Assembly: GCF_026913015.1 (NCBI RefSeq)
Contig: NZ_JAPTYD010000001.1
Location: 1-64,000 of the forward strand
DNA length: 64,000 nucleotides
From: Paracoccus benzoatiresistens
GTDB lineage: Bacteria > Pseudomonadota > Alphaproteobacteria > Rhodobacterales > Rhodobacteraceae
Direction: 5' to 3'
Under the pieces are notes generated by a model that worked only from the letters and a program-made list of their open reading frames with translations, did not search any database and was not told the origin of the DNA. Positions within the stretch are counted from its first letter, which is position 1, and each line of letters begins with the position of its first letter. The position numbers were made by a program, and so were the translations under genes. This document shows, one piece after another, positions 1-64,000 of the stretch.

Positions 1-69
1 TCGCTTGCCGACATATCCGTGCGCGTGATCTCAACCGCCATCAAAGCCTCCATCCCTCAAGGCCCATGA
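1..69 (+). CDS. C-terminal end of an unidentified upstream gene (partial)
   Basis: Frame 1 is open from the window edge to a TGA at 67-69 and reads as 22 residues ending IKASIPQGP. The stop overlaps the ATG of the next gene in an ATGA arrangement, which is typical of translationally coupled genes and is the main reason to believe this frame. The product cannot be identified from 22 residues. Because the downstream gene is a DUF1217 protein, a flagellar gene is possible, but this is inference only. Confidence 0.45.
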   Translation, partial: SLADISVRVISTAIKASIPQGP

Positions 70-806
70 TTCAGATTTTCAGGTCGAAGGGAATCCCGAG
101 CGAGTCAGAGATCAAGGCGATTGGTATTATCCAGCGCGCCACGGCCTATTTCCGCGAGAACCTGACCCAGGACACAACGGCCGAGGATCTGGTCGGGGAT
201 TACAGGATGCTGAAGGTGGCCTTGGGCGCCATCGGGCTGGAAGATGACATCGCCAACAAGGCTTTCATCCGCAAGGTGCTGGAATCGGATATCGGCGACA
301 GTGCATCCTTGGTCAACCGGCTTGGCGACAAGCGCTATCTCAAGCTTGCCCAGGCATTCCGGAACTTGGACAATACCGAGGGCACAAGCGGCAAGGTGAC
401 GGAAGCCTATGTCCGGCGGCAGTTCGAGAAGCGCGTCGGAGAAGGGGACGAAAGCTATCGCTTGGCCCTGAACGCGAGGAACGAAATGAAGGCTTTTGCG
501 ACTCGCACCTCGAGCGACAAGACGATGTGGTACGAGGTTCTTGGCAACAAAGCCCTGCGCGAGGTTTTCGAAGGCGCCTTCGGCTTTGGAAGCACGATCG
601 CCAACCTGTCGGTCGACCGGCAACTGGAGGAGTTCATGTCGGCTTCCGAGCGTATCTTGGGCAGCAGCAACTTTGCCCAGATCGGTAAGGATGAGATGAC
701 CGACAAGTTGCTCACGCGCTATCTGGCGCTGTCCCAGATCCAGACGACAACAAGCACAAACCGTTATAGTGCGGCGCTGACCTTGTTGTCAGGTCGAGTT
801 GATTAG
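66..806 (+). CDS. DUF1217 family protein, flagellar-cluster type
   Basis: Encodes 246 residues, mostly charged and helical, with no signal peptide or membrane segment. The N-terminal block around residues 15-60 (ATAYFRENLTQDTTAEDLVGD followed by a run of short helices) and the C-terminal NRYSAALTLL match my recollection of the DUF1217 family, which in Rhodobacteraceae sits in flagellar gene clusters. The molecular role of the family is not established. The ATG overlaps the stop of the preceding frame by an ATGA, so it was probably cotranscribed with it. Its last residues (SGRVD) fall about 80 bases before the first insertion-sequence remnant, so the extreme C-terminus or the downstream part of the operon may have been altered by insertion. 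Codon usage is somewhat less GC-rich than in the housekeeping genes further right. Confidence 0.7.
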   Translation: MIQIFRSKGIPSESEIKAIGIIQRATAYFRENLTQDTTAEDLVGDYRMLKVALGAIGLEDDIANKAFIRKVLESDIGDSASLVNRLGDKRYLKLAQAFRNLDNTEGTSGKVTEAYVRRQFEKRVGEGDESYRLALNARNEMKAFATRTSSDKTMWYEVLGNKALREVFEGAFGFGSTIANLSVDRQLEEFMSASERILGSSNFAQIGKDEMTDKLLTRYLALSQIQTTTSTNRYSAALTLLSGRVD

Positions 807-889
807 TCATAATGACAAATGTGTTCAGTATCTTGCCTTGAGAGAAACTGTATTGAGTAGTGCTTGCGCTAAGCTCCAGACCCCTTGAG

Positions 890-1195
890 TTACAGAGCCG
901 GGAACAGGACTGTCGCGGTGAGTGCGATGGCGGGAAGAAAGGGTTTCCGGCAGTGGTCGTGCCGTGTTGCGATGCGCTTCCGGTCCTTGAGCTTGCCGGA
1001 CATGATCTCGATCCGTTTGCGCCGCCGGAAGCACCGCTTGTCGGATGTCACGGCCCCTTGGGGATGTCCGGTCAGGGAGGCAGACCCCTACCCCCGTGTC
1101 CTCAGTGACTTCCCCCAGCCGGTCGGCAGCCATGGCCGCGATCTGCCAACAGCCAATGCGCCGGTCTGAACTGCTGCGCTTGGAAGGGGCGCAGG
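890..1195 (-). mobile_element. Decayed C-terminal part of an IS5-family transposase
   Basis: Read on the minus strand, three frames together restore an IS5-family (IS427-like) transposase tail: LLADRG near 1155-1170, then MAADRLGEVTEDTGVGVCLP in a second frame, then DKRCFRRRKRIEIM in a third, ending RHDHCRKPFLPAIALTATVL and a TAA at 890-892. The second catalytic aspartate (LADRG) and the glutamate (RIEIM) of the DDE triad are recognisable. At least two frameshifts separate the pieces, and the N-terminal half is missing. The remnant is cut at about 1196-1203, exactly where the inverted repeat of the IS256-family element begins, so it was probably interrupted by that insertion. Confidence 0.75.
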
Positions 1196-1203
1196 GGAGT
1201 AAT

Positions 1204-1223
1204 GAGCGAAAGTTGGTGATGCC
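1204..1223 (+). repeat. Left terminal inverted repeat of the IS256-family element
   Basis: GAGCGAAAGTTGGTGATGCC pairs with the reverse complement of 2548-2567 at 16 of 20 positions. It lies 61 bases before the transposase ATG at 1285. Confidence 0.75.
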
Positions 1224-1284
1224 CTGAGGGGCGGCATGTCATGGCGGTGTTCACGCGCCGTCAATTCTCAACCGAGAAAGGGAT

Positions 1285-2544
1285 ATGCCACGTGCAGAGA
1301 ATACCATCACCCAGCTCCCCGTTCCATCGGGATTCAGCGCCTATGCATTCACCGACGTCCTCCGCAATGGCGCGCGCAAGCTGATCGAACAGGCGATCCA
1401 TGCGGAGCTGGCGGCGCTGATGGCCGCGTTTTCCGAGGAGACGCTGGAGAATGGGACATCACGGCTGGTGCGCCATGGTTACCTGCCGGAACGCGAGGTG
1501 ATGACCGGCATTGGCCCCGTGCCGGTGAAAGTGCCGCGGGTGCGCGATCGCAAGCCCGGTGAGGACAAGATCACCTTCACACCCAGCATCCTGCCGCGAT
1601 ACCTGCGCAAGGCGAAATCGGTCGATGAGCTGCTGCCCTGGCTTTACCTCAAGGGCGTCAGCACGGGGGACTTCAGCGAAGCCTTGGCGGCGCTTCTGGG
1701 CCCAAACGCCCATGGGCTATCGGCCAAGACAATCACGCGGCGTGACAAGCTGACTGGTGGAACGACTATGAGGCCTGGCAAAAACGCGACCTGAGCCATC
1801 GGCGCTTCCTCTACATCTGGGCTGACGGGGTGTATTTCAAACCGCGCATGGCCGAGGAAAGGCAATGCGTTCTGGTGATCGTCTGGGCTGATGAATATGG
1901 CCGCAAGGAGCTTCTGGCGATGATCGACGGCTTCCGCGAAAGCACCGAGAGCTGGCGTGAGCTCTTGCTCGATCTCCGGCGCCGGGCCTGAAGCAGGATC
2001 CCAAGCTGGCCATCGGCGACGGGGCGCTCGGGTTCTGGACCGCGCTGCGCGAGGTCTTCGCCACCACGCGCGAGCAGCGGTGTTGGGTCCACAAGGCAGT
2101 GAACGTGCTGAATGCGCTGCCGAAGTCGCTGCAGGCCAAGGCCAAGAGCCAGCTGCACGACATCTGGCAGGCGGAAACCAAGGCCGAGGCCAACGCTGCT
2201 TTCGATTTCTTCATCGAAACCTGCGGCGTCAAATACGACAAGGCGGTTGCCAAGCTGGTCAAGGATCGCGAGGCGTTGCTGACCTGTCTCACGACTACCC
2301 GGCCGAGCACTGGAAACACATTCGGACATCGAACCCGATTGAAAGCACCTTCGCGACCGTCCGGCACCGCACCAAGCGCACCAAAGGTTGCCTCAGCCGC
2401 AGGACCGGACTGGCCATGGCCTTCAAGCTGATGATGTCGGCGCAGAAGAAGTGGCGAAAGCTCGACGGCCAGAACCGCCTGCCGGAGATCATCCAGGAGG
2501 TTGAGTGCCGCGACGGCCTCCGTCAACTTCTAGCCGCCGCCTGA
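1285..2544 (+). pseudogene. IS256-family (Mutator-type) transposase, three frameshifts
   Basis: The gene starts at an ATG with a GAAAGGG ribosome-binding site (MPRAENTITQLPVPSG) and can be followed for about 420 codons to LRQLLAAA and a TGA. The DDE residues are all visible: aspartate in IWADGVYF near 1820, aspartate in AIGDGALGF near 2015-2035, and glutamate in SNPIEST near 2335. Three frameshifts break it: around 1750-1765, about 1985 (one G missing in a run after CGGCGCC), and about 2283-2295. Neighbouring housekeeping genes show no frameshifts, so these look like real decay rather than sequencing error. The element can probably no longer move by itself. Confidence 0.85.
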
Positions 2545-2547
2545 TCA

Positions 2548-2567
2548 GGCGTCACCAACTCTGGCCC
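2548..2567 (-). repeat. Right terminal inverted repeat of the IS256-family element
   Basis: Its reverse complement, GGGCCAGAGTTGGTGACGCC, matches the left repeat at 16 of 20 positions. It begins 4 bases after the transposase stop codon. The bases immediately to its right (from about 2573) belong to a different, second IS256-type transposase, so the insertion appears to have landed in that gene. Confidence 0.75.
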
Positions 2568-2572
2568 ATATC

Positions 2573-2884
2573 TCGCGCAGGGCGGTGACCGCCGATCTGC
2601 GCCGGATCTGCAACGCCCCATGCACCGACAGGGATGCCGCGGAACTTGATACCATCGTGGAGAAAGGGACCGCGAAATCTGCCTCGATCACCCCGGCCTG
2701 GTGCCGGGCACGAGCCGAGGTGATCCCATTTCTTGCTTTCGGTCCGGCGATCCGGAAGGTGGCCCGTGCGACCAACGCCATTGAGAGTCTGAACAGCGCG
2801 ATCCGGAGTTCCATCAGGACACGCAATCCATTCACCGCCGATGACTTCGCAACGAAACTGATCCACATGGCGATCTGCAGCTTC
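2573..2884 (+). pseudogene. C-terminal fragment of a second, different IS256-family transposase
   Basis: Reads SRRAVTADLRRICNA, then about 50 residues including the tryptophan block, then EVIPFLAFGPAIRKV and ATNAIESLNSAIR, ending TADDFATKLIHMAI. This is the C-terminal third of the IS256 family, with the catalytic glutamate in NAIESLN. It differs clearly in sequence from the neighbouring IS256-type transposase, whose motif is SNPIEST. The N-terminal two thirds, with both catalytic aspartates, are absent from the window. The fragment starts right after the inverted repeat ending at 2567. Confidence 0.7.
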
Positions 2885-2934
2885 GGAAGGGCGGCGCACC
2901 GTCCGGGAAGGGGATGCGGCGCACAAGCGGTTGG

Positions 2935-3113
2935 CCATGATGTCCGCCGGGCGCTTGGCGCCCGAGCGTATCCGAAGCCACATGAACCGGGCGAGGTGCA
3001 CAAAGTTTCGGGCACTCACCGCAACACGCCACGGCCACTGCCGGCAAGCTGCCTGTCTGCCATCGCACCGCCGCAACGATCCCGTTCCGGCCCCGAATCA
3101 GCGGGCCGGAGCC
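2935..3113 (+). pseudogene. Strongly decayed IS5-family transposase tail
   Basis: The frame reading RIRSHMNRARCTKFRAL then TATRHGHCRQAACLPS lines up with the C-terminus of IS5-family transposases, whose usual form is RIE-MF-RLKD-RR-ATRYDRC. The catalytic glutamate position reads arginine (RIR), and the hydrophobic end of the protein is lost. It points away from the minus-strand remnant at 890-1195, so the two IS5-type tails lie in inverted orientation at the two edges of the cluster. It is too diverged from that copy to be a direct duplicate. It ends just before the stop of carB on the opposite strand. Confidence 0.5.
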
Positions 3114-3123
3114 TGATCAGCCG

Positions 3124-6100
3124 CTACGCCTGCAGGCTTCTCACCCCGACTTCCCCCTCACCGCGCGACTTGATCGCCGCGACCGCCGCGATGCTCCCGG
3201 CGGCGGTCGTGAAATACGGGATCTTGTCGTAGAGCGCGACGGCCCGGATCTCGCGCGAGTCCGCGATGGCTTGCGCGCCCTCGGTGGTGTTCAGGACCAT
3301 CGCGATATCGCCGTTCTTCAGGCGGTCCACGATGTTCGGGCGGCCTTCGTAGACCTTGTTCACGCGTTGCGCCTCGACCCCGTGCGATCCCAGGAAGTCC
3401 GCCGTGCCGCTGGTCGCGACAAGTTGGAAGCCCATGGCAGTCAGGTCGCGGGCGGCGGCGGCCAGCGCCTCGGTCTTGTCGGCGTCCTTGACCGAGATGA
3501 AGACGCGGCCCTCGGCCGGCAGGTGGGTGCCAGCGCCCAGTTGCGCCTTCAGGAAGGCGCGGGCGAAGTTGCGGTCCCAGCCCATGACCTCGCCGGTCGA
3601 GCGCATTTCCGGCCCCAGCAGCGTGTCGACGCCCGGGAAGCGGGCAAAGGGCAGCACGGCCTCCTTGACCGAGAACCAGGGCGTGATCGGGTCGGCAAGC
3701 GTCAGCGGGTCGGCGAAGGGCAGGTCGGTCTCGGGGCCGACGCCTTCGGGATAGGGGGGGCGCTCGGGGAAGTTCGACATCGGCTCGCCGGCCATCAGCC
3801 GCGCGGCGATGGAGGCGATGGCGCTGTCGGTGGCCTTGGCCACGAAGGGCACGGTGCGCGAGGCGCGGGGGTTCACCTCGAGCACATAGATCGCATCGCC
3901 CTTCAGCGCGAACTGCACGTTCATCAAGCCCCTCACGCGGAGCGCGCGGGCCATGGCGACGGTCTGGCGCTTCAGTTCGTCGATGGTGGCGGCGTCCAGC
4001 GTGTGCGGGGGCAGCGAGCAGGCCGAGTCGCCCGAATGGACGCCCGCTTCCTCGATATGCTCCATGATGCCCGCGACATGGACGTTTTCGCCGTCCGACA
4101 GGGCGTCCACATCGACCTCGATGGCGCCGGACAGATAGCTGTCGAGCAGGACCGGGTTCTTGCCCGAAACGCTGACGGCCTCGGTGATGTAGCGCTTCAG
4201 GTGGTCCATGTCGCGCACGATCTCCATCCCCCGGCCGCCCAGGACATAGGAGGGGCGGATGACCAGCGGGAAGCCGACCTGTCCGGCGATGTCCAGGGCC
4301 TGTTCGGCGCTGCTGGCGATGCCGTTGATGGGCTGCCTGAGGCCCAGATCGTTCAGGAGCTTCTGGAAGCGCTCGCGATCCTCGGCCAGGTCGATGGCGT
4401 CGGGGGTGGTGCCGAGGATGGGGATGCCCTCGGCTTCCAGGGCATTGGCAAGTTTCAGCGGCGTCTGGCCGCCGAACTGGACGATGACGCCATGAAGCGT
4501 GCCGTTCTCCTGCTCCACGCGCAGGATTTCCAGGACGTGCTCCAGGGTCAGCGGCTCGAAATAAAGGCGGTCCGAGGTGTCATAGTCGGTCGATACCGTT
4601 TCCGGGTTGCAGTTGACCATGATCGTTTCATAGCCGGCGTCGGTCAGCGCGAAGCAGGCATGGCAGCAGCAATAGTCGAACTCGATCCCCTGGCCGATCC
4701 GGTTCGGGCCGCCGCCCAGGATGACCACTTTTTTCGCGTCGGTCGGGCGCGATTCGCATTCCACGTCGCCCATCGCCGGGGCTTCATAGGTGGAATACAT
4801 ATAGGGGGTCTGGGCCTCGAATTCGGCGGCGCAGGTGTCGATGCGCTTGAAGACGGGCAGGATGCCGGCGTTGCGGCGGGCGCGGCGGATCTCGGCCTCG
4901 TCCCGGCCGGTCAGGGTCGCAAGGCGCGCATCGGTGAAGCCCATCATCTTCAGACGGCGCAAGCCTTCGGCCTCCGTGGGCAGGCCTTCATGACGAACCT
5001 GATGCTCGGCGTCCACGATCTCGCGGATGCGGGCTAGGAACCAAGGGTCAAAGCTGGTGATGCGCTGGATTTCGTCATCCGTCATGCCAAAACGCATGGC
5101 TTCGGCGATGATGCGGATGCGGTCGGGGGTGGCGCGGGACAGGGCGGCGATAACCGCAGGCTTGCCCTGGTCGGCCGCCCCTTCGATGGCGATCTCGTCC
5201 AGGCCGGTCAGGCCGTTTTCCATCGAGGCAAGCGCCTTTTGCAGCGATTCGTGGAAGCTGCGCCCGATGGCCATGACCTCGCCCACCGATTTCATCGCGG
5301 TGGTCAGTTCGGGCTTGCTGCCGGGAAACTTCTCGAAGGCGAAGCGGGGGATCTTGGTCACGACATAGTCGATCGACGGTTCAAAGGACGCGGGCGTGAC
5401 CTTGGTGATATCGTTGTCCAGCTCGTCCAGCGTATAGCCCACCGCCAGCTTGGCGGCGATCTTGGCGATGGGGAAGCCGGTCGCCTTGGAGGCCAGGGCG
5501 GACGACCGCGACACGCGCGGGTTCATCTCGATCACCACCATGCGGCCGTCGGCGGGGTTGATCGCCCATTGCACGTTCGATCCGCCCGTTTCCACGCCGA
5601 TCTCGCGCAGCACGGCAATCGAGCCGTTGCGCATGATCTGGTATTCGCGGTCGGTCAGCGTGAGCGCCGGGGCCACGGTGATCGAATCGCCCGTGTGGAC
5701 GCCCATCGGATCGACGTTCTCGATGGAGCAGACGATGATGGCATTGTCGTTGCGATCCCGCACCACCTCCATCTCGTATTCCTTCCAGCCCAGCAGGCTT
5801 TCATCGACCAGCACCTGCGCCACCGGCGAGGCATCCAGCCCCGAGCGCACGATCCGTTCGTAATCGTCGCGGTTATAGGCGACGCCGCCGCCGGTGCCGC
5901 CCAGGGTGAAGGCGGGGCGGATGATGGCCGGCAGGCCGATTTCCTCAAGCGCGTCCATTGCCTGCTGCACGCCGGCATTGATGTCGTACTTGCCGTTGGC
6001 CAGCTTCGGCGCGGCGACAATGGTGGCCTTGGGGTTTTCCAGCCCGATGCGGTCCATCGCCTCGCGGAACAGCTTGCGGTCCTCGGCCATCTCGATGGCG

Positions 6101-6462
6101 GCGCGCTGCGCGCCGATCAGTTCCACGCCGTAACGGTTCAGGACGCCCATGTCGGCCAGCGCCAGGGCGGTGTTCAGCCCGGTCTGCCCGCCCATCGTGG
6201 GCAGCAGCGCGTCGGGGCGTTCCTTGGCGATGATCTTCTCGACGATCTCGGGGGTGATCGGCTCGATATAGGTTGCGTCGGCCATTTCCGGGTCGGTCAT
6301 GATCGTCGCGGGGTTCGAGTTGACCAGGATGACCCGATAGCCTTCCTCGCGCAGCGCCTTGCAGGCCTGGGCGCCGGAATAGTCGAACTCGCAGGCCTGC
6401 CCGATGACGATGGGGCCTGCGCCGATGATCAGGATCGACTTGATATCCGTTCTTTTCGGCAT
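3124..6462 (-). CDS. carB: Carbamoyl-phosphate synthase large subunit
   Basis: Makes carbamoyl phosphate from bicarbonate, ammonia delivered by the small subunit, and two ATP, feeding pyrimidine and arginine synthesis in the cytoplasm. The 1,112-residue product has the duplicated ATP-grasp plan: a first synthetase half opening [20 protein letters not shown] and a second opening [19 protein letters not shown] near residue 580, then the MGS-like allosteric domain ([13 protein letters not shown]) at the C-terminus. I start at the ATG at 6462 (MPKRTDIKS) because it aligns with the family start and has a GAGG site 10 bases upstream. The frame stays open 22 codons further upstream. The small subunit carA is not in the window, so the two genes are unlinked here, which is common in alphaproteobacteria. 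The 3' end abuts the IS cluster without truncation. Confidence 0.97.
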
Positions 6463-6586
6463 GGCATGGTCCTCGGAGGCGGCTTCGTGGCGGCGGGGGC
6501 TGGATAAATCGTCCGGGGTTATAGCCATGCGCGGTCAGACCGCAAGGTGGCACGGGCAGATTATGCATGCGCCGGCGGGCCGGTGA

Positions 6587-7042
6587 TTACCGCGCCCGCA
6601 GCGCCATTGTCAGCGCCCGGTCCAGCGATTGCAGGAACCGCGCCCGATCCGCCTTGCCGAACATCGCCCCGCCGCCCTGGTGAAAGGGATCGGCCGCGCG
6701 GATGTCGGCCATCAGGTCGCGCGTGGCCAGGCGCGGCCCGATATTGGCAAGCGTCAAGGCCTCTCCATCATGGCGCAGCACCTGCGCGCCGGCCTTCAGG
6801 CAGCGATCGGCCAGCGGCAGGTCGCCCGTGACCACAACGTCGCCGGGCCCGCATTGGTCGGCGATCCACTTGTCGGCCTCGTCCGGGCCTTCGGCCACGA
6901 TCTGAAGCCGCACCAGCGGATTGGCGGGCATCCGCAGCCCGCCATTGCAGACCAGCACCATCGGCACGCGCAGCCGCGTCGCCACGCGCTCGGCCTCGGC
7001 CTTGACCGGGCAGGCATCGGCGTCGATGAAAAGCGTGGTCAC
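6587..7042 (-). CDS. YaiI/YqxD family protein (UPF0178)
   Basis: A 151-residue cytoplasmic protein starting at GTG 7042 with [11 protein letters not shown], the family signature. This is a PIN-like fold with conserved aspartates, and the second motif [10 protein letters not shown] is also present. The biochemical role of the family is not established, though the fold suggests a nuclease. The longer frame upstream reads into dapD and lacks family similarity, so the GTG start is preferred. It begins 11 bases after dapD stops and is very likely cotranscribed with it. Confidence 0.85.
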
Positions 7043-7053
7043 CCGCCCTTGCC

Positions 7054-7875
7054 TCAGTCCCGCAGCAATTCGTTGATCGAGGTCTTGGACCGCGTCTGCG
7101 CGTCCACCCGCTTGACGATCACCGCGCAATACAGGTTCACGCCGTTCTTCGAGGGCAGGGACCCCGCGACGACGACAGACCCGGCGGGAACCTCGCCATA
7201 CATGACCTCGCCCGTTTCGCGGTCCACGATCTTGGTGGACTGGCCGATGAAGACGCCCATCCCCAAAACCGAGCCCTCGCGGATGATGCAGCCCTCGACC
7301 ACTTCCGAACGCGCGCCGATGAAGCAGTCATCCTCGATGATCGTCGGGCCTGCCTGCAGGGGCTCCAGCACGCCGCCGATGCCGACGCCACCCGACAGGT
7401 GGACGTTCTTCCCGATCTGCGCGCAGGACCCGACGGTGGCCCAGGTGTCGACCATCGTGCCCTCGCCCACATGGGCGCCCAGGTTCACGAAGGAGGGCAT
7501 CAGCACCGCCCCCTTGCCGATAAAGGCGCTGCGCCGCACGATGGCGCCGGGCACCGCGCGGAAGCCCGCCGCGCGCCACTGGTTGTCGCCCCAGCCCGCG
7601 AATTTCGAGGGCACCTTGTCCCACCAGCCGGACCCCTGCGGGCCGCCCGACATTTCCTCCATGTCGTTGAGCCGGAAGGACAGAAGAACGGCCTTTTTCG
7701 CCCACTGGTTCACATGCCAGCCGTCGCCGCGCTTCTCGGCCACGCGCAGGGCGCCGCTGTCCAACTGGGCCAAAACCTCTTCCACCGCCTCGCGCACGAA
7801 GCCGTCAGTGCGCGCGTCGATATCGGCGCGGGCTTCCCACGCGGCCTCGATGGCGGTCTCAAGTGCTTGGGTCAT
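7054..7875 (-). CDS. dapD: 2,3,4,5-tetrahydropyridine-2,6-dicarboxylate N-succinyltransferase
   Basis: Succinylates tetrahydrodipicolinate in the succinylase branch of the diaminopimelate/lysine pathway, needed for peptidoglycan and lysine. The 273-residue length fits the family. The C-terminal half shows the left-handed beta-helix hexapeptide pattern (for example [20 protein letters not shown] and [17 protein letters not shown]). The start at 7875 ([10 protein letters not shown]) has a GAGGAG site; the ATG 8 codons upstream has none. It is the first gene of a minus-strand pair with the YaiI-type gene and is divergent from the LOG-family gene at 7984, leaving a 108-base shared promoter region. 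Confidence 0.95.
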
Positions 7876-7983
7876 GGCCTCTCCTCGGATCTGCGGCATG
7901 GGTGGAAACTGTCACGGCCGGGCTATAAGCCTGTGGCAAGGCCCGTGCAATCCGCACCAAAGCCGCAAATGCCCGAGGATCCG

Positions 7984-8820
7984 ATGAGTGACGCGAAGCC
8001 GATAACCGCCGAAGACCGCGCCTATCCCTTTCCCCACAGTGAAGAGGATGCGGTCCGTGCCCGGCACATTCCGGATACTCCGCAGACGCGCTCACCCGCC
8101 TATCAGCTGGCCTTCACCGACCGCGACTTCCTGCTGCGCGAGGAGTTGCGCCCCGTCCGCCTGCAACTGGAACTGCTGAAGCCGCAGATGCTGCTGGACG
8201 AGGCCGGGGTGGAATCGACCGTCGTGATGTTCGGCGGCGCGCGCATCCCTTCGCCCGAAAACGCAGGCCGCGCACGGACGCCCACGCTGGCGAAGCTGTC
8301 GGCCTATTACGAGGAAGCGCGGCTTTTCGCGCAGGAGATGACCCGCCGCAGCCTGGAAACGGGCGGACGCGAGTTTGTCATCACCACCGGCGGCGGCCCC
8401 GGCGTGATGGAGGCGGGCAATCTGGGCGCCCATCAGGCGGGCGGCAAGTCCATCGGCCTGGGCATCGTGCTGCCGCACGAACAGGCGCCGAACGTCTATG
8501 TGACGCCGGAGCTGTGCTTTAACTTCCACTACTTCGCGATCCGCAAGATGCATTTCCTGATGCGCGCGCGGGCGATCACCATCTTTCCCGGCGGCTTCGG
8601 CACCCTGGACGAGACCTTCGAGGCTCTGACCCTGATCCAGACCGGCCGCATGGCCCGCGTCCCCTTCCTGATGTTCGGCGCCGAGTTCTGGGACGGCATC
8701 ATCAACTGGAAGGCCCTGGCCGAGGCGGGGACGATCTCCGAGGAGGATTTGGGGCTGATCCACTATGTCGAAACGGCGCAGGAGGCGGTGGAGGTCATCG
8801 ATGCCTCGCCGAAGCCGTAG
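7984..8820 (+). CDS. LOG family protein (TIGR00730-type, lysine-decarboxylase-like fold)
   Basis: A 278-residue cytoplasmic protein with the Rossmann-type LOG core: ITTGGGPGVMEAGN near residue 132, and PGGFGTLDETFE near residue 202, the phosphate-binding PGGxGTxxE signature. Members of this family hydrolyse nucleoside 5'-monophosphates of cytokinin type. The long family members in Rhodobacteraceae carry an N-terminal extension like the roughly 75 residues seen here, and their substrate is not known. It is divergently transcribed from dapD, and its 3' end converges on the GT2 gene. Confidence 0.85.
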   Translation: MSDAKPITAEDRAYPFPHSEEDAVRARHIPDTPQTRSPAYQLAFTDRDFLLREELRPVRLQLELLKPQMLLDEAGVESTVVMFGGARIPSPENAGRARTPTLAKLSAYYEEARLFAQEMTRRSLETGGREFVITTGGGPGVMEAGNLGAHQAGGKSIGLGIVLPHEQAPNVYVTPELCFNFHYFAIRKMHFLMRARAITIFPGGFGTLDETFEALTLIQTGRMARVPFLMFGAEFWDGIINWKALAEAGTISEEDLGLIHYVETAQEAVEVIDASPKP

Positions 8821-8857
8821 CTGCGGTCCGGCGGGTGATCGGCGGGGACGCGGCCTC

Positions 8858-9625
8858 TCATGTTACGCTGGTCGCATTTGACCTGATCCGGAGCAATTTC
8901 CTGATGCGCCTCTTCCAGATGCGCGGCCCGACCAATTTGTGACGCAGATAGATCTGCTGATAGATTTCCGCCCGCGCCAATTCGCCCGTGTCGTTGCGTG
9001 TTGCGGAGCTTGAGATATGGTAGTTCGGGCCTGAAATGTCCGCATGGCGGAAGCGGGCCTGTTTTCGCAATTGCAGGATGAGGTCCCAATCCTCATGCGA
9101 CTTCAGGGATGGGTCGAACGAAACGCTCTTCAGGTGCCTTCGCGGAATTATTAGGGCGCTAACAGGAATGAAGTTCTGCACGGCAAGGTTGCTCACCTGC
9201 AATCCGGCAAGGCTGATCGACCTGCTGCCCGTCCTTTCTGCGCTGCCGCCAGGCAGAATATCTTCCCTGATCTCGGTGAAGTTCGTGTAGACGACCTCGT
9301 CCGGCGCCGTCAGCATGGGTTTCAGTCGGGCGAAGAAATCGCCTTCCATGCTGTCGTCGTCGTCGAGGAAGCAGACCCATTGTCCCCGCGCGGCCATCAT
9401 TCCCATGTTCCGTGTCTCGGCCAGACCCCTTAACTGCGGCAGCCGCAGGAAGCTGTCCGAGGGCCGCAGCAACTCCGTGGCGACCTGAGCTGTCGGCAGG
9501 GAGGACTCGTCCGAACACAAGATGATCTCAGCCAGATCGCCTTGCTGCAGAACAGATTCGATCGCGCGGCGCAACAGGACGGGGCGTTGGTGTGTCGTGA
9601 TGATCACGGAAATCAAAGGCTGCAT
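8858..9625 (-). CDS. Glycosyltransferase family 2 protein
   Basis: A 255-residue GT-A fold transferase. It opens with LISVIITTHQRPVLLRRAIE, has an RGLAETRNMGM segment, and the metal-binding aspartates of the DXD-type motif in WVCFLDDDDSMEGDFF near residues 92-99. The later HEDWDLILQL block is the usual acceptor-side acidic motif (ED). It is soluble, with no membrane helix, and the acceptor is unknown. A surface polysaccharide role is inferred from the family only. It stands alone between the LOG gene and rlmN, and its codon usage is visibly less GC-rich than both neighbours, which suggests separate acquisition. Confidence 0.85.
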   Translation of the reverse strand: MQPLISVIITTHQRPVLLRRAIESVLQQGDLAEIILCSDESSLPTAQVATELLRPSDSFLRLPQLRGLAETRNMGMMAARGQWVCFLDDDDSMEGDFFARLKPMLTAPDEVVYTNFTEIREDILPGGSAERTGSRSISLAGLQVSNLAVQNFIPVSALIIPRRHLKSVSFDPSLKSHEDWDLILQLRKQARFRHADISGPNYHISSSATRNDTGELARAEIYQQIYLRHKLVGPRIWKRRIRKLLRIRSNATSVT

Positions 9626-9747
9626 CCCACACTCCTGAAACTCGATACACTCGAGCCAAACACAGCCGAAGGCTTATGCTTTTTTCGATAACGCAGCACG
9701 GCATGTCCAGTCGAACGACCCGCGGCGGGCAGAACCGCCGGAATTGC

Positions 9748-10917
9748 CTAACCCGCCTCCGCCGCAATCTCCGCCCGGCTCTTCCGCCCCCGTTCCGTCG
9801 CCGACTTCAGCTGCCCGCAGGCCGCCATGATGTCCTCGCCGCGCGGGGTGCGGATGGGGCTGGCATAGCCCGCCTTGTAGATGATGTCCGCGAAGGCGTG
9901 GATGCGGTTGTTGCTGGAGCGCTTGTAGGGCGCGCCCGGCCATTCGTTGAAGGGGATCAGGTTGATCTTGGCGGGAATGCCGCGGATCAGATCCACCAGG
10001 CGGTGGGCATCCTCGTCGCTGTCGTTCACGCCCGCCAGCATCACGTATTCGAAGGTGATCCGCTCACTGTTGGACAGCCGCGGATAATCGCGAAGCGCGT
10101 CAAGCAGCGTTGCGATGTTCCAGCGCCTGTTGATCGGCACCAGGACGTTGCGGACCTCGTCAGTGGTCGCGTGGAAGCTGACGGCAAGCTGGCAGCCGAT
10201 CTCCTCGGCGGTCCGCGCGATCTCGGGGACGACGCCGCTGGTGGACAGGGTAATGCGGCGGCGTGACAGCGACAGCCCCTCGTTGTCCATGCAGACGCGC
10301 ATGGCGTCGCGCACGGCGTCGAAGTTGTACAGCGGCTCGCCCATGCCCATCAGCACGATGTTGCTGACCAGGCGCGTTTCGTCCTTGGGGGCGCCGGGAA
10401 GCGGCCATTCGCCCAGGTCGTCGCGGGCTAGCATCAGCTGGCCGACGATCTCGCCCGCGGTCAGGTTGCGCACCAGCTTCTGCGTGCCGGTATGGCAGAA
10501 GGAGCAGGTCAGCGTGCAGCCGACCTGGCTGGACACACACAGCGTGCCGCGCCCTTCCTCGGGGATATAGACGGTCTCGACCTCGTGGCCGCCGGCGATG
10601 CGGACCAGATACTTGCGCGTGCCGTCGGCGCTGACCTGCCGGGTCACGATCTCGGGCAGGGCGATCTCGAACTTCTCGGCCAGAAGGGCGCGATAGTCCT
10701 TGGCCAGGTTGCTCATCTGCGCGAAATCGCGCACGCCCCAGTGATACACCCACTGCCAGACCTGGCCCACGCGCATCTTGGCCTGCTTTTCCGGCGTTCC
10801 GGCCGCGATCAGCGCGTCCCACAACTGATCGCGCGTCAGGCCGATGATGTTCGTGCGCCCGCTGTCCGGCAGCTTGCGGGGAAGGGTCAGGACATCCTGC
10901 GTGATGGGCGCGTTCAT
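9748..10917 (-). CDS. rlmN: Dual-specificity 23S rRNA A2503 / tRNA methyltransferase RlmN
   Basis: A radical-SAM enzyme that methylates C2 of adenosine 2503 of 23S rRNA and position 37 of some tRNAs. In the 389-residue product the cluster-binding cysteines are C134, C138 and C141 ([14 protein letters not shown]), followed by the [12 protein letters not shown] and [10 protein letters not shown] segments of the SAM site. Length and start ([10 protein letters not shown]) fit the family. It is a single-gene unit: the region upstream (10918-11110) holds hairpins and no gene. Confidence 0.96.
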
Positions 10918-10962
10918 GGGGCAAACCGGCGATAAGGCGTGAAAGACCCGCAGATAAGCGAA

Positions 10963-10989
10963 GCGAGGCCGAAAATCAACCGGCCTCGC
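10963..10989. terminator. 9-bp hairpin between rlmN and the IalB-like gene
   Basis: GCGAGGCCG (10963-10971) pairs perfectly with CGGCCTCGC (10981-10989) across a 9-base AT-rich loop. It lies between the 3' end of the minus-strand IalB-like gene and the start of rlmN. There is no clear U-tract on either strand, so its role as a terminator is only possible. Confidence 0.4.
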
Positions 10990-11014
10990 CTTTCACTTTG
11001 GTCCGAATATCCCT

Positions 11015-11033
11015 CCGGGCGAGATGCGCCCGG
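11015..11033 (+). terminator. 7-bp hairpin followed by five A
   Basis: CCGGGCG (11015-11021) pairs with CGCCCGG (11027-11033) over a 5-base loop, and AAAAA follows at 11034-11038. It directly precedes the dispersed repeat at 11034-11099. On the minus strand the T-run precedes the stem, so it is not a standard intrinsic terminator for the IalB-like gene. Confidence 0.3.
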
Positions 11034-11099
11034 AAAAAGTCCGGTGACTTTCTTCAGCGCGAATGCCTGCCGCCCTGGGGCAGGCAGGGGGGGTGTGAC
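11034..11099 (+). repeat. Dispersed two-hairpin intergenic repeat, copy 1
   Basis: Contains a small stem AAGTC/GACTT followed by GCCTGCC/GGCAGGC. The same order of elements, with the shared words AAGTCC, ATGCCTGCC and GGCAGGC, recurs in inverted orientation at 13584-13645. Both copies are intergenic and lie about 2.5 kb apart. Confidence 0.55.
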
Positions 11100-11105
11100 C
11101 CCCCC
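11087..11105 (-). terminator. Probable terminator stem of the IalB-like gene
   Basis: GGGGGGGT (11087-11094) and ACCCCCCC (11098-11105) form an 8-bp stem with a 3-base loop, 5 bases after the TAA of the minus-strand IalB-like gene at 11111. There is no U-tract, but its position right behind the stop favours termination or 3'-end protection. Confidence 0.45.
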
Positions 11106-11110
11106 GGCGC

Positions 11111-11635
11111 TTATTCGCAGCGCGACTTGGCCGTGTTCGTGGCCGCCGTGATGCCCGCCAGGCTGAAGGTGTCCTTGGTCACGGTGCCGCGCGAGGACCG
11201 CCCGGTGATGACCGCGTTCGACCCGCTGCGCAGGGCGGTGATCAGCTTCTCATCCTCCGACGCGCTTCCGGTCCAGGCGCTTTCGCCCTCGGTGAACAGG
11301 TTGAACTTGTTGCCGCCGATATCGACCTCGACCGTGCTGTCGGGCGCGAAGGGATAGCCGCCGCTGAAGGACACCTCGCCGCCCTGGCCAGGGCGATAGG
11401 CCACGTAAAGGCGGATGTCGCCGCGCGTCACCTCGCGCGGGTTGCCGTTCCCATCGGTGTTCTGCGTGGCTTTCGGTGGCGAAACGGCCCAGCATTCCTT
11501 GGGGTTTTCCGCCGCGAAGACGGTCCAGTCGCCTTCGGTCGCCACGACATTGGTGGATTCCTGCGCCGATGCCGCCCCCAAGCCCACCATCAGGGCAAGG
11601 GCGGCGGTCATGCCGCGCAGCGTGGTATTGGTCAT
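11111..11635 (-). CDS. Secreted invasion-associated locus B (IalB) family protein
   Basis: A 174-residue protein with a clear signal peptide (MTNTTLRGMTAALALMVGLG then ASA before QES), so it is periplasmic or secreted. The mature part has the IalB-family pattern: GDWTVFAAENPKECWAVSPP early, a beta-rich middle, and a paired C-terminal cysteine (KSRCE). The name comes from Bartonella erythrocyte invasion, but the family is widespread in free-living Rhodobacteraceae, where its function is unknown. The start at 11635 is chosen because an AGGAGG site lies 9 bases upstream. The ATG 6 codons earlier would place that site inside the gene. Confidence 0.85.
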   Translation of the reverse strand: MTNTTLRGMTAALALMVGLGAASAQESTNVVATEGDWTVFAAENPKECWAVSPPKATQNTDGNGNPREVTRGDIRLYVAYRPGQGGEVSFSGGYPFAPDSTVEVDIGGNKFNLFTEGESAWTGSASEDEKLITALRSGSNAVITGRSSRGTVTKDTFSLAGITAATNTAKSRCE

Positions 11636-11786
11636 GCTCTGGCCTCCTGCCAAGGTTTCGCCACATCAGGGGGCGTTTTTCCCGATTGCTGTGGTCTTTT
11701 CAACCATCTGTGGGCAGGATAGCCAAAATCATCGCGTGAAAAAGAGCGCAAGACTGGAAATCGCGCAATTGTCAGGGGGGCGGGCG

Positions 11787-12773
11787 ATGCGGTCGGCGGA
11801 ATTGATCGAGTTGTGGCGCGGCGGGCAGCGCGAAAGCCTGCATTGCGGCGATGCCGTCGTCTGCGACAGCAAGGGCGTGGTCGAGGCCTGGGGCCGTTCC
11901 GGCCGGATCGTCTTTCCCCGGTCATCCTGCAAGATGATCCAAGCGCTGCCCTTGATCGAAAGCGGGGCGGCCGATGCGGCCGGGCTGACCGACCGGCAAC
12001 TGGCCCTGGCCTGCGCCAGCCACAGCGGCGCGCGGATGCATGTCGAGGCCGTGGGCGACTGGCTGCACGTCTTGGGCCTTGGCGAGGCCGACCTGCGCTG
12101 CGGCTGCCACATGCCGCAGGACCGGGACGAAAACCGCCGCCTAACCTGCAGCGACGAAGCCCCCTGCCAGCTTCACAACAACTGCTCGGGCAAGCATGCG
12201 GGCTTTCTGACACTGAACCGTCACCTGGGCGGCGGTCCGGACTATGTCGATCCCGATCATCCCGTCCAGCAGGCGGTCAAGGCCGCCTTCGAGGAGGTGA
12301 CGGCCGAGGTCAGCCCCGGCTACGGCATCGACGGATGCTCGGCCCCGAACTGGTCCTGCTCTCTGGCGGGGCTGGGCCGGGCCATGGCGGCCTTCGCCGA
12401 TCCGCGCGACGATCTGCGTGGCCGGGCGATGCGGCGGCTGGTCGATGCCATGCGGACCCACCCCGAGATGGTCGCGGGCGAGGGGCGGGCCTGCACGGTC
12501 CTGATGCGCGCCATGGATGGCAGGGCCGCGGCCAAGACCGGGGCCGAGGCGGTCTTCGTAGCAATCCTGCCCGAGCAGGGACTGGGCGTCGCGCTGAAGG
12601 TCGCGGATGGCGGCACCCGCGCGGTCGAGGCGGCGATCACCGCGCTTCTGGTGCATCTGGGCGTGCTCGCCGAGAACCATCCGGCGGTCGGCCGCCTGCT
12701 GACCGATCCCCTCCGCAACTGCCGCGGCCTGGTGACCGGAGAGATGCGGACCGCCCCCGGCTTCCCCGCCTAG
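11787..12773 (+). CDS. Class-3 (Rhizobium etli ReAV-type) L-asparaginase
   Basis: Hydrolyses L-asparagine to aspartate and ammonia. The 328-residue product carries the signature blocks of the asparaginase II / ReAV family: the serine-lysine motif in PRSSCKMIQALPLIE near residue 48, NNCSGKHAGFL near residue 130, and GIDGCSAPNW near residue 180. These contain the cysteines and lysine that form the zinc site and catalytic centre in the characterised Rhizobium enzyme. This class is unrelated to the E. coli type I and II enzymes. The start at 11787 follows a GGGG-rich site and aligns with the family. The frame is open further upstream only because of antisense coding of the IalB-like gene. It overlaps the convergent permease gene by 4 bases. 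Confidence 0.9.
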   Translation: MRSAELIELWRGGQRESLHCGDAVVCDSKGVVEAWGRSGRIVFPRSSCKMIQALPLIESGAADAAGLTDRQLALACASHSGARMHVEAVGDWLHVLGLGEADLRCGCHMPQDRDENRRLTCSDEAPCQLHNNCSGKHAGFLTLNRHLGGGPDYVDPDHPVQQAVKAAFEEVTAEVSPGYGIDGCSAPNWSCSLAGLGRAMAAFADPRDDLRGRAMRRLVDAMRTHPEMVAGEGRACTVLMRAMDGRAAAKTGAEAVFVAILPEQGLGVALKVADGGTRAVEAAITALLVHLGVLAENHPAVGRLLTDPLRNCRGLVTGEMRTAPGFPA

Positions 12774-13540
12774 ATCATCTGCCAGATCAGCCGCAGCGCC
12801 AGCGCGGTCGAGGTCGCGACCAGCAGCGGCTTGATCAGCCGCGCGCCGATGCGGCTTGCCAGCCGCGCCCCCAAGGCGGCGCCCGCGATCTGCGCCGCGC
12901 CCATCACGATGCCCAGAAGCCACAGCGGCTGGCCTACCAGCGCGAAGGCCGCAAGCCCGCCCAGGTTCGAGGCGAAGTTCAGCATCTTGGTATGGGCGGT
13001 CGCCTTCAGCACGCCGTATCCTGCCAGCGTGACAAAGGCGATCATGTAGAAGGACCCCGCCCCCGGCCCCAGGAGCCCGTCATAAAAGCCGACCAGCGGC
13101 ACCGCCGTGACCGCAAAGGTCGCCCCTGCCACGCGCTGCACGCGGTCCCTGTCATCAAGGCCCGGCTTCAGCGCGAAGAAGGCGGCGATGGCGATCAGGA
13201 TCACCGGCAGGACCAGCCGCAGCCTGTCGGTCGGCAGAACGCTGACAAGCGCCGCGCCAAGCGCCCCCGCCAGCCCCGCGACCAGCGCCGATCTCCACTG
13301 GCTGCGCAGATCCACCAGCCCCCGCGCGGCATAGCTGATGGCCGCCGTCGCCGCGCCGAAGACGCCCTGCACCTTGTTCGTGGCCAGGGCCTGCGCGGGC
13401 GGGATCCCCGCCAGCATCAGCGCGGGCAGGGTGATCAGCCCGCCGCCCCCGGCGATGGAATCGATGAAGCCCGCGGAAAAGCCTGCGACGGCGAGAATGG
13501 CGAAAAGTTCGAGGGAAAGATCCAGCATGATCCGCGCCAT
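12770..13540 (-). CDS. TSUP (TauE/SafE) family permease
   Basis: A 256-residue inner-membrane protein with about eight hydrophobic segments and the duplicated TSUP motif: FSAGFIDSIAGGGGLITLPA near residue 20, and GFYDGLLGPGAGSF near residue 150. The family exports or imports small anions such as sulfite, sulfonates or organosulfur acids. The substrate here cannot be read from the sequence. It converges with the asparaginase gene with a 4-base overlap and is divergent from the nitronate monooxygenase gene. An alternative ATG 4 codons in (MLDLSLELF, 13528) is equally plausible. Confidence 0.85.
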   Translation of the reverse strand: MARIMLDLSLELFAILAVAGFSAGFIDSIAGGGGLITLPALMLAGIPPAQALATNKVQGVFGAATAAISYAARGLVDLRSQWRSALVAGLAGALGAALVSVLPTDRLRLVLPVILIAIAAFFALKPGLDDRDRVQRVAGATFAVTAVPLVGFYDGLLGPGAGSFYMIAFVTLAGYGVLKATAHTKMLNFASNLGGLAAFALVGQPLWLLGIVMGAAQIAGAALGARLASRIGARLIKPLLVATSTALALRLIWQMI

Positions 13541-13583
13541 GCGCCTTTGGAGGGGTTTTGTAAAGGCAGGGACAGCCGGGGTT

Positions 13584-13645
13584 TCACGCCCCCGCCTGCC
13601 GCAGGGGGGCAGGCATCCGCCGCTGCAGAAAAGTCCGCTGGACTT
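13584..13645 (-). repeat. Dispersed two-hairpin intergenic repeat, copy 2
   Basis: Inverted copy of the element at 11034-11099. On the minus strand it reads AAGTCC-AGC-GGACTT, then a short linker, then ATGCCTGCC and GGCAGGC, followed by a G-run and CGTGA. The first stem is one pair longer than in copy 1, and the second stem is identical. It sits in the divergent region between the TSUP permease and the nitronate monooxygenase. Confidence 0.55.
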
Positions 13646-13700
13646 CCCTTGGGGCGCGGCTCACGCCATGGGATATTGGTGCCGAGATGAAGGGATGATC

Positions 13701-14702
13701 ATGTTCGACCAACTGACACATCGCGTGGTCCAGGCGCCGATGGCGGGGACCTCGACCCCGGAACTGGCGGTGGCGGTCTGCAACGCGGGCGGGCTCGGCT
13801 TCGTGGCCCTTGGCGCGCTGGATGCACAGGGCGCGGGCAGGGCGATCCGGGCGGTGAGGCAGGGGACCGGGCGGACCTTCGGCGTGAACCTGTTCTGCCA
13901 CGTTCCGGCGCGCCGGGATGCAAGGCGCGAGGCCGGGTGGATCGACGCGCTGCGCCCGGTCTTTCACCGCTTCGGGGCGGAACCTCCGGACGGGCTGTCC
14001 GAAATCTATCCCAGCTTTCGCGGCAATGACGACATGCTGTCGGTGCTGCTGGCGGAAAGGCCGGATATCGTCGGCTGCCATTTCGGCTTGCCCGCGCCCG
14101 ACCAGATCGCGGCGCTGAAGGCGGCAGGGTGCAAGCTGTGGGCAACGGCCACCTCGGTCGCCGAGGGACGGGCGATTCGCCAGGCGGGCTTTGACGTGAT
14201 CGTGGCCCAAGGGTGGGAGGCCGGTGGCCATCGCGGCATCTTCGACCCCGACGGGCCGGACGGGCGGCTGGATCACGCGGCCCTGGTCCGGGCGCTGCTG
14301 CCCGTCGGCCTGCCGGTCGTCGCGGCGGGCGCGATCATGGATCGGGCGGCCGCCCGCGCCGCGATGGATGCGGGTGCCGCCGCGGTGCAATGCGGCACCG
14401 CCTTTCTGCGCGCGCCCGAGGCCGCGACATCAGCCCCCCACCGGGCGGCCCTGTCGGGCGGGCAGACGGTAATGACCCGGGCGATCTCGGGCCGTCCGGC
14501 GCGGTGCCTAGTCAACGATTTCAGCGGCATCGACGACGCGGCGGCGGCGGACTACCCGCTGGCCTATGACATCGGCAAGGCGCTGAACGCCGCCGCATTG
14601 GCGCGAGGCCATACCGGCTACGGCGCCTTCTGGGCCGGAACGGGCGCTGCGGTCAGTGTCGCGCGCCCGGCTGCGGAAACGGTGGCGGCGATCAGCCCGT
14701 GA
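13701..14702 (+). CDS. Nitronate monooxygenase family protein (2-nitropropane dioxygenase type)
   Basis: A 333-residue FMN TIM-barrel enzyme, expected to oxidise alkyl nitronates (for example propionate-3-nitronate) to carbonyls and nitrite. The N-terminal VVQAPMAGTSTPELAVAV is the flavin phosphate side, QGWEAGGHRG near residue 168 contains the family's catalytic histidine, and VVAAGAIMDRAAARAAM with the following GAAAVQCGTAFL forms the C-terminal FMN phosphate grip. I prefer ATG 13701 because AAGGG at 13690-13694 gives a 6-base spacing. ATG 13695 would touch the site. It overlaps the convergent serB gene by 11 bases. Related family enoyl reductases are a less likely alternative. Confidence 0.85.
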   Translation: MFDQLTHRVVQAPMAGTSTPELAVAVCNAGGLGFVALGALDAQGAGRAIRAVRQGTGRTFGVNLFCHVPARRDARREAGWIDALRPVFHRFGAEPPDGLSEIYPSFRGNDDMLSVLLAERPDIVGCHFGLPAPDQIAALKAAGCKLWATATSVAEGRAIRQAGFDVIVAQGWEAGGHRGIFDPDGPDGRLDHAALVRALLPVGLPVVAAGAIMDRAAARAAMDAGAAAVQCGTAFLRAPEAATSAPHRAALSGGQTVMTRAISGRPARCLVNDFSGIDDAAAADYPLAYDIGKALNAAALARGHTGYGAFWAGTGAAVSVARPAAETVAAISP

Positions 14703-15570
14703 CGAAATCGGCGACGGCATAGCCCTGCAGATAAAGCAGCGCGGTCAGGTCGCCATGGTTGATGCGGATCGGCGCCTGCGCGGCCACGGACGGCTTGGCG
14801 TGCAAGGCAACGCCGGTGCCGGCAAGCTGGATCATGCCCAGGTCATTTGCGCCGTCGCCCACGGCGATCACATCGGCCGGGGTCAGGCCGCGCGCCTCGG
14901 CGATCTGGACCAGGGCCTCGACCTTGGCCTCGCGTCCCAGGATCGGCATGCCGACATGGCCGGTCAGCAGCCCGCCCTCGGCCAGCAGGGTATTGGCGCG
15001 GTGTTCGTCGAAGCCCAGCCGGTCGGCGATCGCCTCGGTAAAGGCCGTGAAGCCACCCGAAACCAAGGCCGCATAGCCGCCATGGGCGCGCATCGTCGCC
15101 ACCAGTTGCGCCCCGCCCGAAGCCAGCGTGATGCGAGAGGCCAGCACATCCGCGATCACGCTGTCCTGCAGGCCCGCCAGCAGCGAAACGCGCTCGGTCA
15201 GGGCGCCGTGGAAATCAAGCTCTCCGTTCATGGCGCGCGCGGTGATGTCGGCCACGCGGGGGCCGACGCCGGCGACATGGGCCAGCTCGTCGATGCATTC
15301 CTGCCCGATCATGGTCGAATCCATGTCAGCCAGCAGGATCTGCTTGCGGCGGCCTGCGGCGGGCTGGATGGCCAGATCCAGCGTCTGCTGCTGCAGGTCG
15401 GCCCAGGCCTCGGGGAAGTCCGCGGGCTGGGCGGGCAGGTCGAACTCGGCCGCCACACGGGGATTCAGCCAGCGCAGCGGCCCGCCCGCCCAGCGGTCGG
15501 CCAGGTCCAGCGCCAGGGCTTCGGTCAGGTTGGCGCGCAGGGGCGATGCGATCAGCGAAATGGTGAACAT
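14692..15570 (-). CDS. serB: Phosphoserine phosphatase
   Basis: Last step of serine synthesis, 3-phosphoserine to serine. The 292-residue HAD-family enzyme has the nucleophile motif LLADMDSTMIG (D82, D84), the acceptor VSGGFTAFTEAIADRLG, and the metal site AVGDGANDLGMIQLAGTGVA. An N-terminal ACT-like stretch of about 75 residues precedes the catalytic domain, as in many proteobacterial SerB proteins. It is followed downstream on the other strand by the nitronate monooxygenase gene (11-base overlap). It starts with the family start MFTISLIA preceded by an AAGGAG-like site. Confidence 0.95.
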   Translation of the reverse strand: MFTISLIASPLRANLTEALALDLADRWAGGPLRWLNPRVAAEFDLPAQPADFPEAWADLQQQTLDLAIQPAAGRRKQILLADMDSTMIGQECIDELAHVAGVGPRVADITARAMNGELDFHGALTERVSLLAGLQDSVIADVLASRITLASGGAQLVATMRAHGGYAALVSGGFTAFTEAIADRLGFDEHRANTLLAEGGLLTGHVGMPILGREAKVEALVQIAEARGLTPADVIAVGDGANDLGMIQLAGTGVALHAKPSVAAQAPIRINHGDLTALLYLQGYAVADFVTG

Positions 15571-15599
15571 GCCGCAACTCCTTGGAAGATGGCGGCGGT

Positions 15600-16442
15600 C
15601 TAGGGCATCGCGGCGGGCTGCGCCAGAGGCGGGCGGCGGATGCCCAGGAAGGGGCCGCCGCCCTGCGCCTCGATCCGGGCCAGGGCCTCGGGGATCGGCT
15701 CGGCGATCACCGCCATGACCCAGGCCGTCGCGTGGATCATCAGGTCGGGCGACATGGCCAGTGCGACATGGCCCGGCCAGAACAGCAGGTCGCCCCGGCG
15801 GATGTCCTCGGCTGCGGGAAAGGCGTCACGCTGCAGGTCGCTGTCGCCGGGGCAGGGGATGCCGCAGGCCGTCAGCGCCGCCTGCACAAGGCCGGAGCAG
15901 TCGATGCCCGCGCGGCTGTTGCCCCCCCAGAGATAGGGCGTGCCGGCCAGGCTTTCCGCCACCGGCACCGGATCCGGGGCAGGCTGGTCGCCGATGTGCT
16001 GGACGGGGACGAAGCCGCCTGTCGCCAGCCGCGCAAAGCGCCCCTCGATCCCCGTGACCGACAGCCGCGCGCCCAGGGACAGGCTGGCCTGTTCGGGCTG
16101 CTTCATGTCGGGCGCGGAATAGACATGCGTGGCAGGCGCCGTGACCCGATGGGTGATGGGGGGCAGGTCGGTGCCAAGCGCCGCCTCGGGCAGCCAGCCG
16201 CAGTAGCCGTCCAAATCCGCCTGCACGAAGCACCAAGGGCCCCGCGTCTCGATCACCGTGACATCGGCGCCGAAATTCACCTGCCGGTCGCGGCGGCCGT
16301 CGGGCGCGGTCATGAGGTCGGCCAGCGGCACGACCAGCCGCGCGGCGTGGCCCGGCGTATAGGCCGGGCGCTCGATCACGCCGCACAGGCTTTCCAGGGC
16401 CACGCGATCCGTTGCGGGGGTCAGGCGGCGATCCAGCGTCAT
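15600..16442 (-). CDS. NlpC/P60 family cysteine peptidase with N-terminal SH3-like region
   Basis: A 280-residue cell-wall-type endopeptidase. The catalytic cysteine is in AGIDCSGLVQAAL near residue 192, and the histidines are in FWPGHVALAMS and LMIHATAWVM. This gives the Cys-His-His triad of C40 peptidases that cut gamma-D-Glu-diaminopimelate bonds. The first 150 residues look like bacterial SH3 repeats (ETRGPWCFVQADLDGYCGWL). There is no obvious signal peptide, so an intracellular role on recycled muropeptides is possible. The ATG at 16442 overlaps the stop of the aminopeptidase gene in an ATGA, showing translational coupling. The frame is open further upstream only as an alternative frame of that gene. 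Confidence 0.9.
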   Translation of the reverse strand: MTLDRRLTPATDRVALESLCGVIERPAYTPGHAARLVVPLADLMTAPDGRRDRQVNFGADVTVIETRGPWCFVQADLDGYCGWLPEAALGTDLPPITHRVTAPATHVYSAPDMKQPEQASLSLGARLSVTGIEGRFARLATGGFVPVQHIGDQPAPDPVPVAESLAGTPYLWGGNSRAGIDCSGLVQAALTACGIPCPGDSDLQRDAFPAAEDIRRGDLLFWPGHVALAMSPDLMIHATAWVMAVIAEPIPEALARIEAQGGGPFLGIRRPPLAQPAAMP

Positions 16443-17803
16443 GCGAGGACCTGCGGCAGCGCGGCAAGGATGGCGCGGGCGCCCTGGCCCACCCCGCCCT
16501 TGGGACGGCCCGGCGCCAGGACAGGCTGCCAGCCATAGATGTCCATGTGGACATAGCGCCCGGCCCCTTGGGCAAAGCGGCGCAGGAACAGGGCCGCCGT
16601 GACCGACCCTGCCATGCCGCCCGCGGGGGCGTTGTCCAGATCCGCGATCGGCGGCTCGATCTGCGATTCGTAGCCTTCCCAGAAGGGCAACCGCCACAAG
16701 GGATCGCGCACGGCCATCGCGGCGCGCGACAGCGCTTCGGCCGTGGCATCGTCGTCGCAATAGAAGGGCGGCAGATCGGGGCCAAGCGCCACGCGCGCCG
16801 CCCCCGTCAGCGTCGCCAGCGAGATCATCAGGTCGGGCGATTCCTCGGCCGCCAGTGCCAGGGCATCGGCCAGGATCAGGCGGCCTTCGGCATCGGTATT
16901 GTTCACCTCGACCGTCAGGCCCTTGCGGCTGGTCAGAACATCGCCGGGCCGGAACGAACCGGCCGACACGCTGTTCTCCGCCACCGGCAGCAGCACGCGG
17001 ATCTGCATCCGCTCCGCCGCGCCGGTCAGCGCCAGCATCTTCAGCAGCCCAAGCGCGGTGGCCGCCCCGCCCATGTCCTTCTTCATCAGGGCCATGGAGG
17101 CGAATGGCTTGATGTCCAGCCCGCCCGTGTCGAAGCAGACGCCCTTGCCGACCAGTGTCAGGCGCGGACCGGAATCGCCCAGGCGGATGTCGATCAGCCG
17201 GGGCGCCTGTTCGGCGGCGCGGCCCACGGCGTGGATCATCGGCAGGTTGGCGTCCAGCAGGTCCGGGCCGGTCGTGACCGAAATGCCGGCGCCGATTTCG
17301 TCCGCCAGGGCGCGGGCGGCGGCTTCCAGATCGACGGGCCCCATGTCGTTGGCGGGCGTGTTGATCAGGTCGCGGGTCAGGAACTCTCCGGCAGCCTGCG
17401 CGCGGATCCGGGCGGCATCGGCGCCCTCGGGGCAGGTGAAGCGCGGGCCGTCGTAAGCCGCGCCCTTGTAGCGGGTGAAGCGATACTGCCCCAGAAGCAG
17501 GGCCAGGGCCGCTTCGGCAGGGTCAAGCCCCTCGGGCAGGGCCGGGCGCCAGGTACCGGCGGGCAGGGCCGTCGCATGGGCCAGGGCGAAGCGGTGGCGT
17601 CCGGCGGATGCCCGGTCACCAAGCCCCAGGAAAGCCCCCGCCAGCCCGCCCGAGGCATTGGGCAGCAGGCAGATCTCGCCCAGCTTGGCGGAAAAGCCGC
17701 TGGCGGCAGGCCAGGGGCCTGCCTGATCGGGCAGCGGATCGCCCTTCCAAACGGCCCAAAGCGGCAGGGCATCGGCGGAATCGGGGGCGAAGTCGGGCGT
17801 CAT
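16439..17803 (-). CDS. M17 leucyl aminopeptidase family protein
   Basis: A 454-residue cytoplasmic aminopeptidase, dependent on two metal ions. The metal and catalytic signatures are intact: GKGVCFDTGGLDIKP with a lysine and aspartate ligand, MKKDMGGAA, and the family hallmark NNTDAEGRLILADAL near residue 300. It removes N-terminal residues from peptides. The tight coupling to the NlpC/P60 gene (4-base overlap) suggests the pair degrades peptidoglycan-derived or other peptides together, which is inference. It starts at the family start MTPDFAPDSAD. Confidence 0.92.
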   Translation of the reverse strand: MTPDFAPDSADALPLWAVWKGDPLPDQAGPWPAASGFSAKLGEICLLPNASGGLAGAFLGLGDRASAGRHRFALAHATALPAGTWRPALPEGLDPAEAALALLLGQYRFTRYKGAAYDGPRFTCPEGADAARIRAQAAGEFLTRDLINTPANDMGPVDLEAAARALADEIGAGISVTTGPDLLDANLPMIHAVGRAAEQAPRLIDIRLGDSGPRLTLVGKGVCFDTGGLDIKPFASMALMKKDMGGAATALGLLKMLALTGAAERMQIRVLLPVAENSVSAGSFRPGDVLTSRKGLTVEVNNTDAEGRLILADALALAAEESPDLMISLATLTGAARVALGPDLPPFYCDDDATAEALSRAAMAVRDPLWRLPFWEGYESQIEPPIADLDNAPAGGMAGSVTAALFLRRFAQGAGRYVHMDIYGWQPVLAPGRPKGGVGQGARAILAALPQVLA

Positions 17804-18090
17804 GGGTCAGGTCCTTGTCTGCTGGGCGCCAGACTACAGCCTGCGCTTCCGCCCGCAAGTCCGGGTCGCGGGCAGCAGGCGGGCAGGGCTGTCCCCGAAC
17901 CGGGCGGGACAAGGAAGCGCATGCGCTTCCCCGCCCGCGTGATCCGGTTCCACCGGAGACGGTCGCGCCTGCGACCCCGGGAAGGCCTGTGCCCGCCAGG
18001 GCGGGGCAGGCGCAGGCCGGGTCTTCGGGACCGGTGGCATTGGTGGGGAAGGCCTTCGCCAAGCCAGGCGACGGCAAGGCCGTTTTGGCC
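17804..18090. other. 287-base gene-free stretch with several inverted repeats
   Basis: No credible ORF is seen. The stretch separates the 3' end of the hypothetical gene at 18091 from the start of the aminopeptidase gene. It contains a perfect 18-base palindrome at 17913-17930 and a 6-bp hairpin GGTCGC/GCGACC at 17961-17976. These may end transcription of the upstream gene. Confidence 0.6.
17913..17930. repeat. Perfect 18-base palindrome
   Basis: GGAAGCGCATGCGCTTCC is its own reverse complement, flanked by CGGGCGG on the left and CCGCCCG on the right, which extend the symmetry. Ten of its bases (AAGCGCATGC) with partial flanks recur at 56861-56876. It could be a protein-binding site or a cruciform-forming element. 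Confidence 0.5.
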
Positions 18091-18468
18091 TTACCCCAAC
18101 CCCGTCCGATCCCAGATCGCCGTCAGCGACCGGTTCCCCACCCGCATCAGCCGGGCATGGATGGCGCCCAGGGCCACCAGGTCGCGCTTGTCCGCGCAGC
18201 CGCCCAGATCCATCGCCACGCCCGCCAGCGACAGAAGGCCGATCTGCCAGGCAAGGCGCGCCAGCAGGTCGCACTGGCGGCCGGCCTCGGGCAGGTCGTT
18301 GCCGCGGATGGCCTTGTCGGTGGCGGTCAGCGCGCCCGCCAGTTGTTCCAGCGCCAGCCCGATGACGTTCTGCGCCGCCGTTTCGCCCAGTTCGGTCACG
18401 ATATCGCCCACGCGGCGGGAATCCACCCGGACCGGCTCCGATACGGCCAGTGCCATGATCTGTGCCAT
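18091..18468 (-). CDS. Hypothetical small helical protein
   Basis: 125 residues, no signal peptide, strongly helical and leucine/alanine-rich, with a conserved-looking middle segment (GLALEQLAGALTATDKAIRG) and a charged end. I do not recognise a family. An AAGGAAGG site 3 to 10 bases before the ATG at 18468 decides the start; the frame extends 35 codons further upstream without a site. It is divergent from the carbonic anhydrase gene, with 139 bases between them. The base composition is like its neighbours, which supports a real gene. Confidence 0.7.
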   Translation of the reverse strand: MAQIMALAVSEPVRVDSRRVGDIVTELGETAAQNVIGLALEQLAGALTATDKAIRGNDLPEAGRQCDLLARLAWQIGLLSLAGVAMDLGGCADKRDLVALGAIHARLMRVGNRSLTAIWDRTGLG

Positions 18469-18607
18469 CTGCCTTCCTTTTGTCTTGCACGTCCAGTCCG
18501 GCCACCATGGCGTCCCGGGGTGAAGAAAGGCTTGCCGCGGCCATAAGAAATCGCTCGAATTTGTCTCAATCACCGCCTATCAACCGGCGGGACAAGAGAG
18601 GTGAGAC

Positions 18608-19255
18608 ATGCATAACATCCGCCCCCTGCCCCAGTATCTGGTCGGCCGCTTCCACGGCTGGCGGGCCACGTCCTATTCCGAAAACAGCGCCTGGTATCGC
18701 CGCCTGGCCACCGACGGGCAGCGCCCGCGCGCGATGGTGATTTCCTGCTGCGACAGCCGCGTCCACGTCACCAGCATCTTCGGCGCGGATTCGGGCGAGT
18801 TCTTCATCCACCGCAACATCGCCAACCTCGTGCCGCCCTATGCGCCCGACGGGCTGCAGCACGGCACCTCGGCCGCGGTGGAATATGCGGTGCAGGCGCT
18901 GAAGGTCGCGCATCTGATCGTGGTGGGCCATACCAGCTGCGGCGGCGTCGCGGGCTGCCATGCGATGTGTTCGGGCCATGCGCCGGAACTCGAGGAGAAG
19001 ACCAGCTTCGTCGGCCGCTGGATGGACGTCCTCCGGCCCGGCTATGACCGCGTGAAGGACCTGCCCGAGGACCAGCAGGTCGCCGCGCTGGAACGCGAGG
19101 CCGTGCTTGTCTCGATCGAGAACCTGATGACCTTCCCCTTTGTCAGGGCGGCGGTCGAATCCGGGCAGATGTCGCTGCACGGCCTGGTCCATGACATCAG
19201 CGAAGGCTCGCTGGTTCAGGCCATCGACGGCGGCAAAGCCTGGGTGGAGGTCTGA
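18608..19255 (+). CDS. Beta-class carbonic anhydrase
   Basis: Interconverts CO2 and bicarbonate. In the 215-residue product the zinc ligands are C47 (in ISCCDSR, with the D49-R51 dyad), H108 and C111 (VGHTSCGGV). Its bicarbonate would be a substrate for carbamoyl-phosphate synthase and carboxylases. It has no signal peptide and is cytoplasmic. A GAGGTG site precedes the ATG. It converges with the DedA gene, whose stop lies 25 bases away. Confidence 0.94.
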   Translation: MHNIRPLPQYLVGRFHGWRATSYSENSAWYRRLATDGQRPRAMVISCCDSRVHVTSIFGADSGEFFIHRNIANLVPPYAPDGLQHGTSAAVEYAVQALKVAHLIVVGHTSCGGVAGCHAMCSGHAPELEEKTSFVGRWMDVLRPGYDRVKDLPEDQQVAALEREAVLVSIENLMTFPFVRAAVESGQMSLHGLVHDISEGSLVQAIDGGKAWVEV

Positions 19256-19280
19256 TCCCCGCAGGACGACCCGGCGCCGG

Positions 19281-19880
19281 TCAGGCGTCGGGCTTCCAGC
19301 GGATCACGCGCCACAGATAAAGCGCCACGATGCCCACGACGACCGCCGTGGACAGCGGGTCGATCCAGTGTTCGACCTGTTCGTACTGGTCTTCCAGCAG
19401 GTATCCCGCCATGGCCAGCCCGCCCGACCAGATGAAGCTGCCAAGCGCGGTATAAAGCAGGAACTGCCCCTGCGGCATCCGCTCGATCCCGGCGGGGATC
19501 GAGATCAGCGTGCGCACCGTCGGGACGAAGCGGCCGAAGAAGACGACCGCGCGGCCGTGTCGATGGAACCAGTCCTCGGCCTTCTTGAATTCCGAGGGGG
19601 TCGTGGTCAGCCAGCGGCCATGCCGCGCGATCAGGCGGCGCATCCGCTCGGCCCCCACGGCGCGGCCCACCAGATACCACAGCCAGGCCCCGGCCAGAGA
19701 GCCCAGGCCCCCCGCCAGGATCGCCAGCCACAGCGGCGTGCCGCCGCGCGCGGCGTTGAAGCCCGCAAGCGGCATGATCAGTTCCGACGGGATCGGCGGA
19801 AAGACGTTTTCCAGCAGCATCAGGGCGGCGATGGCCAGGGCTCCGCCGCCTTCCAGAAAGCCGGTGATCCAGTCGAACAC
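19281..19880 (-). CDS. DedA family inner-membrane protein
   Basis: A 199-residue integral membrane protein with the DedA/SNARE-associated signature: the re-entrant block FPPIPSELIMPLAGF near residue 27, and GRFVPTVRTLISIPAGIERM near residue 115. Members of this superfamily flip undecaprenyl phosphate or phospholipids and affect envelope integrity and drug resistance. The exact substrate cannot be told here. It starts 4 bases after asd stops, so it is probably in one operon with asd. Confidence 0.88.
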   Translation of the reverse strand: MFDWITGFLEGGGALAIAALMLLENVFPPIPSELIMPLAGFNAARGGTPLWLAILAGGLGSLAGAWLWYLVGRAVGAERMRRLIARHGRWLTTTPSEFKKAEDWFHRHGRAVVFFGRFVPTVRTLISIPAGIERMPQGQFLLYTALGSFIWSGGLAMAGYLLEDQYEQVEHWIDPLSTAVVVGIVALYLWRVIRWKPDA

Positions 19881-19884
19881 CCGC

Positions 19885-20907
19885 TCAGCCTTTTTTCAGG
19901 ACGCGGTTGCCCAGCAGTTCCGCGATCTGAACGGCGTTCAGCGCGGCGCCCTTGCGCAGGTTGTCGCTGACGCACCACAGGTTCAGCCCGTTTTCCACCG
20001 TCACGTCCTGGCGGATGCGGCTGACAAAGGTCGCGAAATCGCCAACGCATTCGACCGGCGTCGTGTATCCGCCCGGCTCGCGCTTGTCGACGACCAGGAT
20101 GCCCGGCGCCTCGCGCAGGATGTCGCGGGCTTCGTCCTCGTCCAGGAAATCCTCGAACTCGATGTTGATGGATTCCGAATGGCCGACGAAGACCGGGACG
20201 CGCACGCAGGTCGCGGTGACCTTGATGGACGGATCGAGGATCTTCTTGGTCTCGGCCGTCATCTTCCATTCTTCCTTGGTGTCGCCGCTGTCCAGGAAGA
20301 CGTCGATCTGCGGGATCACGTTGAAGGCGATCTGCTTCTGGAACTTCTTGGCCGCGACCTCCTGACCCGGCACATACATGCCCTTGGTCTGGTCCCACAG
20401 CTCGTCCATGCCCTCTTTCCCGGCGCCCGACACGGACTGGTAGGTGGACACGACGACCCGCTTGATGCGCGCGCGGTCATGCAGGGGCTTCAGCGCCACC
20501 ACCATCTGCGCGGTCGAGCAGTTGGGGTTCGCGATGATGTTCTTCTTGTTGTAGCCGTGGACCGCGTCCGGGTTCACTTCCGGCACGATCAGCGGGATAT
20601 CCGGGTCGTAGCGGTAGAGCGAGGAGTTGTCGATCACCACGCAGCCCGCCGCCGCCGCGCGCGGGGCATGGGTCTTGGTGGCTTCCGACCCGATTGCGAA
20701 CAGCGCGATGTCCCAGCCGGTGAAGTCGAACTGCTCGATATCCTTCACCTTGATGGTCTTGTCGCCGAAGCTGACCTCGGTGCCCTGCGACCGGCGCGAG
20801 GCCAGTGCGGCAATCTCATCCACCGGGAACTGGCGTTCTTCCAGGATGTTCAGCATTTCGCGGCCCACATTTCCCGTGGCGCCTGCGACGACGACTTTGT
20901 AGCCCAT
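19885..20907 (-). CDS. asd: Aspartate-semialdehyde dehydrogenase
   Basis: Reduces aspartyl phosphate to aspartate semialdehyde, the branch point to lysine/diaminopimelate, threonine and methionine. It therefore supplies the substrate chain used by dapD in this window. The 340 residues carry the NADP-binding VVVAGATGNVGREML, the catalytic cysteine in IIANPNCSTAQMV near residue 131, and the substrate histidine in VFVGHSESINIEF. The ATG at 20907 gives the family length. An in-frame ATG 7 codons earlier (20928) also lies behind possible Shine-Dalgarno sequence and cannot be excluded. Confidence 0.96.
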   Translation of the reverse strand: MGYKVVVAGATGNVGREMLNILEERQFPVDEIAALASRRSQGTEVSFGDKTIKVKDIEQFDFTGWDIALFAIGSEATKTHAPRAAAAGCVVIDNSSLYRYDPDIPLIVPEVNPDAVHGYNKKNIIANPNCSTAQMVVALKPLHDRARIKRVVVSTYQSVSGAGKEGMDELWDQTKGMYVPGQEVAAKKFQKQIAFNVIPQIDVFLDSGDTKEEWKMTAETKKILDPSIKVTATCVRVPVFVGHSESINIEFEDFLDEDEARDILREAPGILVVDKREPGGYTTPVECVGDFATFVSRIRQDVTVENGLNLWCVSDNLRKGAALNAVQIAELLGNRVLKKG

Positions 20908-21080
20908 CTCCTTGGGACTCCTTTTCATGCGGTCGCGTGCATTTAGCGCAAGCAGGGGTGCAAGGGAAGGGGAAAGGCCCGGGCCAGGGGCCGGCCGGGT
21001 AACGCCATTGTCATCAGCCCCGGGCGCGCGGGTGCGGTATCCTTCGGGCCGATGGACAACCGCATCACGCGAGGATCCCC

Positions 21081-21464
21081 ATGTCTTGCCGGTTCCGATC
21101 CGCCTTCGTCGCGCTTCTTCTGGGGCTGCCACTGGCGGCACCGGCAGTGGCACATCACGGCTGGTCCTGGGCGGATGCCGAGCAGGTCCGGCTCGAGGGC
21201 GTGATCGAGGCGATCTCCATGAGCCCGCCCCATCCCACGCTGCGGGTCAGGGATGCGCGGGGGACCGTCTGGCAGGTCGAACTGGGCAATCCGGGACGCA
21301 CCGAACGGTCCGGCTTCACAGCCGAGACGGCTGGGATCGGCGACGCGGTCATCGTGATCGGCAACCGCGACGCGGACCGCACCCAAGCGCACATGAAGGC
21401 GGTGCGCATCGTGATCGACGGCCGGAACTACGACATGTATCCCGAGCGCATCCGGTCCGACTGA
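21081..21464 (+). CDS. DUF6152-type small periplasmic protein
   Basis: 127 residues with a signal peptide (FVALLLGLPLAAPAVA before HHGW). The mature part begins HHGWSWADAEQVRLEG and continues into a small beta-barrel with HPTLRVRDARGTVWQVELG, the pattern of the DUF6152 family. A possible metal-binding N-terminal histidine pair is visible. The function is unknown. It lies 6 bases before a small membrane-protein gene, and the two look like a unit. Confidence 0.75.
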   Translation: MSCRFRSAFVALLLGLPLAAPAVAHHGWSWADAEQVRLEGVIEAISMSPPHPTLRVRDARGTVWQVELGNPGRTERSGFTAETAGIGDAVIVIGNRDADRTQAHMKAVRIVIDGRNYDMYPERIRSD

Positions 21465-21470
21465 CGGCTG

Positions 21471-21938
21471 ATGGAGCTTGTCGCCTGGATCGAAGCCTCG
21501 GCCCTGGCGGGCATGCTGCGCGGGTCGGGCAACCTCTACATGGTCGTGAATGCGACGCATATCCTGGGGATCGGGCTGCTGGTCGGGGCGATCCTGCCCC
21601 TGGACCTGCGCATCCTGGGGGTTCTGTCCGGTCCGCCCCTGCAGGTCATCGGGCCGTTCCTGTCGCGGATGGCGGGCATCGGCCTGGGGCTGGCGGTGGC
21701 GACGGGGTTCTGCCTGTGGTCGGTCAGCGCCGCCGAATACCTGGGCAACGCCGCCTTCCGCTGGAAGCTGGCCTTGCTGGCCCTGGGCCTCGGCAATGTC
21801 GCCCTGCTGCATGGGACCGGCTGGAGCCGGCTTGTCGCCACGGGAATTGCCCATGGGACGACACGGGTTCTTGCCGCGATCTCGGCCCTGGTCTGGATGG
21901 GGGTGCTGCTGGCGGGCCGCTGGATCGGGTTTCTGTGA
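21471..21938 (+). CDS. Small four-helix membrane protein
   Basis: 155 residues with four or five hydrophobic segments (near residues 25-45, 60-80, 95-115 and 130-150) and few charges. It resembles DUF6644/DUF2214-type membrane proteins, but I cannot fix the family by eye. Histidines in NATHILGIG and TGIAHGTTRV sit at helix ends and could be heme or metal ligands. It follows the DUF6152 gene after 6 bases and is presumably cotranscribed with it. Confidence 0.7.
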   Translation: MELVAWIEASALAGMLRGSGNLYMVVNATHILGIGLLVGAILPLDLRILGVLSGPPLQVIGPFLSRMAGIGLGLAVATGFCLWSVSAAEYLGNAAFRWKLALLALGLGNVALLHGTGWSRLVATGIAHGTTRVLAAISALVWMGVLLAGRWIGFL

Positions 21939-22089
21939 GGCGGATCCGGTGCCGGTCGCTTCATCGAACAGGCGGGACAGAAAAGCCCCTCTGTTGCCCC
22001 CGCCCGTGACCCGGAGAGGCGGGCGCCTGTCGGGGCGTGGGGCCGGGCGGCAGTTGCCTTGCGTGGCGAAGGCGGTGGCCGCCGCCAGC

Positions 22090-22704
22090 CTAGGCCAGAA
22101 GAAGCCTGTCGTCGGTGCGCTTCAGATCCGCGACCCAGGCCGCCTCGGCGCTGAAGTCATGGGGAACCTGTTGCGCCGTGCGGCGGCCCGACAGGCTCTG
22201 GCTGGCGAAGAAGTCGAAGCCATGAAGCGTCAGGCTTGCCAGGCGCGACCGCAGAGCCAGGTCGATCATCATCGCCCCGGTGGTGGGCGGGGCGGCAAGG
22301 CGGTCCTTCAGCGCGTGGTAATCTTCCAGCGGGTGCAGGTAGAAGCCGGGGCTGGTCGCCGTCTGCCAGTCCAGCCGCTTGCGCTTGGGCGACATCCACA
22401 GGAGGCGGACGGGCGTCAGTCGCCCCCGGTCCTCGTCCGGCAACCGCACGGCCAGCGCCAGCCAGTCGGTTCGCCTGCCGTGGCTTTCGGGCGAGGGCAT
22501 CGGCGCGCGATTGATGCGGATCACCAGGTCGGCGGCGTCGATGGCCGTGCCCTGGCGGGTTTCGGCCAGCGACCGGGCATTGCCGATCAGGGCGACGGAT
22601 TTGCCCTCCAGATCGGCCAGCAGGTTGCCCTGGGGGACCGACAGGTCCTGCAGGGCGGGTTCGTCGCGCAGCAGGCGGGCGGTATAGAATTGCAGCCTGT
22701 TCAT
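22090..22704 (-). CDS. Glycosyltransferase family 29 (sialyltransferase-like) protein
   Basis: A 204-residue protein whose segments follow the sialylmotif order of GT29: VALIGNARSLAETRQG then DLVIRINRAPM (motif L) near residues 37-70, TTGAMMIDLAL (motif S) near residue 140, and VPHDFSAEAAW with the H-x4-E spacing of motif VS near residue 178. The catalytic histidine is probably the one in VPHDF. In bacteria such proteins sit in surface-glycan clusters. The donor (CMP-sialic acid or CMP-Kdo-like sugar) cannot be told here. The ATG overlaps the stop of the GT4 gene in an ATGA, so the two are coupled. Confidence 0.75.
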   Translation of the reverse strand: MNRLQFYTARLLRDEPALQDLSVPQGNLLADLEGKSVALIGNARSLAETRQGTAIDAADLVIRINRAPMPSPESHGRRTDWLALAVRLPDEDRGRLTPVRLLWMSPKRKRLDWQTATSPGFYLHPLEDYHALKDRLAAPPTTGAMMIDLALRSRLASLTLHGFDFFASQSLSGRRTAQQVPHDFSAEAAWVADLKRTDDRLLLA

Positions 22705-23738
22705 GGCCGGGCCAGCAAGTCGTTGTAGATGCCCACCAGGGCGCGGGCCTCGCCCTCGATGGCATGGTTCGCCGTCACATGGGCGCGGGCCGCCTGGCCT
22801 GCGGCGGCGCGTGCGGCATCGTCGTCCAGCCAGCGGCGCAGCGCCCCGGTCAGCGCCTCAAGGTCGTCGGGGGGCACCAGGCTGCCGGTGACGCCGTTGC
22901 GGATCAGCGTCTCATAGGCGCCGACGCGGGTGGCCACGGTCGGCACGCCGCAGGCCATCGCCTCCAGCGGCGTCAGGCCGAAACCCTCCCAGCGGGCGGG
23001 GGCGGCGAACAGGTCCAGCGCCTGGTAATGGCGCACCACCTGGTCCCAGGGCAACTCGCCCAGGAAGCGGATGCGGTCCTGCAAGCCGGCTGCCGCGATC
23101 TCGGCCAGCAGGCCGTCGGCAAAGGCGCGGTTGTCGGGGGTGATGCGGCCCGTGAAGATGATCTGCGCGCGCGGCCGGTCCGGCAGCAGCCGCAGCCCGG
23201 CACGGACCAGCAGGTCCACGCCCTTTTGCGCGCGCACCCGGCCGAAGCAGCCGATCAGGACGGCGCCGGGATCAAGGCCCAGCTCGCGGCGCAGCTCGGG
23301 CTTGTCGGCGGGTGGCTGGAAGATCGCGGTATCGACCCCGTGCATCACCACCGTGGCGGGCCGGTCCAGATAACTGGCCGCCTTGTCCGATGTGGCCACA
23401 AGCGCGTCCTGCTGGCGGATCAGCCATTTGGTGAAGCCGGTATGGCGGCGCTGCGCGGCCGAGGTGAACATCAGCCGGTATTTGCGCCCCAGGACGTGCC
23501 GCAGGATCAGCCCAAGCGCCATTTCCGTGTTGCGCCGGGCGTGCCAGACGCGCCAGCGGTCGCGTGGCATCAGGGCGGCGCGGGCCAGCGGGATGTGGGG
23601 TATTTCGGGCGGCAGGCCGGGGCCGGTCGCGCGGATCGCGATCAGGCGCGCCTGCACCGGGATCAGCCGCACCACCGTGGCGGTGACGCCCGACAGCCGG
23701 CGCTTAAGGTTCGGGGCGATGACCAGCGGGTCAGACAT
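22701..23738 (-). CDS. Glycosyltransferase family 4 protein
   Basis: A 345-residue GT-B enzyme. The C-terminal domain has the retaining-transferase core: [19 protein letters not shown] near residue 180 and [20 protein letters not shown] near residue 260, with the E-x7-E motif binding the nucleotide sugar. It resembles lipopolysaccharide-core mannosyl- or galacturonosyltransferases in layout, but the sugar is not determined. It overlaps the GT29 gene downstream by 4 bases and the MFS gene upstream by 8 bases, giving a three-gene minus-strand operon. Confidence 0.88.
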
Positions 23739-24924
23739 GGCGGTTCTCGGCGCTGAAAAGATAGAACACCAGCCCTATAGTCAACGGCACCAGGAAGAAC
23801 AGGAAGATGTGACCATAGGCCACGGGCGGCGGGTGGCTGGCCGAGGCCGACAGATAGACCGGCCGCGACAGGAACTGCATGATCCCTACCCCCGAGATCG
23901 AGACCATGTTCATGAAGGTGATGCCGCGGCCGACCAGGTGATGGGGCAGGAAGGCGCGGCCATGCGACATGATCAGGGAATAGGAACTGTCCGAGATGCA
24001 CACCATGACCAGCAGGACACCAGACAGCACGAGGCTGGTCCCCGATCCAAGCCACAGCCCCGCCAGCACGGCGCAGAGCAGCAGCGTATTCGCGACCGAG
24101 GTGCGCTTGTCCGAGCCCATGACGCGGACGACCCAGCCGACCGACAGGTTCGCCGCGACCATCGCCAGTCCCATGCCCAGCGTCACCCAGCCGATCAGGT
24201 CATCGCTTGCGCCATAGACCTCGGACAGGAAGGGGCCGGCCCAGAGCCCGCGGATGCAGGCCGAAGCGGCATAGGTCACGCTCAGAAGCGGCAGGATCAG
24301 CCGCAACTCGCGCACGGCCAGCAGGTCGCGCAGCCGCGCCGGGCGCTGCTGGCCCACGGGTCTGGCGGGATTGCGCACCAGGGCAAGGATCGCCAGCGAC
24401 ACAAGCAGCGTCGCAAGGGCAAGCCCGCCAAGCGCCGCGCGCCAGCCGATCCCGTCGATGATCCAGACCAGCGGCGCGGCCCCCAGCATGTTGCCAAGCG
24501 AGCCGATGCCCACCACCGCGCCGCCCGCCGCGCTCATCGAGGCGGGGGGCAGGGTGCGCGCGAAGATGTAGAAGCTTCCCATCATCACCGGCGCGCAACC
24601 GATGCCCAGCAGCGCCATCGCCAGGTGGATGTGCCAGGGCGCCTGGGCCAGCGCAAAGACCAGCGCGCCGCCGCATCCGCCAAGGCCCAGCAGCGCCGCC
24701 ACCGTTTCGCGCGGGCCGAAGCGGTCCAAGGCCCAGCCCACGGGGATCTGGACGGCGGCGAAGGCGATGTACCAGAGCCCCGAGGACAGCGCGAGATCGG
24801 CCGGGCCCGCCCCCAGTTCGGTCCCCAGGGTCGGCGACAGCACCGCCAGGAAGGCGCGGTAGAACTGGCTGAGCGCATAGCCCAGAACAAGGGACATCAG
24901 TCCCGGCGACATGATCCAGCGCAT
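23731..24924 (-). CDS. Major facilitator superfamily transporter
   Basis: A 397-residue inner-membrane protein with about twelve hydrophobic segments. It has the MFS loop motif [13 protein letters not shown] near residue 62 and a second-half counterpart ([11 protein letters not shown]). The substrate is unknown. The overlap of 8 bases with the GT4 gene suggests shared expression, and export of a glycan precursor is one untested idea. The start at 24924 ([10 protein letters not shown]) has a GGAGGG site about 8 bases upstream. The long open frame further upstream is antisense to leuB and is not used. Confidence 0.85.
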
Positions 24925-25095
24925 TCCATCCCTCCGTTGCGGCGGAAAGCTGCGCCAAGGCCGCGGAAGGTGCAAGGCGTCGCGGCGACGGTGCCGCCCT
25001 GGCCGCACCGCGCAACATCCCGGGTCAGCTTGACCAGCCCATGGCGGGGGGCTAGCACCGGACCCGATGCCGCGACCCAAGGACCCGGAGGAACC

Positions 25096-26220
25096 ATGTC
25101 CGACAGCTATTCGCTTCTCATCCTGCCCGGCGACGGGATCGGCCCCGAGGTCATGGCCGAGGTGGTCAAGGTCATCGACTGGTTCGGCGCGAATCGCGGC
25201 ATGTCCTTTGATATCCAGCACGGGCTGGTCGGCGGCTCGTCCTATGATGCCCATGGCACCCCCCTGACAGACGAGACGATGGCAAAGGCTCAATCGGTCG
25301 ATGCGGTGCTGCTGGGCGCGGTCGGCGGGACGCAGTACGACAGCCTCGACTTCAGCGTCAAACCCGAACGCGGGCTGCTGCGCCTGCGCAAGGAAATGGA
25401 CCTTTACGCCAACCTGCGTCCCGCGCAGTGCTTCGATGCGCTGGCGGACTTTTCGTCGCTGAAGCGCGAGGTGGTCGCGGGCCTCGACATCCTGATCGTG
25501 CGCGAGTTGACCTCGGGCGTCTATTTCGGCGAGCCGCGCGGCATCCATTCCGACGACAACAACCCCGACAACGAGGGCGGGCGCGTCGGCATCAACACGC
25601 AGCGCTATACCAGCGGGGAAATCCGCCGCGTGGCTCGGTCGGCCTTCGAACTGGCGCGGCGGCGGTCGAACCGGGTCTGCTCGATGGAGAAGGCCAACGT
25701 GATGGAATCCGGCATCCTCTGGCGCGAGGAGGTGCAATGGGTCCATGACAACGAATATCCCGATGTCGAGCTTTCCCACATGTATGCCGACAACGGCGCG
25801 ATGCAGCTGGTCCGCAAGCCCCGGCAGTTCGATGTGATCGTAACCGACAACCTGTTCGGCGACCTCCTGTCGGACGCGGCGGCGATGCTGACCGGGTCCC
25901 TGGGAATGCTGCCCTCGGCCTCCCTGGGGGCGCCGATGGCGAATGGCCGGCCGAAGGCGCTCTACGAACCCGTGCATGGCTCGGCGCCGGATATCGCGGG
26001 TCAGGGCAAGGCCAACCCGATCGCCTGCATCCTGTCCTTTGCCATGGCGCTCCGCTACAGCTTCGACCAGGGCGACGCCGCGGCGGAGCTGGAACGCGCG
26101 GTCGAACGCGTGCTGGCGGACGGCGCACGCACGGCCGACCTGATGGGCCCCGAGGGCGGCACCCCGCTCTCGACCTCGGAGATGGGCGACCGGATCGTCG
26201 CGGCCCTGTCGCAGGGCTGA
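25096..26220 (+). CDS. leuB: 3-isopropylmalate dehydrogenase
   Basis: Oxidative decarboxylation of 3-isopropylmalate with NAD in leucine synthesis. The 374 residues include [12 protein letters not shown], the substrate arginines and YFGEPRG loop, [14 protein letters not shown]-type aspartate metal ligands (read here as [16 protein letters not shown]), and the NAD-binding [18 protein letters not shown] block. The start at 25096 is preceded by GGAGGA. Other leu genes are not in the window. The next gene begins 1 base after the stop. Confidence 0.96.
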
Positions 26221-26221
26221 G

Positions 26222-27181
26222 ATGGAGGTCGCGTCGAACGTGCGCGGTGCGGCCTTGGCCTTGCTGGCCATGGGGATCTACGCGACGCATGACGCGGTCA
26301 TCAAGACGCTGGGGGCGCAGTATCCGGCGCTGCAGGTGCTGTTCTTTTCGTCGCTGCTGTCCTTTCCGCTGGTGACGCTGGTCATCATGCGCGACCCAAA
26401 GCCGGGCACGCTGCGCCCCTCCAATCCCGGCTGGGTGGCCCTGCGCACGGTGGCGGGGCTGGCCTCGGGGATGGGCAGCTTCTTTGCCTTCTCGCAACTG
26501 CCGCTGGCGCAGGTTTACGCGATCCTGTTTGCCGCGCCCCTGCTGGTGACGATCCTGTCCATCCCGATCCTGGGCGAACGCGTCGGGCCGCATCGCCTGG
26601 CGGCGGTGGTGATCGGCCTTGCGGGCGTGCTGATCGTGCTGCGCCCTGGCGGGCAGGCGCTGGAACTGGGCCATCTGGCGGCGCTGCTGTCGGCGGTGGG
26701 CACCGCCACCTCGGCCGTGGTGATCCGCAAGCTGGGGCGCGTCGAACGCCCGCTGGTCCTGCTGATGTGGCCGATGCTGGCCAGTTTCGTGGCGACCGGC
26801 GCCTCGCTGGCGCTGGAATATCGCCCCATGGATTTGCCGCATTTCGCCATGACGGGGGTGATCGCCTGCCTGGGCCTGACGGCGGGCTTCCTGCTGATCT
26901 TGGCCTATCGGGCGGGCGAGGCCGCCATTGTCGCGCCCATGCAGTATTCGCAGATCCTGTGGGCCACCGCCTATGGCTGGATCTTCTTCGGCGAGGTGCT
27001 GGACCTGCCCACGCTTGTGGGCGCCACCGTCATCATCGGGTCGGGCATCTATATCGTCTGGCGCGAGGGGCGCGGCGGCAACTCCGCCAACCGTCCCGTG
27101 ATTGCCTCGCGCATCCGGGCCGAGACGGTGACGGCGCCCCGAACCTCGCTTTTGCAAAGAATATGGCCGTCGCGCCCTTGA
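26222..27181 (+). CDS. DMT superfamily (EamA) transporter
   Basis: 319 residues with ten hydrophobic segments in two EamA repeats. The first repeat ends in ILGERVGPHRLAAVVIGLAGVLI and the second in FGEVLDLPTLVGATVIIGSGI, the pattern of the RhaT/EamA group of metabolite exporters. The substrate is unknown. The ATG lies 1 base after the leuB stop, so it is probably cotranscribed with leuB. The C-terminal tail after the last helix is basic. Confidence 0.88.
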   Translation: MEVASNVRGAALALLAMGIYATHDAVIKTLGAQYPALQVLFFSSLLSFPLVTLVIMRDPKPGTLRPSNPGWVALRTVAGLASGMGSFFAFSQLPLAQVYAILFAAPLLVTILSIPILGERVGPHRLAAVVIGLAGVLIVLRPGGQALELGHLAALLSAVGTATSAVVIRKLGRVERPLVLLMWPMLASFVATGASLALEYRPMDLPHFAMTGVIACLGLTAGFLLILAYRAGEAAIVAPMQYSQILWATAYGWIFFGEVLDLPTLVGATVIIGSGIYIVWREGRGGNSANRPVIASRIRAETVTAPRTSLLQRIWPSRP

Positions 27182-27228
27182 CAGGGCTTGCAATCCGGCC
27201 CGCCCCGCGCTACCTGCCCCGTCACGGT

Positions 27229-27305
27229 CGGAGCGTAGCGCAGCCTGGTAGCGCACCTGCTTCGGGAGCAGGGGGTCGGAGGTTCGAATCCTCTCGCTCC
27301 GACCA
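27229..27305 (+). tRNA. tRNA-Pro, anticodon CGG
   Basis: A 77-base cloverleaf with acceptor arms CGGAGCG (27229-27235) and CGCTCCG (27295-27301), discriminator A and an encoded CCA. The anticodon stem CCTGC/GCAGG encloses the loop TTCGGGA, giving anticodon CGG, which reads the CCG proline codon common in this GC-rich genome. The T arm GGAGGTTCGAATCCTC is standard. No integrase or duplicated tRNA end is seen nearby. Confidence 0.95.
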
Positions 27306-27432
27306 GATCGGTTCTTCGTGCCTGACGCGAAAACCGCCATTCCAGCCCTTTTCATATCCCCCTGTTGCTGCTGGGTTCTTGCATCGCTGGTTTTCGATGC
27401 GCAGACTGCAGGGATCAAGGGTGGAGAACGGC

Positions 27433-29238
27433 ATGGCACGTGCAGCGCTGGCAATCTTGCTGCTTCTGGGCAGCACCCCTGCAGCATTCGCGCAGCAGGC
27501 GACCGATGCCGTGGCGCCCGAGGGCGCGACGGCCGTCGAGACCAGGGCCGATGATCTGGGTCCGCTGACGGAGGCCGCGCGTGCGGCCCTGGCGGCCAAG
27601 GCCGAGGGCCGCCCCGTCACCGGGCAGGACTGGATGGTCAGCGCCGCCCATCCCCTTGCCGCCGAGGCGGGCGCAAAGGTTCTGGCTGCCGGGGGCAGCG
27701 CCGCCGACGCCATGGTAGCCGTCCAGACCGTGCTGGGCCTGGTCGAGCCGCAAAGTTCGGGCCTGGGCGGCGGGGCCTTCCTGGTCTGGCATGACGGGGA
27801 AACGGGCGCGCTGACGACGCTGGACGCGCGCGAAACCGCGCCGATGTCCGCCACGCCCCAGTTGTTCCTGAAGCCCGACGGCCAGCCGATGGAATTCATG
27901 GATGCCGTGGTGGGCGGCCGCTCCGTGGGCACGCCAGGCACGCCCGCGGTCCTGGAAGCCGCGCATCGCCGCTGGGGCAAGGCCAACTGGTCGGGCCTCT
28001 TCGACGACGCCATCCGGCTGGCGGAAGGGGGCTTCACCGTCTCGCCTCGGCTGGCGGGGATGCTGGCCGAGGAAGGCGAGGCGCTGCAGGCCGACCCGGC
28101 GACCGCCGCCTATTTCTTTCCCGGCGGGCAGGCGCTCGCGGAAGGCGCGAACCTGAAGAATCCGGCCTATGCCGCGACCCTGCGCAAGCTGGCCGCGGAA
28201 GGTGCGGACGGCTTCTACGGGGGTGAGATTGCCGAGGGGATCGTCGCCGCCGTGCGCGGGGCCGACAGTCCGGGCGGGCTGTCGATGGGGGATCTGGCCG
28301 CCTACCGGGTCGTCGAACGCCCCGCCGTCTGCGTCGAATACCGCGCCCATGATGTCTGCGGCATGGGGCCGCCGTCCTCGGGCGGGCTGACGGTGGGGCA
28401 GATCCTGGGGATGCTGGGCGGCTATGACCTGGCCGCCCTTGGGGCCGAGAACCCGGAAAGCTGGCGACTGATCGGCGATGCCTCGCGCCTGGCCTTTGCA
28501 GACCGGGGCCGCTTCATGGCCGACAGCGACCATGTGCCGATGCCAACCGAAGGGCTCATCGACCCGGCCTATCTGGCCGAGCGCGCGAAATTGCTGGCGG
28601 GCGACGACAGCCTGCCCGAGGTCAGCGCGGGCGCGCCCGGCTGGTCCCATGCGATGCTGTGGGGGCAGGACGCCGCGCTGGAGTTGCCGTCCACCACGCA
28701 TATCTCGATCGTGGACGGGGACGGCAATGCCCTGTCGATGACCACGACGATCGAGAACGGCTTCGGATCCCGCCTGATGACGGGAGGCTTCCTGCTGAAC
28801 AACGAACTGACCGATTTCAGCTTCGAAACCCATGACGAAAACGGCTGGCCCGTCGCCAATGCCGTGGCACCGGGCAAGCGGCCGCGGTCGTCCATGGCGC
28901 CGACCATCGTGCTGAAGGACGGGCGTCCGGTGATGGTCATCGGATCGCCCGGCGGCAGCCGCATCATCGGCTATGTCGCCCGCGCGATCGTCGCGCATCT
29001 GGACTGGGGCATGGACATCCAGAAGGCCGTGGCCGCGCCCAATATCGTCAACCGCTTCGGTCCCATGGATATTGAGGCAGGGCTGCCTGCCGCCCTGACC
29101 GAGGGCTTGGCCGCCATGGGATACGAGCTGAACGAGACCGACCTGACCTCGGGCCTGCAGGGCATCGTGATCAGGCCGGACGGGACGCTGTCGGGCGGTG
29201 CCGATCCCCGGCGCGAGGGGATCGCCCTGGGCGGCTGA
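27433..29238 (+). CDS. ggt: Gamma-glutamyltransferase (glutathione hydrolase)
   Basis: A 601-residue periplasmic proenzyme with a signal peptide (LAILLLLGSTPAAFA then QQA). It cleaves the gamma-glutamyl bond of glutathione. The autoprocessing site is at T421 in PSTTHISIVD, giving a large subunit of about 400 residues and a small one starting with that threonine. Substrate-binding segments EPQSSGLGGGAFL, the GKRPRSSMAPTIV block and SPGGSRIIGYV are intact. The N-terminal arginine-containing motif near DARETAP is also present. It lies behind the tRNA and has its own upstream region of about 130 bases. Confidence 0.94.
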   Translation: MARAALAILLLLGSTPAAFAQQATDAVAPEGATAVETRADDLGPLTEAARAALAAKAEGRPVTGQDWMVSAAHPLAAEAGAKVLAAGGSAADAMVAVQTVLGLVEPQSSGLGGGAFLVWHDGETGALTTLDARETAPMSATPQLFLKPDGQPMEFMDAVVGGRSVGTPGTPAVLEAAHRRWGKANWSGLFDDAIRLAEGGFTVSPRLAGMLAEEGEALQADPATAAYFFPGGQALAEGANLKNPAYAATLRKLAAEGADGFYGGEIAEGIVAAVRGADSPGGLSMGDLAAYRVVERPAVCVEYRAHDVCGMGPPSSGGLTVGQILGMLGGYDLAALGAENPESWRLIGDASRLAFADRGRFMADSDHVPMPTEGLIDPAYLAERAKLLAGDDSLPEVSAGAPGWSHAMLWGQDAALELPSTTHISIVDGDGNALSMTTTIENGFGSRLMTGGFLLNNELTDFSFETHDENGWPVANAVAPGKRPRSSMAPTIVLKDGRPVMVIGSPGGSRIIGYVARAIVAHLDWGMDIQKAVAAPNIVNRFGPMDIEAGLPAALTEGLAAMGYELNETDLTSGLQGIVIRPDGTLSGGADPRREGIALGG

Positions 29239-29294
29239 GGGATTTTCCGCGGATCGACGCCGGCCTGCGGGGGTTGAACATCGCAAGGCAAGTA

Positions 29295-29308
29295 GTTAGC
29301 TTGCTAAC
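29295..29308. promoter_or_regulatory. Probable MarR operator
   Basis: GTTAGCTTGCTAAC is a perfect 6-2-6 inverted repeat that ends 6 bases before the ATG of the MarR-type regulator. Position and size fit a MarR dimer site overlapping the promoter or ribosome-binding region, which would give autoregulation of the whole efflux operon. Confidence 0.65.
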
Positions 29309-29314
29309 GAAGTG

Positions 29315-29758
29315 ATGAAAGCCACCACCATGCCGCATACCGCGAACATCCTTGATACGCTGTTGCACCTCATGCGCCTTCTGCGCCGCAGCTATGACGC
29401 GCGGGCCGAAGCCGTGGGCCTGACGCTTTCGCGCGCCCGCGCCCTGACCACGCTGTCGCGGATGGACGGGGCCACGCAGGCCGACCTGGCCGCCGCGCTG
29501 GACATCGAGGCGCCCACGCTGAAGCGCCAGATCGACGCCTTGGAGCATGCAGGCTTTGTCGAGCGCCGCCCGGCCGAAAGCGACGGACGAAAGAACGCGC
29601 TGTTCCTGACCGCGCGCGGGCGCGACAGCGGCATTGTCGATTTCACCCGCCGGATGCGGGCCGAACTGGTGGCGGGCATCCCGCCCGAGGATCTGGCCGT
29701 GGCCCGATCGGTCCTGGACCGCATCGCCGGCAATATCGCGAGGCTTGACCGGGAATGA
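29315..29758 (+). CDS. MarR family transcriptional regulator
   Basis: 147 residues with a winged-helix domain: LTLSRARALTTLSRMDG, then the recognition region ATQADLAAALDIEAPTLKRQ near residues 50-70, and the wing VERRPAESDGRKNALFLTARG. Such regulators repress efflux operons until a phenolic or drug-like ligand binds. The gene heads an operon with the two efflux genes (4-base overlap with the next), and a perfect inverted repeat sits just upstream. A GTG one codon earlier and an ATG at MPHTAN are alternative starts. Confidence 0.9.
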   Translation: MKATTMPHTANILDTLLHLMRLLRRSYDARAEAVGLTLSRARALTTLSRMDGATQADLAAALDIEAPTLKRQIDALEHAGFVERRPAESDGRKNALFLTARGRDSGIVDFTRRMRAELVAGIPPEDLAVARSVLDRIAGNIARLDRE

Positions 29759-31374
29759 CCGAGACAGCTTCCTCCGCCCCGGCCCCGGTGGTCCATCCGC
29801 CGCTGCCCGTCCCGCAGGCGCTGGCCTATATGGGCGCCGCGGTGATGCTGGCGTTGTCCCAAGGGCTGGGCCAGGGGTTCGTGTCCACCAACATCCCGCA
29901 GATCGCGGGCGACCTGGGGATCACGACGGCCCAGGCCAGTTGGCTGATGGCAGCCTACATGATCCCGCGCGCATCCCTCCCCTTGCTGCTGATCAAGATC
30001 CGCACCCAATACGGGTTGCGCCGCTTTGCCGAGGTGGGGATCATCGCCTATGTGGCGGTGGCCTTCGCATCCGTCTGGATCAGCGACTTCAGGTCCGCCG
30101 TGGTGGTGCAGGCGCTGTCGGGCGCGGCGGCCGCGCCGCTGTCCACCCTGGCCTTCATGTACATGCTGGAACCCTTGTCCCAGGAATGGAAGATGCGCCT
30201 TGGCCTGCCCGCCGCGATGACGGCGATGATGGCGGGGCCGACGCTGGCGCGCGTCGTCTCGCCTGCGCTGATCGGGGATGGCGGGCTGACATGGGTCCAC
30301 CTGACGGCGCTTGGCATGGCGATGGTGTCGCTGATGCTGGTTTTCCGCCTGCCGCTGCGGCCGGTGCCGCACATGAAGGTGATCCAGACGCTGGACTTTC
30401 TCAGCTTCCTGTTGATCGGCTTCGGCTTTGCGGGGCTGACGATCGGCTTTGTGATGGGGCCGATCCACTACTGGACCGACGCGCCCTGGATCGGCCTGCT
30501 GCTGGCGGCATCCGCCGCGTCCCTAGCGGTCGCGGTCGCGGTCGAGCTGAACCGCAGCGCGCCGCTTCTGGACATCCGCTGGCTGGTCAGCCCCGCCATG
30601 CTGCACCTGACCGCCACGCTGTTCCTGTTCCGGCTGATCCTGTCCGAACAAAGCGCCGGCGCCCCCCGCATGTTCCAGAGCCTTGGCGTCGCACCCTCGC
30701 AGATGACCGGGCTGTTCGCCATCATTGTCGGCGCAAGCCTGCTGGGCGGACTGGCCTGCGTGGCCTGGATGCGCCCGAACCGGGTGCCCGTCCTGCATCT
30801 GGTGGCGCTGCTGCTGATCGCGTTGGGCGCCTTCATGGACGCCCGGGCCACCATGGACACGCGGCCCGAACAACTGATCGTCAGCCAGGCTCTGATCGCG
30901 TTTGCCGGGATGCTGTTCCTGCCGCCCGCGATGATGGCGGGGCTGATCTCGGCGCTGTCGCGCGGGCCGCAATACCTTTTGTCCTTCGTGATCGTCTTCA
31001 TCTCGACCCAATCCCTGGGGGGGGTGCTGGGGTCGGGCCTGTTCACCACCTTCATCAACCACCGCCAGGCCGCCCACTACGCGACCCTGACGGAACAGCT
31101 TGCCACCACCGACATGCCCACGGCGCAGGCCATCGCGGCGCGGGCCGCGGGGCTTGCCGCCCAGATCCCCGAAGCCGCCGCCCGCCGCGTCCAGGCAGCA
31201 GCGCAGATCGCGCAGGATGCCTCGGCCCAGGCCTATGTGATGGCCTACAACGACGCCTATCTTCTGACCGCCCTGGTTGCCCTTGCCGCCGCCCTGGCCC
31301 TGCTCCTGCACCTGCTGCGCGACCGGCTAGCCCTGCGCATGGCCCCCCGGCCGAACCCGGATACGACCCCATGA
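29755..31374 (+). CDS. DHA2-type MFS multidrug efflux permease (EmrB-like)
   Basis: 539 residues with about fourteen hydrophobic segments, the DHA2 topology. The first helix region reads FVSTNIPQIAGDLGITTAQASWLM, the usual TN-PQI-GDLG-S-SWL pattern of EmrB/FarB proteins. It pairs with the HlyD-type adaptor encoded next to move hydrophobic drugs across both membranes. Start and stop both overlap neighbours by ATGA, so the three genes are translated as a unit under the MarR regulator. An outer-membrane channel is not encoded here; the one at 55480 might be shared, which is inference. Confidence 0.92.
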   Translation: MTETASSAPAPVVHPPLPVPQALAYMGAAVMLALSQGLGQGFVSTNIPQIAGDLGITTAQASWLMAAYMIPRASLPLLLIKIRTQYGLRRFAEVGIIAYVAVAFASVWISDFRSAVVVQALSGAAAAPLSTLAFMYMLEPLSQEWKMRLGLPAAMTAMMAGPTLARVVSPALIGDGGLTWVHLTALGMAMVSLMLVFRLPLRPVPHMKVIQTLDFLSFLLIGFGFAGLTIGFVMGPIHYWTDAPWIGLLLAASAASLAVAVAVELNRSAPLLDIRWLVSPAMLHLTATLFLFRLILSEQSAGAPRMFQSLGVAPSQMTGLFAIIVGASLLGGLACVAWMRPNRVPVLHLVALLLIALGAFMDARATMDTRPEQLIVSQALIAFAGMLFLPPAMMAGLISALSRGPQYLLSFVIVFISTQSLGGVLGSGLFTTFINHRQAAHYATLTEQLATTDMPTAQAIAARAAGLAAQIPEAAARRVQAAAQIAQDASAQAYVMAYNDAYLLTALVALAAALALLLHLLRDRLALRMAPRPNPDTTP

Positions 31375-32414
31375 AAAAAGAAAACCTCCTTCCCACCCTC
31401 ATCGCCCTGGTCATCGGCGCCGCGGGCGTCCTGCTGCTGCTTTACGCCTGGCACCTGCCGCCCTTCCAGGCGTCCGAGCCCACGACCGAGAACGCCTATG
31501 TCCGTGGCAAGGTCACGATCATCGCGCCGCAGGTCACGGGCTATGTCAGCGCGGTCGAGGTCACGGATTTCCAGCCTGTCAAGGCAGGCGACGTGATCGC
31601 GCGGATCGACGACCGGATCCCGCGCCAGAAGCTGGCCCAGGCCGAGGCGCAGCTGGCTGCCGCCCGTGCCGCGATGGAGGTCGCCACCCAGGGCGTCGCC
31701 TCGGCGGAGGCGGTGGTGCGCGCCGAGGAGGCGGGCGCCCGATCCGCGCGCTCGGCACTGACCACGGCGCAGGCCAACTGGGACCGCTCGGAAGCGCTGC
31801 GGACGCGGGGCGTCGCCTCGCAATCGGCGGCCGAACAGTCGGAACTGGCCTTGCAGCAGGCCGACGCGGCGGTGACCCAGGCCGAGGCGCAACTGGACGT
31901 GCAGCGCGAGGCCGTCAAGTCCGCGCGCGTTGCCCTGCAATCGCACCAGGCCGAGATCGCCAGCGCCGAAGCCGCCGTCGAATTGGCCCGGATCGACCTG
32001 GACAACACCGTCATCCGCGCGCCCGCCGATGGCCGGCTGGGCCATGTCTCGATCCGGGTCGGGCAGTACGTGACGCCGGGTGCGGCACTTGTGTCGCATG
32101 TGGGCAGCGACGTCTGGGTCATCGCGAACTTCAAGGAAACCAGCCTGACCGGGCTGCAGCCGGGCGAGGTCGTGCGCTTCACCGCGGATGCCCTGCAGCA
32201 CCAGGGCTTTACCGGGCGGGTGGAATCCTTCTCGCCCGCGACGGCATCGGAATACAGCCTTCTGGCGGGAACCAATGCCACGGGCAATTTCACCAAGATC
32301 GCGCAGCGCCTGCCGGTCCGCATCTCCATCGACCCGGGCCAGCCGAGGGTCGAGGATCTGCGCCCCGGCATGTCGGTGGTGGTTCACGTGGACACCGATA
32401 CAGCGCCCGAATGA
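31371..32414 (+). CDS. HlyD/EmrA family membrane-fusion protein
   Basis: 347 residues with a single N-terminal membrane anchor (LLPTLIALVIGAAGVLLLLYA). Next come the lipoyl half-motifs TENAYVRGKVTIIAPQVTGY and LDNTVIRAPADGRLGHVSIR around a roughly 120-residue alanine/glutamine-rich coiled coil (residues 85-205), and a C-terminal beta-barrel. It connects the EmrB-like permease to an outer-membrane channel. The ATG overlaps the permease stop by 4 bases. It converges with uvsE with a 4-base gap. Confidence 0.92.
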   Translation: MKKENLLPTLIALVIGAAGVLLLLYAWHLPPFQASEPTTENAYVRGKVTIIAPQVTGYVSAVEVTDFQPVKAGDVIARIDDRIPRQKLAQAEAQLAAARAAMEVATQGVASAEAVVRAEEAGARSARSALTTAQANWDRSEALRTRGVASQSAAEQSELALQQADAAVTQAEAQLDVQREAVKSARVALQSHQAEIASAEAAVELARIDLDNTVIRAPADGRLGHVSIRVGQYVTPGAALVSHVGSDVWVIANFKETSLTGLQPGEVVRFTADALQHQGFTGRVESFSPATASEYSLLAGTNATGNFTKIAQRLPVRISIDPGQPRVEDLRPGMSVVVHVDTDTAPE

Positions 32415-32418
32415 CGGA

Positions 32419-33579
32419 TCAGCCCCCTGCGGAGGCGGCCAGTCGGTCGCCCTCGTCCACGTCCGGCGCCGGATCGTCCCCGACGCCTTCGTCCAGCATC
32501 TCACCGGCCTCGGCCATGTCGGCCGCATCGGACGGATCGACTCCAAAGCGCGCCGCCACGTCGGGGGCATAGCGGAACAGATCCCCGCGCAGCTTCAGCA
32601 GCGACAGGTCCTTGGTCTTGGCCTCCAGCATCACGTCGAAATCCAGGCCCTCGGCCTCGCGCATGAAGGTTGCGAACTCGAAGGGATTGGTGAAATCCGC
32701 ATGCCCCGTCCAGATGGGCGGCAGCAGCACCGTCTTGAAGCGCGACGTGGACTTCACCACCTCCCGGGTCAGCGGACCCTTGGCCGGAGCCGCCGATTTC
32801 AGGGCCGCGCGTTCCTTGTCGGTCACCTTGCGCTTGACCTCCCGCAACTCGGTCCGGGGCGAGGAAAAGTGGATCTTCGGCCGCACGCCGTCCGGCCAGG
32901 ACCGGACAAAGCGTTCCAGCGTCGGGCGCAGCGCCAGCCCCTCGGGGTTCAGGCACCAGAAATGCTGGTAGTCGAAGATCAGCGGCACCCCGCAGCGGTC
33001 ATGGATCCACAGCACGTCGGCGGCGGAAAAGCGGATGTCGTCGTTTTCCAGCACCAGCCGGCGGCGGACATGGTCGGGGCACTGGTTGTAGCCCTCGATC
33101 CAGCGGGCGCGGCTTTCCTCCCGGTCGTCGTAGACGCCGCCCACATGGGTGACCAGCACCGCCTCGGGGCCCATGCCCATGCGGTCCAGCATCTCGGCCT
33201 GCGAGGACAGATCCCAGATGCTTTTCCGGGTCAGCGCCGGGTCGGGGCTGTTCAGCAGCACGAATTGCGAGGGGTGGAAGGACAGCCGCATGTCCAGTCC
33301 GCGCGCCTTGCGCCCGAGCGCCGCGAGTTCGGCATCGCTTTCGCCCACCATGCCGTGGAACTGCGGCATGTCGGGATGGGTCGCATAGGGCGCAAGATCC
33401 GAGGACATGCGGTACATGTCGATGCCTGCCTCGACCAGGTAGTCCAGGATCGCGTCCACATATTCCAGCGAGGTCTTCAGATGCGGGTTCTGCTGCCAGC
33501 GCCGGGTGTCGTTGCTTTTCATGCCGGGCCGTCCCATCACCTTGACGGGAAAGCCCAAGCGGAGCGGTCTATCAGTCAT
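32419..33579 (-). CDS. uvsE: UV DNA damage endonuclease
   Basis: A 386-residue UVDE-family TIM-barrel enzyme that nicks DNA 5' to cyclobutane dimers, 6-4 photoproducts and some other lesions. Conserved metal-ligand blocks are visible: MYRMSSDLAPYATHP, LSFHPSQFVLLNSP, VTHVGGVYDDRE, LVLENDD and FDYQHFWCL, and a later HADF. The start at 33579 (MTDRPLRLGFPVK) overlaps the stop of the upstream DHH gene by 8 bases, so the pair is translationally coupled. The C-terminal 40 residues are acidic and not conserved-looking. Confidence 0.92.
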   Translation of the reverse strand: MTDRPLRLGFPVKVMGRPGMKSNDTRRWQQNPHLKTSLEYVDAILDYLVEAGIDMYRMSSDLAPYATHPDMPQFHGMVGESDAELAALGRKARGLDMRLSFHPSQFVLLNSPDPALTRKSIWDLSSQAEMLDRMGMGPEAVLVTHVGGVYDDREESRARWIEGYNQCPDHVRRRLVLENDDIRFSAADVLWIHDRCGVPLIFDYQHFWCLNPEGLALRPTLERFVRSWPDGVRPKIHFSSPRTELREVKRKVTDKERAALKSAAPAKGPLTREVVKSTSRFKTVLLPPIWTGHADFTNPFEFATFMREAEGLDFDVMLEAKTKDLSLLKLRGDLFRYAPDVAARFGVDPSDAADMAEAGEMLDEGVGDDPAPDVDEGDRLAASAGG

Positions 33580-34651
33580 GCACAGTCTCCTCGGGGAATC
33601 CGATCCGGGCGGCAAAGTCGTTCCAGTCGGCCGGACGTAGCGCGCCGCCCGTGGCCTGGGCGTGGCCGCTGCCGTATTCCGTGCCCGCGCCGGGGGGGCG
33701 GTGATCGGCCAGGAAGCGGATCAGATCCGTGCCGGTCGCGCTGCGCGCGGCAAAGTGGATCCAGCCGGGGCGATAGCCGGTATTGACGGCCAGCACGATC
33801 TTGTCCCTCAGCCTGCCGCGCCAGGCCTGCGCCACCAGCGGGTGGACTTGGCAGGGCGATGAAAAGCGGATCAGCGCGATGTTCCCGCGGATTCTCGGCG
33901 GGCTGCGCCGGGCAGCGTCCAGTTCCGCCGCGACCTCGGCCTTGGCGGCGTGCAGAAGCGCGGTCTCGGGGTGCCCGCCCCTGAGCAGGTCCTTGGGCGA
34001 GGCGCATTTCAGCAGCAGCGCCAGCGCCGGGCTTGCATCGGCCCCGGCCGTCCGGCGCGGCGCATTGACCAGCGACACGGCATCCCGCAGCGCCGTCTTG
34101 CCGTATCGGGCCTGCGCCTCGGCCAGTTCCGGGAAGCCTTCGACGGCCATGTCGCCGATAAGCCCAAGCGCCGCGAGCCAGAGGTCGTCCTCCGCCGCCC
34201 CGCCGCACCACCAGGCCAGCAGCGAGGAGGTCGGCTCGGGCAGCCAGCCATTGCCGGAAATCACGGCCGCATCGCCCGGCGTGCCGGTCGGCACATGGTG
34301 ATCGACCAGCACCGTGGGCAGGCCGGGCAGGATGTCGCCCTGCCGCACGCCAAGATCGGTGACGACCAGCCCGCCGGGCCGCTGCGCTTCCAGGTCCTGC
34401 CGCAGGGCGGGTGTCCAGGGGTTCTCGCCCTTGCCCATGATGCGGATATCGGCGGCCCGGCCCGCGCGGTCCAGGGCGCGCGCCAGGATCGCCACGGCCG
34501 ACAGCCCGTCGGCGTCGAAGTGACCCAGGATCAGCGGGCGCCGGTTCGGGTCGAAGCGGTCAAGCGCCGCCCGGAAGGCGGGGGCCACTTCGGCAGGGTA
34601 CCGGGGCGCGGGATCCTGGCGGGCAGGGTTCTGGGGGAGGGGTGCGGGCAT
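33572..34651 (-). CDS. RecJ-like DHH/DHHA1 phosphoesterase
   Basis: A 359-residue protein with the DHH domain motifs LILGHFDADGLSAVAI near residue 42, VVTDLG near residue 97, and VLVDHHVPTG near residue 115, and a C-terminal DHHA1 motif YGSGHAQATGG. The family includes RecJ 5'-3' single-strand exonuclease and small nano-RNases. This one is shorter than RecJ and lacks its extra OB domain. The stop overlaps the start of uvsE by 8 bases. A role in processing the nick made by UvsE is an attractive inference. The start at 34651 (MPAPLPQNP) is 3 codons inside the longest frame and is uncertain. Confidence 0.88.
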   Translation of the reverse strand: MPAPLPQNPARQDPAPRYPAEVAPAFRAALDRFDPNRRPLILGHFDADGLSAVAILARALDRAGRAADIRIMGKGENPWTPALRQDLEAQRPGGLVVTDLGVRQGDILPGLPTVLVDHHVPTGTPGDAAVISGNGWLPEPTSSLLAWWCGGAAEDDLWLAALGLIGDMAVEGFPELAEAQARYGKTALRDAVSLVNAPRRTAGADASPALALLLKCASPKDLLRGGHPETALLHAAKAEVAAELDAARRSPPRIRGNIALIRFSSPCQVHPLVAQAWRGRLRDKIVLAVNTGYRPGWIHFAARSATGTDLIRFLADHRPPGAGTEYGSGHAQATGGALRPADWNDFAARIGFPEETVHD

Positions 34652-34759
34652 GGTCCCCAACGTCGCAGGGGCCTCCCGGTTTCACGAAACACGGGAACAG
34701 ACTGGGTCCCGTCCGGCGTTCCATGGCATGACCCGGCAAGTGACAGCGGAGGGTTCGAC

Positions 34760-35467
34760 ATGAAACTGACCGACGAGGGACGCGACCGTGTTGCCCAGGT
34801 CGCGCGGCGGCACGGCTTCAGCCTTGATGCGGCCGAGGCCCTGCTGGCCGCCTTGGCGCAGGGCGGGGGCCGGCAGGCGCAGTTCGATCACCCCGAACTG
34901 GGCGGCATGGGCCAGTGGTCCGGTGGAATGCTGATGATCGGAGAGATGTTCGACAACAACCTGAAGGCACGTGTCGCGGGCCTGATCCAAGACCTGGCGG
35001 ACATGGCGGGATCGGTGTCGCAGGCTTCACAGGCACGGGGCGGCGAATCCCCATGGCCGTCCGAACTTGGCGCGCCATCGTCCAGCGGGGCGCAGAACGA
35101 CATGCGCTATGCGGTCTTTCCCGCCTCGAGGCGGCTGGCCGTGATGCGCGGCGGGCAGATGTTCCTTTATGACACGGGCGAACACCAGATCAGCGGCGTG
35201 TCCCAGCAGCAGGGGGCCGGCCATGCGCTGTCCTTCACAAGCCAGCATGGCCCGGTGTCGCTGGACAGCCTTGCCCCGGCAGGCCTTCCGGGGGCCGCCC
35301 CCGCGCCGGATGCGCAGCCCGGCCCAGCCGATGCCGCGCCCCGGCCGGTGAAGGCCGATGAGTCGATCCCGGCCATGATCGAACAACTCCACGCGCTGCT
35401 GTCGCGCGGCATCCTGACCCAGGCCGAATTTGATGCAAAGAAGGCGGAACTGCTGGCCCGGCTGTAG
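34760..35467 (+). CDS. SHOCT-domain protein
   Basis: 235 residues, no signal peptide. The C-terminal 30 residues (IEQLHALLSRGILTQAEFDAKKAELLARL region) are a standard SHOCT helical pair, a short oligomerisation domain. The N-terminal part is helical (LTDEGRDRVAQVARRHG). A middle domain of about 60 residues has MRYAVFPASRRLAVMRGGQ and a following GEHQISGVSQQQG, then a Pro/Ala linker. The function is unknown. A GGAGGG site precedes the ATG. It is divergent from the DHH gene. Confidence 0.8.
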   Translation: MKLTDEGRDRVAQVARRHGFSLDAAEALLAALAQGGGRQAQFDHPELGGMGQWSGGMLMIGEMFDNNLKARVAGLIQDLADMAGSVSQASQARGGESPWPSELGAPSSSGAQNDMRYAVFPASRRLAVMRGGQMFLYDTGEHQISGVSQQQGAGHALSFTSQHGPVSLDSLAPAGLPGAAPAPDAQPGPADAAPRPVKADESIPAMIEQLHALLSRGILTQAEFDAKKAELLARL

Positions 35468-35478
35468 AGATCACTGGA

Positions 35479-35498
35479 CCTTCGCTGATTTGCGAAGG
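35479..35498 (+). terminator. Hairpin behind the SHOCT gene
   Basis: CCTTCGC (35479-35485) pairs with GCGAAGG (35492-35498) over a 6-base loop, 11 bases after the stop. There is no U-tract. A second CGCCTTCGCC just downstream can compete for the same arm. It lies between convergent genes. Confidence 0.4.
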
Positions 35499-35577
35499 CC
35501 ATCGCCTTCGCCATGTGCAGCGATCGCCATCCTTGCCGCCGTGTTCCAAAGGACCGCTCGGCACCCGTCCTTGCCGC

Positions 35578-36477
35578 TCAGGCCAGGTATTTCCCGAACC
35601 AGGCCAGGGTGCGGTCCCATGCCTGCCGGGCCGCCTCCGCGTCATAGCGGGGGGTCGAGTCGTTGTGGAAGCCGTGGTTGGTGCCGGGATAGATGTGGGC
35701 CTCGAAGACCTTGCCATGTTCCTTCAGCGCGGCCTCGTAGGCGGGCCAGCCCGCGTTGACGTTCTCGTCATGCTCGGCAAAGTGCAGCAGCAGCGGGGCC
35801 TTGATCTTCGGGACATCCTCGACCGGCGCCTGGCGGCCATAGAAGGGCACCGCGGCCGCCAGTTCGGGATAGGCGACCGCGGCCGCGTTCGACACGCCGC
35901 CGCCATAGCAGAAGCCGGTGATGCCGACCTTGCCGGTGGTCATGGGGCTTTCCAGCAGGAACTCGATGGCGGCTAAGAAGTCGTTCATCAGCTTGGCGGG
36001 ATCGACCTCGCGCTGCAGCTCGCGACCCTTTTCGTCGTTGCCCGGATAGCCGCCCTTCGAGGTCAGCCCGTCCGGCGCAAGCGCCACATAGCCCGCCTTG
36101 GCGACGCGGCGCGCCACATCCTCGATATAGGGGTTGAGGCCCCGGTTCTCGTGCACGACCACGACGCCGGCGGCGGGCGTTTCGACCGCGACCCCGTCCC
36201 GGGCGGGGCGGACCAGATAGGCGCGCACCTCGCCATGCCCTTCCGGGGAAGGGTAGGTGATGTATTCGGCGACGATGCCGGGATCTGTGAAGGCGACCTG
36301 CTGGGCCAGGGCGTAATCGGGGCTCAGCGTCTTCAGAAGCGCCATCGCGGTCATCCCGCCGACCGCGTATGTCGCGGCGCGGTCCAGGAATTCGCGCTTG
36401 GTGATCCGGCCATGGGCATAGAAGTCGTAGAGTTCCAGCAGTTCCTGCGGAAAGTCCTTCGCGGTCAGGCGTGTCAT
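35578..36477 (-). CDS. Dienelactone hydrolase family protein (YghX-like, with Tat/twin-type leader region)
   Basis: A 299-residue alpha/beta hydrolase. The nucleophile is the cysteine of GITGFCYGGGVSNA near residue 175, as in dienelactone hydrolase rather than serine esterases. HENRGLNPYIEDVARR carries the glutamate that interacts with it, FAEHDENV has the aspartate, and TNHGFHND the histidine. The first 60 residues contain a KREFLDRAATYAVGG block resembling leader-like segments of this subgroup, but no strict signal peptide is evident. The physiological substrate is unknown. The start at 36477 is chosen by family alignment (MTRLTAKDFPQELL). The stop faces the SHOCT gene. Confidence 0.85.
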   Translation of the reverse strand: MTRLTAKDFPQELLELYDFYAHGRITKREFLDRAATYAVGGMTAMALLKTLSPDYALAQQVAFTDPGIVAEYITYPSPEGHGEVRAYLVRPARDGVAVETPAAGVVVVHENRGLNPYIEDVARRVAKAGYVALAPDGLTSKGGYPGNDEKGRELQREVDPAKLMNDFLAAIEFLLESPMTTGKVGITGFCYGGGVSNAAAVAYPELAAAVPFYGRQAPVEDVPKIKAPLLLHFAEHDENVNAGWPAYEAALKEHGKVFEAHIYPGTNHGFHNDSTPRYDAEAARQAWDRTLAWFGKYLA

Positions 36478-36641
36478 CCGAGATCCCCTTGTGCGGTGGA
36501 GTGCCGGCAAAATCCTAGGGCAGGGTTCACCCCCGGCAAAGCGGATCCTTTGCACATTCCCGCCAGCCGGCTTGCCCGCAGGGGGAACGCGGGATCACCC
36601 CTTGGTGTTGGGCCAGTCCCACAGACATGCAGGAGGTCGCG

Positions 36642-36800
36642 ATGAGTGATAAGGCAAATCCCGATGCCGTGCCGCCCGGCGCACCCGGCTCGGGCGAAAA
36701 TATCTGCCGCAAATGCGAGGGAAGCGGCCGGGTCGATGGCAAGGACTGCCCCGATTGCGGCGGCACGGGCAAGGTCACGACGGGGATCGGCGGCGGGTAA
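36642..36800 (+). CDS. 52-residue CxxCxGxG zinc-ribbon protein
   Basis: Starts at ATG 36642 with AGGAGG 5 bases upstream and stops at TAA 36798-36800. Residues 22-42 hold two DnaJ-type zinc-finger repeats, CRKCEGSG and CPDCGGTG, after a flexible Pro/Gly-rich N-terminus. This should bind one zinc with four cysteines. Free-standing single-module proteins of this type are common but rarely studied and may help protein folding or disulfide handling. It is a single gene, divergent from the dienelactone hydrolase, with a strong GC hairpin behind it. Confidence 0.8.
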   Translation: MSDKANPDAVPPGAPGSGENICRKCEGSGRVDGKDCPDCGGTGKVTTGIGGG

Positions 36801-36806
36801 GCCGCG

Positions 36807-36838
36807 GCCCGGGGTGAAGGCATTCCCGAACCCCGGGC
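36807..36838 (+). terminator. Hairpin behind the small zinc-ribbon gene
   Basis: GCCCGGGGT (36807-36815) pairs perfectly with ACCCCGGGC (36830-36838) around a 14-base loop, starting 7 bases after the stop codon. A run of seven A follows at 36852-36858 rather than T, so termination would not be of the classical U-tract kind. Confidence 0.5.
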
Positions 36839-36923
36839 GTCACAAGGCCGCAAAAAAATAGTCAGCCGGACAGCGGCTTAGCGTCGTTGACCGACCGGCG
36901 AAACAATGTCACCCTTCCGTCAT

Positions 36924-36940
36924 GCGAATGTTGCGTTCGC
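36924..36940. promoter_or_regulatory. Possible operator upstream of ugpB
   Basis: GCGAA and TTCGC form a 5-7-5 inverted repeat about 58 bases before the ugpB ATG. A TTGACC hexamer at 36887-36892 could be a -35 element, but no good -10 is seen at the right spacing. The assignment is tentative. Confidence 0.25.
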
Positions 36941-36997
36941 GTCACCTTGGCCCGCTAGGCCCGGCGCGAACCGCAGCTCCATAAAGGGGGGAACATC

Positions 36998-38317
36998 ATG
37001 AAACGACTTTTCGCCGCATCCGCGGTGGCGTTGATTGCGTCGCTGACGGCTGCCCAGGCACAGACCGAAATCCAGTGGTGGCACGCCATGGGGGGCGAAC
37101 TGGGCGCCAAGCTTGAGGAAATCACCAAGGGCTTCAACGACAGCCAGGACGAATTCCGGATCGTTCCCTCCTACAAGGGCACCTATCCCGAAACGATGAC
37201 CGCTGCGATCGCCGCCTTCCGCGCGCAGCAGCAGCCCGCCATCGTTCAGGTCTTCGAGGTCGGCACCGGTACCATGATGGCCGCCAAGGGCGCCATCGTG
37301 CCCGTCCACCAGCTGATGACGGAACAGGGCGCCAACTTCGACCCGGCCTCCTTCCTGCCCGCCGTGGTAGGCTATTACACCGATACCGACGGCAACATGC
37401 TGTCGCTGCCCTTCAACAGCTCGACCCCGATCGTCTATTACAACAAGACCATGTTCGAGAAGGCGGGCCTTGATCCGAACACGCCGCCCAAGACCTGGGC
37501 CGAGCTGGAGGAGTTCAGCACGAAGATCAGGGACTCGGGCGCGGGAACCTGCGGCTTCACCACCCAGTGGATCAGCTGGATCCAGACCGAGAACCTGTCC
37601 GCCTGGCACAACCAGCCCATCGGGACCGAGCAGAACGGCTTTGGCGGCACCTCGGCGCGCCTGTCGCTGAACGGCCCGGTGCAGGTCAAGCACTGGGCAA
37701 ACCTCAAGCGCCTGTCCGATGAAGGCATCTTCAAGTATGGCGGCCCGGTCGGCGGCGACAACGCGGCGCCGATGTTCTATTCCCAGGACTGCGCCATGTA
37801 CATGGCAAGCTCGGCCAGCCGGGCGGGCGTGGTCGCCAATGCCAAGGACTTCGAGGTCGGATACGGCATGCTGCCATACTATGACGATGTCGAGGGCGCG
37901 CCGCAGAACTCGATCATCGGGGGAGCGACGCTGTGGGTCCTGTCGGGCCGCCCGGACGAGGAATACGCGGGCGTGGCCAAGTTCTTCGAATACCTGTCCT
38001 CGCCCGAGGTTCAGGCCGACTGGCACCAGTTCTCGGGCTATCTGCCGATCACCCAGGCTGCCTATGACCTGGGCAAGCAGCAGGGCTTCTACGACAAGAA
38101 CCCCGGATCCGAGGTCGCGTTGCAGCAGATCACGCTGAACGAGCCGACCGAGAATTCCAAGGGGCTGCGCTTCGGCAGCTATGTCCAGATCCGCGGCATC
38201 ATCGACGAGGAGTTCGAGCAGCTTCTGTCCGGGTCCAAGGACGCGCAGGGCGCGCTGGACTCGGTGGTCGGGCGCGGCAACGCGCTGCTGGAAGAATTCC
38301 AGGCCCAGAACCAGTAA
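36998..38317 (+). CDS. ugpB: sn-glycerol-3-phosphate ABC transporter, substrate-binding protein
   Basis: 439 residues with a signal peptide (LFAASAVALIASLTAAQAQ), so periplasmic. The mature start TEIQWWHAMGGELGAKLEEI and the blocks SYKGTYPETMTAAIAAFRA and SLPFNSSTPIVYYNKTMFEKAG are UgpB hallmarks, including the W-W-H-A-M ligand region. It captures glycerol 3-phosphate or glycerophosphodiesters and hands them to the permeases encoded next. An AAAGGGGG site lies upstream. The gene order ugpB-A-E-C is the usual one. A stable hairpin follows the stop and may let this protein be made in excess over the permeases. Confidence 0.94.
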   Translation: MKRLFAASAVALIASLTAAQAQTEIQWWHAMGGELGAKLEEITKGFNDSQDEFRIVPSYKGTYPETMTAAIAAFRAQQQPAIVQVFEVGTGTMMAAKGAIVPVHQLMTEQGANFDPASFLPAVVGYYTDTDGNMLSLPFNSSTPIVYYNKTMFEKAGLDPNTPPKTWAELEEFSTKIRDSGAGTCGFTTQWISWIQTENLSAWHNQPIGTEQNGFGGTSARLSLNGPVQVKHWANLKRLSDEGIFKYGGPVGGDNAAPMFYSQDCAMYMASSASRAGVVANAKDFEVGYGMLPYYDDVEGAPQNSIIGGATLWVLSGRPDEEYAGVAKFFEYLSSPEVQADWHQFSGYLPITQAAYDLGKQQGFYDKNPGSEVALQQITLNEPTENSKGLRFGSYVQIRGIIDEEFEQLLSGSKDAQGALDSVVGRGNALLEEFQAQNQ

Positions 38318-38324
38318 TCCCGGC

Positions 38325-38352
38325 ACGGGGCCGCGCCTTGTCGCGGCCCCGT
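38325..38352 (+). promoter_or_regulatory. Intercistronic hairpin between ugpB and ugpA
   Basis: ACGGGGCCGCG (38325-38335) pairs perfectly with CGCGGCCCCGT (38342-38352) with a 6-base loop: an 11-bp GC-rich stem in the 54-base gap. No U-tract follows. Such stems after binding-protein genes commonly stabilise the upstream message or partly terminate. Confidence 0.65.
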
Positions 38353-38371
38353 TCCCCGAGAAGGAAAGACG

Positions 38372-39250
38372 ATGAAGCGCACGATTTTCAGAAACCAGTT
38401 GCTGCCCTGGCTGTTGCTGGCACCGCAACTGGCGATAACCTTCGTCTTCTTTCTCTGGCCTGCGGCCCAGGCCGTCCGGCAGAGCTTTCTGCGCCAGGAC
38501 GCCTTCGGCATCAGCACGCAGTTCGTGGGCCTGTCGAACTTCAAGGCGCTGTGGAACAGCCCGGAATACCTGAACTCGCTGCAGGTGACGGCGGTCTTTG
38601 CGGTGATGGTCACGGTGCTGTCGATGGGCTTTTCGCTGCTGCTGGCGGTGGCCGTGGACCGCACGATCCGCTCCTCCAGCCTTTATACCACGCTGCTGGT
38701 CTGGCCCTATGCGGTGGCCCCCGCCGTCGCGGGCATCCTGTGGTGGTTCATCTTCAACCCGACCATCGGCATCATGCCCTATGTCCTGGACGTGGTGGGC
38801 TATGACTGGAACCACATCAGCTCCAAGACCGACGCCCTGGTGCTGGTCGTCATCGCATCCGCCTGGAAGCAGATCAGCTACAACTTCCTGTTCTTCGTCG
38901 CGGGCCTGCAATCCATCCCTGCCAGCCTGCGCGAGGCCGCGGCCATCGACGGGGCGGGGCCGGTCAAGCGCTTCTTCGACATCACCCTGCCGCTGCTGTC
39001 GCCGACGACCTTCTTCCTGCTGGTGGTCAACATCGTCTATGCCATGTTCGACACCTTCGCCGTCATCGACGCCACAACCGAGGGCGGCCCGGCGCAGGCC
39101 ACCAACATCCTGGTCTACAAGGTCTATTTCGACGGCTTCGTGGGCCAGAACATGGGCAGTTCGGCCGCGCAGTCGGTGGTGCTGATGGGCATCGTGATCG
39201 CCCTCACGGTGATCCAGTTCCGCTATGTCGAGAAGAAGGTGGCCTATTGA
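38372..39250 (+). CDS. ugpA: sn-glycerol-3-phosphate ABC transporter permease UgpA
   Basis: A 292-residue inner-membrane permease with six predicted helices and the EAA cytoplasmic loop [22 protein letters not shown] near residue 190 that contacts the ATPase. The opening ([29 protein letters not shown] region) and SNFKALW fit UgpA. A GAGAAGGA site precedes the ATG. The stop TGA shares one base with the ugpE start. Confidence 0.94.
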
Positions 39251-40098
39251 TGATCGAGAACCGCCCCGGCCTGAACCTTCTGGCGCACCTGACCCTGATG
39301 CTTGGCGTGGCGATCGTCGCCCTGCCGGTCTGGGTGGCCTTTGTCGCATCCACCCATACCGCGACCGACTTCATGTCGGGGACCATCCCCATCTGGCCCG
39401 GCCCCCACCTGGTCGAGAACTACGCCCGGATGCTGGACGCGGGCGTGTCCACCAGCGGCACGCCGCCGGTCGGCACGATGATGCTGAACAGCCTGATCAT
39501 GGCGCTGCTGATCGCCTGCGGCAAGATCGCGATCTCGATCACCTCGGCCTTTGCCATCGTCTATTTCCGCTTTCCGCTGCGCAACCTGGCCTTCTGGTGC
39601 ATCTTCATCACCCTGATGCTGCCGGTCGAGGTCCGGATCGTGCCGACCTTCCAGGTGGTGGCCGATCTGGGGCTGCTGAACAGCTATGCGGGCCTGTCGA
39701 TCCCGCTGATCGCATCCGCCACCGCGACCTTTCTGTTCCGGCAGGTCTTCCTGACCATCCCGGACGAACTGACCGAGGCCGCCCGTATTGACGGCGCAGG
39801 GCCGATGAAGTTCTTTCGCGACATCCTTCTGCCCTTGTCGCGCACCAATATCGCGGCGCTGTTCGTGATCCTTTTCATCTATGGCTGGAACCAGTACCTG
39901 TGGCCGCTGCTGATCACCACCAGCAGCGATTACTACACGGTGGTCGCGGGCATCAAGCGCATGGCCGATGCCGTGGACGGGCTGCCGCAATGGCATCTGG
40001 TCATGGCGACCGCGATGCTGGCGATGCTGCCACCGGTCGCGGTGGTGATCGGAATGCAGCGCCTGTTCGTCAAGGGCCTGGTCGAGACGGAGAAATAA
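39250..40098 (+). CDS. ugpE: sn-glycerol-3-phosphate ABC transporter permease UgpE
   Basis: A 282-residue second permease subunit, six helices, with its EAA loop [22 protein letters not shown] near residue 178. It forms the channel with UgpA. ATG 39250 overlaps the ugpA stop by one base (TGATG). A TTG codon directly before it is in frame but is a less likely start. The gene ends 1 base before ugpC. Confidence 0.94.
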
Positions 40099-40099
40099 G

Positions 40100-41107
40100 A
40101 TGGCCTCAATCACGCTCGACACTGTCGGCAAGATCTATGCCGGCGGCACCCGCGCCGTGACCGGCGTTTCCATCGACATCGCGGATGGCGAATTCATCGT
40201 GCTGGTCGGCCCGTCAGGCTGCGGCAAGTCCACGCTGCTGCGCATGGTCGCGGGGCTGGAACCGATCAGCGAGGGCACGGTCCGCATCGGCGACCGCGTG
40301 GTCAATGACATCGAGCCCGCCGACCGCGACATCGCCATGGTATTCCAGAACTATGCGCTGTATCCGCACATGTCGGTGCGCCAGAACCTGGCTTACGGGT
40401 TGAAGAACCGCGGCACGCCCAGGCCCGAGATCGACCGTCGCGTGGCCGAGGCCGCCGAGATCCTGCAGATCGGCCCCTATCTCGACCGCAAGCCCCGCGC
40501 CTTGTCGGGCGGCCAGCGCCAGCGCGTCGCCATGGGCCGCGCCATCGTCCGCGAGCCGGCGGCCTTCCTTTTCGACGAGCCCCTGTCGAACCTGGACGCC
40601 AAGCTGCGCGTCACCATGCGGCTGGAAATCAAGGAATTGCAGCGCCGGTTGCGCACCACCGCGATCTATGTGACCCACGACCAGCTCGAGGCGATGACGC
40701 TTGCCGACCGGCTGGTGGTGTTGAACGGCGGCCGGATCGAACAGATCGGCACCCCTCTCGAGGTGTATCGCAAGCCCGCCTCGACCTTTGTCGCGGGCTT
40801 CATCGGCAGCCCGGCCATGAACCTGATCCCGTCCCGCGCGGTGCCCGGCCTGCCCGGCACCGCCCATGCGGGCATCATCGGCATCCGCCCCGAGGATCTG
40901 ACCGTCGCCCCCGACGGGCCCATCGGCATGGATGTGGTCGCGGTCGAGGAACTGGGCGCCCAGCGGCTGGTCCATGGCCGGACGGGGGGCGAGCCCTTGA
41001 CGGTGACCATGCCCTCGGACGCCGCGCTGTCGGACAGGCTGCAGCTTGCCTGGCGGCCGGGCGCGCTGCACCTGTTCGGGGCCGAGGACGGGCGGCGGAT
41101 CGACTGA
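40100..41107 (+). CDS. ugpC: sn-glycerol-3-phosphate ABC transporter ATPase
   Basis: A 335-residue ATPase of the MalK/UgpC group. Walker [10 protein letters not shown] near residue 38, Q-loop [12 protein letters not shown], signature [14 protein letters not shown] near residue 135, Walker [13 protein letters not shown] and H-loop VTHDQLEAM are all intact. The C-terminal 100 residues form the TOBE/MalK regulatory domain ([17 protein letters not shown]). It completes the ugpBAEC set. The operon ends here, converging with the AEC permease gene 4 bases away. Confidence 0.95.
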
Positions 41108-41111
41108 TCCC

Positions 41112-42038
41112 TCACGCCTGGCCGATCAGCACCATCACCAGCGGAATCGTCACGATGCCAAGCGCGGTCGAGATCAGGATCGCTGCTGACACCCGCTGCT
41201 GCGCCACGCCGAAATGCTGGGCCAGGATATAGACATTGCCCGCCACGGGCAGGGCGGCGGCGGCGATCATGACGCCCGCGGCAAAGGGCTCGACCCGCAG
41301 GGCCCAGGCCGCCAGGGCCACGGCCAGGGGATGCAGCACCAGCTTGGCGCCGCTCAGCCAGGCCGAGGCTGCCAGCCGCTGCAGCCGCCGGCCCGCAAGG
41401 CTGGCGCCGATGGCAAACAGCGCCCCGGGGGTCGCGGCGGCGCCCAGCAGGACCAGGAACTCGTCCAAGGGGCCGGGCAGGGGCAGGCGCATCTGCGCCC
41501 AGGCCAGGCCCGCGACCATCGACAGGATCATCGGGTTGGCGACGATGCCGCGCCCGATGGGCGCAAGGCTGGCCAGTCGCAGCCCGCCGCTGCGCCCGGC
41601 ATGGATGATCAGCGTGATCAGCGTGGAAAAGACCAGCATGTCGATGGTCAGGACCATCAGCACCGGCCCGATGGCACGGTCCCCCAGCAGCACGACCAGC
41701 ATCGGCACGCCCAGGAAGCCGGTGTTCCCGATCATGCAGCACTGCGCCTCCATCGCCGCCTCGGCCAGAGGCAGCCCCCGGGCGCGGGCTGCCGCCATGC
41801 CGATCAGCCAGACCGCGAAGGATCCGCCCAGATAGGCCAGCACGAAGCGCCCGTCGAACAGCGCCGCCAGATCCAGGCGCGCGGCAAACCGGAACAGCAT
41901 GGCCGACAGCGCGAAATAGAAGACGAACTTCGTCAGCCAGGCCGCCGCCTCGTGGGGAAAGAACCGCGTCCGCGCGGCCAGCCAGCCCAGGCCGATCAGC
42001 CCGAAAAAGGGCAGCGTCTTCAGGAAAACGGCCAGCAT
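41112..42038 (-). CDS. AEC (auxin efflux carrier) family permease
   Basis: 308 residues with about ten hydrophobic segments and the family features: a glycine-rich N-terminal helix (LPFFGLIGLGWLAART), NTGFLGVPMLVVLLGDRA near residue 110, and a C-terminal PVAGNVYILAQHFGVA block. AEC proteins export dicarboxylates and other organic acids; the substrate here is unknown. I choose ATG 42038 because AAGAAGG lies just upstream. A TTG 6 codons earlier (42056) would overlap tusA. It is the last gene of the minus-strand operon that begins with the histidine kinase. Confidence 0.85.
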   Translation of the reverse strand: MLAVFLKTLPFFGLIGLGWLAARTRFFPHEAAAWLTKFVFYFALSAMLFRFAARLDLAALFDGRFVLAYLGGSFAVWLIGMAAARARGLPLAEAAMEAQCCMIGNTGFLGVPMLVVLLGDRAIGPVLMVLTIDMLVFSTLITLIIHAGRSGGLRLASLAPIGRGIVANPMILSMVAGLAWAQMRLPLPGPLDEFLVLLGAAATPGALFAIGASLAGRRLQRLAASAWLSGAKLVLHPLAVALAAWALRVEPFAAGVMIAAAALPVAGNVYILAQHFGVAQQRVSAAILISTALGIVTIPLVMVLIGQA

Positions 42039-42048
42039 GCCTTCTTCT

Positions 42049-42324
42049 TCACTCAAATATCCCCGGGGGTGAGGCCGCGCCGGCGGCCGAGGGGGCGGAA
42101 GGCCCCCTTTCGACGGTGAATTCCGTCACGCCGTCGCCCCTGTCGCGCTGACCGACCAGCAGGTGGCCGGCGGTCTCGCAGAAATGCGGCACATCCACCG
42201 CCGCCATGGCGTCGGTCGCAAGCAGCCGCACCTGCGCGCCCTCGGGCTGGTTCACTAGGACCTTGCGCAGCCGCAGGACCGGCAGGGGGCACAACAGCCC
42301 GCGCGCGTCGATCACAAGGTTCAC
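42049..42324 (-). CDS. tusA: TusA-family sulfur carrier protein
   Basis: 91 residues beginning at GTG 42324 (VNLVIDARGLLCPLPVLRL). The active cysteine is C12 in the invariant CPxP motif. TusA proteins carry persulfide sulfur for tRNA thiolation, molybdenum cofactor and formate dehydrogenase maturation, or sulfur oxidation. The GTG overlaps the stop of the DUF2478 gene by 4 bases. The last residues (SPPGIFE) are encoded by a CCCCGGGGATATTTG sequence that I recall as a repeated motif in Rhodobacteraceae genomes. Confidence 0.88.
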   Translation of the reverse strand: MNLVIDARGLLCPLPVLRLRKVLVNQPEGAQVRLLATDAMAAVDVPHFCETAGHLLVGQRDRGDGVTEFTVERGPSAPSAAGAASPPGIFE

Positions 42325-42833
42325 TGGACGCCCGTGACCTGGTCCAGGCACCAGTCCGCCAAGCTGTCGGGCGCAAGGCGCTGGCCCATGCCCCCGCAGA
42401 AGGCGGCGAAATCGGCGCGCTGCTCGGGCGGCACATGCAGCAGCACCGGGATGCCGCCGGCCACCGCCTGCGCGATCACAGAACGAAAGCCGCGTCCGAT
42501 CGCCTCCTGTCGGCCGAACTTGGGCAGGATCAGCAGTTCCGCCCCGGCCATGCGGGCGGTGACGCGGGCCGCGGCCGCTTCCAGCGCGCCGGGATCCAGT
42601 CGGCAGCCGGTCGAGCCGCTGCCCAGCGACTGGGAAATCCGGATCGGCGCCTCTTCCTCTCCGATCACGATCACATCCATGTCGCAGGCGCAGTCCGCGC
42701 CCTTGTCGATGTTGCTCTGGACGGCGCCCGCCACGCGCAGCCCGGAATCGGCCAGGCGGACCGCCAGCCGCGCCAGGATCCGGTCCGCCTCGCCCGGCGG
42801 GGCATCATCGTCCAGCCCGAACCAACCCAGCAT
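42321..42833 (-). CDS. DUF2478 domain protein
   Basis: 170 residues opening MLGWFGLDDDAPPGEADRIL, then a cysteine-containing stretch GADCACDMDVIVIGE, SLGSGSTGCRLDPGALE, and ILPKFGRQEAIGRGFRS. This matches the DUF2478 family, a NTPase-like fold often encoded with molybdenum-enzyme genes; the function is not proven. It starts 1 base after the response-regulator stop and overlaps tusA by 4 bases, so it is translated with both. Confidence 0.75.
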   Translation of the reverse strand: MLGWFGLDDDAPPGEADRILARLAVRLADSGLRVAGAVQSNIDKGADCACDMDVIVIGEEEAPIRISQSLGSGSTGCRLDPGALEAAAARVTARMAGAELLILPKFGRQEAIGRGFRSVIAQAVAGGIPVLLHVPPEQRADFAAFCGGMGQRLAPDSLADWCLDQVTGVQ

Positions 42834-42834
42834 C

Positions 42835-43458
42835 CTATACCCCGCTGTCCAGCGCGAATTTCATCAGGCCATTGATCCCGTCCACGCCCAGCTTCTTCTT
42901 GAGCAGGGACGAGGTATTGGCGGCGGTCTTGTAGCTGACATCCAGCTCGTCCGCGATGGCCTGCAGGCTCATGCCCCGGCCGATCAGGGCCAGCACCTGC
43001 CGTTCGCGGTCCGACAGCGCGCCCAGGGGGTCGGCGGCGGCACCGGCCCGCAGGGTCGCCAAGGCCATGGCGTGGCGCGGCGACAGGTAGAACTCGCCCT
43101 CCTCCAGCATCCGCACCGCCTCGCGGAAATCGGCGGGGGGCGCGTTCTTGGACAGGAACCCCTGCGCGCCCGCCTGCAGGGCGCGGGCGGCGAAACCGGT
43201 CTGGTCGTTCATGGAAAAGATCAGGATCCGCGCATCGGGCGCGGCCGCGCGCAGGGGCGCCACCAGATCCAGGCCCCCCGCACCCGGCAGGCTGATGTCC
43301 AGCACGATCAGGTCGGGCGCTTCGCCCTCGGCCAGCTGGGCCAGCGCTTCCTCGCCCGACATGGCCTGGCCGATCCGCTCGTATCCCAGGTCGCGCAGCA
43401 GGCGGTTCGCGCCCAGATGGGTGACGGGATGGTCGTCGATGACAAGCGCGGATTTCAT
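42835..43458 (-). CDS. NarL/LuxR-type response regulator
   Basis: 207 residues. Receiver domain 1-120 with the acidic pair D8-D9 and phosphorylation site D54 (IVLDISLPG), followed by a LuxR helix-turn-helix: LSDRERQVLALIGRGMSLQAIADELDVSYKTA. It is the partner of the histidine kinase, whose gene overlaps its start by 4 bases. Target genes are unknown; the immediate downstream operon genes (DUF2478, tusA, AEC) are candidates. Confidence 0.93.
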   Translation of the reverse strand: MKSALVIDDHPVTHLGANRLLRDLGYERIGQAMSGEEALAQLAEGEAPDLIVLDISLPGAGGLDLVAPLRAAAPDARILIFSMNDQTGFAARALQAGAQGFLSKNAPPADFREAVRMLEEGEFYLSPRHAMALATLRAGAAADPLGALSDRERQVLALIGRGMSLQAIADELDVSYKTAANTSSLLKKKLGVDGINGLMKFALDSGV

Positions 43459-44789
43459 GGCGATCCTTCTTCCGGCTGCTGCAGGGGCAGGCTGGCGGCG
43501 ATGGTGGTTCCCCCTGCGCCCGAGGACAAGCGCAAATCGCCGCCCAGAAGGGTGATCCTTTCGCGCATCCCGGTCAAGCCGGTGCCCTCGCGCGCGCCGG
43601 GTGCCATGCCGCGGCCATTGTCGCGCAACTCCATCCGCCAATGCGCCGGATCGGTCCACAGCCGCACCGTGACCCGGTCGGCCCCGGCGTGGCGCAGGGC
43701 ATTGGTGGTGCCTTCCTGCAGGATGCGGAACAGGGTCAGGGCGGTCGCCTCGTCCGGCTCGGGCAGGCCGGGCGGAAGGTCCAGGTCGATGTCGAGATCG
43801 GGAAAACGCCGCCCCAGATCGCCGACATAGTCCGACAGCACGGCAGACAGCGGCAACTGCCCGATGGCGGCGGGGCGCAGGTCGCCCAGCAGGGCGCGGT
43901 TCACGCGGGCGATCTCCTCGGCGATCTGGGCAATGGACGTCGCATGGGCTTCGATGGCGGGGCTGGTCGCGGCTTCGCGCAGGGCATCGACCTCGACCCG
44001 CAGGCCGAACAGGCAGGGGCCCATCTCGTCATGAAGATCGCGGGCGATGGCCTTGCGCTCCTCGTCGCCCCGCGTGATGACGCGGCGCTGCAGCCGGGCG
44101 CGGTCCGCCTGCGCCTGGACCAGGGCCTGGGCCAGGTCGTCCACCCCCGCGGCCACCCCGGCCAGATCGCGCTGCGGCACGGGGCCAACGCGGGCCGACA
44201 GATCCCCCCGGCGCAGGTCGGCCAGCCGGCTGGCGATCACTGCGACCGGGCGCAGCGCATGGCGGGTGGCCAGCAGGATCAGCCCTGCCTGCACCAGCGC
44301 GGCCAGGGCCGCCAGGCCCAGGAAGGCCGACAGGTCGCGCCATGCCAGCGCGATCTCTGCCCCCGGATCGGCCGCGATGAAGACATAGCCGCGCGGCCGC
44401 CCCTCGATCGCCACCGGCATGCGGGTTTCCAGCGGGTCGGGGGCGACCAGGGCCGCGAACCAGCGCGGCGCCGGGGCTGGGGCCTGGACGGGGGCGGGCG
44501 GGCGGCGCACCACCCCGTCCACCGCATCGACGATGCCCAGGGTCACGTGGCGCGGCACGACCAGCCGTTCGGGCAGAAGCTGCATGATCCGGTCGGGCGG
44601 CACCGCCCCCTGCATCGTGCCCACGGTGGCCAGCACCAGGGCGCGCGCGGTTTCCACGGCCAGCCGCGTCTCGGTCGCGATGTCGCGGCGCGCGCTTTCC
44701 AGGCTGGCGGCGGCCAGCGCGCCGAACAGCGCCGCCTGCACGGCCAGGATCACCAGAAGAATGCGCTGCGTCAGGCTGAGCCGGTTCAT
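43455..44789 (-). CDS. NarX/UhpB-type sensor histidine kinase with HAMP domain
   Basis: 444 residues. Membrane helix 1 near residues 8-28, a periplasmic sensor of about 120 residues rich in Pro/Ala, helix 2 near 152-174, a HAMP segment (RPVAVIASRLADLRRGDLSAR), HisKA_3 dimerisation with the phospho-accepting histidine in AIARDLHDEMGPCLFGLR near residue 250, and an HATPase domain with N-box EGTTNALRHAGADR and G-box DNGRGM. The signal is unknown. The start at 44789 is the family-like MNRLSLTQRILLVIL. It is the first gene of the operon. Confidence 0.92.
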   Translation of the reverse strand: MNRLSLTQRILLVILAVQAALFGALAAASLESARRDIATETRLAVETARALVLATVGTMQGAVPPDRIMQLLPERLVVPRHVTLGIVDAVDGVVRRPPAPVQAPAPAPRWFAALVAPDPLETRMPVAIEGRPRGYVFIAADPGAEIALAWRDLSAFLGLAALAALVQAGLILLATRHALRPVAVIASRLADLRRGDLSARVGPVPQRDLAGVAAGVDDLAQALVQAQADRARLQRRVITRGDEERKAIARDLHDEMGPCLFGLRVEVDALREAATSPAIEAHATSIAQIAEEIARVNRALLGDLRPAAIGQLPLSAVLSDYVGDLGRRFPDLDIDLDLPPGLPEPDEATALTLFRILQEGTTNALRHAGADRVTVRLWTDPAHWRMELRDNGRGMAPGAREGTGLTGMRERITLLGGDLRLSSGAGGTTIAASLPLQQPEEGSP

Positions 44790-44875
44790 GGCGTGCAGAT
44801 TGGCCGACGGGCGCGGGGCCGTCAAATGGGCGAAAGACGCCTTTTCGCAGGCCCCGTGGCCACGTAGAAGGGGGC

Positions 44876-45328
44876 ATGACCGATTACGACGCACTTCACG
44901 CCCGCATCCGCTCCCTGACCCATGGCGAGACCGACGAGGTCGCGCTGATGGCGACCCTGGCCTGCGAGATCCACCATGCCGACGACCGGTTCGACTGGAC
45001 CGGCTTTTACCGCGTGACCGCGCCCGAGCTGCTGAAGATCGGCCCCTATCAGGGCGGGCATGGCTGCCTGGTGATCCCGTTCTCGCGCGGGGTCTGCGGG
45101 GCGGCGGCGCGGACGGGCCAGGTCCAGCTTGTGCCGGACGTGGACGCATTTCCCGGCCACATCGCCTGCGCAAGCTCGACCCGGTCGGAAATCGTGCTGC
45201 CGGTCCGGGGCAGGTCCGGGCGGCTGATCGGCGTTCTGGACATCGACAGCGACCAGCCCGACGCCTTTACCGAAGGCGACGCCACCCGGCTGGCCGCCAT
45301 TCTGGAGGAGGTCTTCAAGGATGTCTGA
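44876..45328 (+). CDS. msrC: Free methionine-(R)-sulfoxide reductase (GAF type)
   Basis: A 150-residue GAF-domain enzyme that reduces free methionine-R-sulfoxide. The three functional cysteines are C64, C74 and C98 (HGCLVIPFSRGVCGAA and GHIACASSTRSE), with the same 10 and 24 residue spacings as in the E. coli enzyme (C84, C94, C118). It acts in oxidative-stress repair in the cytoplasm. The stop overlaps the GFA gene by 8 bases. It is divergent from the histidine kinase operon. Confidence 0.92.
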   Translation: MTDYDALHARIRSLTHGETDEVALMATLACEIHHADDRFDWTGFYRVTAPELLKIGPYQGGHGCLVIPFSRGVCGAAARTGQVQLVPDVDAFPGHIACASSTRSEIVLPVRGRSGRLIGVLDIDSDQPDAFTEGDATRLAAILEEVFKDV

Positions 45329-45698
45329 CTTTGCCGGGCGCTGCCTGTGCGGCGCCGTCACCTTCAAGGGAACCTGGGCACCCGAGCCCGTCCGCGCCTG
45401 CCATTGCGGCCAGTGCCGCCGCTGGTCGGGCCATGTCTGGGCCGGAGCCGAGGCGACCGGCCTGACGATCGAGGGGCCGGTCAAGTGGTTCCGCTCCTCG
45501 GCCGAGGCCGAACGCGGCTTCTGCCCGGAATGCGGCAGCAGCCTGTTCTGGCACCAGCTGGGCGCCACCCGTCATGACGTGGCGCCGGGCGCCGTGGACA
45601 ACCCCACGGGCCTGCGGCTGGCGGGCCATATCTTTGTGGCCGACAAGGGCGACTACTACGACATCGCCGACGGCCTGCCGCAAGAGCCGCAGGGCTGA
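45321..45698 (+). CDS. GFA-family zinc protein (glutathione-dependent formaldehyde-activating type / CENP-V)
   Basis: 125 residues with the two zinc sites of the GFA fold: GRCLCGAV near residue 6, ACHCGQCRRWSG near residue 27, and GFCPECGSSLFW near residue 67. Some members are reported to join glutathione and formaldehyde, but most are uncharacterised. The 8-base overlap with the free-methionine-sulfoxide reductase implies coexpression, hence perhaps a shared thiol or redox role. Confidence 0.88.
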   Translation: MSDFAGRCLCGAVTFKGTWAPEPVRACHCGQCRRWSGHVWAGAEATGLTIEGPVKWFRSSAEAERGFCPECGSSLFWHQLGATRHDVAPGAVDNPTGLRLAGHIFVADKGDYYDIADGLPQEPQG

Positions 45699-45716
45699 GA
45701 CCAGGGAAGAACCCGC

Positions 45717-46343
45717 ATGATCTGGGACACGATGACCGCCATTCCCCCGGCGCAACTGGCCGCCTTTGTCGCGGGCGGGCTGATGCTGAACGTGGCGCCT
45801 GGCCAGGACGTGTTCTTCGCCAGCGCCTGCGGCATCCAGGGCGGGCCGCGCGCGGGGGCGCTTGCGGGTCTTGGCGTGGGGCTCGGGGTGCTGCTGCATG
45901 TGACGATGGCGACCCTGGGTCTTGGCGCCATCGTCGCCTCCCACCCCGGGACGCTGCTGGCGATCAAGTACGCGGGCGCGGGTTATCTGCTGTGGCTGGC
46001 CTGGAAAAGCTGGCGGGCGGGACCCGAGGGCCCTGCGGCGCGCGGCAGCAGCGGGCGCTGGAACATCATCTGGCGCGGGTTCCTGTCGAATGCCCTGAAC
46101 CCCAAGCCGGTGCTGTTCCTGCTGGCCTTCCTGCCGCAGTTCACCAATCCCGCCTGGGGGCCGGTGTGGCAGCAGATCCTGGGCCTTGGCCTGATCTTCG
46201 CCTTTACAGGCACGCTGGTCACCATGGCTTACGGCGTTGTCGCCGGCCATGCGGGCCATGTGATCGGGCAGCGCCTTGGCCTGGTCAACAAGGTCGCCGC
46301 CGTGATGTTCGCAGGCCTGGCGATCCGGCTGGTGGCGAAATGA
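45717..46343 (+). CDS. LysE/RhtB family amino-acid exporter
   Basis: 208 residues with six hydrophobic segments. It has the family signature early (VAPGQDVFFASACGIQGGPRAGALAG region near residue 28) and NPKPVLFLLAFLPQF near residue 118. Exports amino acids or derivatives; which one is unknown. The stop overlaps the ATG of the pseudouridine synthase gene (ATGA). Confidence 0.9.
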   Translation: MIWDTMTAIPPAQLAAFVAGGLMLNVAPGQDVFFASACGIQGGPRAGALAGLGVGLGVLLHVTMATLGLGAIVASHPGTLLAIKYAGAGYLLWLAWKSWRAGPEGPAARGSSGRWNIIWRGFLSNALNPKPVLFLLAFLPQFTNPAWGPVWQQILGLGLIFAFTGTLVTMAYGVVAGHAGHVIGQRLGLVNKVAAVMFAGLAIRLVAK

Positions 46344-46990
46344 CCGCCTTTGCCTATGCGCCCCCGACGGAAGCGCCGCAGGTGCTTCATGCCGATCACG
46401 AGATCCTGGTGGTCGCCAAGCCCTCGGGCCTGCTGTCCGTGCCGGGCCGGGGCGAAGGCAAGGACGACTGCCTGATCAACCGGCTGCGGGGCGCCTTTCC
46501 GACGATCCTGCTGGTGCATCGGTTGGACCAGGACACCTCGGGCGTCATGGTCTTTGGCTTGACGCCGCACGCGCAGCGGACCCTGTCGAAGCAGTTCGAG
46601 GGTCGCCGCGTCAAGAAGGCCTATGTCGCCCGCCTTGCCGGGCGGCTGGAGCCGAAGACCGGTCAGGTCGATCTGCCGCTGATCGTGGACTGGCCGAACC
46701 GCCCGCGCCAGAAGGTCGATCACCATGAAGGCCGCCCGGCGCTGACCGAATGGCGGGTAATGCGCGCAACCGATGACGAAACCCGCGTGCGCCTGTTCCC
46801 GCTGACCGGGCGCAGCCACCAGTTGCGCGTCCACATGGCCGAGATCGGCCACCCGATCCTGGGCGACCCGCTTTACGCGACAGGTGCCGCGGCGGATCAC
46901 CCCCGCCTGATGCTGCATGCCGAAAGCCTGCGCCTGCGCCATCCCGACAGCGGCGTGCAGGTCAGCTTCAGCCAGCCCGCGCCATTTTGA
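46340..46990 (+). CDS. RluA-family RNA pseudouridine synthase
   Basis: A 216-residue single-domain enzyme without an S4 domain, the layout of RluA, which modifies 23S rRNA U746 and tRNA U32. The catalytic aspartate is in LLVHRLDQDTSGVMVFG near residue 58. Other family blocks are EGRRVKKAYVARLAG, PLTGRSHQLRVHMAEIGHPILGDPLY. The ATG overlaps the LysE stop by 4 bases. Exact target not provable from sequence alone. Confidence 0.9.
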   Translation: MTAFAYAPPTEAPQVLHADHEILVVAKPSGLLSVPGRGEGKDDCLINRLRGAFPTILLVHRLDQDTSGVMVFGLTPHAQRTLSKQFEGRRVKKAYVARLAGRLEPKTGQVDLPLIVDWPNRPRQKVDHHEGRPALTEWRVMRATDDETRVRLFPLTGRSHQLRVHMAEIGHPILGDPLYATGAAADHPRLMLHAESLRLRHPDSGVQVSFSQPAPF

Positions 46991-47015
46991 GCCTGGGCCG
47001 GCGCGGGCGGGGGTT

Positions 47016-47468
47016 CTACGCGCCGATCACCTGATCCGCGACCTGTGCCGACCGCAGCATGTCCTCCAGGGACAGTGATTCGATCAGGATCAGGTAGGAC
47101 CAGAAAATCTCGGCAAAGACCTTGCGGATGCGGCAGGATGCCTCGTCCCGGCAGTCCTCGCAGCGCTGATAGGCGCGGCGCGACAGGCAGGGCAGGGGGG
47201 CGATCGGCCCGTCGATCAGGCGCAGCAGTTCCGAGATGGAAATGTCGCTGGGCCGCTTGATCAGCAGATAGCCGCCCGACCGGCCACGGATGGAACTGAC
47301 CATGCCGGCGTTGCGCAACTCCAGCAGGATCTGTTCCAGGAACCGCTTGGGCGTGTCCGAGCGGCGGGCGATCTTTTCAATGGTCAGCGCCTCGGGGACG
47401 GGTTGGGCAGCCTCGTCGCCCAGCACCAGCATCGCCTTCAGCGCATATTTCATCTTTTGCGTGATCAT
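47016..47468 (-). CDS. Rrf2 family transcriptional regulator with conserved cysteines
   Basis: A 150-residue winged-helix regulator: TIEKIARRSDTPKRFLEQILLELRNAGMVSSIRGRSGGYLL is the Rrf2 DNA-binding pattern. Residues near 93-112 hold C-x9-C-x2-C-x5-C (PCLSRRAYQRCEDCRDEASC), the cysteine set that binds an iron-sulfur cluster in IscR/NsrR/RirA-like members. Its spacing is closest to the CymR/RirA-like type. It could sense iron, sulfur or NO status; targets are unknown. The start at 47468 (MITQKMKYALKAM) is the family start. It is divergent from the Lrp gene, with 187 bases between. Confidence 0.88.
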   Translation of the reverse strand: MITQKMKYALKAMLVLGDEAAQPVPEALTIEKIARRSDTPKRFLEQILLELRNAGMVSSIRGRSGGYLLIKRPSDISISELLRLIDGPIAPLPCLSRRAYQRCEDCRDEASCRIRKVFAEIFWSYLILIESLSLEDMLRSAQVADQVIGA

Positions 47469-47655
47469 GGCCCACACTATGCCGAGGAAATACCCGACTC
47501 AAGGTCGAGATTTAGGCAAGGGATGCCCTCGATGGCATTTTCTCCTGCAAGGGCAGGCCAAGATGCGTCCATTGCAAGATATACGACAAAGACGCTAGAC
47601 TTTTGCTGTTTTTATGGCACCCTGAAGGCCAAGACGCCTGCCGAAGGAATTTCGA

Positions 47656-48129
47656 ATGAACAGCCTGGACCTGATCGACCGCAAGATCGTCGCCGCCCTG
47701 ATGGAGGACGCGACGCAGCCGATCGCGCAGATCGCCGATCGCGTGGGCCTGTCGCAAACCCCGTGCTGGAAGCGCATCCAGAAGCTGGAGTCGGCGGGCG
47801 TGCTGACGGGCCGCGTGGCCCTGGCCGATCCCGCCCAGCTTGGCTTGGGCTTGACCGTCTTCGTGGGGGTCGAGGCAAGCGACCATGGCGCCGAATGGCG
47901 CGATGCCTTCCTGGCGGCCGTCCGCAAGTTCCCCGAGATCATGGAAGCCTATCGCATGGCGGGGGAAATGGACTATCTGCTGCGCGTGGCGGTGCCGGAC
48001 ATGGCCGCCTATGACGACTTCTACCGCAGGCTGACCGATGCCGTTCCGATCAAGAACCTGACCTCGCATTTCGCGATGGAGCGGCTGCGCTATACCACCG
48101 CCTATCCCATCAATACCCGCGACCGCTAG
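47656..48129 (+). CDS. Lrp/AsnC family transcriptional regulator
   Basis: 157 residues. AsnC-type helix-turn-helix at residues 5-60 (LDLIDRKIVAALMEDATQPIAQ, then SQTPCWKRIQKLESAGVL) and a RAM ligand-binding domain ending with VPIKNLTSHFAMERLRYTTAYP. Such proteins sense amino acids. The target operon is not evident; no amino-acid catabolic gene is adjacent. A GAAGGA site precedes the ATG. Confidence 0.92.
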   Translation: MNSLDLIDRKIVAALMEDATQPIAQIADRVGLSQTPCWKRIQKLESAGVLTGRVALADPAQLGLGLTVFVGVEASDHGAEWRDAFLAAVRKFPEIMEAYRMAGEMDYLLRVAVPDMAAYDDFYRRLTDAVPIKNLTSHFAMERLRYTTAYPINTRDR

Positions 48130-48222
48130 AGATCGTTGTTCTCTTTGGCACAGGATCTTTGGGAACTAAATCACGACAATCTGTGTAGTGTTATGTGGAA
48201 TTAGAGAGGAAGGAATCGCACG

Positions 48223-48837
48223 ATGTCCAAGACCCTGATCGTTCCCGGCCTCGACGGATCGCCCGCCCCGCATTGGCAGGACTGGTGGGCCCGCACCGAT
48301 CCCAATGCGATGATCGTCGATCTGCCCGATCCCCGCCGTCCCGTCCGAGAGGCCTGGGAAGCGGCCCTGGCCGTGATGATCCTGCGGCATCCGAACAGCA
48401 TCCTGGTAGGCCATTCGCTGGGATCGGTGCTGATCGCCCAGATGCTGACCCGCTGGTCGGGGCTGAAGGTGCGCGGCGCCATCCTTGTCGCCCCCGCCGA
48501 TCCGCTGGCAGGAACCGAGGACTGCAAGCGCATCCGCCGCTTCGGCCCGCTGCCCGACATCGCGCTGGACGTGCCGGCGGTGCTGGTCGCCAGCCGCAAC
48601 GATCCCTGGATGTCCTTCGACCGCAGCCGGGATCTTGCCGAAACGCTTGGCGCCGACCTGATCGACCTGGGCCATGCCGGCCATATTAACATGGCCTCGG
48701 GCTTTGGTCCCTGGCCGGGCGGCAAGGTGATCCGCGACCGGATGCTGGAACAGACCGAGCGCCCTTCGGTCCTGCGCAGGCTGCTGGGCCAGACCGGCGC
48801 GGCCTTGTCGCGGCGCGCGCCGCTGGCAGGCACGTGA
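48223..48837 (+). CDS. RBBP9/YdeN family serine hydrolase
   Basis: A 204-residue alpha/beta hydrolase opening TLIVPGLDGSPAPHWQDWW. The nucleophile serine is in ILVGHSLGSVLIAQ near residue 66, the aspartate in VASRNDPWMSFDRS, and the histidine in IDLGHAGHINMASGFGPWP, all RBBP9/YdeN signatures. The substrate is unknown. The AGAGAGGAAGG site upstream sits in an AT-richer leader (48130-48222). The following small gene begins close behind. Confidence 0.88.
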   Translation: MSKTLIVPGLDGSPAPHWQDWWARTDPNAMIVDLPDPRRPVREAWEAALAVMILRHPNSILVGHSLGSVLIAQMLTRWSGLKVRGAILVAPADPLAGTEDCKRIRRFGPLPDIALDVPAVLVASRNDPWMSFDRSRDLAETLGADLIDLGHAGHINMASGFGPWPGGKVIRDRMLEQTERPSVLRRLLGQTGAALSRRAPLAGT

Positions 48838-48908
48838 TGGTCAGCCGCAGCTTCCAGCGCCATGTCGATCCCGATCCAAGCCCCGTCATCGATTTCGGAG
48901 TGCCCTAC

Positions 48909-49052
48909 ATGTTCGACATCCAGACCGAACTGCACCTGCGCCGCGCCGAACGCGAGGCCGCGACCTGCCACGACGCCAGCCGCGCCACCCGCGCGATCCT
49001 GATCGCGGCGAACCTGTCAGCCCTGTCCTTGCTGGCTGCAACGCTGCTCTGA
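48909..49052 (+). CDS. Small single-helix membrane protein
   Basis: A 47-residue frame (MFDIQTELHLRRAEREAATC start) ending in a hydrophobic helix ILIAANLSALSLLAATLL, preceded by GGAG 9 bases upstream. An open frame starts at 48834 overlapping the hydrolase gene, but the internal start has the better site. The family is not recognised. It sits between the hydrolase and the FAD protein and may be cotranscribed with both. Confidence 0.55.
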   Translation: MFDIQTELHLRRAEREAATCHDASRATRAILIAANLSALSLLAATLL

Positions 49053-49067
49053 ACCCTGCGAGGCCCC

Positions 49068-50468
49068 ATGACCGTTGATCCGATCCTGATGGCTCCCCTG
49101 GCCCCGCTGGCGGAGGGCGCCGGCCCCCATGTCGTGGTCATCGGCGGCGGCGCCAGCGGCGTCCTGATGGCCGCCCACCTTTTGCGCGATTCGCAAGGGC
49201 AGGCCAAGGTCACGATCATCGAAGGGCGGCACATGCTGGGCTGCGGCATCGCCTATTCGACCGACGATCCCGACCACCTGCTGAACACCCGCGCCATCAG
49301 CATGAGCGCCTTTCCCGACCAGCCGCGCCATTTCTGCGACTGGCTGGCCGAACAGGGCATCCCCCTCGGCCCGCAGCCCGGCGACAGCTTTGTCAGCCGA
49401 TCGACCTATGGCGCCTACATGGCCAGCCTGATCGAGCCCTGGTCGCGTGGCGAGGGTCCCCGTCGGCTGCGCTGCCTGCGCGATCTTTGCGTGGGTCTGA
49501 CGCAGGACGCCAAGGGCGTCACCGCGCATCTGTCGGACGGCCAGGGCATCCGCGCCGACATGGCGGTCCTTGCCACGGGCCATGCGCTGCCCGAACCCGA
49601 CCCCCAGGGCCTGGTGCAGGGGTCCTGGGAACAGGGCGAACCGCCGGACCGGGACGATCGGGTGGTGATCGTGGGGTCGGGCCTGTCGATGATCGATCAG
49701 GCGCTCAGCCTGCTGCGCCGGGGACACCGGGGCGAGATCCTGGTGGTTTCGCGCCGTGCGCAACTGCCGCGCGTTCATGCCATAACGCGGCCCCTGCCTG
49801 TGGCGCTCGAGGATATTCCGCTGGGCGCGCCGGTCAGCCGGCTGGTGGCCTGGCTGCGCGCGCTGGCCGCCCGGGCCGAGGCGGCGGGTGGCACCTGGCG
49901 CGACGCGATGGACGGGGTGCGCCCGCATATCCGCGCGATCTGGCAGGCGCTGCCCCTTGCCGAACGTGCCCGCTTCCTGCGCCATGCGGCATCGTGGTGG
50001 GAGGTTCATCGCCACCGCCTGCCCCCGGAAAGCGCGGCCCCGATCCGCGCCGCGATCAGGACCGGGCGCATGCGCCTGCTGGCAGCAAGCTTCCAGGGCG
50101 CCGGGCGCGATGCCGAAGGGCAGTTGCAGGCCGTCATCCGATGTCGCGGCAGCCGGGCCGAACAGCGCGTCGGATGCGCGCGCATCATCGATTGCCGGGG
50201 CATCCGGCGCGATCCCGAACGGAATGCCACGCCCGTGGTCGGCAGCCTGCTGCGCGACGGCCGGGCGCGCATCGATCCGCTTCGCCTGGGCCTGGATGTC
50301 AGCCCCGACGCGGCCGTCATCGATGCGCAGGGCCAGCCGTGGGAGCGGATTTTCGCCATCGGTCCCGCATCCCGGGCGGCCTTCTGGGAAATCACCGCCA
50401 TTCCCGACATCCGCGACCAGACGGCGCAGCTGGCGCGACAGTTGATCGCGCTTTCGGCGCGCGCCTAG
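49068..50468 (+). CDS. FAD/NAD(P)-binding protein
   Basis: 466 residues. N-terminal Rossmann motif HVVVIGGGASGVLMAAHLL near residue 21 for FAD, then LGCGIAYSTDDPDHLLNTRA, and a second nucleotide fold RVVIVGSGLSMIDQALSLL near residue 200. This is the pattern of the FAD-NAD(P)-binding (HcaD/pyr-redox_9-like) group, often of unknown substrate. No membrane segment. Starts 15 bases after the small membrane protein. It converges with the TetR gene, overlapping it by 4 bases. Confidence 0.85.
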   Translation: MTVDPILMAPLAPLAEGAGPHVVVIGGGASGVLMAAHLLRDSQGQAKVTIIEGRHMLGCGIAYSTDDPDHLLNTRAISMSAFPDQPRHFCDWLAEQGIPLGPQPGDSFVSRSTYGAYMASLIEPWSRGEGPRRLRCLRDLCVGLTQDAKGVTAHLSDGQGIRADMAVLATGHALPEPDPQGLVQGSWEQGEPPDRDDRVVIVGSGLSMIDQALSLLRRGHRGEILVVSRRAQLPRVHAITRPLPVALEDIPLGAPVSRLVAWLRALAARAEAAGGTWRDAMDGVRPHIRAIWQALPLAERARFLRHAASWWEVHRHRLPPESAAPIRAAIRTGRMRLLAASFQGAGRDAEGQLQAVIRCRGSRAEQRVGCARIIDCRGIRRDPERNATPVVGSLLRDGRARIDPLRLGLDVSPDAAVIDAQGQPWERIFAIGPASRAAFWEITAIPDIRDQTAQLARQLIALSARA

Positions 50469-51058
50469 ACCTGCGCCAGATAGCCGCGCAGCACCTGCAG
50501 CTTGGCGGCGGCGACATCGACGATGCTGTCGGCCGACATCGCGTCGTCATTGGCCCAGATGCGGAAGGTATCGCCCAGGGCATGCGAGATCGCCTCGGCC
50601 AGCAGTTCCGCGTCGGATCGCGCATCCTCTCCGACCCTGGTCACGGCCAGGTCCGCGATCTGGTCGCGCAGGCGTCTGAGCGATCCATAGAAGATCGGCA
50701 GCAGCTCCGGCGCCGTTCCCAGCAGCCGGTCGATCAGTTGCGAGGTGCCGCGGTCCAGGTCGCTGTTGTTCAGCAACTGCCGCAGCGCCTGCAGCAGGTC
50801 GGCCAGCAGCGGCCCGGACGAGGCGCGGAACCAGGCCACCGTTTCCTCGTCGAAGCAGGGTGCCTGGCCCACGATCGCCGTATCCCTGTTCAGGTAATAG
50901 TTGAAGAAGGTGCGCTGGCTGATGCCCGCCTCGGCGGCGATCATCTCGGTCGTCACCAGGTCATGGCCGTGCCGCAGGGACAGGGTCAGGGCTGCCCGTT
51001 GGATCTCGCGCGAGGTCTGCAACCTCCGGCGATCACGAAGCGTTGATTTCCCGGCCAT
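50465..51058 (-). CDS. TetR/AcrR family repressor of the adjacent RND pump
   Basis: 197 residues with an N-terminal helix-turn-helix of TetR type: TSREIQRAALTLSLRHGHDL then MIAAEAGISQRTFFNYY near residues 37-55, and a C-terminal ligand domain. It is divergent from the pump genes across a 114-base gap that holds a large inverted repeat, so it most likely represses the pump and itself. The start at 51058 (MAGKSTLRDRRR) follows a G-run; nearby alternative starts are weaker. Confidence 0.9.
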   Translation of the reverse strand: MAGKSTLRDRRRLQTSREIQRAALTLSLRHGHDLVTTEMIAAEAGISQRTFFNYYLNRDTAIVGQAPCFDEETVAWFRASSGPLLADLLQALRQLLNNSDLDRGTSQLIDRLLGTAPELLPIFYGSLRRLRDQIADLAVTRVGEDARSDAELLAEAISHALGDTFRIWANDDAMSADSIVDVAAAKLQVLRGYLAQV

Positions 51059-51092
51059 ATCGCCATCCCCCCATATATTCACCAAAAGCAAA

Positions 51093-51121
51093 TATTGCAC
51101 AGTATGCATCCTTGTGCAATA
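51093..51121. promoter_or_regulatory. Probable TetR operator between regulator and RND pump
   Basis: Perfect 8-base arms TATTGCAC (51093-51100) and GTGCAATA (51114-51121) are separated by 13 bases. The repeat lies in the locally AT-rich divergent promoter region, the natural place for a TetR-family dimer to control both directions. Confidence 0.7.
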
Positions 51122-51172
51122 CGGAGCGCGGGCTGTCCCGCCCTGACCCCTCCCTGCGTCAAGGAACCACCG

Positions 51173-52366
51173 ATGTCCCGTATCCATCCCCTGCTGTGCC
51201 TGTCGCTGATCGCGCTGTGGTTCCTGTCCATCCCAGGCCATGCGCAGGAGGGTCAGATGCCGCCGCCCGCCGTGGGGGTGGTCACGGTCCAGTCCCAGCA
51301 GGTGCCGCGCATCCTGACATTGCCGGGCCGGGCGGTGGCAAGGGCCGACGCCGCGATCCGCCCCCGCGTGGGCGGGCTCATCACCGAGATCCTGTATCGG
51401 CCCAGCACCGCGCTCGAGCAGGGTGCGCCCATGTTCCGCATCGATCCGACCACCTACCGGGCCAATCTTTCCAGGGCCGAGGCCGAGGTCACCTCGGCCC
51501 GCGCGGCGCTGACGCAGGCCGAAACCTCGTTCGGCCGGACCGAGCAGCTGCTGGGATCGGGCACCACGCAGGCGCAGGTGGACCAGGCGCGCGCGACGCT
51601 GGAGCAGGCCCGGGCGGCGCTGCAGGCGGCCGAGGCCGCACGGACCCTGGCGCAGGCGGAGCTGGACTGGACCACCGTGACCAGCCCCATCGAGGGCATG
51701 GCCAGCGTGGCCGAGGTCTCGGTCGGCGATCTGGTCACCGCGAACCAGTCCGAGGCCATGGCGACCGTCACCCGGCTGGATCCGATCGAGGTGGACATGT
51801 ACGAGCCCTCGGCCCGGATGCTGTCGGTCATGGGCGACATCAGCGAAGGCCGCCTGAAACTCAGCGAGACGATCCAGGCGACGCTGACGTTGGAAACGGG
51901 GGAAACCTATGCCGCGACGGGCGAGCTGGTCGCGCCGGGCTTCACCGTCTCGACCTCGACCGGGGCGGTGGACACGCGGTTCCGCTTTGACAACCCGCGC
52001 CGGCTGATCCTGCCCGGCATGTTCCTGCGCGGCCAGATCAACCTGGGCACGACCGAGGCCTTTCTGGTCACCCAGAACGCCGCATCGCGCGACAAGACCG
52101 GCCAGCTTTCGGCCTGGGTCGTCCGCGACGGCAAGGCCGTGCAGGTCAAGCTGACCGACAACGGCACCTACCAGAACCACTGGATCGTCACCGCCGGGCT
52201 GCAGTCGGGCGATCTTCTGGCGGTGGACAACCTGTCCAAGCTGACCGAGGGGGCCGCCGTGACCACCGTTCCCGTGTCCGTGGACGAGAACGGTGTGGTC
52301 CAGGAACAGGCGGCCGAGACGCCGGACCGGGCCACCCCGGCCCAGCCTGCTCCGAGCGCAGGATAA
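51173..52366 (+). CDS. RND efflux periplasmic adaptor (AcrA/MexA type)
   Basis: 397 residues with a signal peptide (LLCLSLIALWFLSIPGHAQ) and no clear lipobox. The lipoyl half RADAAIRPRVGGLITEILY, the alpha-hairpin rich in alanine and glutamine (residues 105-165), the second half VTSPIEGMASVAEVSVGD, and the barrel domain LRLILPGMFLRG (read as RRLILPGMFLRGQ) follow in family order. It links the RND permease to the outer-membrane factor encoded downstream. First gene of the pump operon behind the TetR operator; AAGGA site upstream. Confidence 0.93.
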   Translation: MSRIHPLLCLSLIALWFLSIPGHAQEGQMPPPAVGVVTVQSQQVPRILTLPGRAVARADAAIRPRVGGLITEILYRPSTALEQGAPMFRIDPTTYRANLSRAEAEVTSARAALTQAETSFGRTEQLLGSGTTQAQVDQARATLEQARAALQAAEAARTLAQAELDWTTVTSPIEGMASVAEVSVGDLVTANQSEAMATVTRLDPIEVDMYEPSARMLSVMGDISEGRLKLSETIQATLTLETGETYAATGELVAPGFTVSTSTGAVDTRFRFDNPRRLILPGMFLRGQINLGTTEAFLVTQNAASRDKTGQLSAWVVRDGKAVQVKLTDNGTYQNHWIVTAGLQSGDLLAVDNLSKLTEGAAVTTVPVSVDENGVVQEQAAETPDRATPAQPAPSAG

Positions 52367-52372
52367 TTTCAC

Positions 52373-55300
52373 ATGGCCCGCTTCTTCATTCGCCGCCCCG
52401 TCTTCGCATGGGTCCTGGCCTTCGTGACCATGCTGGTCGGCGCCCTTGGCCTGCAAAGCCTCGCGATCGAGCAATATCCCCAGATCGCCCCCACCACCGT
52501 CCGCATCAGCGCGACCTATACCGGCGCCTCGGCCGAGATCGTGGAGAACTCCGTCACCACCGTCATCGAGGACGCGATGACCGGGATCGACGGGCTGATC
52601 TACATGACATCGAACTCGACGCCGGGATCGGCCTCGGTGTCGCTGACCTTCGACGACACGGTCGATGCCGACATCGCGCAGGTGCAGGTGCAGAACAAGC
52701 TGCAGCTTGTCACCAGCCAGCTGCCCGACATCGTGCAGCAGCAGGGGGTGAACGTGTCGCGCTCGACCTCCTCGATCCTGCTGGTCGGGGCGCTGACCAG
52801 CACGGACGGCAGCTATTCCTCCGTGGAACTGGGCGACCTGGTGTCCCAGATGATCGAGGACCCGGTCAAGCGGACCCCGGGCGTCGGCTCGATCAACACC
52901 TTCGGGTCCGGCTATGCGATGCGCATCTGGCTGGATCCGATGAAGATGGCGCAATACCAGGTCACGCCCGCCGACGTGACCGCCGCCGTGTCCGAACAGA
53001 ACACCAACGTCACCGTGGGCGACCTGGGCGCCGAGCCCTCGGCCGAGGGCCAGCGGCTGACCATGACCCTATCGGCGCAATCGCAGTTTTCATCCGTCCA
53101 GGAATTCGAGCGGATCCTGCTGCGCGTGGATCCGGACGGATCGACCGTCTTCCTGGGCGATGTCGCCCGGATCGAGATCGGGCAGGAAAGCTATGGCGGG
53201 GCGGCGCGCCACAACGGCAACCCGGCGGCGGGCTTTGGCGTGAACCTGGCCACCGGCGCCAATGCGGTGGACACGGCCCATGCCGTGCGCGACGTGATCG
53301 ACGGCATCGCGGCCTCGCTGCCTGCCGGTGTCGAGGTCGTCTATCCCTATGACACCGCGCCCTTCGTGGAGAAGTCGATCCACCAGGTCTACAAGACCCT
53401 GGCCGAGGCCGTGGTCCTGGTCTTCCTGGTGATCCTGGCCTTCCTGCAAAGCTGGCGCGCGACGATCATCCCGGTGATCGCCATTCCGGTCGTGCTTCTG
53501 GGCACTTTCGGCGTCCTGGCGGCGGCGGGCTTTTCCATCAACACCCTGACCATGTTCGCCCTGGTCCTCGCCATCGGCCTTCTGGTCGACGATGCCATCG
53601 TCGTGGTCGAGAACGTCGAGCGCGTGATGGAGGAGGAGGGCCTGGACCCGGTCGAGGCCACGCGGAAAAGCATGGACGAGATCACCTCGGCCCTGGTCGG
53701 CATCGTGATGGTGCTGTCGGCGGTGTTCCTGCCCATGGCCTTCATGTCCGGCGCGACGGGGGTGATCTATCGGCAGTTTTCCTTGACGATCATCACCGCG
53801 ATGGTGCTGTCGCTGGGCGTCGCGGTGATCCTGACGCCCGCGATGTGCGCCAGCCTTCTGCGGCCGCGCAAGCATGGCGACGGGATCGCGCCGGCGCGCT
53901 GGTTCAACCGCAACCTGGACCGCGCCACCAACGGCTATGGCTCCGTCGTGTCCCGGCTGGTGCACCGCCCGTTCCGGATGCTGGTGGTGCTGGCCGTTAT
54001 CGGCTTCGGCGTCGCCGCGCTTTACCAGAAGCTGCCGGGATCCTTCCTGCCGGACGAGGATCAGGGCGTGATGATGGTGATGATCGAGACGCCCGACGGA
54101 TCGACCACCGCCCAGACCCTGGCCCTGGTCGAGAAGGTCGAGGAATACCTGCGCGTGCAGGAGGCCGACACGGTCGAATCGACCTTCTCGGTCCTGGGCT
54201 TCAGCTTCGGCGGATCGGGCCAGAACAGCGCCATGCTGTTTGCCAAGCTGCGCGAATACAAGGATCGGCCGGGCCTTGACGTGGCATCCCTGGTGACGCG
54301 CGCGAACGGACATTTCTTCATGAACAACCGCGCGGGACAGGCCTATTTCCTGCAACCCCCGGCGATACCGGGCATGGGCGCATCCTCGGGCTTCTCGATG
54401 TATCTGGTCGATCAGTCCGGACGCGGGCAAGAGGCGCTGACGGCCGCCGCCGACCAGCTGGTCGCGACCGCCCAGGAAGACGGCCGCGTCACCAACCTGC
54501 GCGGCAACGAGGCGCCCTTTGAGACCTCCCTGCGGCTGGACATCGACCAGCAGAAGGCCGCGGCCTTCGGGCTGTCGATCTCGGAGGTGAACGCCATGCT
54601 GTCCGTGATCTTCTCGGGGCGCGAGGTGAACGACTTTGCCTTGGGCACGGAACTGCGCCCCGTGATCGTCCAGGGCGAGGCCTATGCCCGCTCGCAGCCC
54701 GAGGATATCGACCGCTGGTTCGCCCGCAATTCCGACGGCGACATGGTCAATTTCGGGGCTTTTTCCACGCGTGCCTGGGACCAGGAACCGCAGGCCCTGA
54801 CACGCTATGGCGGCACCCGCGCGCTGGAGCTGTCGGGGGCGGCGACGCAGGGCCTGTCCTCGGGCGCGGCCATGTCCGCCATGGAGGAGATGGTGGCCGA
54901 CATGGAGGGCGGCTATGGCACCGCCTGGACGGGGCTGTCCTATCAGGAACGGCTGTCGGGGAACCAGGCGCCGGTGCTGTTCGCACTGTCCGCCTTGGTC
55001 GTCTTCCTGGCGCTGGCCGCGCTTTACGAAAGCTGGACGGTGCCGCTGGCGGTGATGCTGACCGTGCCCATCGGCATCCTGGGGGCCCTGCTGGCGGCGC
55101 TGTTCTTCGGCCAGTCGAACGACGTCTACTTCAAGGTCGGCCTTCTGACCACCATCGGCCTTGCCGCGCGGAACGCCATCCTGATCGTGGAATTCGCGCA
55201 GGCCCTGGTGGGCCAAGGGCGCCCCTTGCTGGAGGCCGCCATCGAGGCGTCCAAGATGCGCCTGCGTCCGATCCTGATGACCACCTTCGCCTTCATGCTG

Positions 55301-55483
55301 GGCGTGCTGCCCCTGGCCATCGCCAGCGGCGCGGGGGCGGGGGCGCAGAACTCGATCGGGATCGGGGTTCTGGGCGGCATGGCCTCATCCGCCGTGATCG
55401 GCATCTTCCTGGTGCCGGTCTTCTATGTGGCCGTTCTGAAGACGGTCGAGCTTGTGACAAGAAGAAGGGTAAGACCCGCATGA
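52373..55483 (+). CDS. RND multidrug efflux permease (HAE1 / AcrB type)
   Basis: A 1,036-residue inner-membrane proton/drug antiporter. It opens MARFFIRRPVFAWVLAFVTM, has the proton-relay aspartate pair in IGLLVDDAIVVVENVERVM near residue 405, the periplasmic loops with GLPGSFLPDEDQG-like start of the second half (KLPGSFLPDEDQGVMM), and GLAARNAILIVEFAQ near residue 930. Length and twelve-helix plan fit HAE1 pumps for hydrophobic drugs and bile-type compounds. It begins 6 bases after the adaptor and its stop overlaps the outer-membrane factor by ATGA. Confidence 0.95.
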   Translation: MARFFIRRPVFAWVLAFVTMLVGALGLQSLAIEQYPQIAPTTVRISATYTGASAEIVENSVTTVIEDAMTGIDGLIYMTSNSTPGSASVSLTFDDTVDADIAQVQVQNKLQLVTSQLPDIVQQQGVNVSRSTSSILLVGALTSTDGSYSSVELGDLVSQMIEDPVKRTPGVGSINTFGSGYAMRIWLDPMKMAQYQVTPADVTAAVSEQNTNVTVGDLGAEPSAEGQRLTMTLSAQSQFSSVQEFERILLRVDPDGSTVFLGDVARIEIGQESYGGAARHNGNPAAGFGVNLATGANAVDTAHAVRDVIDGIAASLPAGVEVVYPYDTAPFVEKSIHQVYKTLAEAVVLVFLVILAFLQSWRATIIPVIAIPVVLLGTFGVLAAAGFSINTLTMFALVLAIGLLVDDAIVVVENVERVMEEEGLDPVEATRKSMDEITSALVGIVMVLSAVFLPMAFMSGATGVIYRQFSLTIITAMVLSLGVAVILTPAMCASLLRPRKHGDGIAPARWFNRNLDRATNGYGSVVSRLVHRPFRMLVVLAVIGFGVAALYQKLPGSFLPDEDQGVMMVMIETPDGSTTAQTLALVEKVEEYLRVQEADTVESTFSVLGFSFGGSGQNSAMLFAKLREYKDRPGLDVASLVTRANGHFFMNNRAGQAYFLQPPAIPGMGASSGFSMYLVDQSGRGQEALTAAADQLVATAQEDGRVTNLRGNEAPFETSLRLDIDQQKAAAFGLSISEVNAMLSVIFSGREVNDFALGTELRPVIVQGEAYARSQPEDIDRWFARNSDGDMVNFGAFSTRAWDQEPQALTRYGGTRALELSGAATQGLSSGAAMSAMEEMVADMEGGYGTAWTGLSYQERLSGNQAPVLFALSALVVFLALAALYESWTVPLAVMLTVPIGILGALLAALFFGQSNDVYFKVGLLTTIGLAARNAILIVEFAQALVGQGRPLLEAAIEASKMRLRPILMTTFAFMLGVLPLAIASGAGAGAQNSIGIGVLGGMASSAVIGIFLVPVFYVAVLKTVELVTRRRVRPA

Positions 55484-56841
55484 CGAATGGAATGCACCGC
55501 CGCGCGCTGCTGGGATCGGTCCTGGCCCTGGGGGCCTGCGCGGCGGTCGGCCCGGATCCGGACGCATTGCCGACGCCTGCCGTCCCGGCCGGTTTCGCCG
55601 AAGGCGACGGCACAGCGACACCCGCGCAGGCGGCCTTCTGGTCGGGCTATGACGACGCGGCCCTGAACCGCCTGATCGGGCAGGGCATGGGCCAGAGCTT
55701 CGACATCATGGCCGCCAACGAACGCATCCGCGCGGCCCAGGCCGATCTGGCGGGCAGGGGCGTGCTGGCCTCGCAGGTCGGCGGAACAAGCACCGTGGGG
55801 CGCGAACGCGCGGGCGGCGACGGGATGGGCGTTTCAACGTCCAACTCCGCCGCCCTGTCGGCCAGCCTGGTCTTCGACCTGTTCGGGGGAGCCCGGCGCG
55901 GCAGGGAAGGGGCGCGTGCCAGCCTGCGCTCTGCCCAAGCCGAGGCGCAGACCGTGCGCCTGGCCTGGCTGGCCGAGGTGATCGCGGCCTATGCCGACGC
56001 GCGCTTCCATCAGCAGGCCCTGGCGCTGACCCGCGACACCATCAGCGCCCGCGAGGCCACGCTGGAGGTGACGCGGAACAGCCAGTCCGTGGGCATCGCC
56101 ACCGATTACGACGTCGCCCAGACCGAGGCGCTGCTGCAGACTGCCCGCGCCGACCTGCCGAACTATGAGGCGCAGTTCAACGCCCAGGTGTATCGCCTGT
56201 CCACGCTGCTGAACACGCAGGCCGCGCCCCTGATGGCGCAGATGCGGCGCGGGTCGGCGCAGTTGCGCACCCCGCCCGGACCCGGCACGGGCGTCCCCGC
56301 CGACCTGCTGCGGTCGCGGCCCGACATCCGCGTGGCGCAACAGGATTATGCCGCGGCTCTGGCAGCCGTGGGTGTGGCGACGGCGGATCTGCTGCCCGCG
56401 ATTTCGCTGACCGGGACGGTGACGGACCAGGGCGGCGCGAATGCCTGGGGCTTCGGCCCCGGGCTGTCGCTGCCGGTCCTGAACCAGGGCGCCTTGCAGG
56501 CCACCCGAAGCCGCCGCCTGTCCGAGGCGCGCCAGGCCGAGATCGCCTGGAAATCCTCCATCGCCGGCGCTGTCGAGGATGTGCAGACGGCGCAATCCAA
56601 CCTGCGCCGCTATCGCCAGCGGGCCGCGACGCTCGAAGGGGCTGCCGCGTCATACGATCGCGCCTATCGCCTGGCCCGGCAGAACTTCGAGGCCGGCGCC
56701 CTGGCGCTGGTCGATCTGCTGGAGGCTGACCGGTCCCGCGCCAGCGCCCGGCTGGCCACCGCGCAGGCGCGCAATGCGGCGGCCAAGGAATGGGCGACGC
56801 TTCAGATCGCCACGGGGGCGGGGTCGCGCCAGGGGGGTTGA
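55480..56841 (+). CDS. Outer-membrane efflux lipoprotein (NodT/OprM family)
   Basis: 453 residues with a lipobox LALGAC, lipidated at C20. The TolC-type repeats follow: residues 55-230 and 260-440, each with the alanine-rich helices (AQAEAQTVRLAWLAEVIAAYAD region and AASYDRAYRLARQNFEAGALALVDLLEADR). RSRPDIRVAQQDYAAALAAVGVA is a NodT-family signature. It gives the exit channel for the RND pump and overlaps its gene by 4 bases. Confidence 0.93.
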   Translation: MTNGMHRRALLGSVLALGACAAVGPDPDALPTPAVPAGFAEGDGTATPAQAAFWSGYDDAALNRLIGQGMGQSFDIMAANERIRAAQADLAGRGVLASQVGGTSTVGRERAGGDGMGVSTSNSAALSASLVFDLFGGARRGREGARASLRSAQAEAQTVRLAWLAEVIAAYADARFHQQALALTRDTISAREATLEVTRNSQSVGIATDYDVAQTEALLQTARADLPNYEAQFNAQVYRLSTLLNTQAAPLMAQMRRGSAQLRTPPGPGTGVPADLLRSRPDIRVAQQDYAAALAAVGVATADLLPAISLTGTVTDQGGANAWGFGPGLSLPVLNQGALQATRSRRLSEARQAEIAWKSSIAGAVEDVQTAQSNLRRYRQRAATLEGAAASYDRAYRLARQNFEAGALALVDLLEADRSRASARLATAQARNAAAKEWATLQIATGAGSRQGG

Positions 56842-56999
56842 TATCGGCATGGGCGGTGTCAGGAAGCGCATGCGTTTGCACGGATCAGGTCGTTCCCTGA
56901 CGCGGGCAGGGGGATGGCGGGCACAGAGGTCACAAAGGCTCGCCGCAGGGGCATCTTTCTGGCTGTTCGCCCGGCAGACCTGATCACCCTGCCGACCCG
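56842..56999. other. 158-base gap between convergent genes
   Basis: No gene is seen. It contains AGGAAGCGCATGCGTTT at 56860-56876, a diverged half of the palindrome at 17913-17930, followed in both places by a GATC-containing word. No clear terminator with U-tract is visible. Confidence 0.4.
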
Positions 57000-57815
57000 T
57001 CACCGCCAGCGCCCCCCGAAGGACAGCGGCTCCAGCACCACAACCGTCGGCCGGTCGGGCAGCCCGCGCAAGGAAGCCAGGTATTCGCTGCCCCCCGGCC
57101 GCTGGATGTCGAACTGGTCGGCCATGCCCGCCACAAAGGTTTCCAGCCGGGCGGGGCCGAACCAGTGCATCGGGATCACGACGGAACTGTTCAGCCGGCT
57201 GACCACCCGCATCATCACCGCCTGCTCCATCGTGTAGCTGCCATCGACCGGCACCAGCAGCACATCGACCCGGCCAAGCGCCGCGTATTGTTCGTCGGTC
57301 GGCTCGTGATGCAGGTGCCCCAGATGGCCGATGCACAACCCGCCCGCCTCGAAGACGAAGATCGAGTTGCCGTTTTCCTCGACCGTGCCCCAGGACCGGA
57401 TGTCGGTCGGCACGTTGCGGATCAGCGTATCCTCCAGGGTCAGGTAATGGTCGGCAGCGATGCCGAACTGGTCGGACCAGCCTCGCAGGACATGCGGGAT
57501 GCCCTCGACCGCGTCGGTCCAGTGGGACGAATGCGCATGGTTCATCGTCACCACGTCCGGGGCGGGGACGCCGGCGGGCAGGGCGCCGTTGTAGTCGGTG
57601 ACGATGTCCAGGCCCCCTTCGGTCTGGATCAGGAACATCGAATGGCCCAGATAGGACAGCCGGACCGAGCGTTCGGGCACCGGGTCCGTCCAGGCGGCCT
57701 GCCGGACCCGCTCCGGCCCCCCGGCGATGGCGATGCAATGGCTGGGCCGCCGGTCCTGTGCCTGGGCGGCCAGGGGCATGGCGAGACACAGGGCGGCAAG
57801 GATCGCAAGGCGCAT
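57000..57815 (-). CDS. Secreted metallo-beta-lactamase-fold hydrolase
   Basis: 271 residues with a signal peptide (LAILAALCLAMPLAAQAQ). The core reads VRLSYLGHSMFLIQTEGGLDIVTDYNG, VVTMNHAHSSHWTDA (an H-x-H-x2-x-H variant of the metal motif), GLCIGHLGHLHH and VVIPMHWFG, the layout of UlaG/RomA-like MBL-fold enzymes. The usual second aspartate of HxHxDH is replaced by SHW-type residues here (HAHSSHW), so its metal site may be atypical. The substrate is unknown. The start at 57815 is chosen because it begins the signal peptide. Confidence 0.82.
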   Translation of the reverse strand: MRLAILAALCLAMPLAAQAQDRRPSHCIAIAGGPERVRQAAWTDPVPERSVRLSYLGHSMFLIQTEGGLDIVTDYNGALPAGVPAPDVVTMNHAHSSHWTDAVEGIPHVLRGWSDQFGIAADHYLTLEDTLIRNVPTDIRSWGTVEENGNSIFVFEAGGLCIGHLGHLHHEPTDEQYAALGRVDVLLVPVDGSYTMEQAVMMRVVSRLNSSVVIPMHWFGPARLETFVAGMADQFDIQRPGGSEYLASLRGLPDRPTVVVLEPLSFGGRWR

Positions 57816-57971
57816 GACATCCCCCTGGCGTGACGCGGAAAGGCTAGCGTGGATCCGCCCCCGGCCCAAAGCCGCAGCGCGCCACGCGGCTCACAACCGC
57901 GTGACAGGGCTGTCGCCCGCGCCTGAGCGGCGGGAAGATGCCTTCAGGATCGCCAGTCAGAAAGGACGCCC

Positions 57972-58292
57972 ATGTTCATCGCCATGAACCGCTTCACCGT
58001 GCCGGTCGAGAATGCCGCCGAATTCGAGGCCCTGTGGCTGTCCCGCGACAGCAAGCTGAACGAGCTGCCGGGTTTCGTCGAATTCCACATGCTGAAAGGC
58101 CCCGAGGAGGACGGCCGCCGCCTTTACGCCTCGCACACCGTCTGGGAATCCGAGGAGCATTTCCGCGGCTGGACCCGCAGCCAGCAGTTCCGCGACGCCC
58201 ATGCCCGCGCGGGCGAGACGAAGAAGCTTTACGTGGGCGGGCCCCGCTTCGAAGGCTTCACTGCGATCCAGCAGATCGGCCGGGCAGGATAG
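57972..58292 (+). CDS. Antibiotic-biosynthesis-monooxygenase (ABM) domain protein, HmoA/IsdG-like
   Basis: A 106-residue dimeric ferredoxin-like-fold protein: FIAMNRFTVPVENAAEFEALW, then LPGFVEFHMLKGPEEDGRRLYASHTVWES and HFRGWTRSQQFRDAH. The asparagine, tryptophan and histidine positions used by IsdG-type heme-degrading enzymes are present (N7, W137-equivalent in WES, H in FRDAH), so heme breakdown is likely. Alternative roles as a quinol monooxygenase are possible. An AAAGGA site lies 6 bases before the ATG. Confidence 0.8.
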   Translation: MFIAMNRFTVPVENAAEFEALWLSRDSKLNELPGFVEFHMLKGPEEDGRRLYASHTVWESEEHFRGWTRSQQFRDAHARAGETKKLYVGGPRFEGFTAIQQIGRAG

Positions 58293-58337
58293 GAGCGCGC
58301 CGCCCCTGACCTGGCCTTGGGCCTGGGTTGTCCCGGC

Positions 58338-58883
58338 TCAGAACCCCTTGTGGGTCTTCAGGAACTCTTCCTCGTCCGGTGTATTCGGCCGGTCCAGCAG
58401 GGTGTTGCGATGCGGGAAGCGGCCGAACTTCTCGATGATGTCGTGGTGCTGGATGGCATAGTCCAGATAGCCTGGGTCGCCCAGGGCCTCGAACAGTTCG
58501 ACCGACATGGTCTGGTCGGGCAGATCCTCGCTATGCTCGAAGGGCAGGTAGAGGAACACCCGCCGCTTGGCGTCGATCTGCTGGTCAAAGCCCGCATCCA
58601 CCGCGGCGCGGGCATGTTCCAGGGCGATGTCGTCCGATTCGAAGGTGCGCCCCGTGCCGCGAAAGATGTTGCGCGGGAACTGGTCCAGAACGACGATCAG
58701 GGCCAGTGCGCCGTCGGGCGTCCTGGCCCAGTTGTCCAACTCGCGCCGATGCGCGGCGTGATAGGTGTCGGCGAAGCCGTCGCGGATGCGGGCGTCGATC
58801 TCGTCCGACTTGGCGAACCAGTGCGGCTCCATCTCCTCCGAGAACCAGAAGTCCAGCACGTCCTGAGCGGTCCTGATCGTCAT
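58338..58883 (-). CDS. DUF924 family protein
   Basis: 181 residues, soluble and helical. VLDFWFSEEMEPHWFAKSDEIDARIRDGF at the start and LALIVVLDQFPRNIFRGTGRTFESDDIAL in the middle are the DUF924 signature blocks, and FPHRNTLLDRPNTPDEEEFL ends it. The fold is TPR-like and the function unknown. The start at 58883 aligns with the family (MTIRTAQDVLDFW) and has a GGAACCGAGGA site. The frame is open far upstream only as antisense of other genes. Confidence 0.88.
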   Translation of the reverse strand: MTIRTAQDVLDFWFSEEMEPHWFAKSDEIDARIRDGFADTYHAAHRRELDNWARTPDGALALIVVLDQFPRNIFRGTGRTFESDDIALEHARAAVDAGFDQQIDAKRRVFLYLPFEHSEDLPDQTMSVELFEALGDPGYLDYAIQHHDIIEKFGRFPHRNTLLDRPNTPDEEEFLKTHKGF

Positions 58884-59396
58884 TCCTCGGTTCCTTTCCG
58901 GCAGCGGATATGCCTGGCGCGGTCGGTGGGTGCAGGTCGAACGGACCCCGGCCCCGGTGTTCCGCCCGCCATTGGCGTCTCGCCTCCTCGATGCGTTCGC
59001 AAGAGGATGCCATGACGTTCCACCAGATATCGCGCGGCCCGTCCAGCGTTTCCCTGCCAGGCGCCATCGCCACGGTCGCCCGCCTGCACCGCGATCGCGT
59101 TGCCCGGGCGCAAGCCCCTCGTCTGCCCCGCACCGATTTCCCGTCCGGCAATGCGGATGAACCCTTCGGTGACGTGGAGGCCGCGATCCTTGTGATTGGC
59201 GGGAGAAGCGGGTGCAGGGTTCCAGATCATGCATCTTCTCCCTGATCTGGTCCTCGGGGCAGGTCCGTGGACTGCGAACTGCCAGGCATGGACGCGTTCG
59301 CCTGCGCCGAACACCGGGTTGGCGGCCGCGGGGATGGCGCAGGGCCGGCAGGAACCGCATTCTTCGTGGGAAGTTTTGCGAAACCAGAGGTGTGCG
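58884..59396. other. 513-base region with at most one small gene
   Basis: The region separates the DUF924 gene from the detoxification cluster. No recognised protein or RNA is found. One short plus-strand frame at 59012-59245 has a plausible start site. Otherwise the sequence is GC-rich without clear hairpins. Confidence 0.5.
59012..59245 (+). CDS. Possible small ORF
   Basis: A 77-codon frame from ATG (MTFHQISRGPSSV start) with AGAGG 8 bases upstream. The first 55 codons have the GC-rich third positions typical of the genome, but the end becomes irregular. It is basic, without a membrane segment, and no family is recognised. It may be spurious, since a minus-strand frame of similar length overlaps it. 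Confidence 0.3.
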   Translation: MTFHQISRGPSSVSLPGAIATVARLHRDRVARAQAPRLPRTDFPSGNADEPFGDVEAAILVIGGRSGCRVPDHASSP

Positions 59397-60920
59397 ATGA
59401 CCAGCGGAATCCATCATGTCACGGCAATCACCCGCGACGTGCAGGCGAATGTCGATTTCTGGATGGGCTTTCTGAGCCTGTCGCTGGTCAAGCAGTCCGC
59501 GGGCTTCGAGGATGCCGAGCAACTGCACCTGTTCTATGGCGATCCGGCGGGCACCCCCGGCAGCCTTGTCAGCTTCCTTGTCTGGCAGGACGGCGCGCCG
59601 GGCCGCGTGGGCCATGGCCGCGTGGCCGAGATCGCGCTGGCGATTCCCCGCGCGCGGATCGGCGACTGGCTGACCCGCGCCATGCAGCGCGGCCTGCGCG
59701 TCGAAGGCCCGGTGCGAGAGTTCGGCGAGCCCGTGCTGCGGCTGAAGGATCCCGACGGCATCATCGTCAAGCTGGTGGGCACCGACATGGCCGATACCGG
59801 CTGGCCCGCCGCGCCCGGCCGGATCCGCGCCGTCACGATCTGGTCCGCCATGCCCGGGCAGACCGCCGCCTTCCTGCGCCCCTTCGGCTATCGCGCGGGC
59901 CCGGCCGAGAGCGGGCTGACCCGGCTGCTGTCGGACACCGATGCCGTCGACATCCGCGATGCCTCGGGCTTCGTGCCGGGCATTCCCGGGACCGGCGTCA
60001 TCGACCATGTCGCCCTGCGGGTGCCCGATCCTGCGGCATTGCAGCGCCACCACGATGCCCTGAAAACGCGCAACGCGGGCGAGCTGGCGGTGCATGACCG
60101 CAGGTATTTCACGTCGCTTTACGTCCGCGAACCGGGGGATACGCTGGTCGAGCTTGCGACGGATGGTCCGGGCATGGCGGTGGACGAGGATGCGGATAGT
60201 CTGGGCCGGGCCCTGATGATTCCCCCGCATCTGGCCGACACTGCCGACCTGCGGCTGCGCTTGCCGCAATTCGCCCGTCCGGGCGAGGAAAGGATACGGA
60301 TGAGAGAACTTCCCTTCGTTCACCGGCTTCGCCAGCCCGACGAGCCCGACGGCTCGGCCATGGTGCTGCTGCACGGCACCGGCGGGAACGAGGCCGATCT
60401 GATGCCGCTGGCCCACCGGATCGCGCCGCATGCAACGCTGCTGGGCGTGCGCGGCCGTTCGACCGAGGAGGGCGTGGCGCGGTTCTTCCGTCGCACCTCC
60501 ATGACCAGCTTCGATCAGCAGGACATCCGCGACGAGGCGCAGGCCTTTGCCGCCTTCTGGAAGGGCGCATTGGCGGCCTATGACCTGGATCCCGCGCGCA
60601 TCACGGTGATGGGCTATTCCAACGGCGCGAACTTCGCCGCCGCCATCATGGGCCTGCAGCCGGGACTGATCCGGCGCGCGATCCTGATGCGGCCGATGGC
60701 GGTGCTGGAGGATCTGCCGCAGGCCGACCTGACCGGCGTGTCGGTGCTGACCCTGACGGGCGCGCGCGACCCTTACGGCCCCCATGCGCCGCGCCTGAAC
60801 GAATGGCTGGCCGCCCGGGGCGCAGCCCTGGATGCCCGCGTCGTCCAGGCCGGGCATGACATCGTGGCCGACGACCTGACTGCCGCCACTGACTGGATGA
60901 AGGGGATAACGGATGCCTGA
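59397..60920 (+). CDS. Ring-cleaving dioxygenase-like (VOC) protein fused to a carboxylesterase
   Basis: 507 residues in one unbroken frame. Residues 1-300 form two tandem VOC modules of the MhqO/PcpA/LinE type, with metal ligands visible as a histidine in GIHHVTAI (H7), a histidine in IDHVALRV and a glutamate in [10 protein letters not shown]. Residues 302-507 form an alpha/beta hydrolase of the MhqD/YvaK-like carboxylesterase group: oxyanion region VLLHGTGGNEADLM, nucleophile serine in GYSNGANFAA near residue 410, aspartate in GARDPYGP and histidine in VQAGHDIV. In Bacillus the two activities are separate genes of the hydroquinone-response mhq operons. At the joint (60300) an in-frame ATG follows GAGGAAAGG, so the esterase may also be made alone. 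Start 59397 has an AGAGG site. Confidence 0.88.
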   Translation: MTSGIHHVTAITRDVQANVDFWMGFLSLSLVKQSAGFEDAEQLHLFYGDPAGTPGSLVSFLVWQDGAPGRVGHGRVAEIALAIPRARIGDWLTRAMQRGLRVEGPVREFGEPVLRLKDPDGIIVKLVGTDMADTGWPAAPGRIRAVTIWSAMPGQTAAFLRPFGYRAGPAESGLTRLLSDTDAVDIRDASGFVPGIPGTGVIDHVALRVPDPAALQRHHDALKTRNAGELAVHDRRYFTSLYVREPGDTLVELATDGPGMAVDEDADSLGRALMIPPHLADTADLRLRLPQFARPGEERIRMRELPFVHRLRQPDEPDGSAMVLLHGTGGNEADLMPLAHRIAPHATLLGVRGRSTEEGVARFFRRTSMTSFDQQDIRDEAQAFAAFWKGALAAYDLDPARITVMGYSNGANFAAAIMGLQPGLIRRAILMRPMAVLEDLPQADLTGVSVLTLTGARDPYGPHAPRLNEWLAARGAALDARVVQAGHDIVADDLTAATDWMKGITDA

Positions 60921-61236
60921 CCTGACCATCACCAAGGAAGAGATCGACGCCCGCCACGGCCGCTATGTCGCGCGGATGGCGGGCACGGCTGCCGAGGCGG
61001 AACTGACCTTCACCCGCCGCGGCCCGGATCGGATCAGCGCCGATCACACCGGCGCGCCCGCCGAACTGCGCGGCACGGGCGCGGCGGGCGCGCTGGTCGA
61101 ATACATGGTCGCGGATGCGCGGAAATCGGGCTTCCGGATCCTTCCGCTGTGCTCCTATGTGTTGTCGCGCTATGCCAAGCATCCCGACTGGGCGGATGCC
61201 TTCGCCACCGCGCCGGGCGAACGCGTCGAGCCCTAG
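60913..61236 (+). CDS. Small GNAT-fold N-acetyltransferase (YjdJ type)
   Basis: 107 residues: AEAELTFTRRGPDRISADHTGAPAELRGTGAAGALVEYMVADARKSG, with the acetyl-CoA pyrophosphate loop RGTGAAGAL, and the ending ILPLCSYVLSRYAKHPDWADAF, the YjdJ signature. The substrate is unknown. It overlaps the fused VOC-esterase gene by 8 bases, so it is cotranslated with it. It converges with the VOC gene at 61257. Confidence 0.85.
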   Translation: MPDLTITKEEIDARHGRYVARMAGTAAEAELTFTRRGPDRISADHTGAPAELRGTGAAGALVEYMVADARKSGFRILPLCSYVLSRYAKHPDWADAFATAPGERVEP

Positions 61237-61256
61237 GGCGGGGTCTTGCCCGGGCC

Positions 61257-62015
61257 TTACACGAAGCGGAAGCGCGTGCCCCAAGGGTCGCCGATCGCCT
61301 GCCCGGCGCGGCGGGGATCCGCGATGACGACCTCGGCCAGGCCCGCCATTCCCGCGTCACGGGGACCCGCGCCCCGGCTGTTCCAGACATTGCCGGCCAG
61401 ATGGTGGTGATAGCCGTTCCAGCCATACCAGGCTCCACCCTGGCCGTCGAAGGTCCGCGTCAAGGCCAGGTCGCCCGCGAGGAAATCATGGGCCCGGTCC
61501 AGATCGCCCACCTGAAGGTGGACATGGCCGATGCTGCTGCCCTCGGGCGCGCCGGTCCAGGGGACGTCCGCCGCAGACAGCAGGTCGTCCAGATCCAGCC
61601 TGCGGGTGAACATCAGGATCCGGCTGCCGTCGCGGGTCCAGTCTGATGGGGGACGGTCCCGATAGATCTCGATGCCGTTTCCCTCGGGGTCGTCCAGATA
61701 GAGCGCCTCGCTGACGCCGTGGTCGCTGGCGCCGGTCAGCCGGACCCCGCTGTCGGCCGCATGGCGCAGCCAGCGGGCCAGGGCGGCGCGGTCGGGCAAA
61801 AGAAAAGCAGTGTGGAACAGCCCCGCCTGGCGCGGATCGCGGGGCCGGGCGGCGGGTTCGGCGCGCAGTTCCAGCAGGGTGCGATTGCCCGCGCCCAGGC
61901 GTGCGCTGCCGTTGTCGCCGCCCAGCGGGGACAGGCCGATTGCGTCGCGGTAGAAAGCCGTCATGCCCGGCAAGTCGCGCACGGTCAGGACGACATGGTC
62001 GATGGCGGGGGTCAT
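61257..62015 (-). CDS. VOC family dioxygenase-like protein (CatE type)
   Basis: 252 residues with two VOC modules: AIDHVVLTVRDLPGMTAFYRDAIGLS at the start and SSIGHVHLQVGDLDRAHDFLAG in the second half. Candidate metal ligands are the histidines of IDHVVL, FHTAFL, GHVHLQV and the glutamate in GNGIEIYRD. This is the catechol-2,3-dioxygenase-like (MhqE/CatE) group, which opens aromatic diols. The start overlaps the stop of the FMN reductase gene by 4 bases. Confidence 0.85.
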   Translation of the reverse strand: MTPAIDHVVLTVRDLPGMTAFYRDAIGLSPLGGDNGSARLGAGNRTLLELRAEPAARPRDPRQAGLFHTAFLLPDRAALARWLRHAADSGVRLTGASDHGVSEALYLDDPEGNGIEIYRDRPPSDWTRDGSRILMFTRRLDLDDLLSAADVPWTGAPEGSSIGHVHLQVGDLDRAHDFLAGDLALTRTFDGQGGAWYGWNGYHHHLAGNVWNSRGAGPRDAGMAGLAEVVIADPRRAGQAIGDPWGTRFRFV

Positions 62016-62566
62016 GGCTTGTCCTTTCGCAAACTGGCTGCAAAGCCCGCGACGAATTCCGCCAGCTGTTCGCGGGTCTTGTCGTCGGTCAGGGTGCCGT
62101 CCGCGTCGAACAGCCCGCGCGCGCGCGACACCATCAACCGGCCCTCCCACCAGGGCAGGGTCTTCAGCGTCCGCAGCACGGGCCACCAATGCGTCTGCGC
62201 CTGCGTGGTCCCGAACCCGCCGGGCGAGGCGCCGATCACCGCGACGGGCTTGCCCGCGAACAGCGCCAGCCCCTCGCCGCGGGACATCCAGTCGATGGCG
62301 TTCTTGAAGACGCCGGGGATGCCGTTGTTGTATTCGGGCGTCACCAGCAGCAGGCCGTCGGCCTGGGCCAGCTGCCGGTTCAGCGTGGCGACCGCCGGCG
62401 GCGTGCCATGGGCGGCTTCCTCGTCGCCGTTATACAGCGGCACGCCGGAGATATCGCCGATGACGATCTGCACGCCCTCGGGCGCCTTCTCATGCGCGGC
62501 GCGCAGAAGGCCCGTGTTGAACGAGGCGCGGCGCAGGCTGCCCGAAAGGCCAAGAATGGTGGTCAT
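62012..62566 (-). CDS. NAD(P)H-dependent FMN reductase (quinone/chromate reductase type)
   Basis: A 184-residue flavodoxin-like fold: ILGLSGSLRRASFNTGLLRAA binds the FMN phosphate, and LLLVTPEYNNGIPGVFKNAIDW is the family signature near residue 78, with ASPGGFGTTQAQ later. Members reduce quinones, azo dyes or chromate by two electrons, which avoids semiquinone radicals. It sits between two ring-cleaving-type VOC genes and overlaps the downstream VOC gene by ATGA. This supports a quinone detoxification role. Confidence 0.9.
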   Translation of the reverse strand: MTTILGLSGSLRRASFNTGLLRAAHEKAPEGVQIVIGDISGVPLYNGDEEAAHGTPPAVATLNRQLAQADGLLLVTPEYNNGIPGVFKNAIDWMSRGEGLALFAGKPVAVIGASPGGFGTTQAQTHWWPVLRTLKTLPWWEGRLMVSRARGLFDADGTLTDDKTREQLAEFVAGFAASLRKDKP

Positions 62567-62617
62567 GCGAAATCCCTTCGTGAAGTGCCGGGGGCAAGGG
62601 TGCCCTTGGCGCGGCCA

Positions 62618-63559
62618 TCAGTCCAGCGGCTTCAGGCCCGCCTCGATCGCGGCGCGACGGCCTTCCAGGAAGGGCGGCAGCGACAGGCCCTGGCCCATCG
62701 TTTCGCGCGGTTCGTCCACGTCGAAGCCCGGCCCGTCGGTCGCCAGTTCGAACAGGTTGCCGCCGGGTTCGCGGAAATACAGCGAGCGGAAATAATACCG
62801 CTCGACCTCGCCCGAATTGGGGACGCGGAACCCGCGCAGGCGGGCGGCCCATTCGGCAAGCGCCGCCGGATCGGGCACGCGGAAGGCGACGTGGTGGACA
62901 CCGCCCGCGCCCTGCCGGGCCGCGGGCAGGCCGGGCTGGACCGCGACATGCAGTTCGGCGGCCGCCCCGCCATTGCCCATTTGGAAGACATGGACCTGCC
63001 CCTGCCCATCCGGGCTGGCATAGTCGCGCACCCGCGTCATGTTCATGACTTCGGTCAGCACGGCCTCGGTCGGCGCAAGTTCGGGCACCGAGATCGTGAT
63101 CGGGCCCAGGCCGCGGATCTGGTGTTCCGCAGGCACGGGGCTTTGATCCCAGGGCTGCCCTGCGGGATCGGGCGCGGCGACCAGGCGCAGGCGCTGTCCT
63201 TCGGGGTCTTCCAGGTCCAGGCTGGCGCGGTTGTCCAGCGTGGCGACCTTGCCGGTGGACACGCCAAGGCCGGTCAGCCGCGCGGCCCACCAGTCGAGGC
63301 TGTCCTCGGCCACCCGCAGGCCGGTGCGGCTGATCGAATGGGTGCCGCGCCCTTCGCGGCCGACCGGCCAGTCGAAGAAGGTGATGTCGGTGCCGGGCGT
63401 GCCCGCCCCGTCCGCGAAGAACAGGTGATAGGCCGAGATGTCGTCCTGGTTCACCGTCTTCTTCACCCGGCGCAGGCCAAGGCTGTCGGTGTAGAAGCGG
63501 TTGTTGCCCGCCGCGTCGGCGGTGATGGCGGTCAGGTGGTGGATGCCGGTCAGCTGCAT
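62618..63559 (-). CDS. Ring-cleaving dioxygenase (MhqO/PcpA-type VOC protein)
   Basis: 313 residues with two VOC modules: [25 protein letters not shown] at the start, [21 protein letters not shown] near residue 225, and [17 protein letters not shown] near residue 275. The two histidines and the glutamate form the expected iron site for hydroquinone ring cleavage. It is a paralogue of the VOC half of the fused protein at 59397, with the same motif order. The start at 63559 (MQLTGIHHL) follows a GGAGCAG-like site. It is the first gene of a three-gene minus-strand operon. Confidence 0.9.
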
Positions 63560-63684
63560 GGGTGCTGCTCCTTTCCCTTTGCTTGATGCCAATATGGCGC
63601 AAACGCACCGTTCGGGGCAGCCGCCGCCGCGGCAAAGCGGCGTTCGGTTCTTGCGAACGATGCCATCCCGGCTATGGTGCGCCG

Positions 63685-64000
63685 ATGGACTGGTCGATCA
63701 ACGACATTCGCACATTCCTGGCCGTGCTGGACGCGGGCAGCATCTCCGGCGCGGCGGCGCGGGCCGATCTGTCGAAATCAGTGGTCAGCAAGCGGATCAG
63801 CGATTTCGAGGCGGCGCTTGGCGTGGCGCTGTTCGTGCGCCATGCGGGCCGGATCGCGCCCACCGACAATGCCCTGGCCCTGGCCGACCGGCTGCGCCCG
63901 GCCCTGGCGGAACTGATCGCCGCGACCGAAAGCGTGGGCGGGCAGGCGGATCTGCGGGGCCGCCTGGCCATCGCCGCCCCGATGAGCTTCGGAATCCGCC
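63685..64000 (+). CDS. LysR family regulator (N-terminal part, cut by window end)
   Basis: The first 105 residues of a LysR regulator: [20 protein letters not shown], the helix-turn-helix [22 protein letters not shown], and the start of the effector domain ([15 protein letters not shown]). It is divergent from the ring-cleaving dioxygenase operon, with 125 bases between them, the usual arrangement for a LysR activator and its target genes. The rest lies outside the window. Confidence 0.88.

Follow-up and report, generated by a model that had tools for sequence, protein, structure and literature searches.

UvsE makes only the first cut in an excision-repair pathway that is independent of UvrABC. 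A UVDE (UV damage endonuclease) cuts immediately 5' of the photoproduct, leaving a 3'-OH and, on the damaged strand, a 5'-phosphate. To our knowledge, the bacterial nuclease that removes the damaged strand after UvsE appears unsettled. In the window analyzed here (the whole stretch of 64,000 nucleotides from Paracoccus benzoatiresistens), uvsE overlaps a gene encoding a DHH-type protein, which raises the question of whether this partner performs the second step.

The uvsE locus

The two genes and their features all lie on the reverse strand:

34651-33572, reverse strand: DHH gene, ATG start, encoding a predicted stand-alone RecJ-core DHH/DHHA1 protein of 359 aa (P0001)
33579-32419, reverse strand: uvsE, ATG start, encoding a UV damage endonuclease of 386 aa (P0002; profile and structure matches)
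33572-33579, reverse strand: stop/start overlap of the DHH gene and uvsE, 8 bases, ATGACTGA
34505-34522, reverse strand: motif I HFDADG, residues 44-49 (H44, D46 and D48 in 59/59 sequences)
34415-34435, reverse strand: loop GKGENPW, residues 73-79, aligned by hhalign with the Arg109/Tyr114 5'-phosphate and stacking loop of DrRecJ
34295-34303, reverse strand: DHH motif, residues 117-119, invariant
33644-33676, reverse strand: DHHA1 motif YGSGHAQATGG, residues 326-336 (Y326 and H330 in 59/59)
32710-32847, reverse strand: longer stretch in uvsE, residues about 245-290, between the catalytic KIH segment and TGHADF (alignment of 13 UvsE)

The ORF coordinates confirm the 8-base overlap described in the initial annotation, with the uvsE ATG starting at 33579 and the TGA of the DHH gene finishing at 33572. 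Judging from the sequence, the two genes are probably translationally coupled. A literature search returned no account of a DHH gene paired with uvsE. Plasmid records label the DHH protein as "DHH family phosphoesterase", "phosphoesterase" or "hypothetical protein", and these labels conceal its tie to UvsE.

By its profile matches P0002 is certainly UvsE, as first annotated, since it scores above the cut-offs of both Pfam UvdE (173.3 bits; cut-off 24) and TIGR00629 (157.8 bits; cut-off 124.45). Its predicted model (pLDDT 78.7) matches SacUVDE 3tc3 (Z 31.9) and TthUVDE 2j6v (Z 29.6). Ten residues (H68, H102, H145, E178, D203, H206, K235, H237, H293 and E319) are invariant in 48 UvsE sequences, and we take these positions to be the metal-binding His/Glu/Asp residues and the catalytic Lys of Thermus thermophilus UVDE. 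The stretch at residues 245-290 exceeds that of the Thermus, Priestia and Haladaptatus enzymes in length. DHH-linked UvsE sequences form a separate clade in a UvsE tree that was built by a quick method, shows very long branches for the remaining UvsE and was used solely for this separateness. The tree left out interrupted genes (L044 and L045), duplicates (L002/L003, with L003 lying inside L030), L084 (reduced to a fragment by the choice of start) and contig-end pieces (L088-L094 and L097).

Recurrence of the gene pair

The arrangement is not peculiar to P. benzoatiresistens. Among 58 loci with a relative of the DHH gene, drawn from several alphaproteobacterial orders, uvsE lies directly downstream in 49; the loci were collected through the DHH protein, and this count cannot show how often the clade's uvsE stands alone. 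Such recurrence excludes chance. Stop and start codons overlap by 1, 4 or 8 bases in 47 of the 49 linked loci, with the starts in these relatives chosen by script. In one further genome (G060) the two genes are adjacent but head-to-head, and all nine DHH genomes without the linkage carry UvdE elsewhere. On alphaproteobacterial plasmids with the DHH gene the pair is present in 3/3.

Surveys of genomes, in which UvsE is otherwise rare, gave the same picture. In 292 genomes of the order the DHH family occurs in four and UvdE in six, the four all falling within the six, and in 385 genomes of the class the DHH family occurs in two, each with UvdE, while UvsE occurs in six. Approached from the other side, starting with UvsE of the DHH-linked clade, the DHH gene is adjacent in eight of nine distinct genomes or plasmids. 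Distances between DHH proteins and between their UvsE partners correlate at 0.82 over 54 pairs, a value reached in 0/1000 permutations and calculated with no species-tree control. The initial annotation had made co-occurrence of the two genes in other genomes a check on its proposal, and the linked loci together with the order (4/4) and class (2/2) genomes bear it out strongly. That the two genes have stayed together in so many bacteria with only distant kinship points to a common pathway of UV-damage excision, and the pair is most likely a horizontally spread UV excision-repair module.

Among 398 Pseudomonadota genomes searched at E 1e-20 the family was found only in G000, G632 and G825, all of the same class, and a plasmid search beyond the Alphaproteobacteria recovered two Deinococcus records. 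A wider spread of the family was not adopted.

The DHH protein as a predicted RecJ core

From sequence alone the DHH label is weak. The protein scores 20.1 bits against Pfam DHH (cut-off 28.1), 38 bits against RecJ_archaeal (NF053576), its best NCBIfam match (equivalog cut-off 360), and 24.5 bits against bacterial RecJ TIGR00644 (equivalog cut-off 396.9). NF053576 is nevertheless matched by 59/59 family sequences at E <= 0.01 (best E 7.1e-20), and a profile of the family aligns over residues 25-350 with a profile built from 39 alphaproteobacterial RecJs (probability 98.4, E 7e-15). The DHH and DHHA1 motif residues, which the initial annotation took to be intact, do occur in the protein and show no variation across the aligned sequences, though the Pfam DHHA1 model found no match in the protein.

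The metal ligands D46, D48, D99, H118 and D167 are kept in 59/59 sequences. Five of the six DrRecJ ligands (Asp79/Asp81/Asp83/Asp135/His159/Asp223) are thus identical throughout, and Asp79 is replaced by H in 59/59. The 5'-phosphate pocket of DrRecJ consists of Arg109, Arg280, Ser371 and Arg373 (PMC4846377). In the DHH family K/R74, R200 and R303 (59/59) align with the three arginines and A replaces Ser371 (57/59), so that charge is kept at three of four positions; Arg393 is replaced by Y in 59/59. In loop 73-79, K/R at 74 and W/Y at 79 occur in 59/59 sequences, and the register of Arg109 and Tyr114 was checked by placing both on DrRecJ. The family also has Trp or Tyr at Tyr114 and Phe or Asn at Tyr80.

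The AlphaFold2 model (pLDDT 95.0) is that of a stand-alone RecJ catalytic core and is not NrnA-like. It superimposes on RecJ 8y30 (Z 30.6, 322 residues, 3.0 A) and on DNA-bound DrRecJ 5f55 (Z 30.1, 315 residues, 2.9 A), while Foldseek's own ranking places archaeal RecJ-Cdc45 on top. The OB-fold domain that follows the core is absent: the chain ends at residue 359, and bacterial RecJ chains align with the model only up to their residues 416-436.

Proposed removal of the damaged strand

The initial annotation proposed that UvsE and the DHH protein form a two-protein excision repair module. We consider it probable that the pair is a dedicated module for UV excision repair in which the UvsE nick is followed by digestion of the lifted damaged strand by a RecJ of minimal size. 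UvsE would nick immediately 5' of the photoproduct, giving a 3'-OH and a 5'-phosphate; PolA or a helicase would lift the damaged strand into a short 5' flap; the DHH protein, which lacks an OB fold and has a putative active site for two metals and a largely retained 5'-phosphate pocket, would degrade the phosphorylated strand in the 5' to 3' direction; and polymerase and ligase would complete the repair. The overlapping codons would coordinate the synthesis of both proteins, and UvsE may bring the OB-less nuclease to the nick. A bare nick is no starting point for known RecJ: the D. radiodurans enzyme requires an unpaired 5' tail no shorter than 3-4 nt, which PolA produces in long-patch base excision repair (PMC7515722). 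The passage from UvsE nick to DHH exonuclease would then probably need a polymerase or helicase in between. Of the original proposal, the partnership is favored by the co-occurrence and the RecJ-like core, but a strict two-protein pathway is not. The module also gains support from a spore-photoproduct-lyase-type gene beside the pair in some genera. Several observations count against it. Falsirhodobacter algicola has the clade's UvsE and no member of the DHH family, so in that species, if not elsewhere, the partner can be done without; three genomes keep the DHH gene with the clade's uvsE broken or lost; and two Deinococcus plasmids bear the DHH gene but lack a neighboring uvsE. The pocket substitutions relative to DrRecJ, the archaeal RecJ-Cdc45 at the head of the Foldseek ranking and a PAP phosphatase match at Z 26.7 point the same way.

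A route of two enzymes could still operate if the DHH protein were a RecJ specialized for photoproducts. Docked on UvsE at the nick, it would itself cut away the cross-linked dinucleotide, or a short oligonucleotide bearing the damage, and would need no strand-displacing polymerase. With Trp/Tyr in place of Tyr114, Ala for Ser371, Tyr for Arg393 and Phe/Asn for Tyr80, the pocket would on this reading accommodate a pyrimidine dimer. DrRecJ offers a partial precedent: at 5'-dRP ends the bond that it attacks is the second phosphodiester (PMC7515722). This is possible, and we hold it only tentatively; if true, it would be a real two-enzyme excision pathway without UvrABC.

Alternatively, the DHH protein may be a nano-DNase that clears short damaged oligonucleotides after excision by UvsE and the 5' nuclease of PolA, a reading that we think unlikely. 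The missing OB fold makes short substrates plausible, the chain length resembles that of NrnA-type proteins, and the host's PolA-type 5' nuclease could cut the flaps. Against this, structure and profile are closer to RecJ than to NrnA (Z about 30 for RecJ and 16-18 for NrnA/PDE enzymes), and the oligonucleotides could equally be cleared by the host RecJ. The same ranking disfavors an NrnA or cyclic-dinucleotide enzyme as the first reading of the model; such an activity, which the initial annotation held would overturn its proposal, is now less likely.

It is doubtful that the pair is simply a co-transferred stress island for survival of sunlight or drying, with UvsE serving excision and the DHH protein serving recombination or RNA turnover in separate pathways. 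The distribution is patchy and includes plasmids, and the DHH gene persists in three genomes in which the clade's uvsE is broken or lost: two Microvirga genomes have an interrupted uvsE and G825 has none, and all three carry a classic-type UvsE elsewhere. A further gene of photoproduct-repair type lies close by in some genera: a spore-photoproduct-lyase-type gene occurs near the pair at seven loci in three genera, and at three loci in two genera it precedes the DHH gene by 49-88 bases in the same orientation. Separate pathways fit poorly with the frequency of overlapping codons, and a UvsE match persists in all 12 genomes that were checked because their uvsE was non-adjacent or looked interrupted.

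Opposite polarity, with the DHH protein working 3' to 5' in the manner of M. jannaschii RecJ2 and widening the UvsE nick into a gap from its 3' side, is very unlikely. By sequence, the top-scoring matches in the PDB and NCBIfam are archaeal RecJs, H is the first residue of motif I both here and in the archaeal proteins of the alignment, and MjRecJ2 acts 3' to 5' (PMC5615345). Yet the bacterial Arg109/Tyr114-type loop is kept in the DHH family (K/R...W/Y in 59/59), and the alignments show a gap at this place for P. furiosus RecJ and H...V for MjRecJ2; moreover, digestion from the 3' side of the nick leaves the lesion where it is. A nucleotide phosphodiesterase or phosphatase (acting on pAp, c-di-NMP or nanoRNA) with no role in DNA repair is the least credible reading and highly improbable, for although PAP phosphatase 8a8k has a similar two-domain size (Z 26.7 over 297 residues), DNA-bound RecJ scores higher, the pocket and loop are conserved and the gene repeatedly overlaps the DNA repair gene uvsE.

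Host context and neighboring genes

The P. benzoatiresistens genome encodes its own full-length RecJ, UvrA and PolA-type 5' nuclease, and redundancy is therefore expected. The full RecJ also rules out that the DHH protein stands in for a missing one. No third gene constant with the pair was found in 62 loci. The widest cluster of neighboring ORFs (readings overlapping the two genes excluded) covers 9/62 loci, all Aureimonas. Two ORF clusters span three genera, the spore-photoproduct-lyase-type gene (seven loci) and an ABC transporter ATPase (four loci).

No conserved regulatory site was found upstream of the pair. SOS control was set aside, as three LexA-type patterns gave no site in 61 upstream regions. 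An EcfG-type promoter pattern has loose matches in 4/66 upstream regions (the window, L019, L031 and L068), compared with an average of 0.33 in shuffles and seven on the opposite strand; an EcfG-type stress promoter is not claimed because of the latter. A role in anti-phage defense was likewise rejected: PADLOC models matched neither protein at E 0.01, 50,697 phage records held no relatives at E 0.01 and a scan of viral contigs gave no confirmed relatives.

Significance

A DHH protein that travels with UvsE across alphaproteobacterial orders is a candidate for the nuclease acting after UvsE, and the question is now testable. If the proposal is true, it would provide an example of a RecJ core that functions on its own in nature, with a bearing on the UV tolerance of bacteria from desert, air and plant surfaces (habitats taken from species names and source fields).

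Comparison with known systems

UvsE of this locus has the same fold and the same catalytic His/Glu/Asp/Lys positions as the UVDE of T. thermophilus (2j6v) and S. acidocaldarius (3tc3), but it belongs to its own clade, has a longer stretch at about 245-290 and is joined to a DHH gene. Archaeal RecJ, GAN and RecJ2 are the best sequence-level matches of the DHH protein and its top Foldseek rows, and H opens motif I in both groups. Their VIA-align Z scores (19.0-27.6) are nonetheless below most bacterial RecJ rows (25.1-30.6), their chains are longer (428-471 residues) and loop 73-79 of the DHH protein is of the bacterial kind. NrnA and the other DHH-DHHA1 phosphodiesterases share its two-domain plan and length, with Z of 16-18 only; D. 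radiodurans has a DHH-DHHA1 phosphodiesterase that is termed RecJ-like (PMC11229311).

Bacterial RecJ (TIGR00644; structures from D. radiodurans, T. thermophilus and S. aureus) shares with the DHH protein the DHH/DHHA1 core fold, five of the six metal ligands, the arginines of motifs V and VI and the GGH-type motif. The DHH protein differs in being core only at 359 aa, without OB fold or C-terminal domain, and in having H for Asp79, A for Ser371 and Y for Arg393. The T. thermophilus RecJ core 1ir6 has a similar two-domain build (Z 28.2 over 317 residues); that structure is of a truncated RecJ construct, whereas the DHH protein occurs in nature as a core by itself.

The DHH-uvsE gene pair

The gene for a 359-aa RecJ-like protein (the DHH protein) lies directly ahead of uvsE, which encodes the UV damage endonuclease. 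The initial annotation had placed the stop of the first gene over the start of the second, and the reading frames bear this out, as the DHH gene finishes within the uvsE start; the bases common to both are ATGACTGA.

Genes at the locus
34651-33572, minus strand: DHH gene, 359 codons
33579-32419, minus strand: uvsE, 386 codons
34763 onward, divergent: SHOCT-domain gene, flanking the pair
Other flank, convergent: HlyD gene and MFS gene

Because the flanking genes are divergent on one side and convergent on the other, the DHH gene and uvsE look like a two-gene operon. A GGAAC...TGTT sequence lies between them and the SHOCT-domain gene (34652-34762), 71 bases ahead of the DHH start, and one is placed likewise in locus L019; with these two included, 4 of 66 upstream regions hold a similar loose match, versus 7 on the opposite strand.

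The identity of UvsE is secure, and its predicted model matches solved UVDEs. The DHH gene is recognized weakly by curated models. Built from the window protein and 58 relatives, a 59-sequence profile matched PDB entries for both archaeal and bacterial RecJ across the DHH domain (best match 5x4h, E 9e-15), and HHalign aligned residues 25-350 with 39 alphaproteobacterial RecJs (probability 98.4, E 7e-15). The AlphaFold2 model is confident (pLDDT 95.0, pTM 0.91). When VIA-align was run on the 1000 top Foldseek chains, bacterial RecJ came top (8y30, Z 30.6, 322 residues, 3.0 A), and Deinococcus radiodurans RecJ (DrRecJ) with DNA (5f55) gave Z 30.1 (315 residues, 2.9 A), whereas scores were lower for archaeal RecJs (Z 19.0-27.6), PAP phosphatase (26.7), eukaryotic Cdc45 chains (up to 24.8) and NrnA/PDE enzymes (16-18). 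Foldseek's own ranking placed archaeal RecJ-Cdc45 (7bih) first and Thermus thermophilus RecJ (1ir6) fourth. Since it stops where the OB fold of RecJ would start, the DHH protein is, as modeled, a stand-alone RecJ core.

Active-site residues

DrRecJ catalytic and substrate residues, as named in PMC4846377, were mapped onto the 59 sequences via the host RecJ, with the register checked around Arg109/Tyr114.

DrRecJ residues and their counterparts among 59 sequences
Metal ligands Asp81, Asp83, Asp135, His159, Asp223: D46, D48, D99, H118, D167, each 59/59
Asp79 position: H44, 59/59
5'-phosphate pocket, Arg109: K74 (43 K, 16 R)
5'-phosphate pocket, Arg280: R200, 59/59
5'-phosphate pocket, Arg373: R303, 59/59
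5'-phosphate pocket, Ser371: A301 (57 A, 1 T, 1 S)
Stacking, Tyr114: W79 (44 W, 15 Y)
Stacking, Tyr80: F45 (30 F, 28 N, 1 S)
Motif VII, His397: H330, 59/59
Motif VII, Arg393: Y326, 59/59

By the alignment, these proteins seem to have an intact catalytic site, and most of the pocket on which 5'->3' polarity depends in DrRecJ appears to be preserved. Pyrococcus furiosus RecJ has a gap at the K/R...W/Y loop in the PDB alignments obtained, and Methanocaldococcus jannaschii RecJ2 has H...V there. This loop is suggestive of polarity but not proof, because P. furiosus RecJ, despite the gap, is 5'->3' (PMC5615345).

Recurrence and co-occurrence

The window DHH protein was used for a pattern-based scan of the species genome collection, a search that reaches close relatives only. 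It gave 58 loci (two of them, L050 and L052, in one MAG), every one from Alphaproteobacteria or from a record whose title says just Proteobacteria. Co-occurrence across genomes, proposed earlier as a check, was found: uvsE follows the DHH gene immediately on the same strand in 49 of the 58. With starts picked by script, the genes overlap by 4 bases in 39 linked loci (38, and L044 with an in-frame stop in its uvsE), by 8 bases in six and by 1 base in two, and are separated by 11 bases in two. Pairs are also borne on plasmids of Paracoccus sp. AK26, Roseomonas haemaphysalidis and Pelagibacterium sp. H642. Genomes G231 and G632 are further linked cases, and in G060 the two genes are adjacent but divergent. 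On the R. haemaphysalidis plasmid (L106:8090-10454), genes annotated as segregation/condensation protein A and tyrosine recombinase lie convergently after the pair.

Seven Aureimonas loci, together with those of Chthonobacter and Lichenibacterium, make up the nine unlinked cases, and for every one a UvdE match lies elsewhere in the genome; a UvdE search of 11 genomes gave matches in all, ten above the Pfam cut-off. In five unlinked Aureimonas, uvsE is cut by contig ends, the pieces being 44-72% identical to the window UvsE. Relocated uvsE in several Aureimonas (L084, L085, L088-L094, L097) is cut or closely trailed by contig ends, and in G297 the pieces spread over three contigs; uvsE may thus sit in a repeat or in a region that is hard to assemble.

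Among 292 genomes of the order, UvdE occurs in six (G114 by a partial match of 26.8 bits) and the DHH family in four (254-804 bits), all four among the six. The chance of this is about 5e-8 by hand, with kinship ignored (two of the four are one genus). At E <= 0.001, 17 of the 292 match the DHH query; the 13 beyond family members score below 23 bits, and for 12 of these the open frame is 580-665 aa long, a length that fits RecJ. Across 385 class genomes, UvdE occurs in six (five above cut-off) and the DHH family in two (483 and 578 bits), both with UvdE; the remaining 145 DHH matches reach at most 46.3 bits.

In a search begun from UvsE, nine distinct genomes or plasmids carry the UvsE of the DHH-partner clade (G000, G188, G060, G231, G247, which is Falsirhodobacter algicola, G632, Paracoccus AK26, Roseomonas and Pelagibacterium), and the DHH gene is adjacent in eight. 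No DHH gene with another type of UvsE was found in what was examined there: none of 42 other UvsE plasmid records is among the five DHH-gene plasmid records, and G582 and G646, which hold other-type UvsE, gave no DHH family match.

Exceptions

F. algicola has a UvsE of the partner clade and no DHH family member in its genome; this uvsE (L108:4977-6038) is alone on a plasmid, close to partition and replication genes. The linked uvsE is broken by one in-frame TAG in Microvirga aerophila (L044:7029-8015) and fragmented in Microvirga sp. BSC39 (L045:7029-7355), each beside an intact DHH gene, and G825 has a DHH gene without a UvsE of the partner clade. A classic-type UvsE is encoded elsewhere in each of the three. 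In M. aerophila and G825 it shares 53-77% identity with the alphaproteobacterial classic type and 29-30% with the window UvsE; the BSC39 one is 31% identical to the window UvsE. The DHH protein may be able to work with other UvsE enzymes; alternatively, these loci may be decaying. The G825 DHH gene is adjoined by a LigD 3'-phosphoesterase-type fragment (Pfam LigD_N; L155:2682-3700) and then by what resembles, by eye, an IS3-type transposase. Two Deinococcus plasmids encode DHH relatives (39-42% identical), and no uvsE was found near either.

History and neighboring genes

Eight other UvsE fall outside the clade that the DHH-partner UvsE form (SH-aLRT 98; 66-row tree, quick method, long branches), whereas the unlinked cases fall inside it. 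DHH and UvsE distances correlate at 0.82 (54 pairs, 0 of 1000 permutations as high), part of which is shared ancestry, as the species tree is not controlled for. The DHH family is patchy (2 of 21 listed same-genus genomes), and this, with plasmid carriage, points to the two genes having spread horizontally together.

No third gene accompanying the pair throughout was found among its neighbors. The family that stands out there is spore photoproduct lyase (Pfam SPL), itself a photoproduct-repair type.

SPL-type genes near uvsE
L028:384-1499, Rubellimicrobium roseum: same strand, 49 bases upstream of DHH gene
L064:4794-5885, Aureimonas leprariae: same strand, 74 bases upstream of DHH gene
L065:4792-5880, A. 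psammosilenae: same strand, 88 bases upstream of DHH gene
L044:2685-3800 and 8214-9320, Microvirga: both sides of uvsE
L099:194-1255, G646: SPL-like, overlaps classic-type uvsE end by 4 bases

Four Microvirga loci have an SPL gene 2.2-2.7 kb upstream of the DHH gene on the other strand. Of the upstream SPL genes, the three scanned score 239-297 bits (Pfam). All six Microvirga loci share another gene downstream of uvsE (one scanned, SPL-type, 132 bits). With SPL-type genes beside uvsE, the setting fits UV-photoproduct repair; it does not tell the activity of the DHH protein.

Proposed mechanism

UVDE incises 5' of CPDs and 6-4 photoproducts (PMC8307549). In long-patch base excision repair reconstituted in PMC7515722, DrRecJ degrades the 5' flap once it is displaced; the enzyme needs at least 3-4 nt of free 5' tail, which PolA produces, and was blocked on pre-incised duplex without PolA. 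Because of this requirement, the simplest model is that a UvsE nick would be followed by short strand displacement, digestion by the DHH protein as a "mini-RecJ", and fill-in and ligation. As the DHH protein lacks the OB fold, it may be helped by a partner, perhaps UvsE, in holding its substrate. Since the host genome retains RecJ, UvrA and a PolA-type 5' nuclease, the pair is an addition to host repair, not a replacement. No description of it was found in the open-licence literature, the scope of the search. The UvsE and RecJ-type families are both known; a stand-alone RecJ core coupled to UvsE looks like a new form of them.
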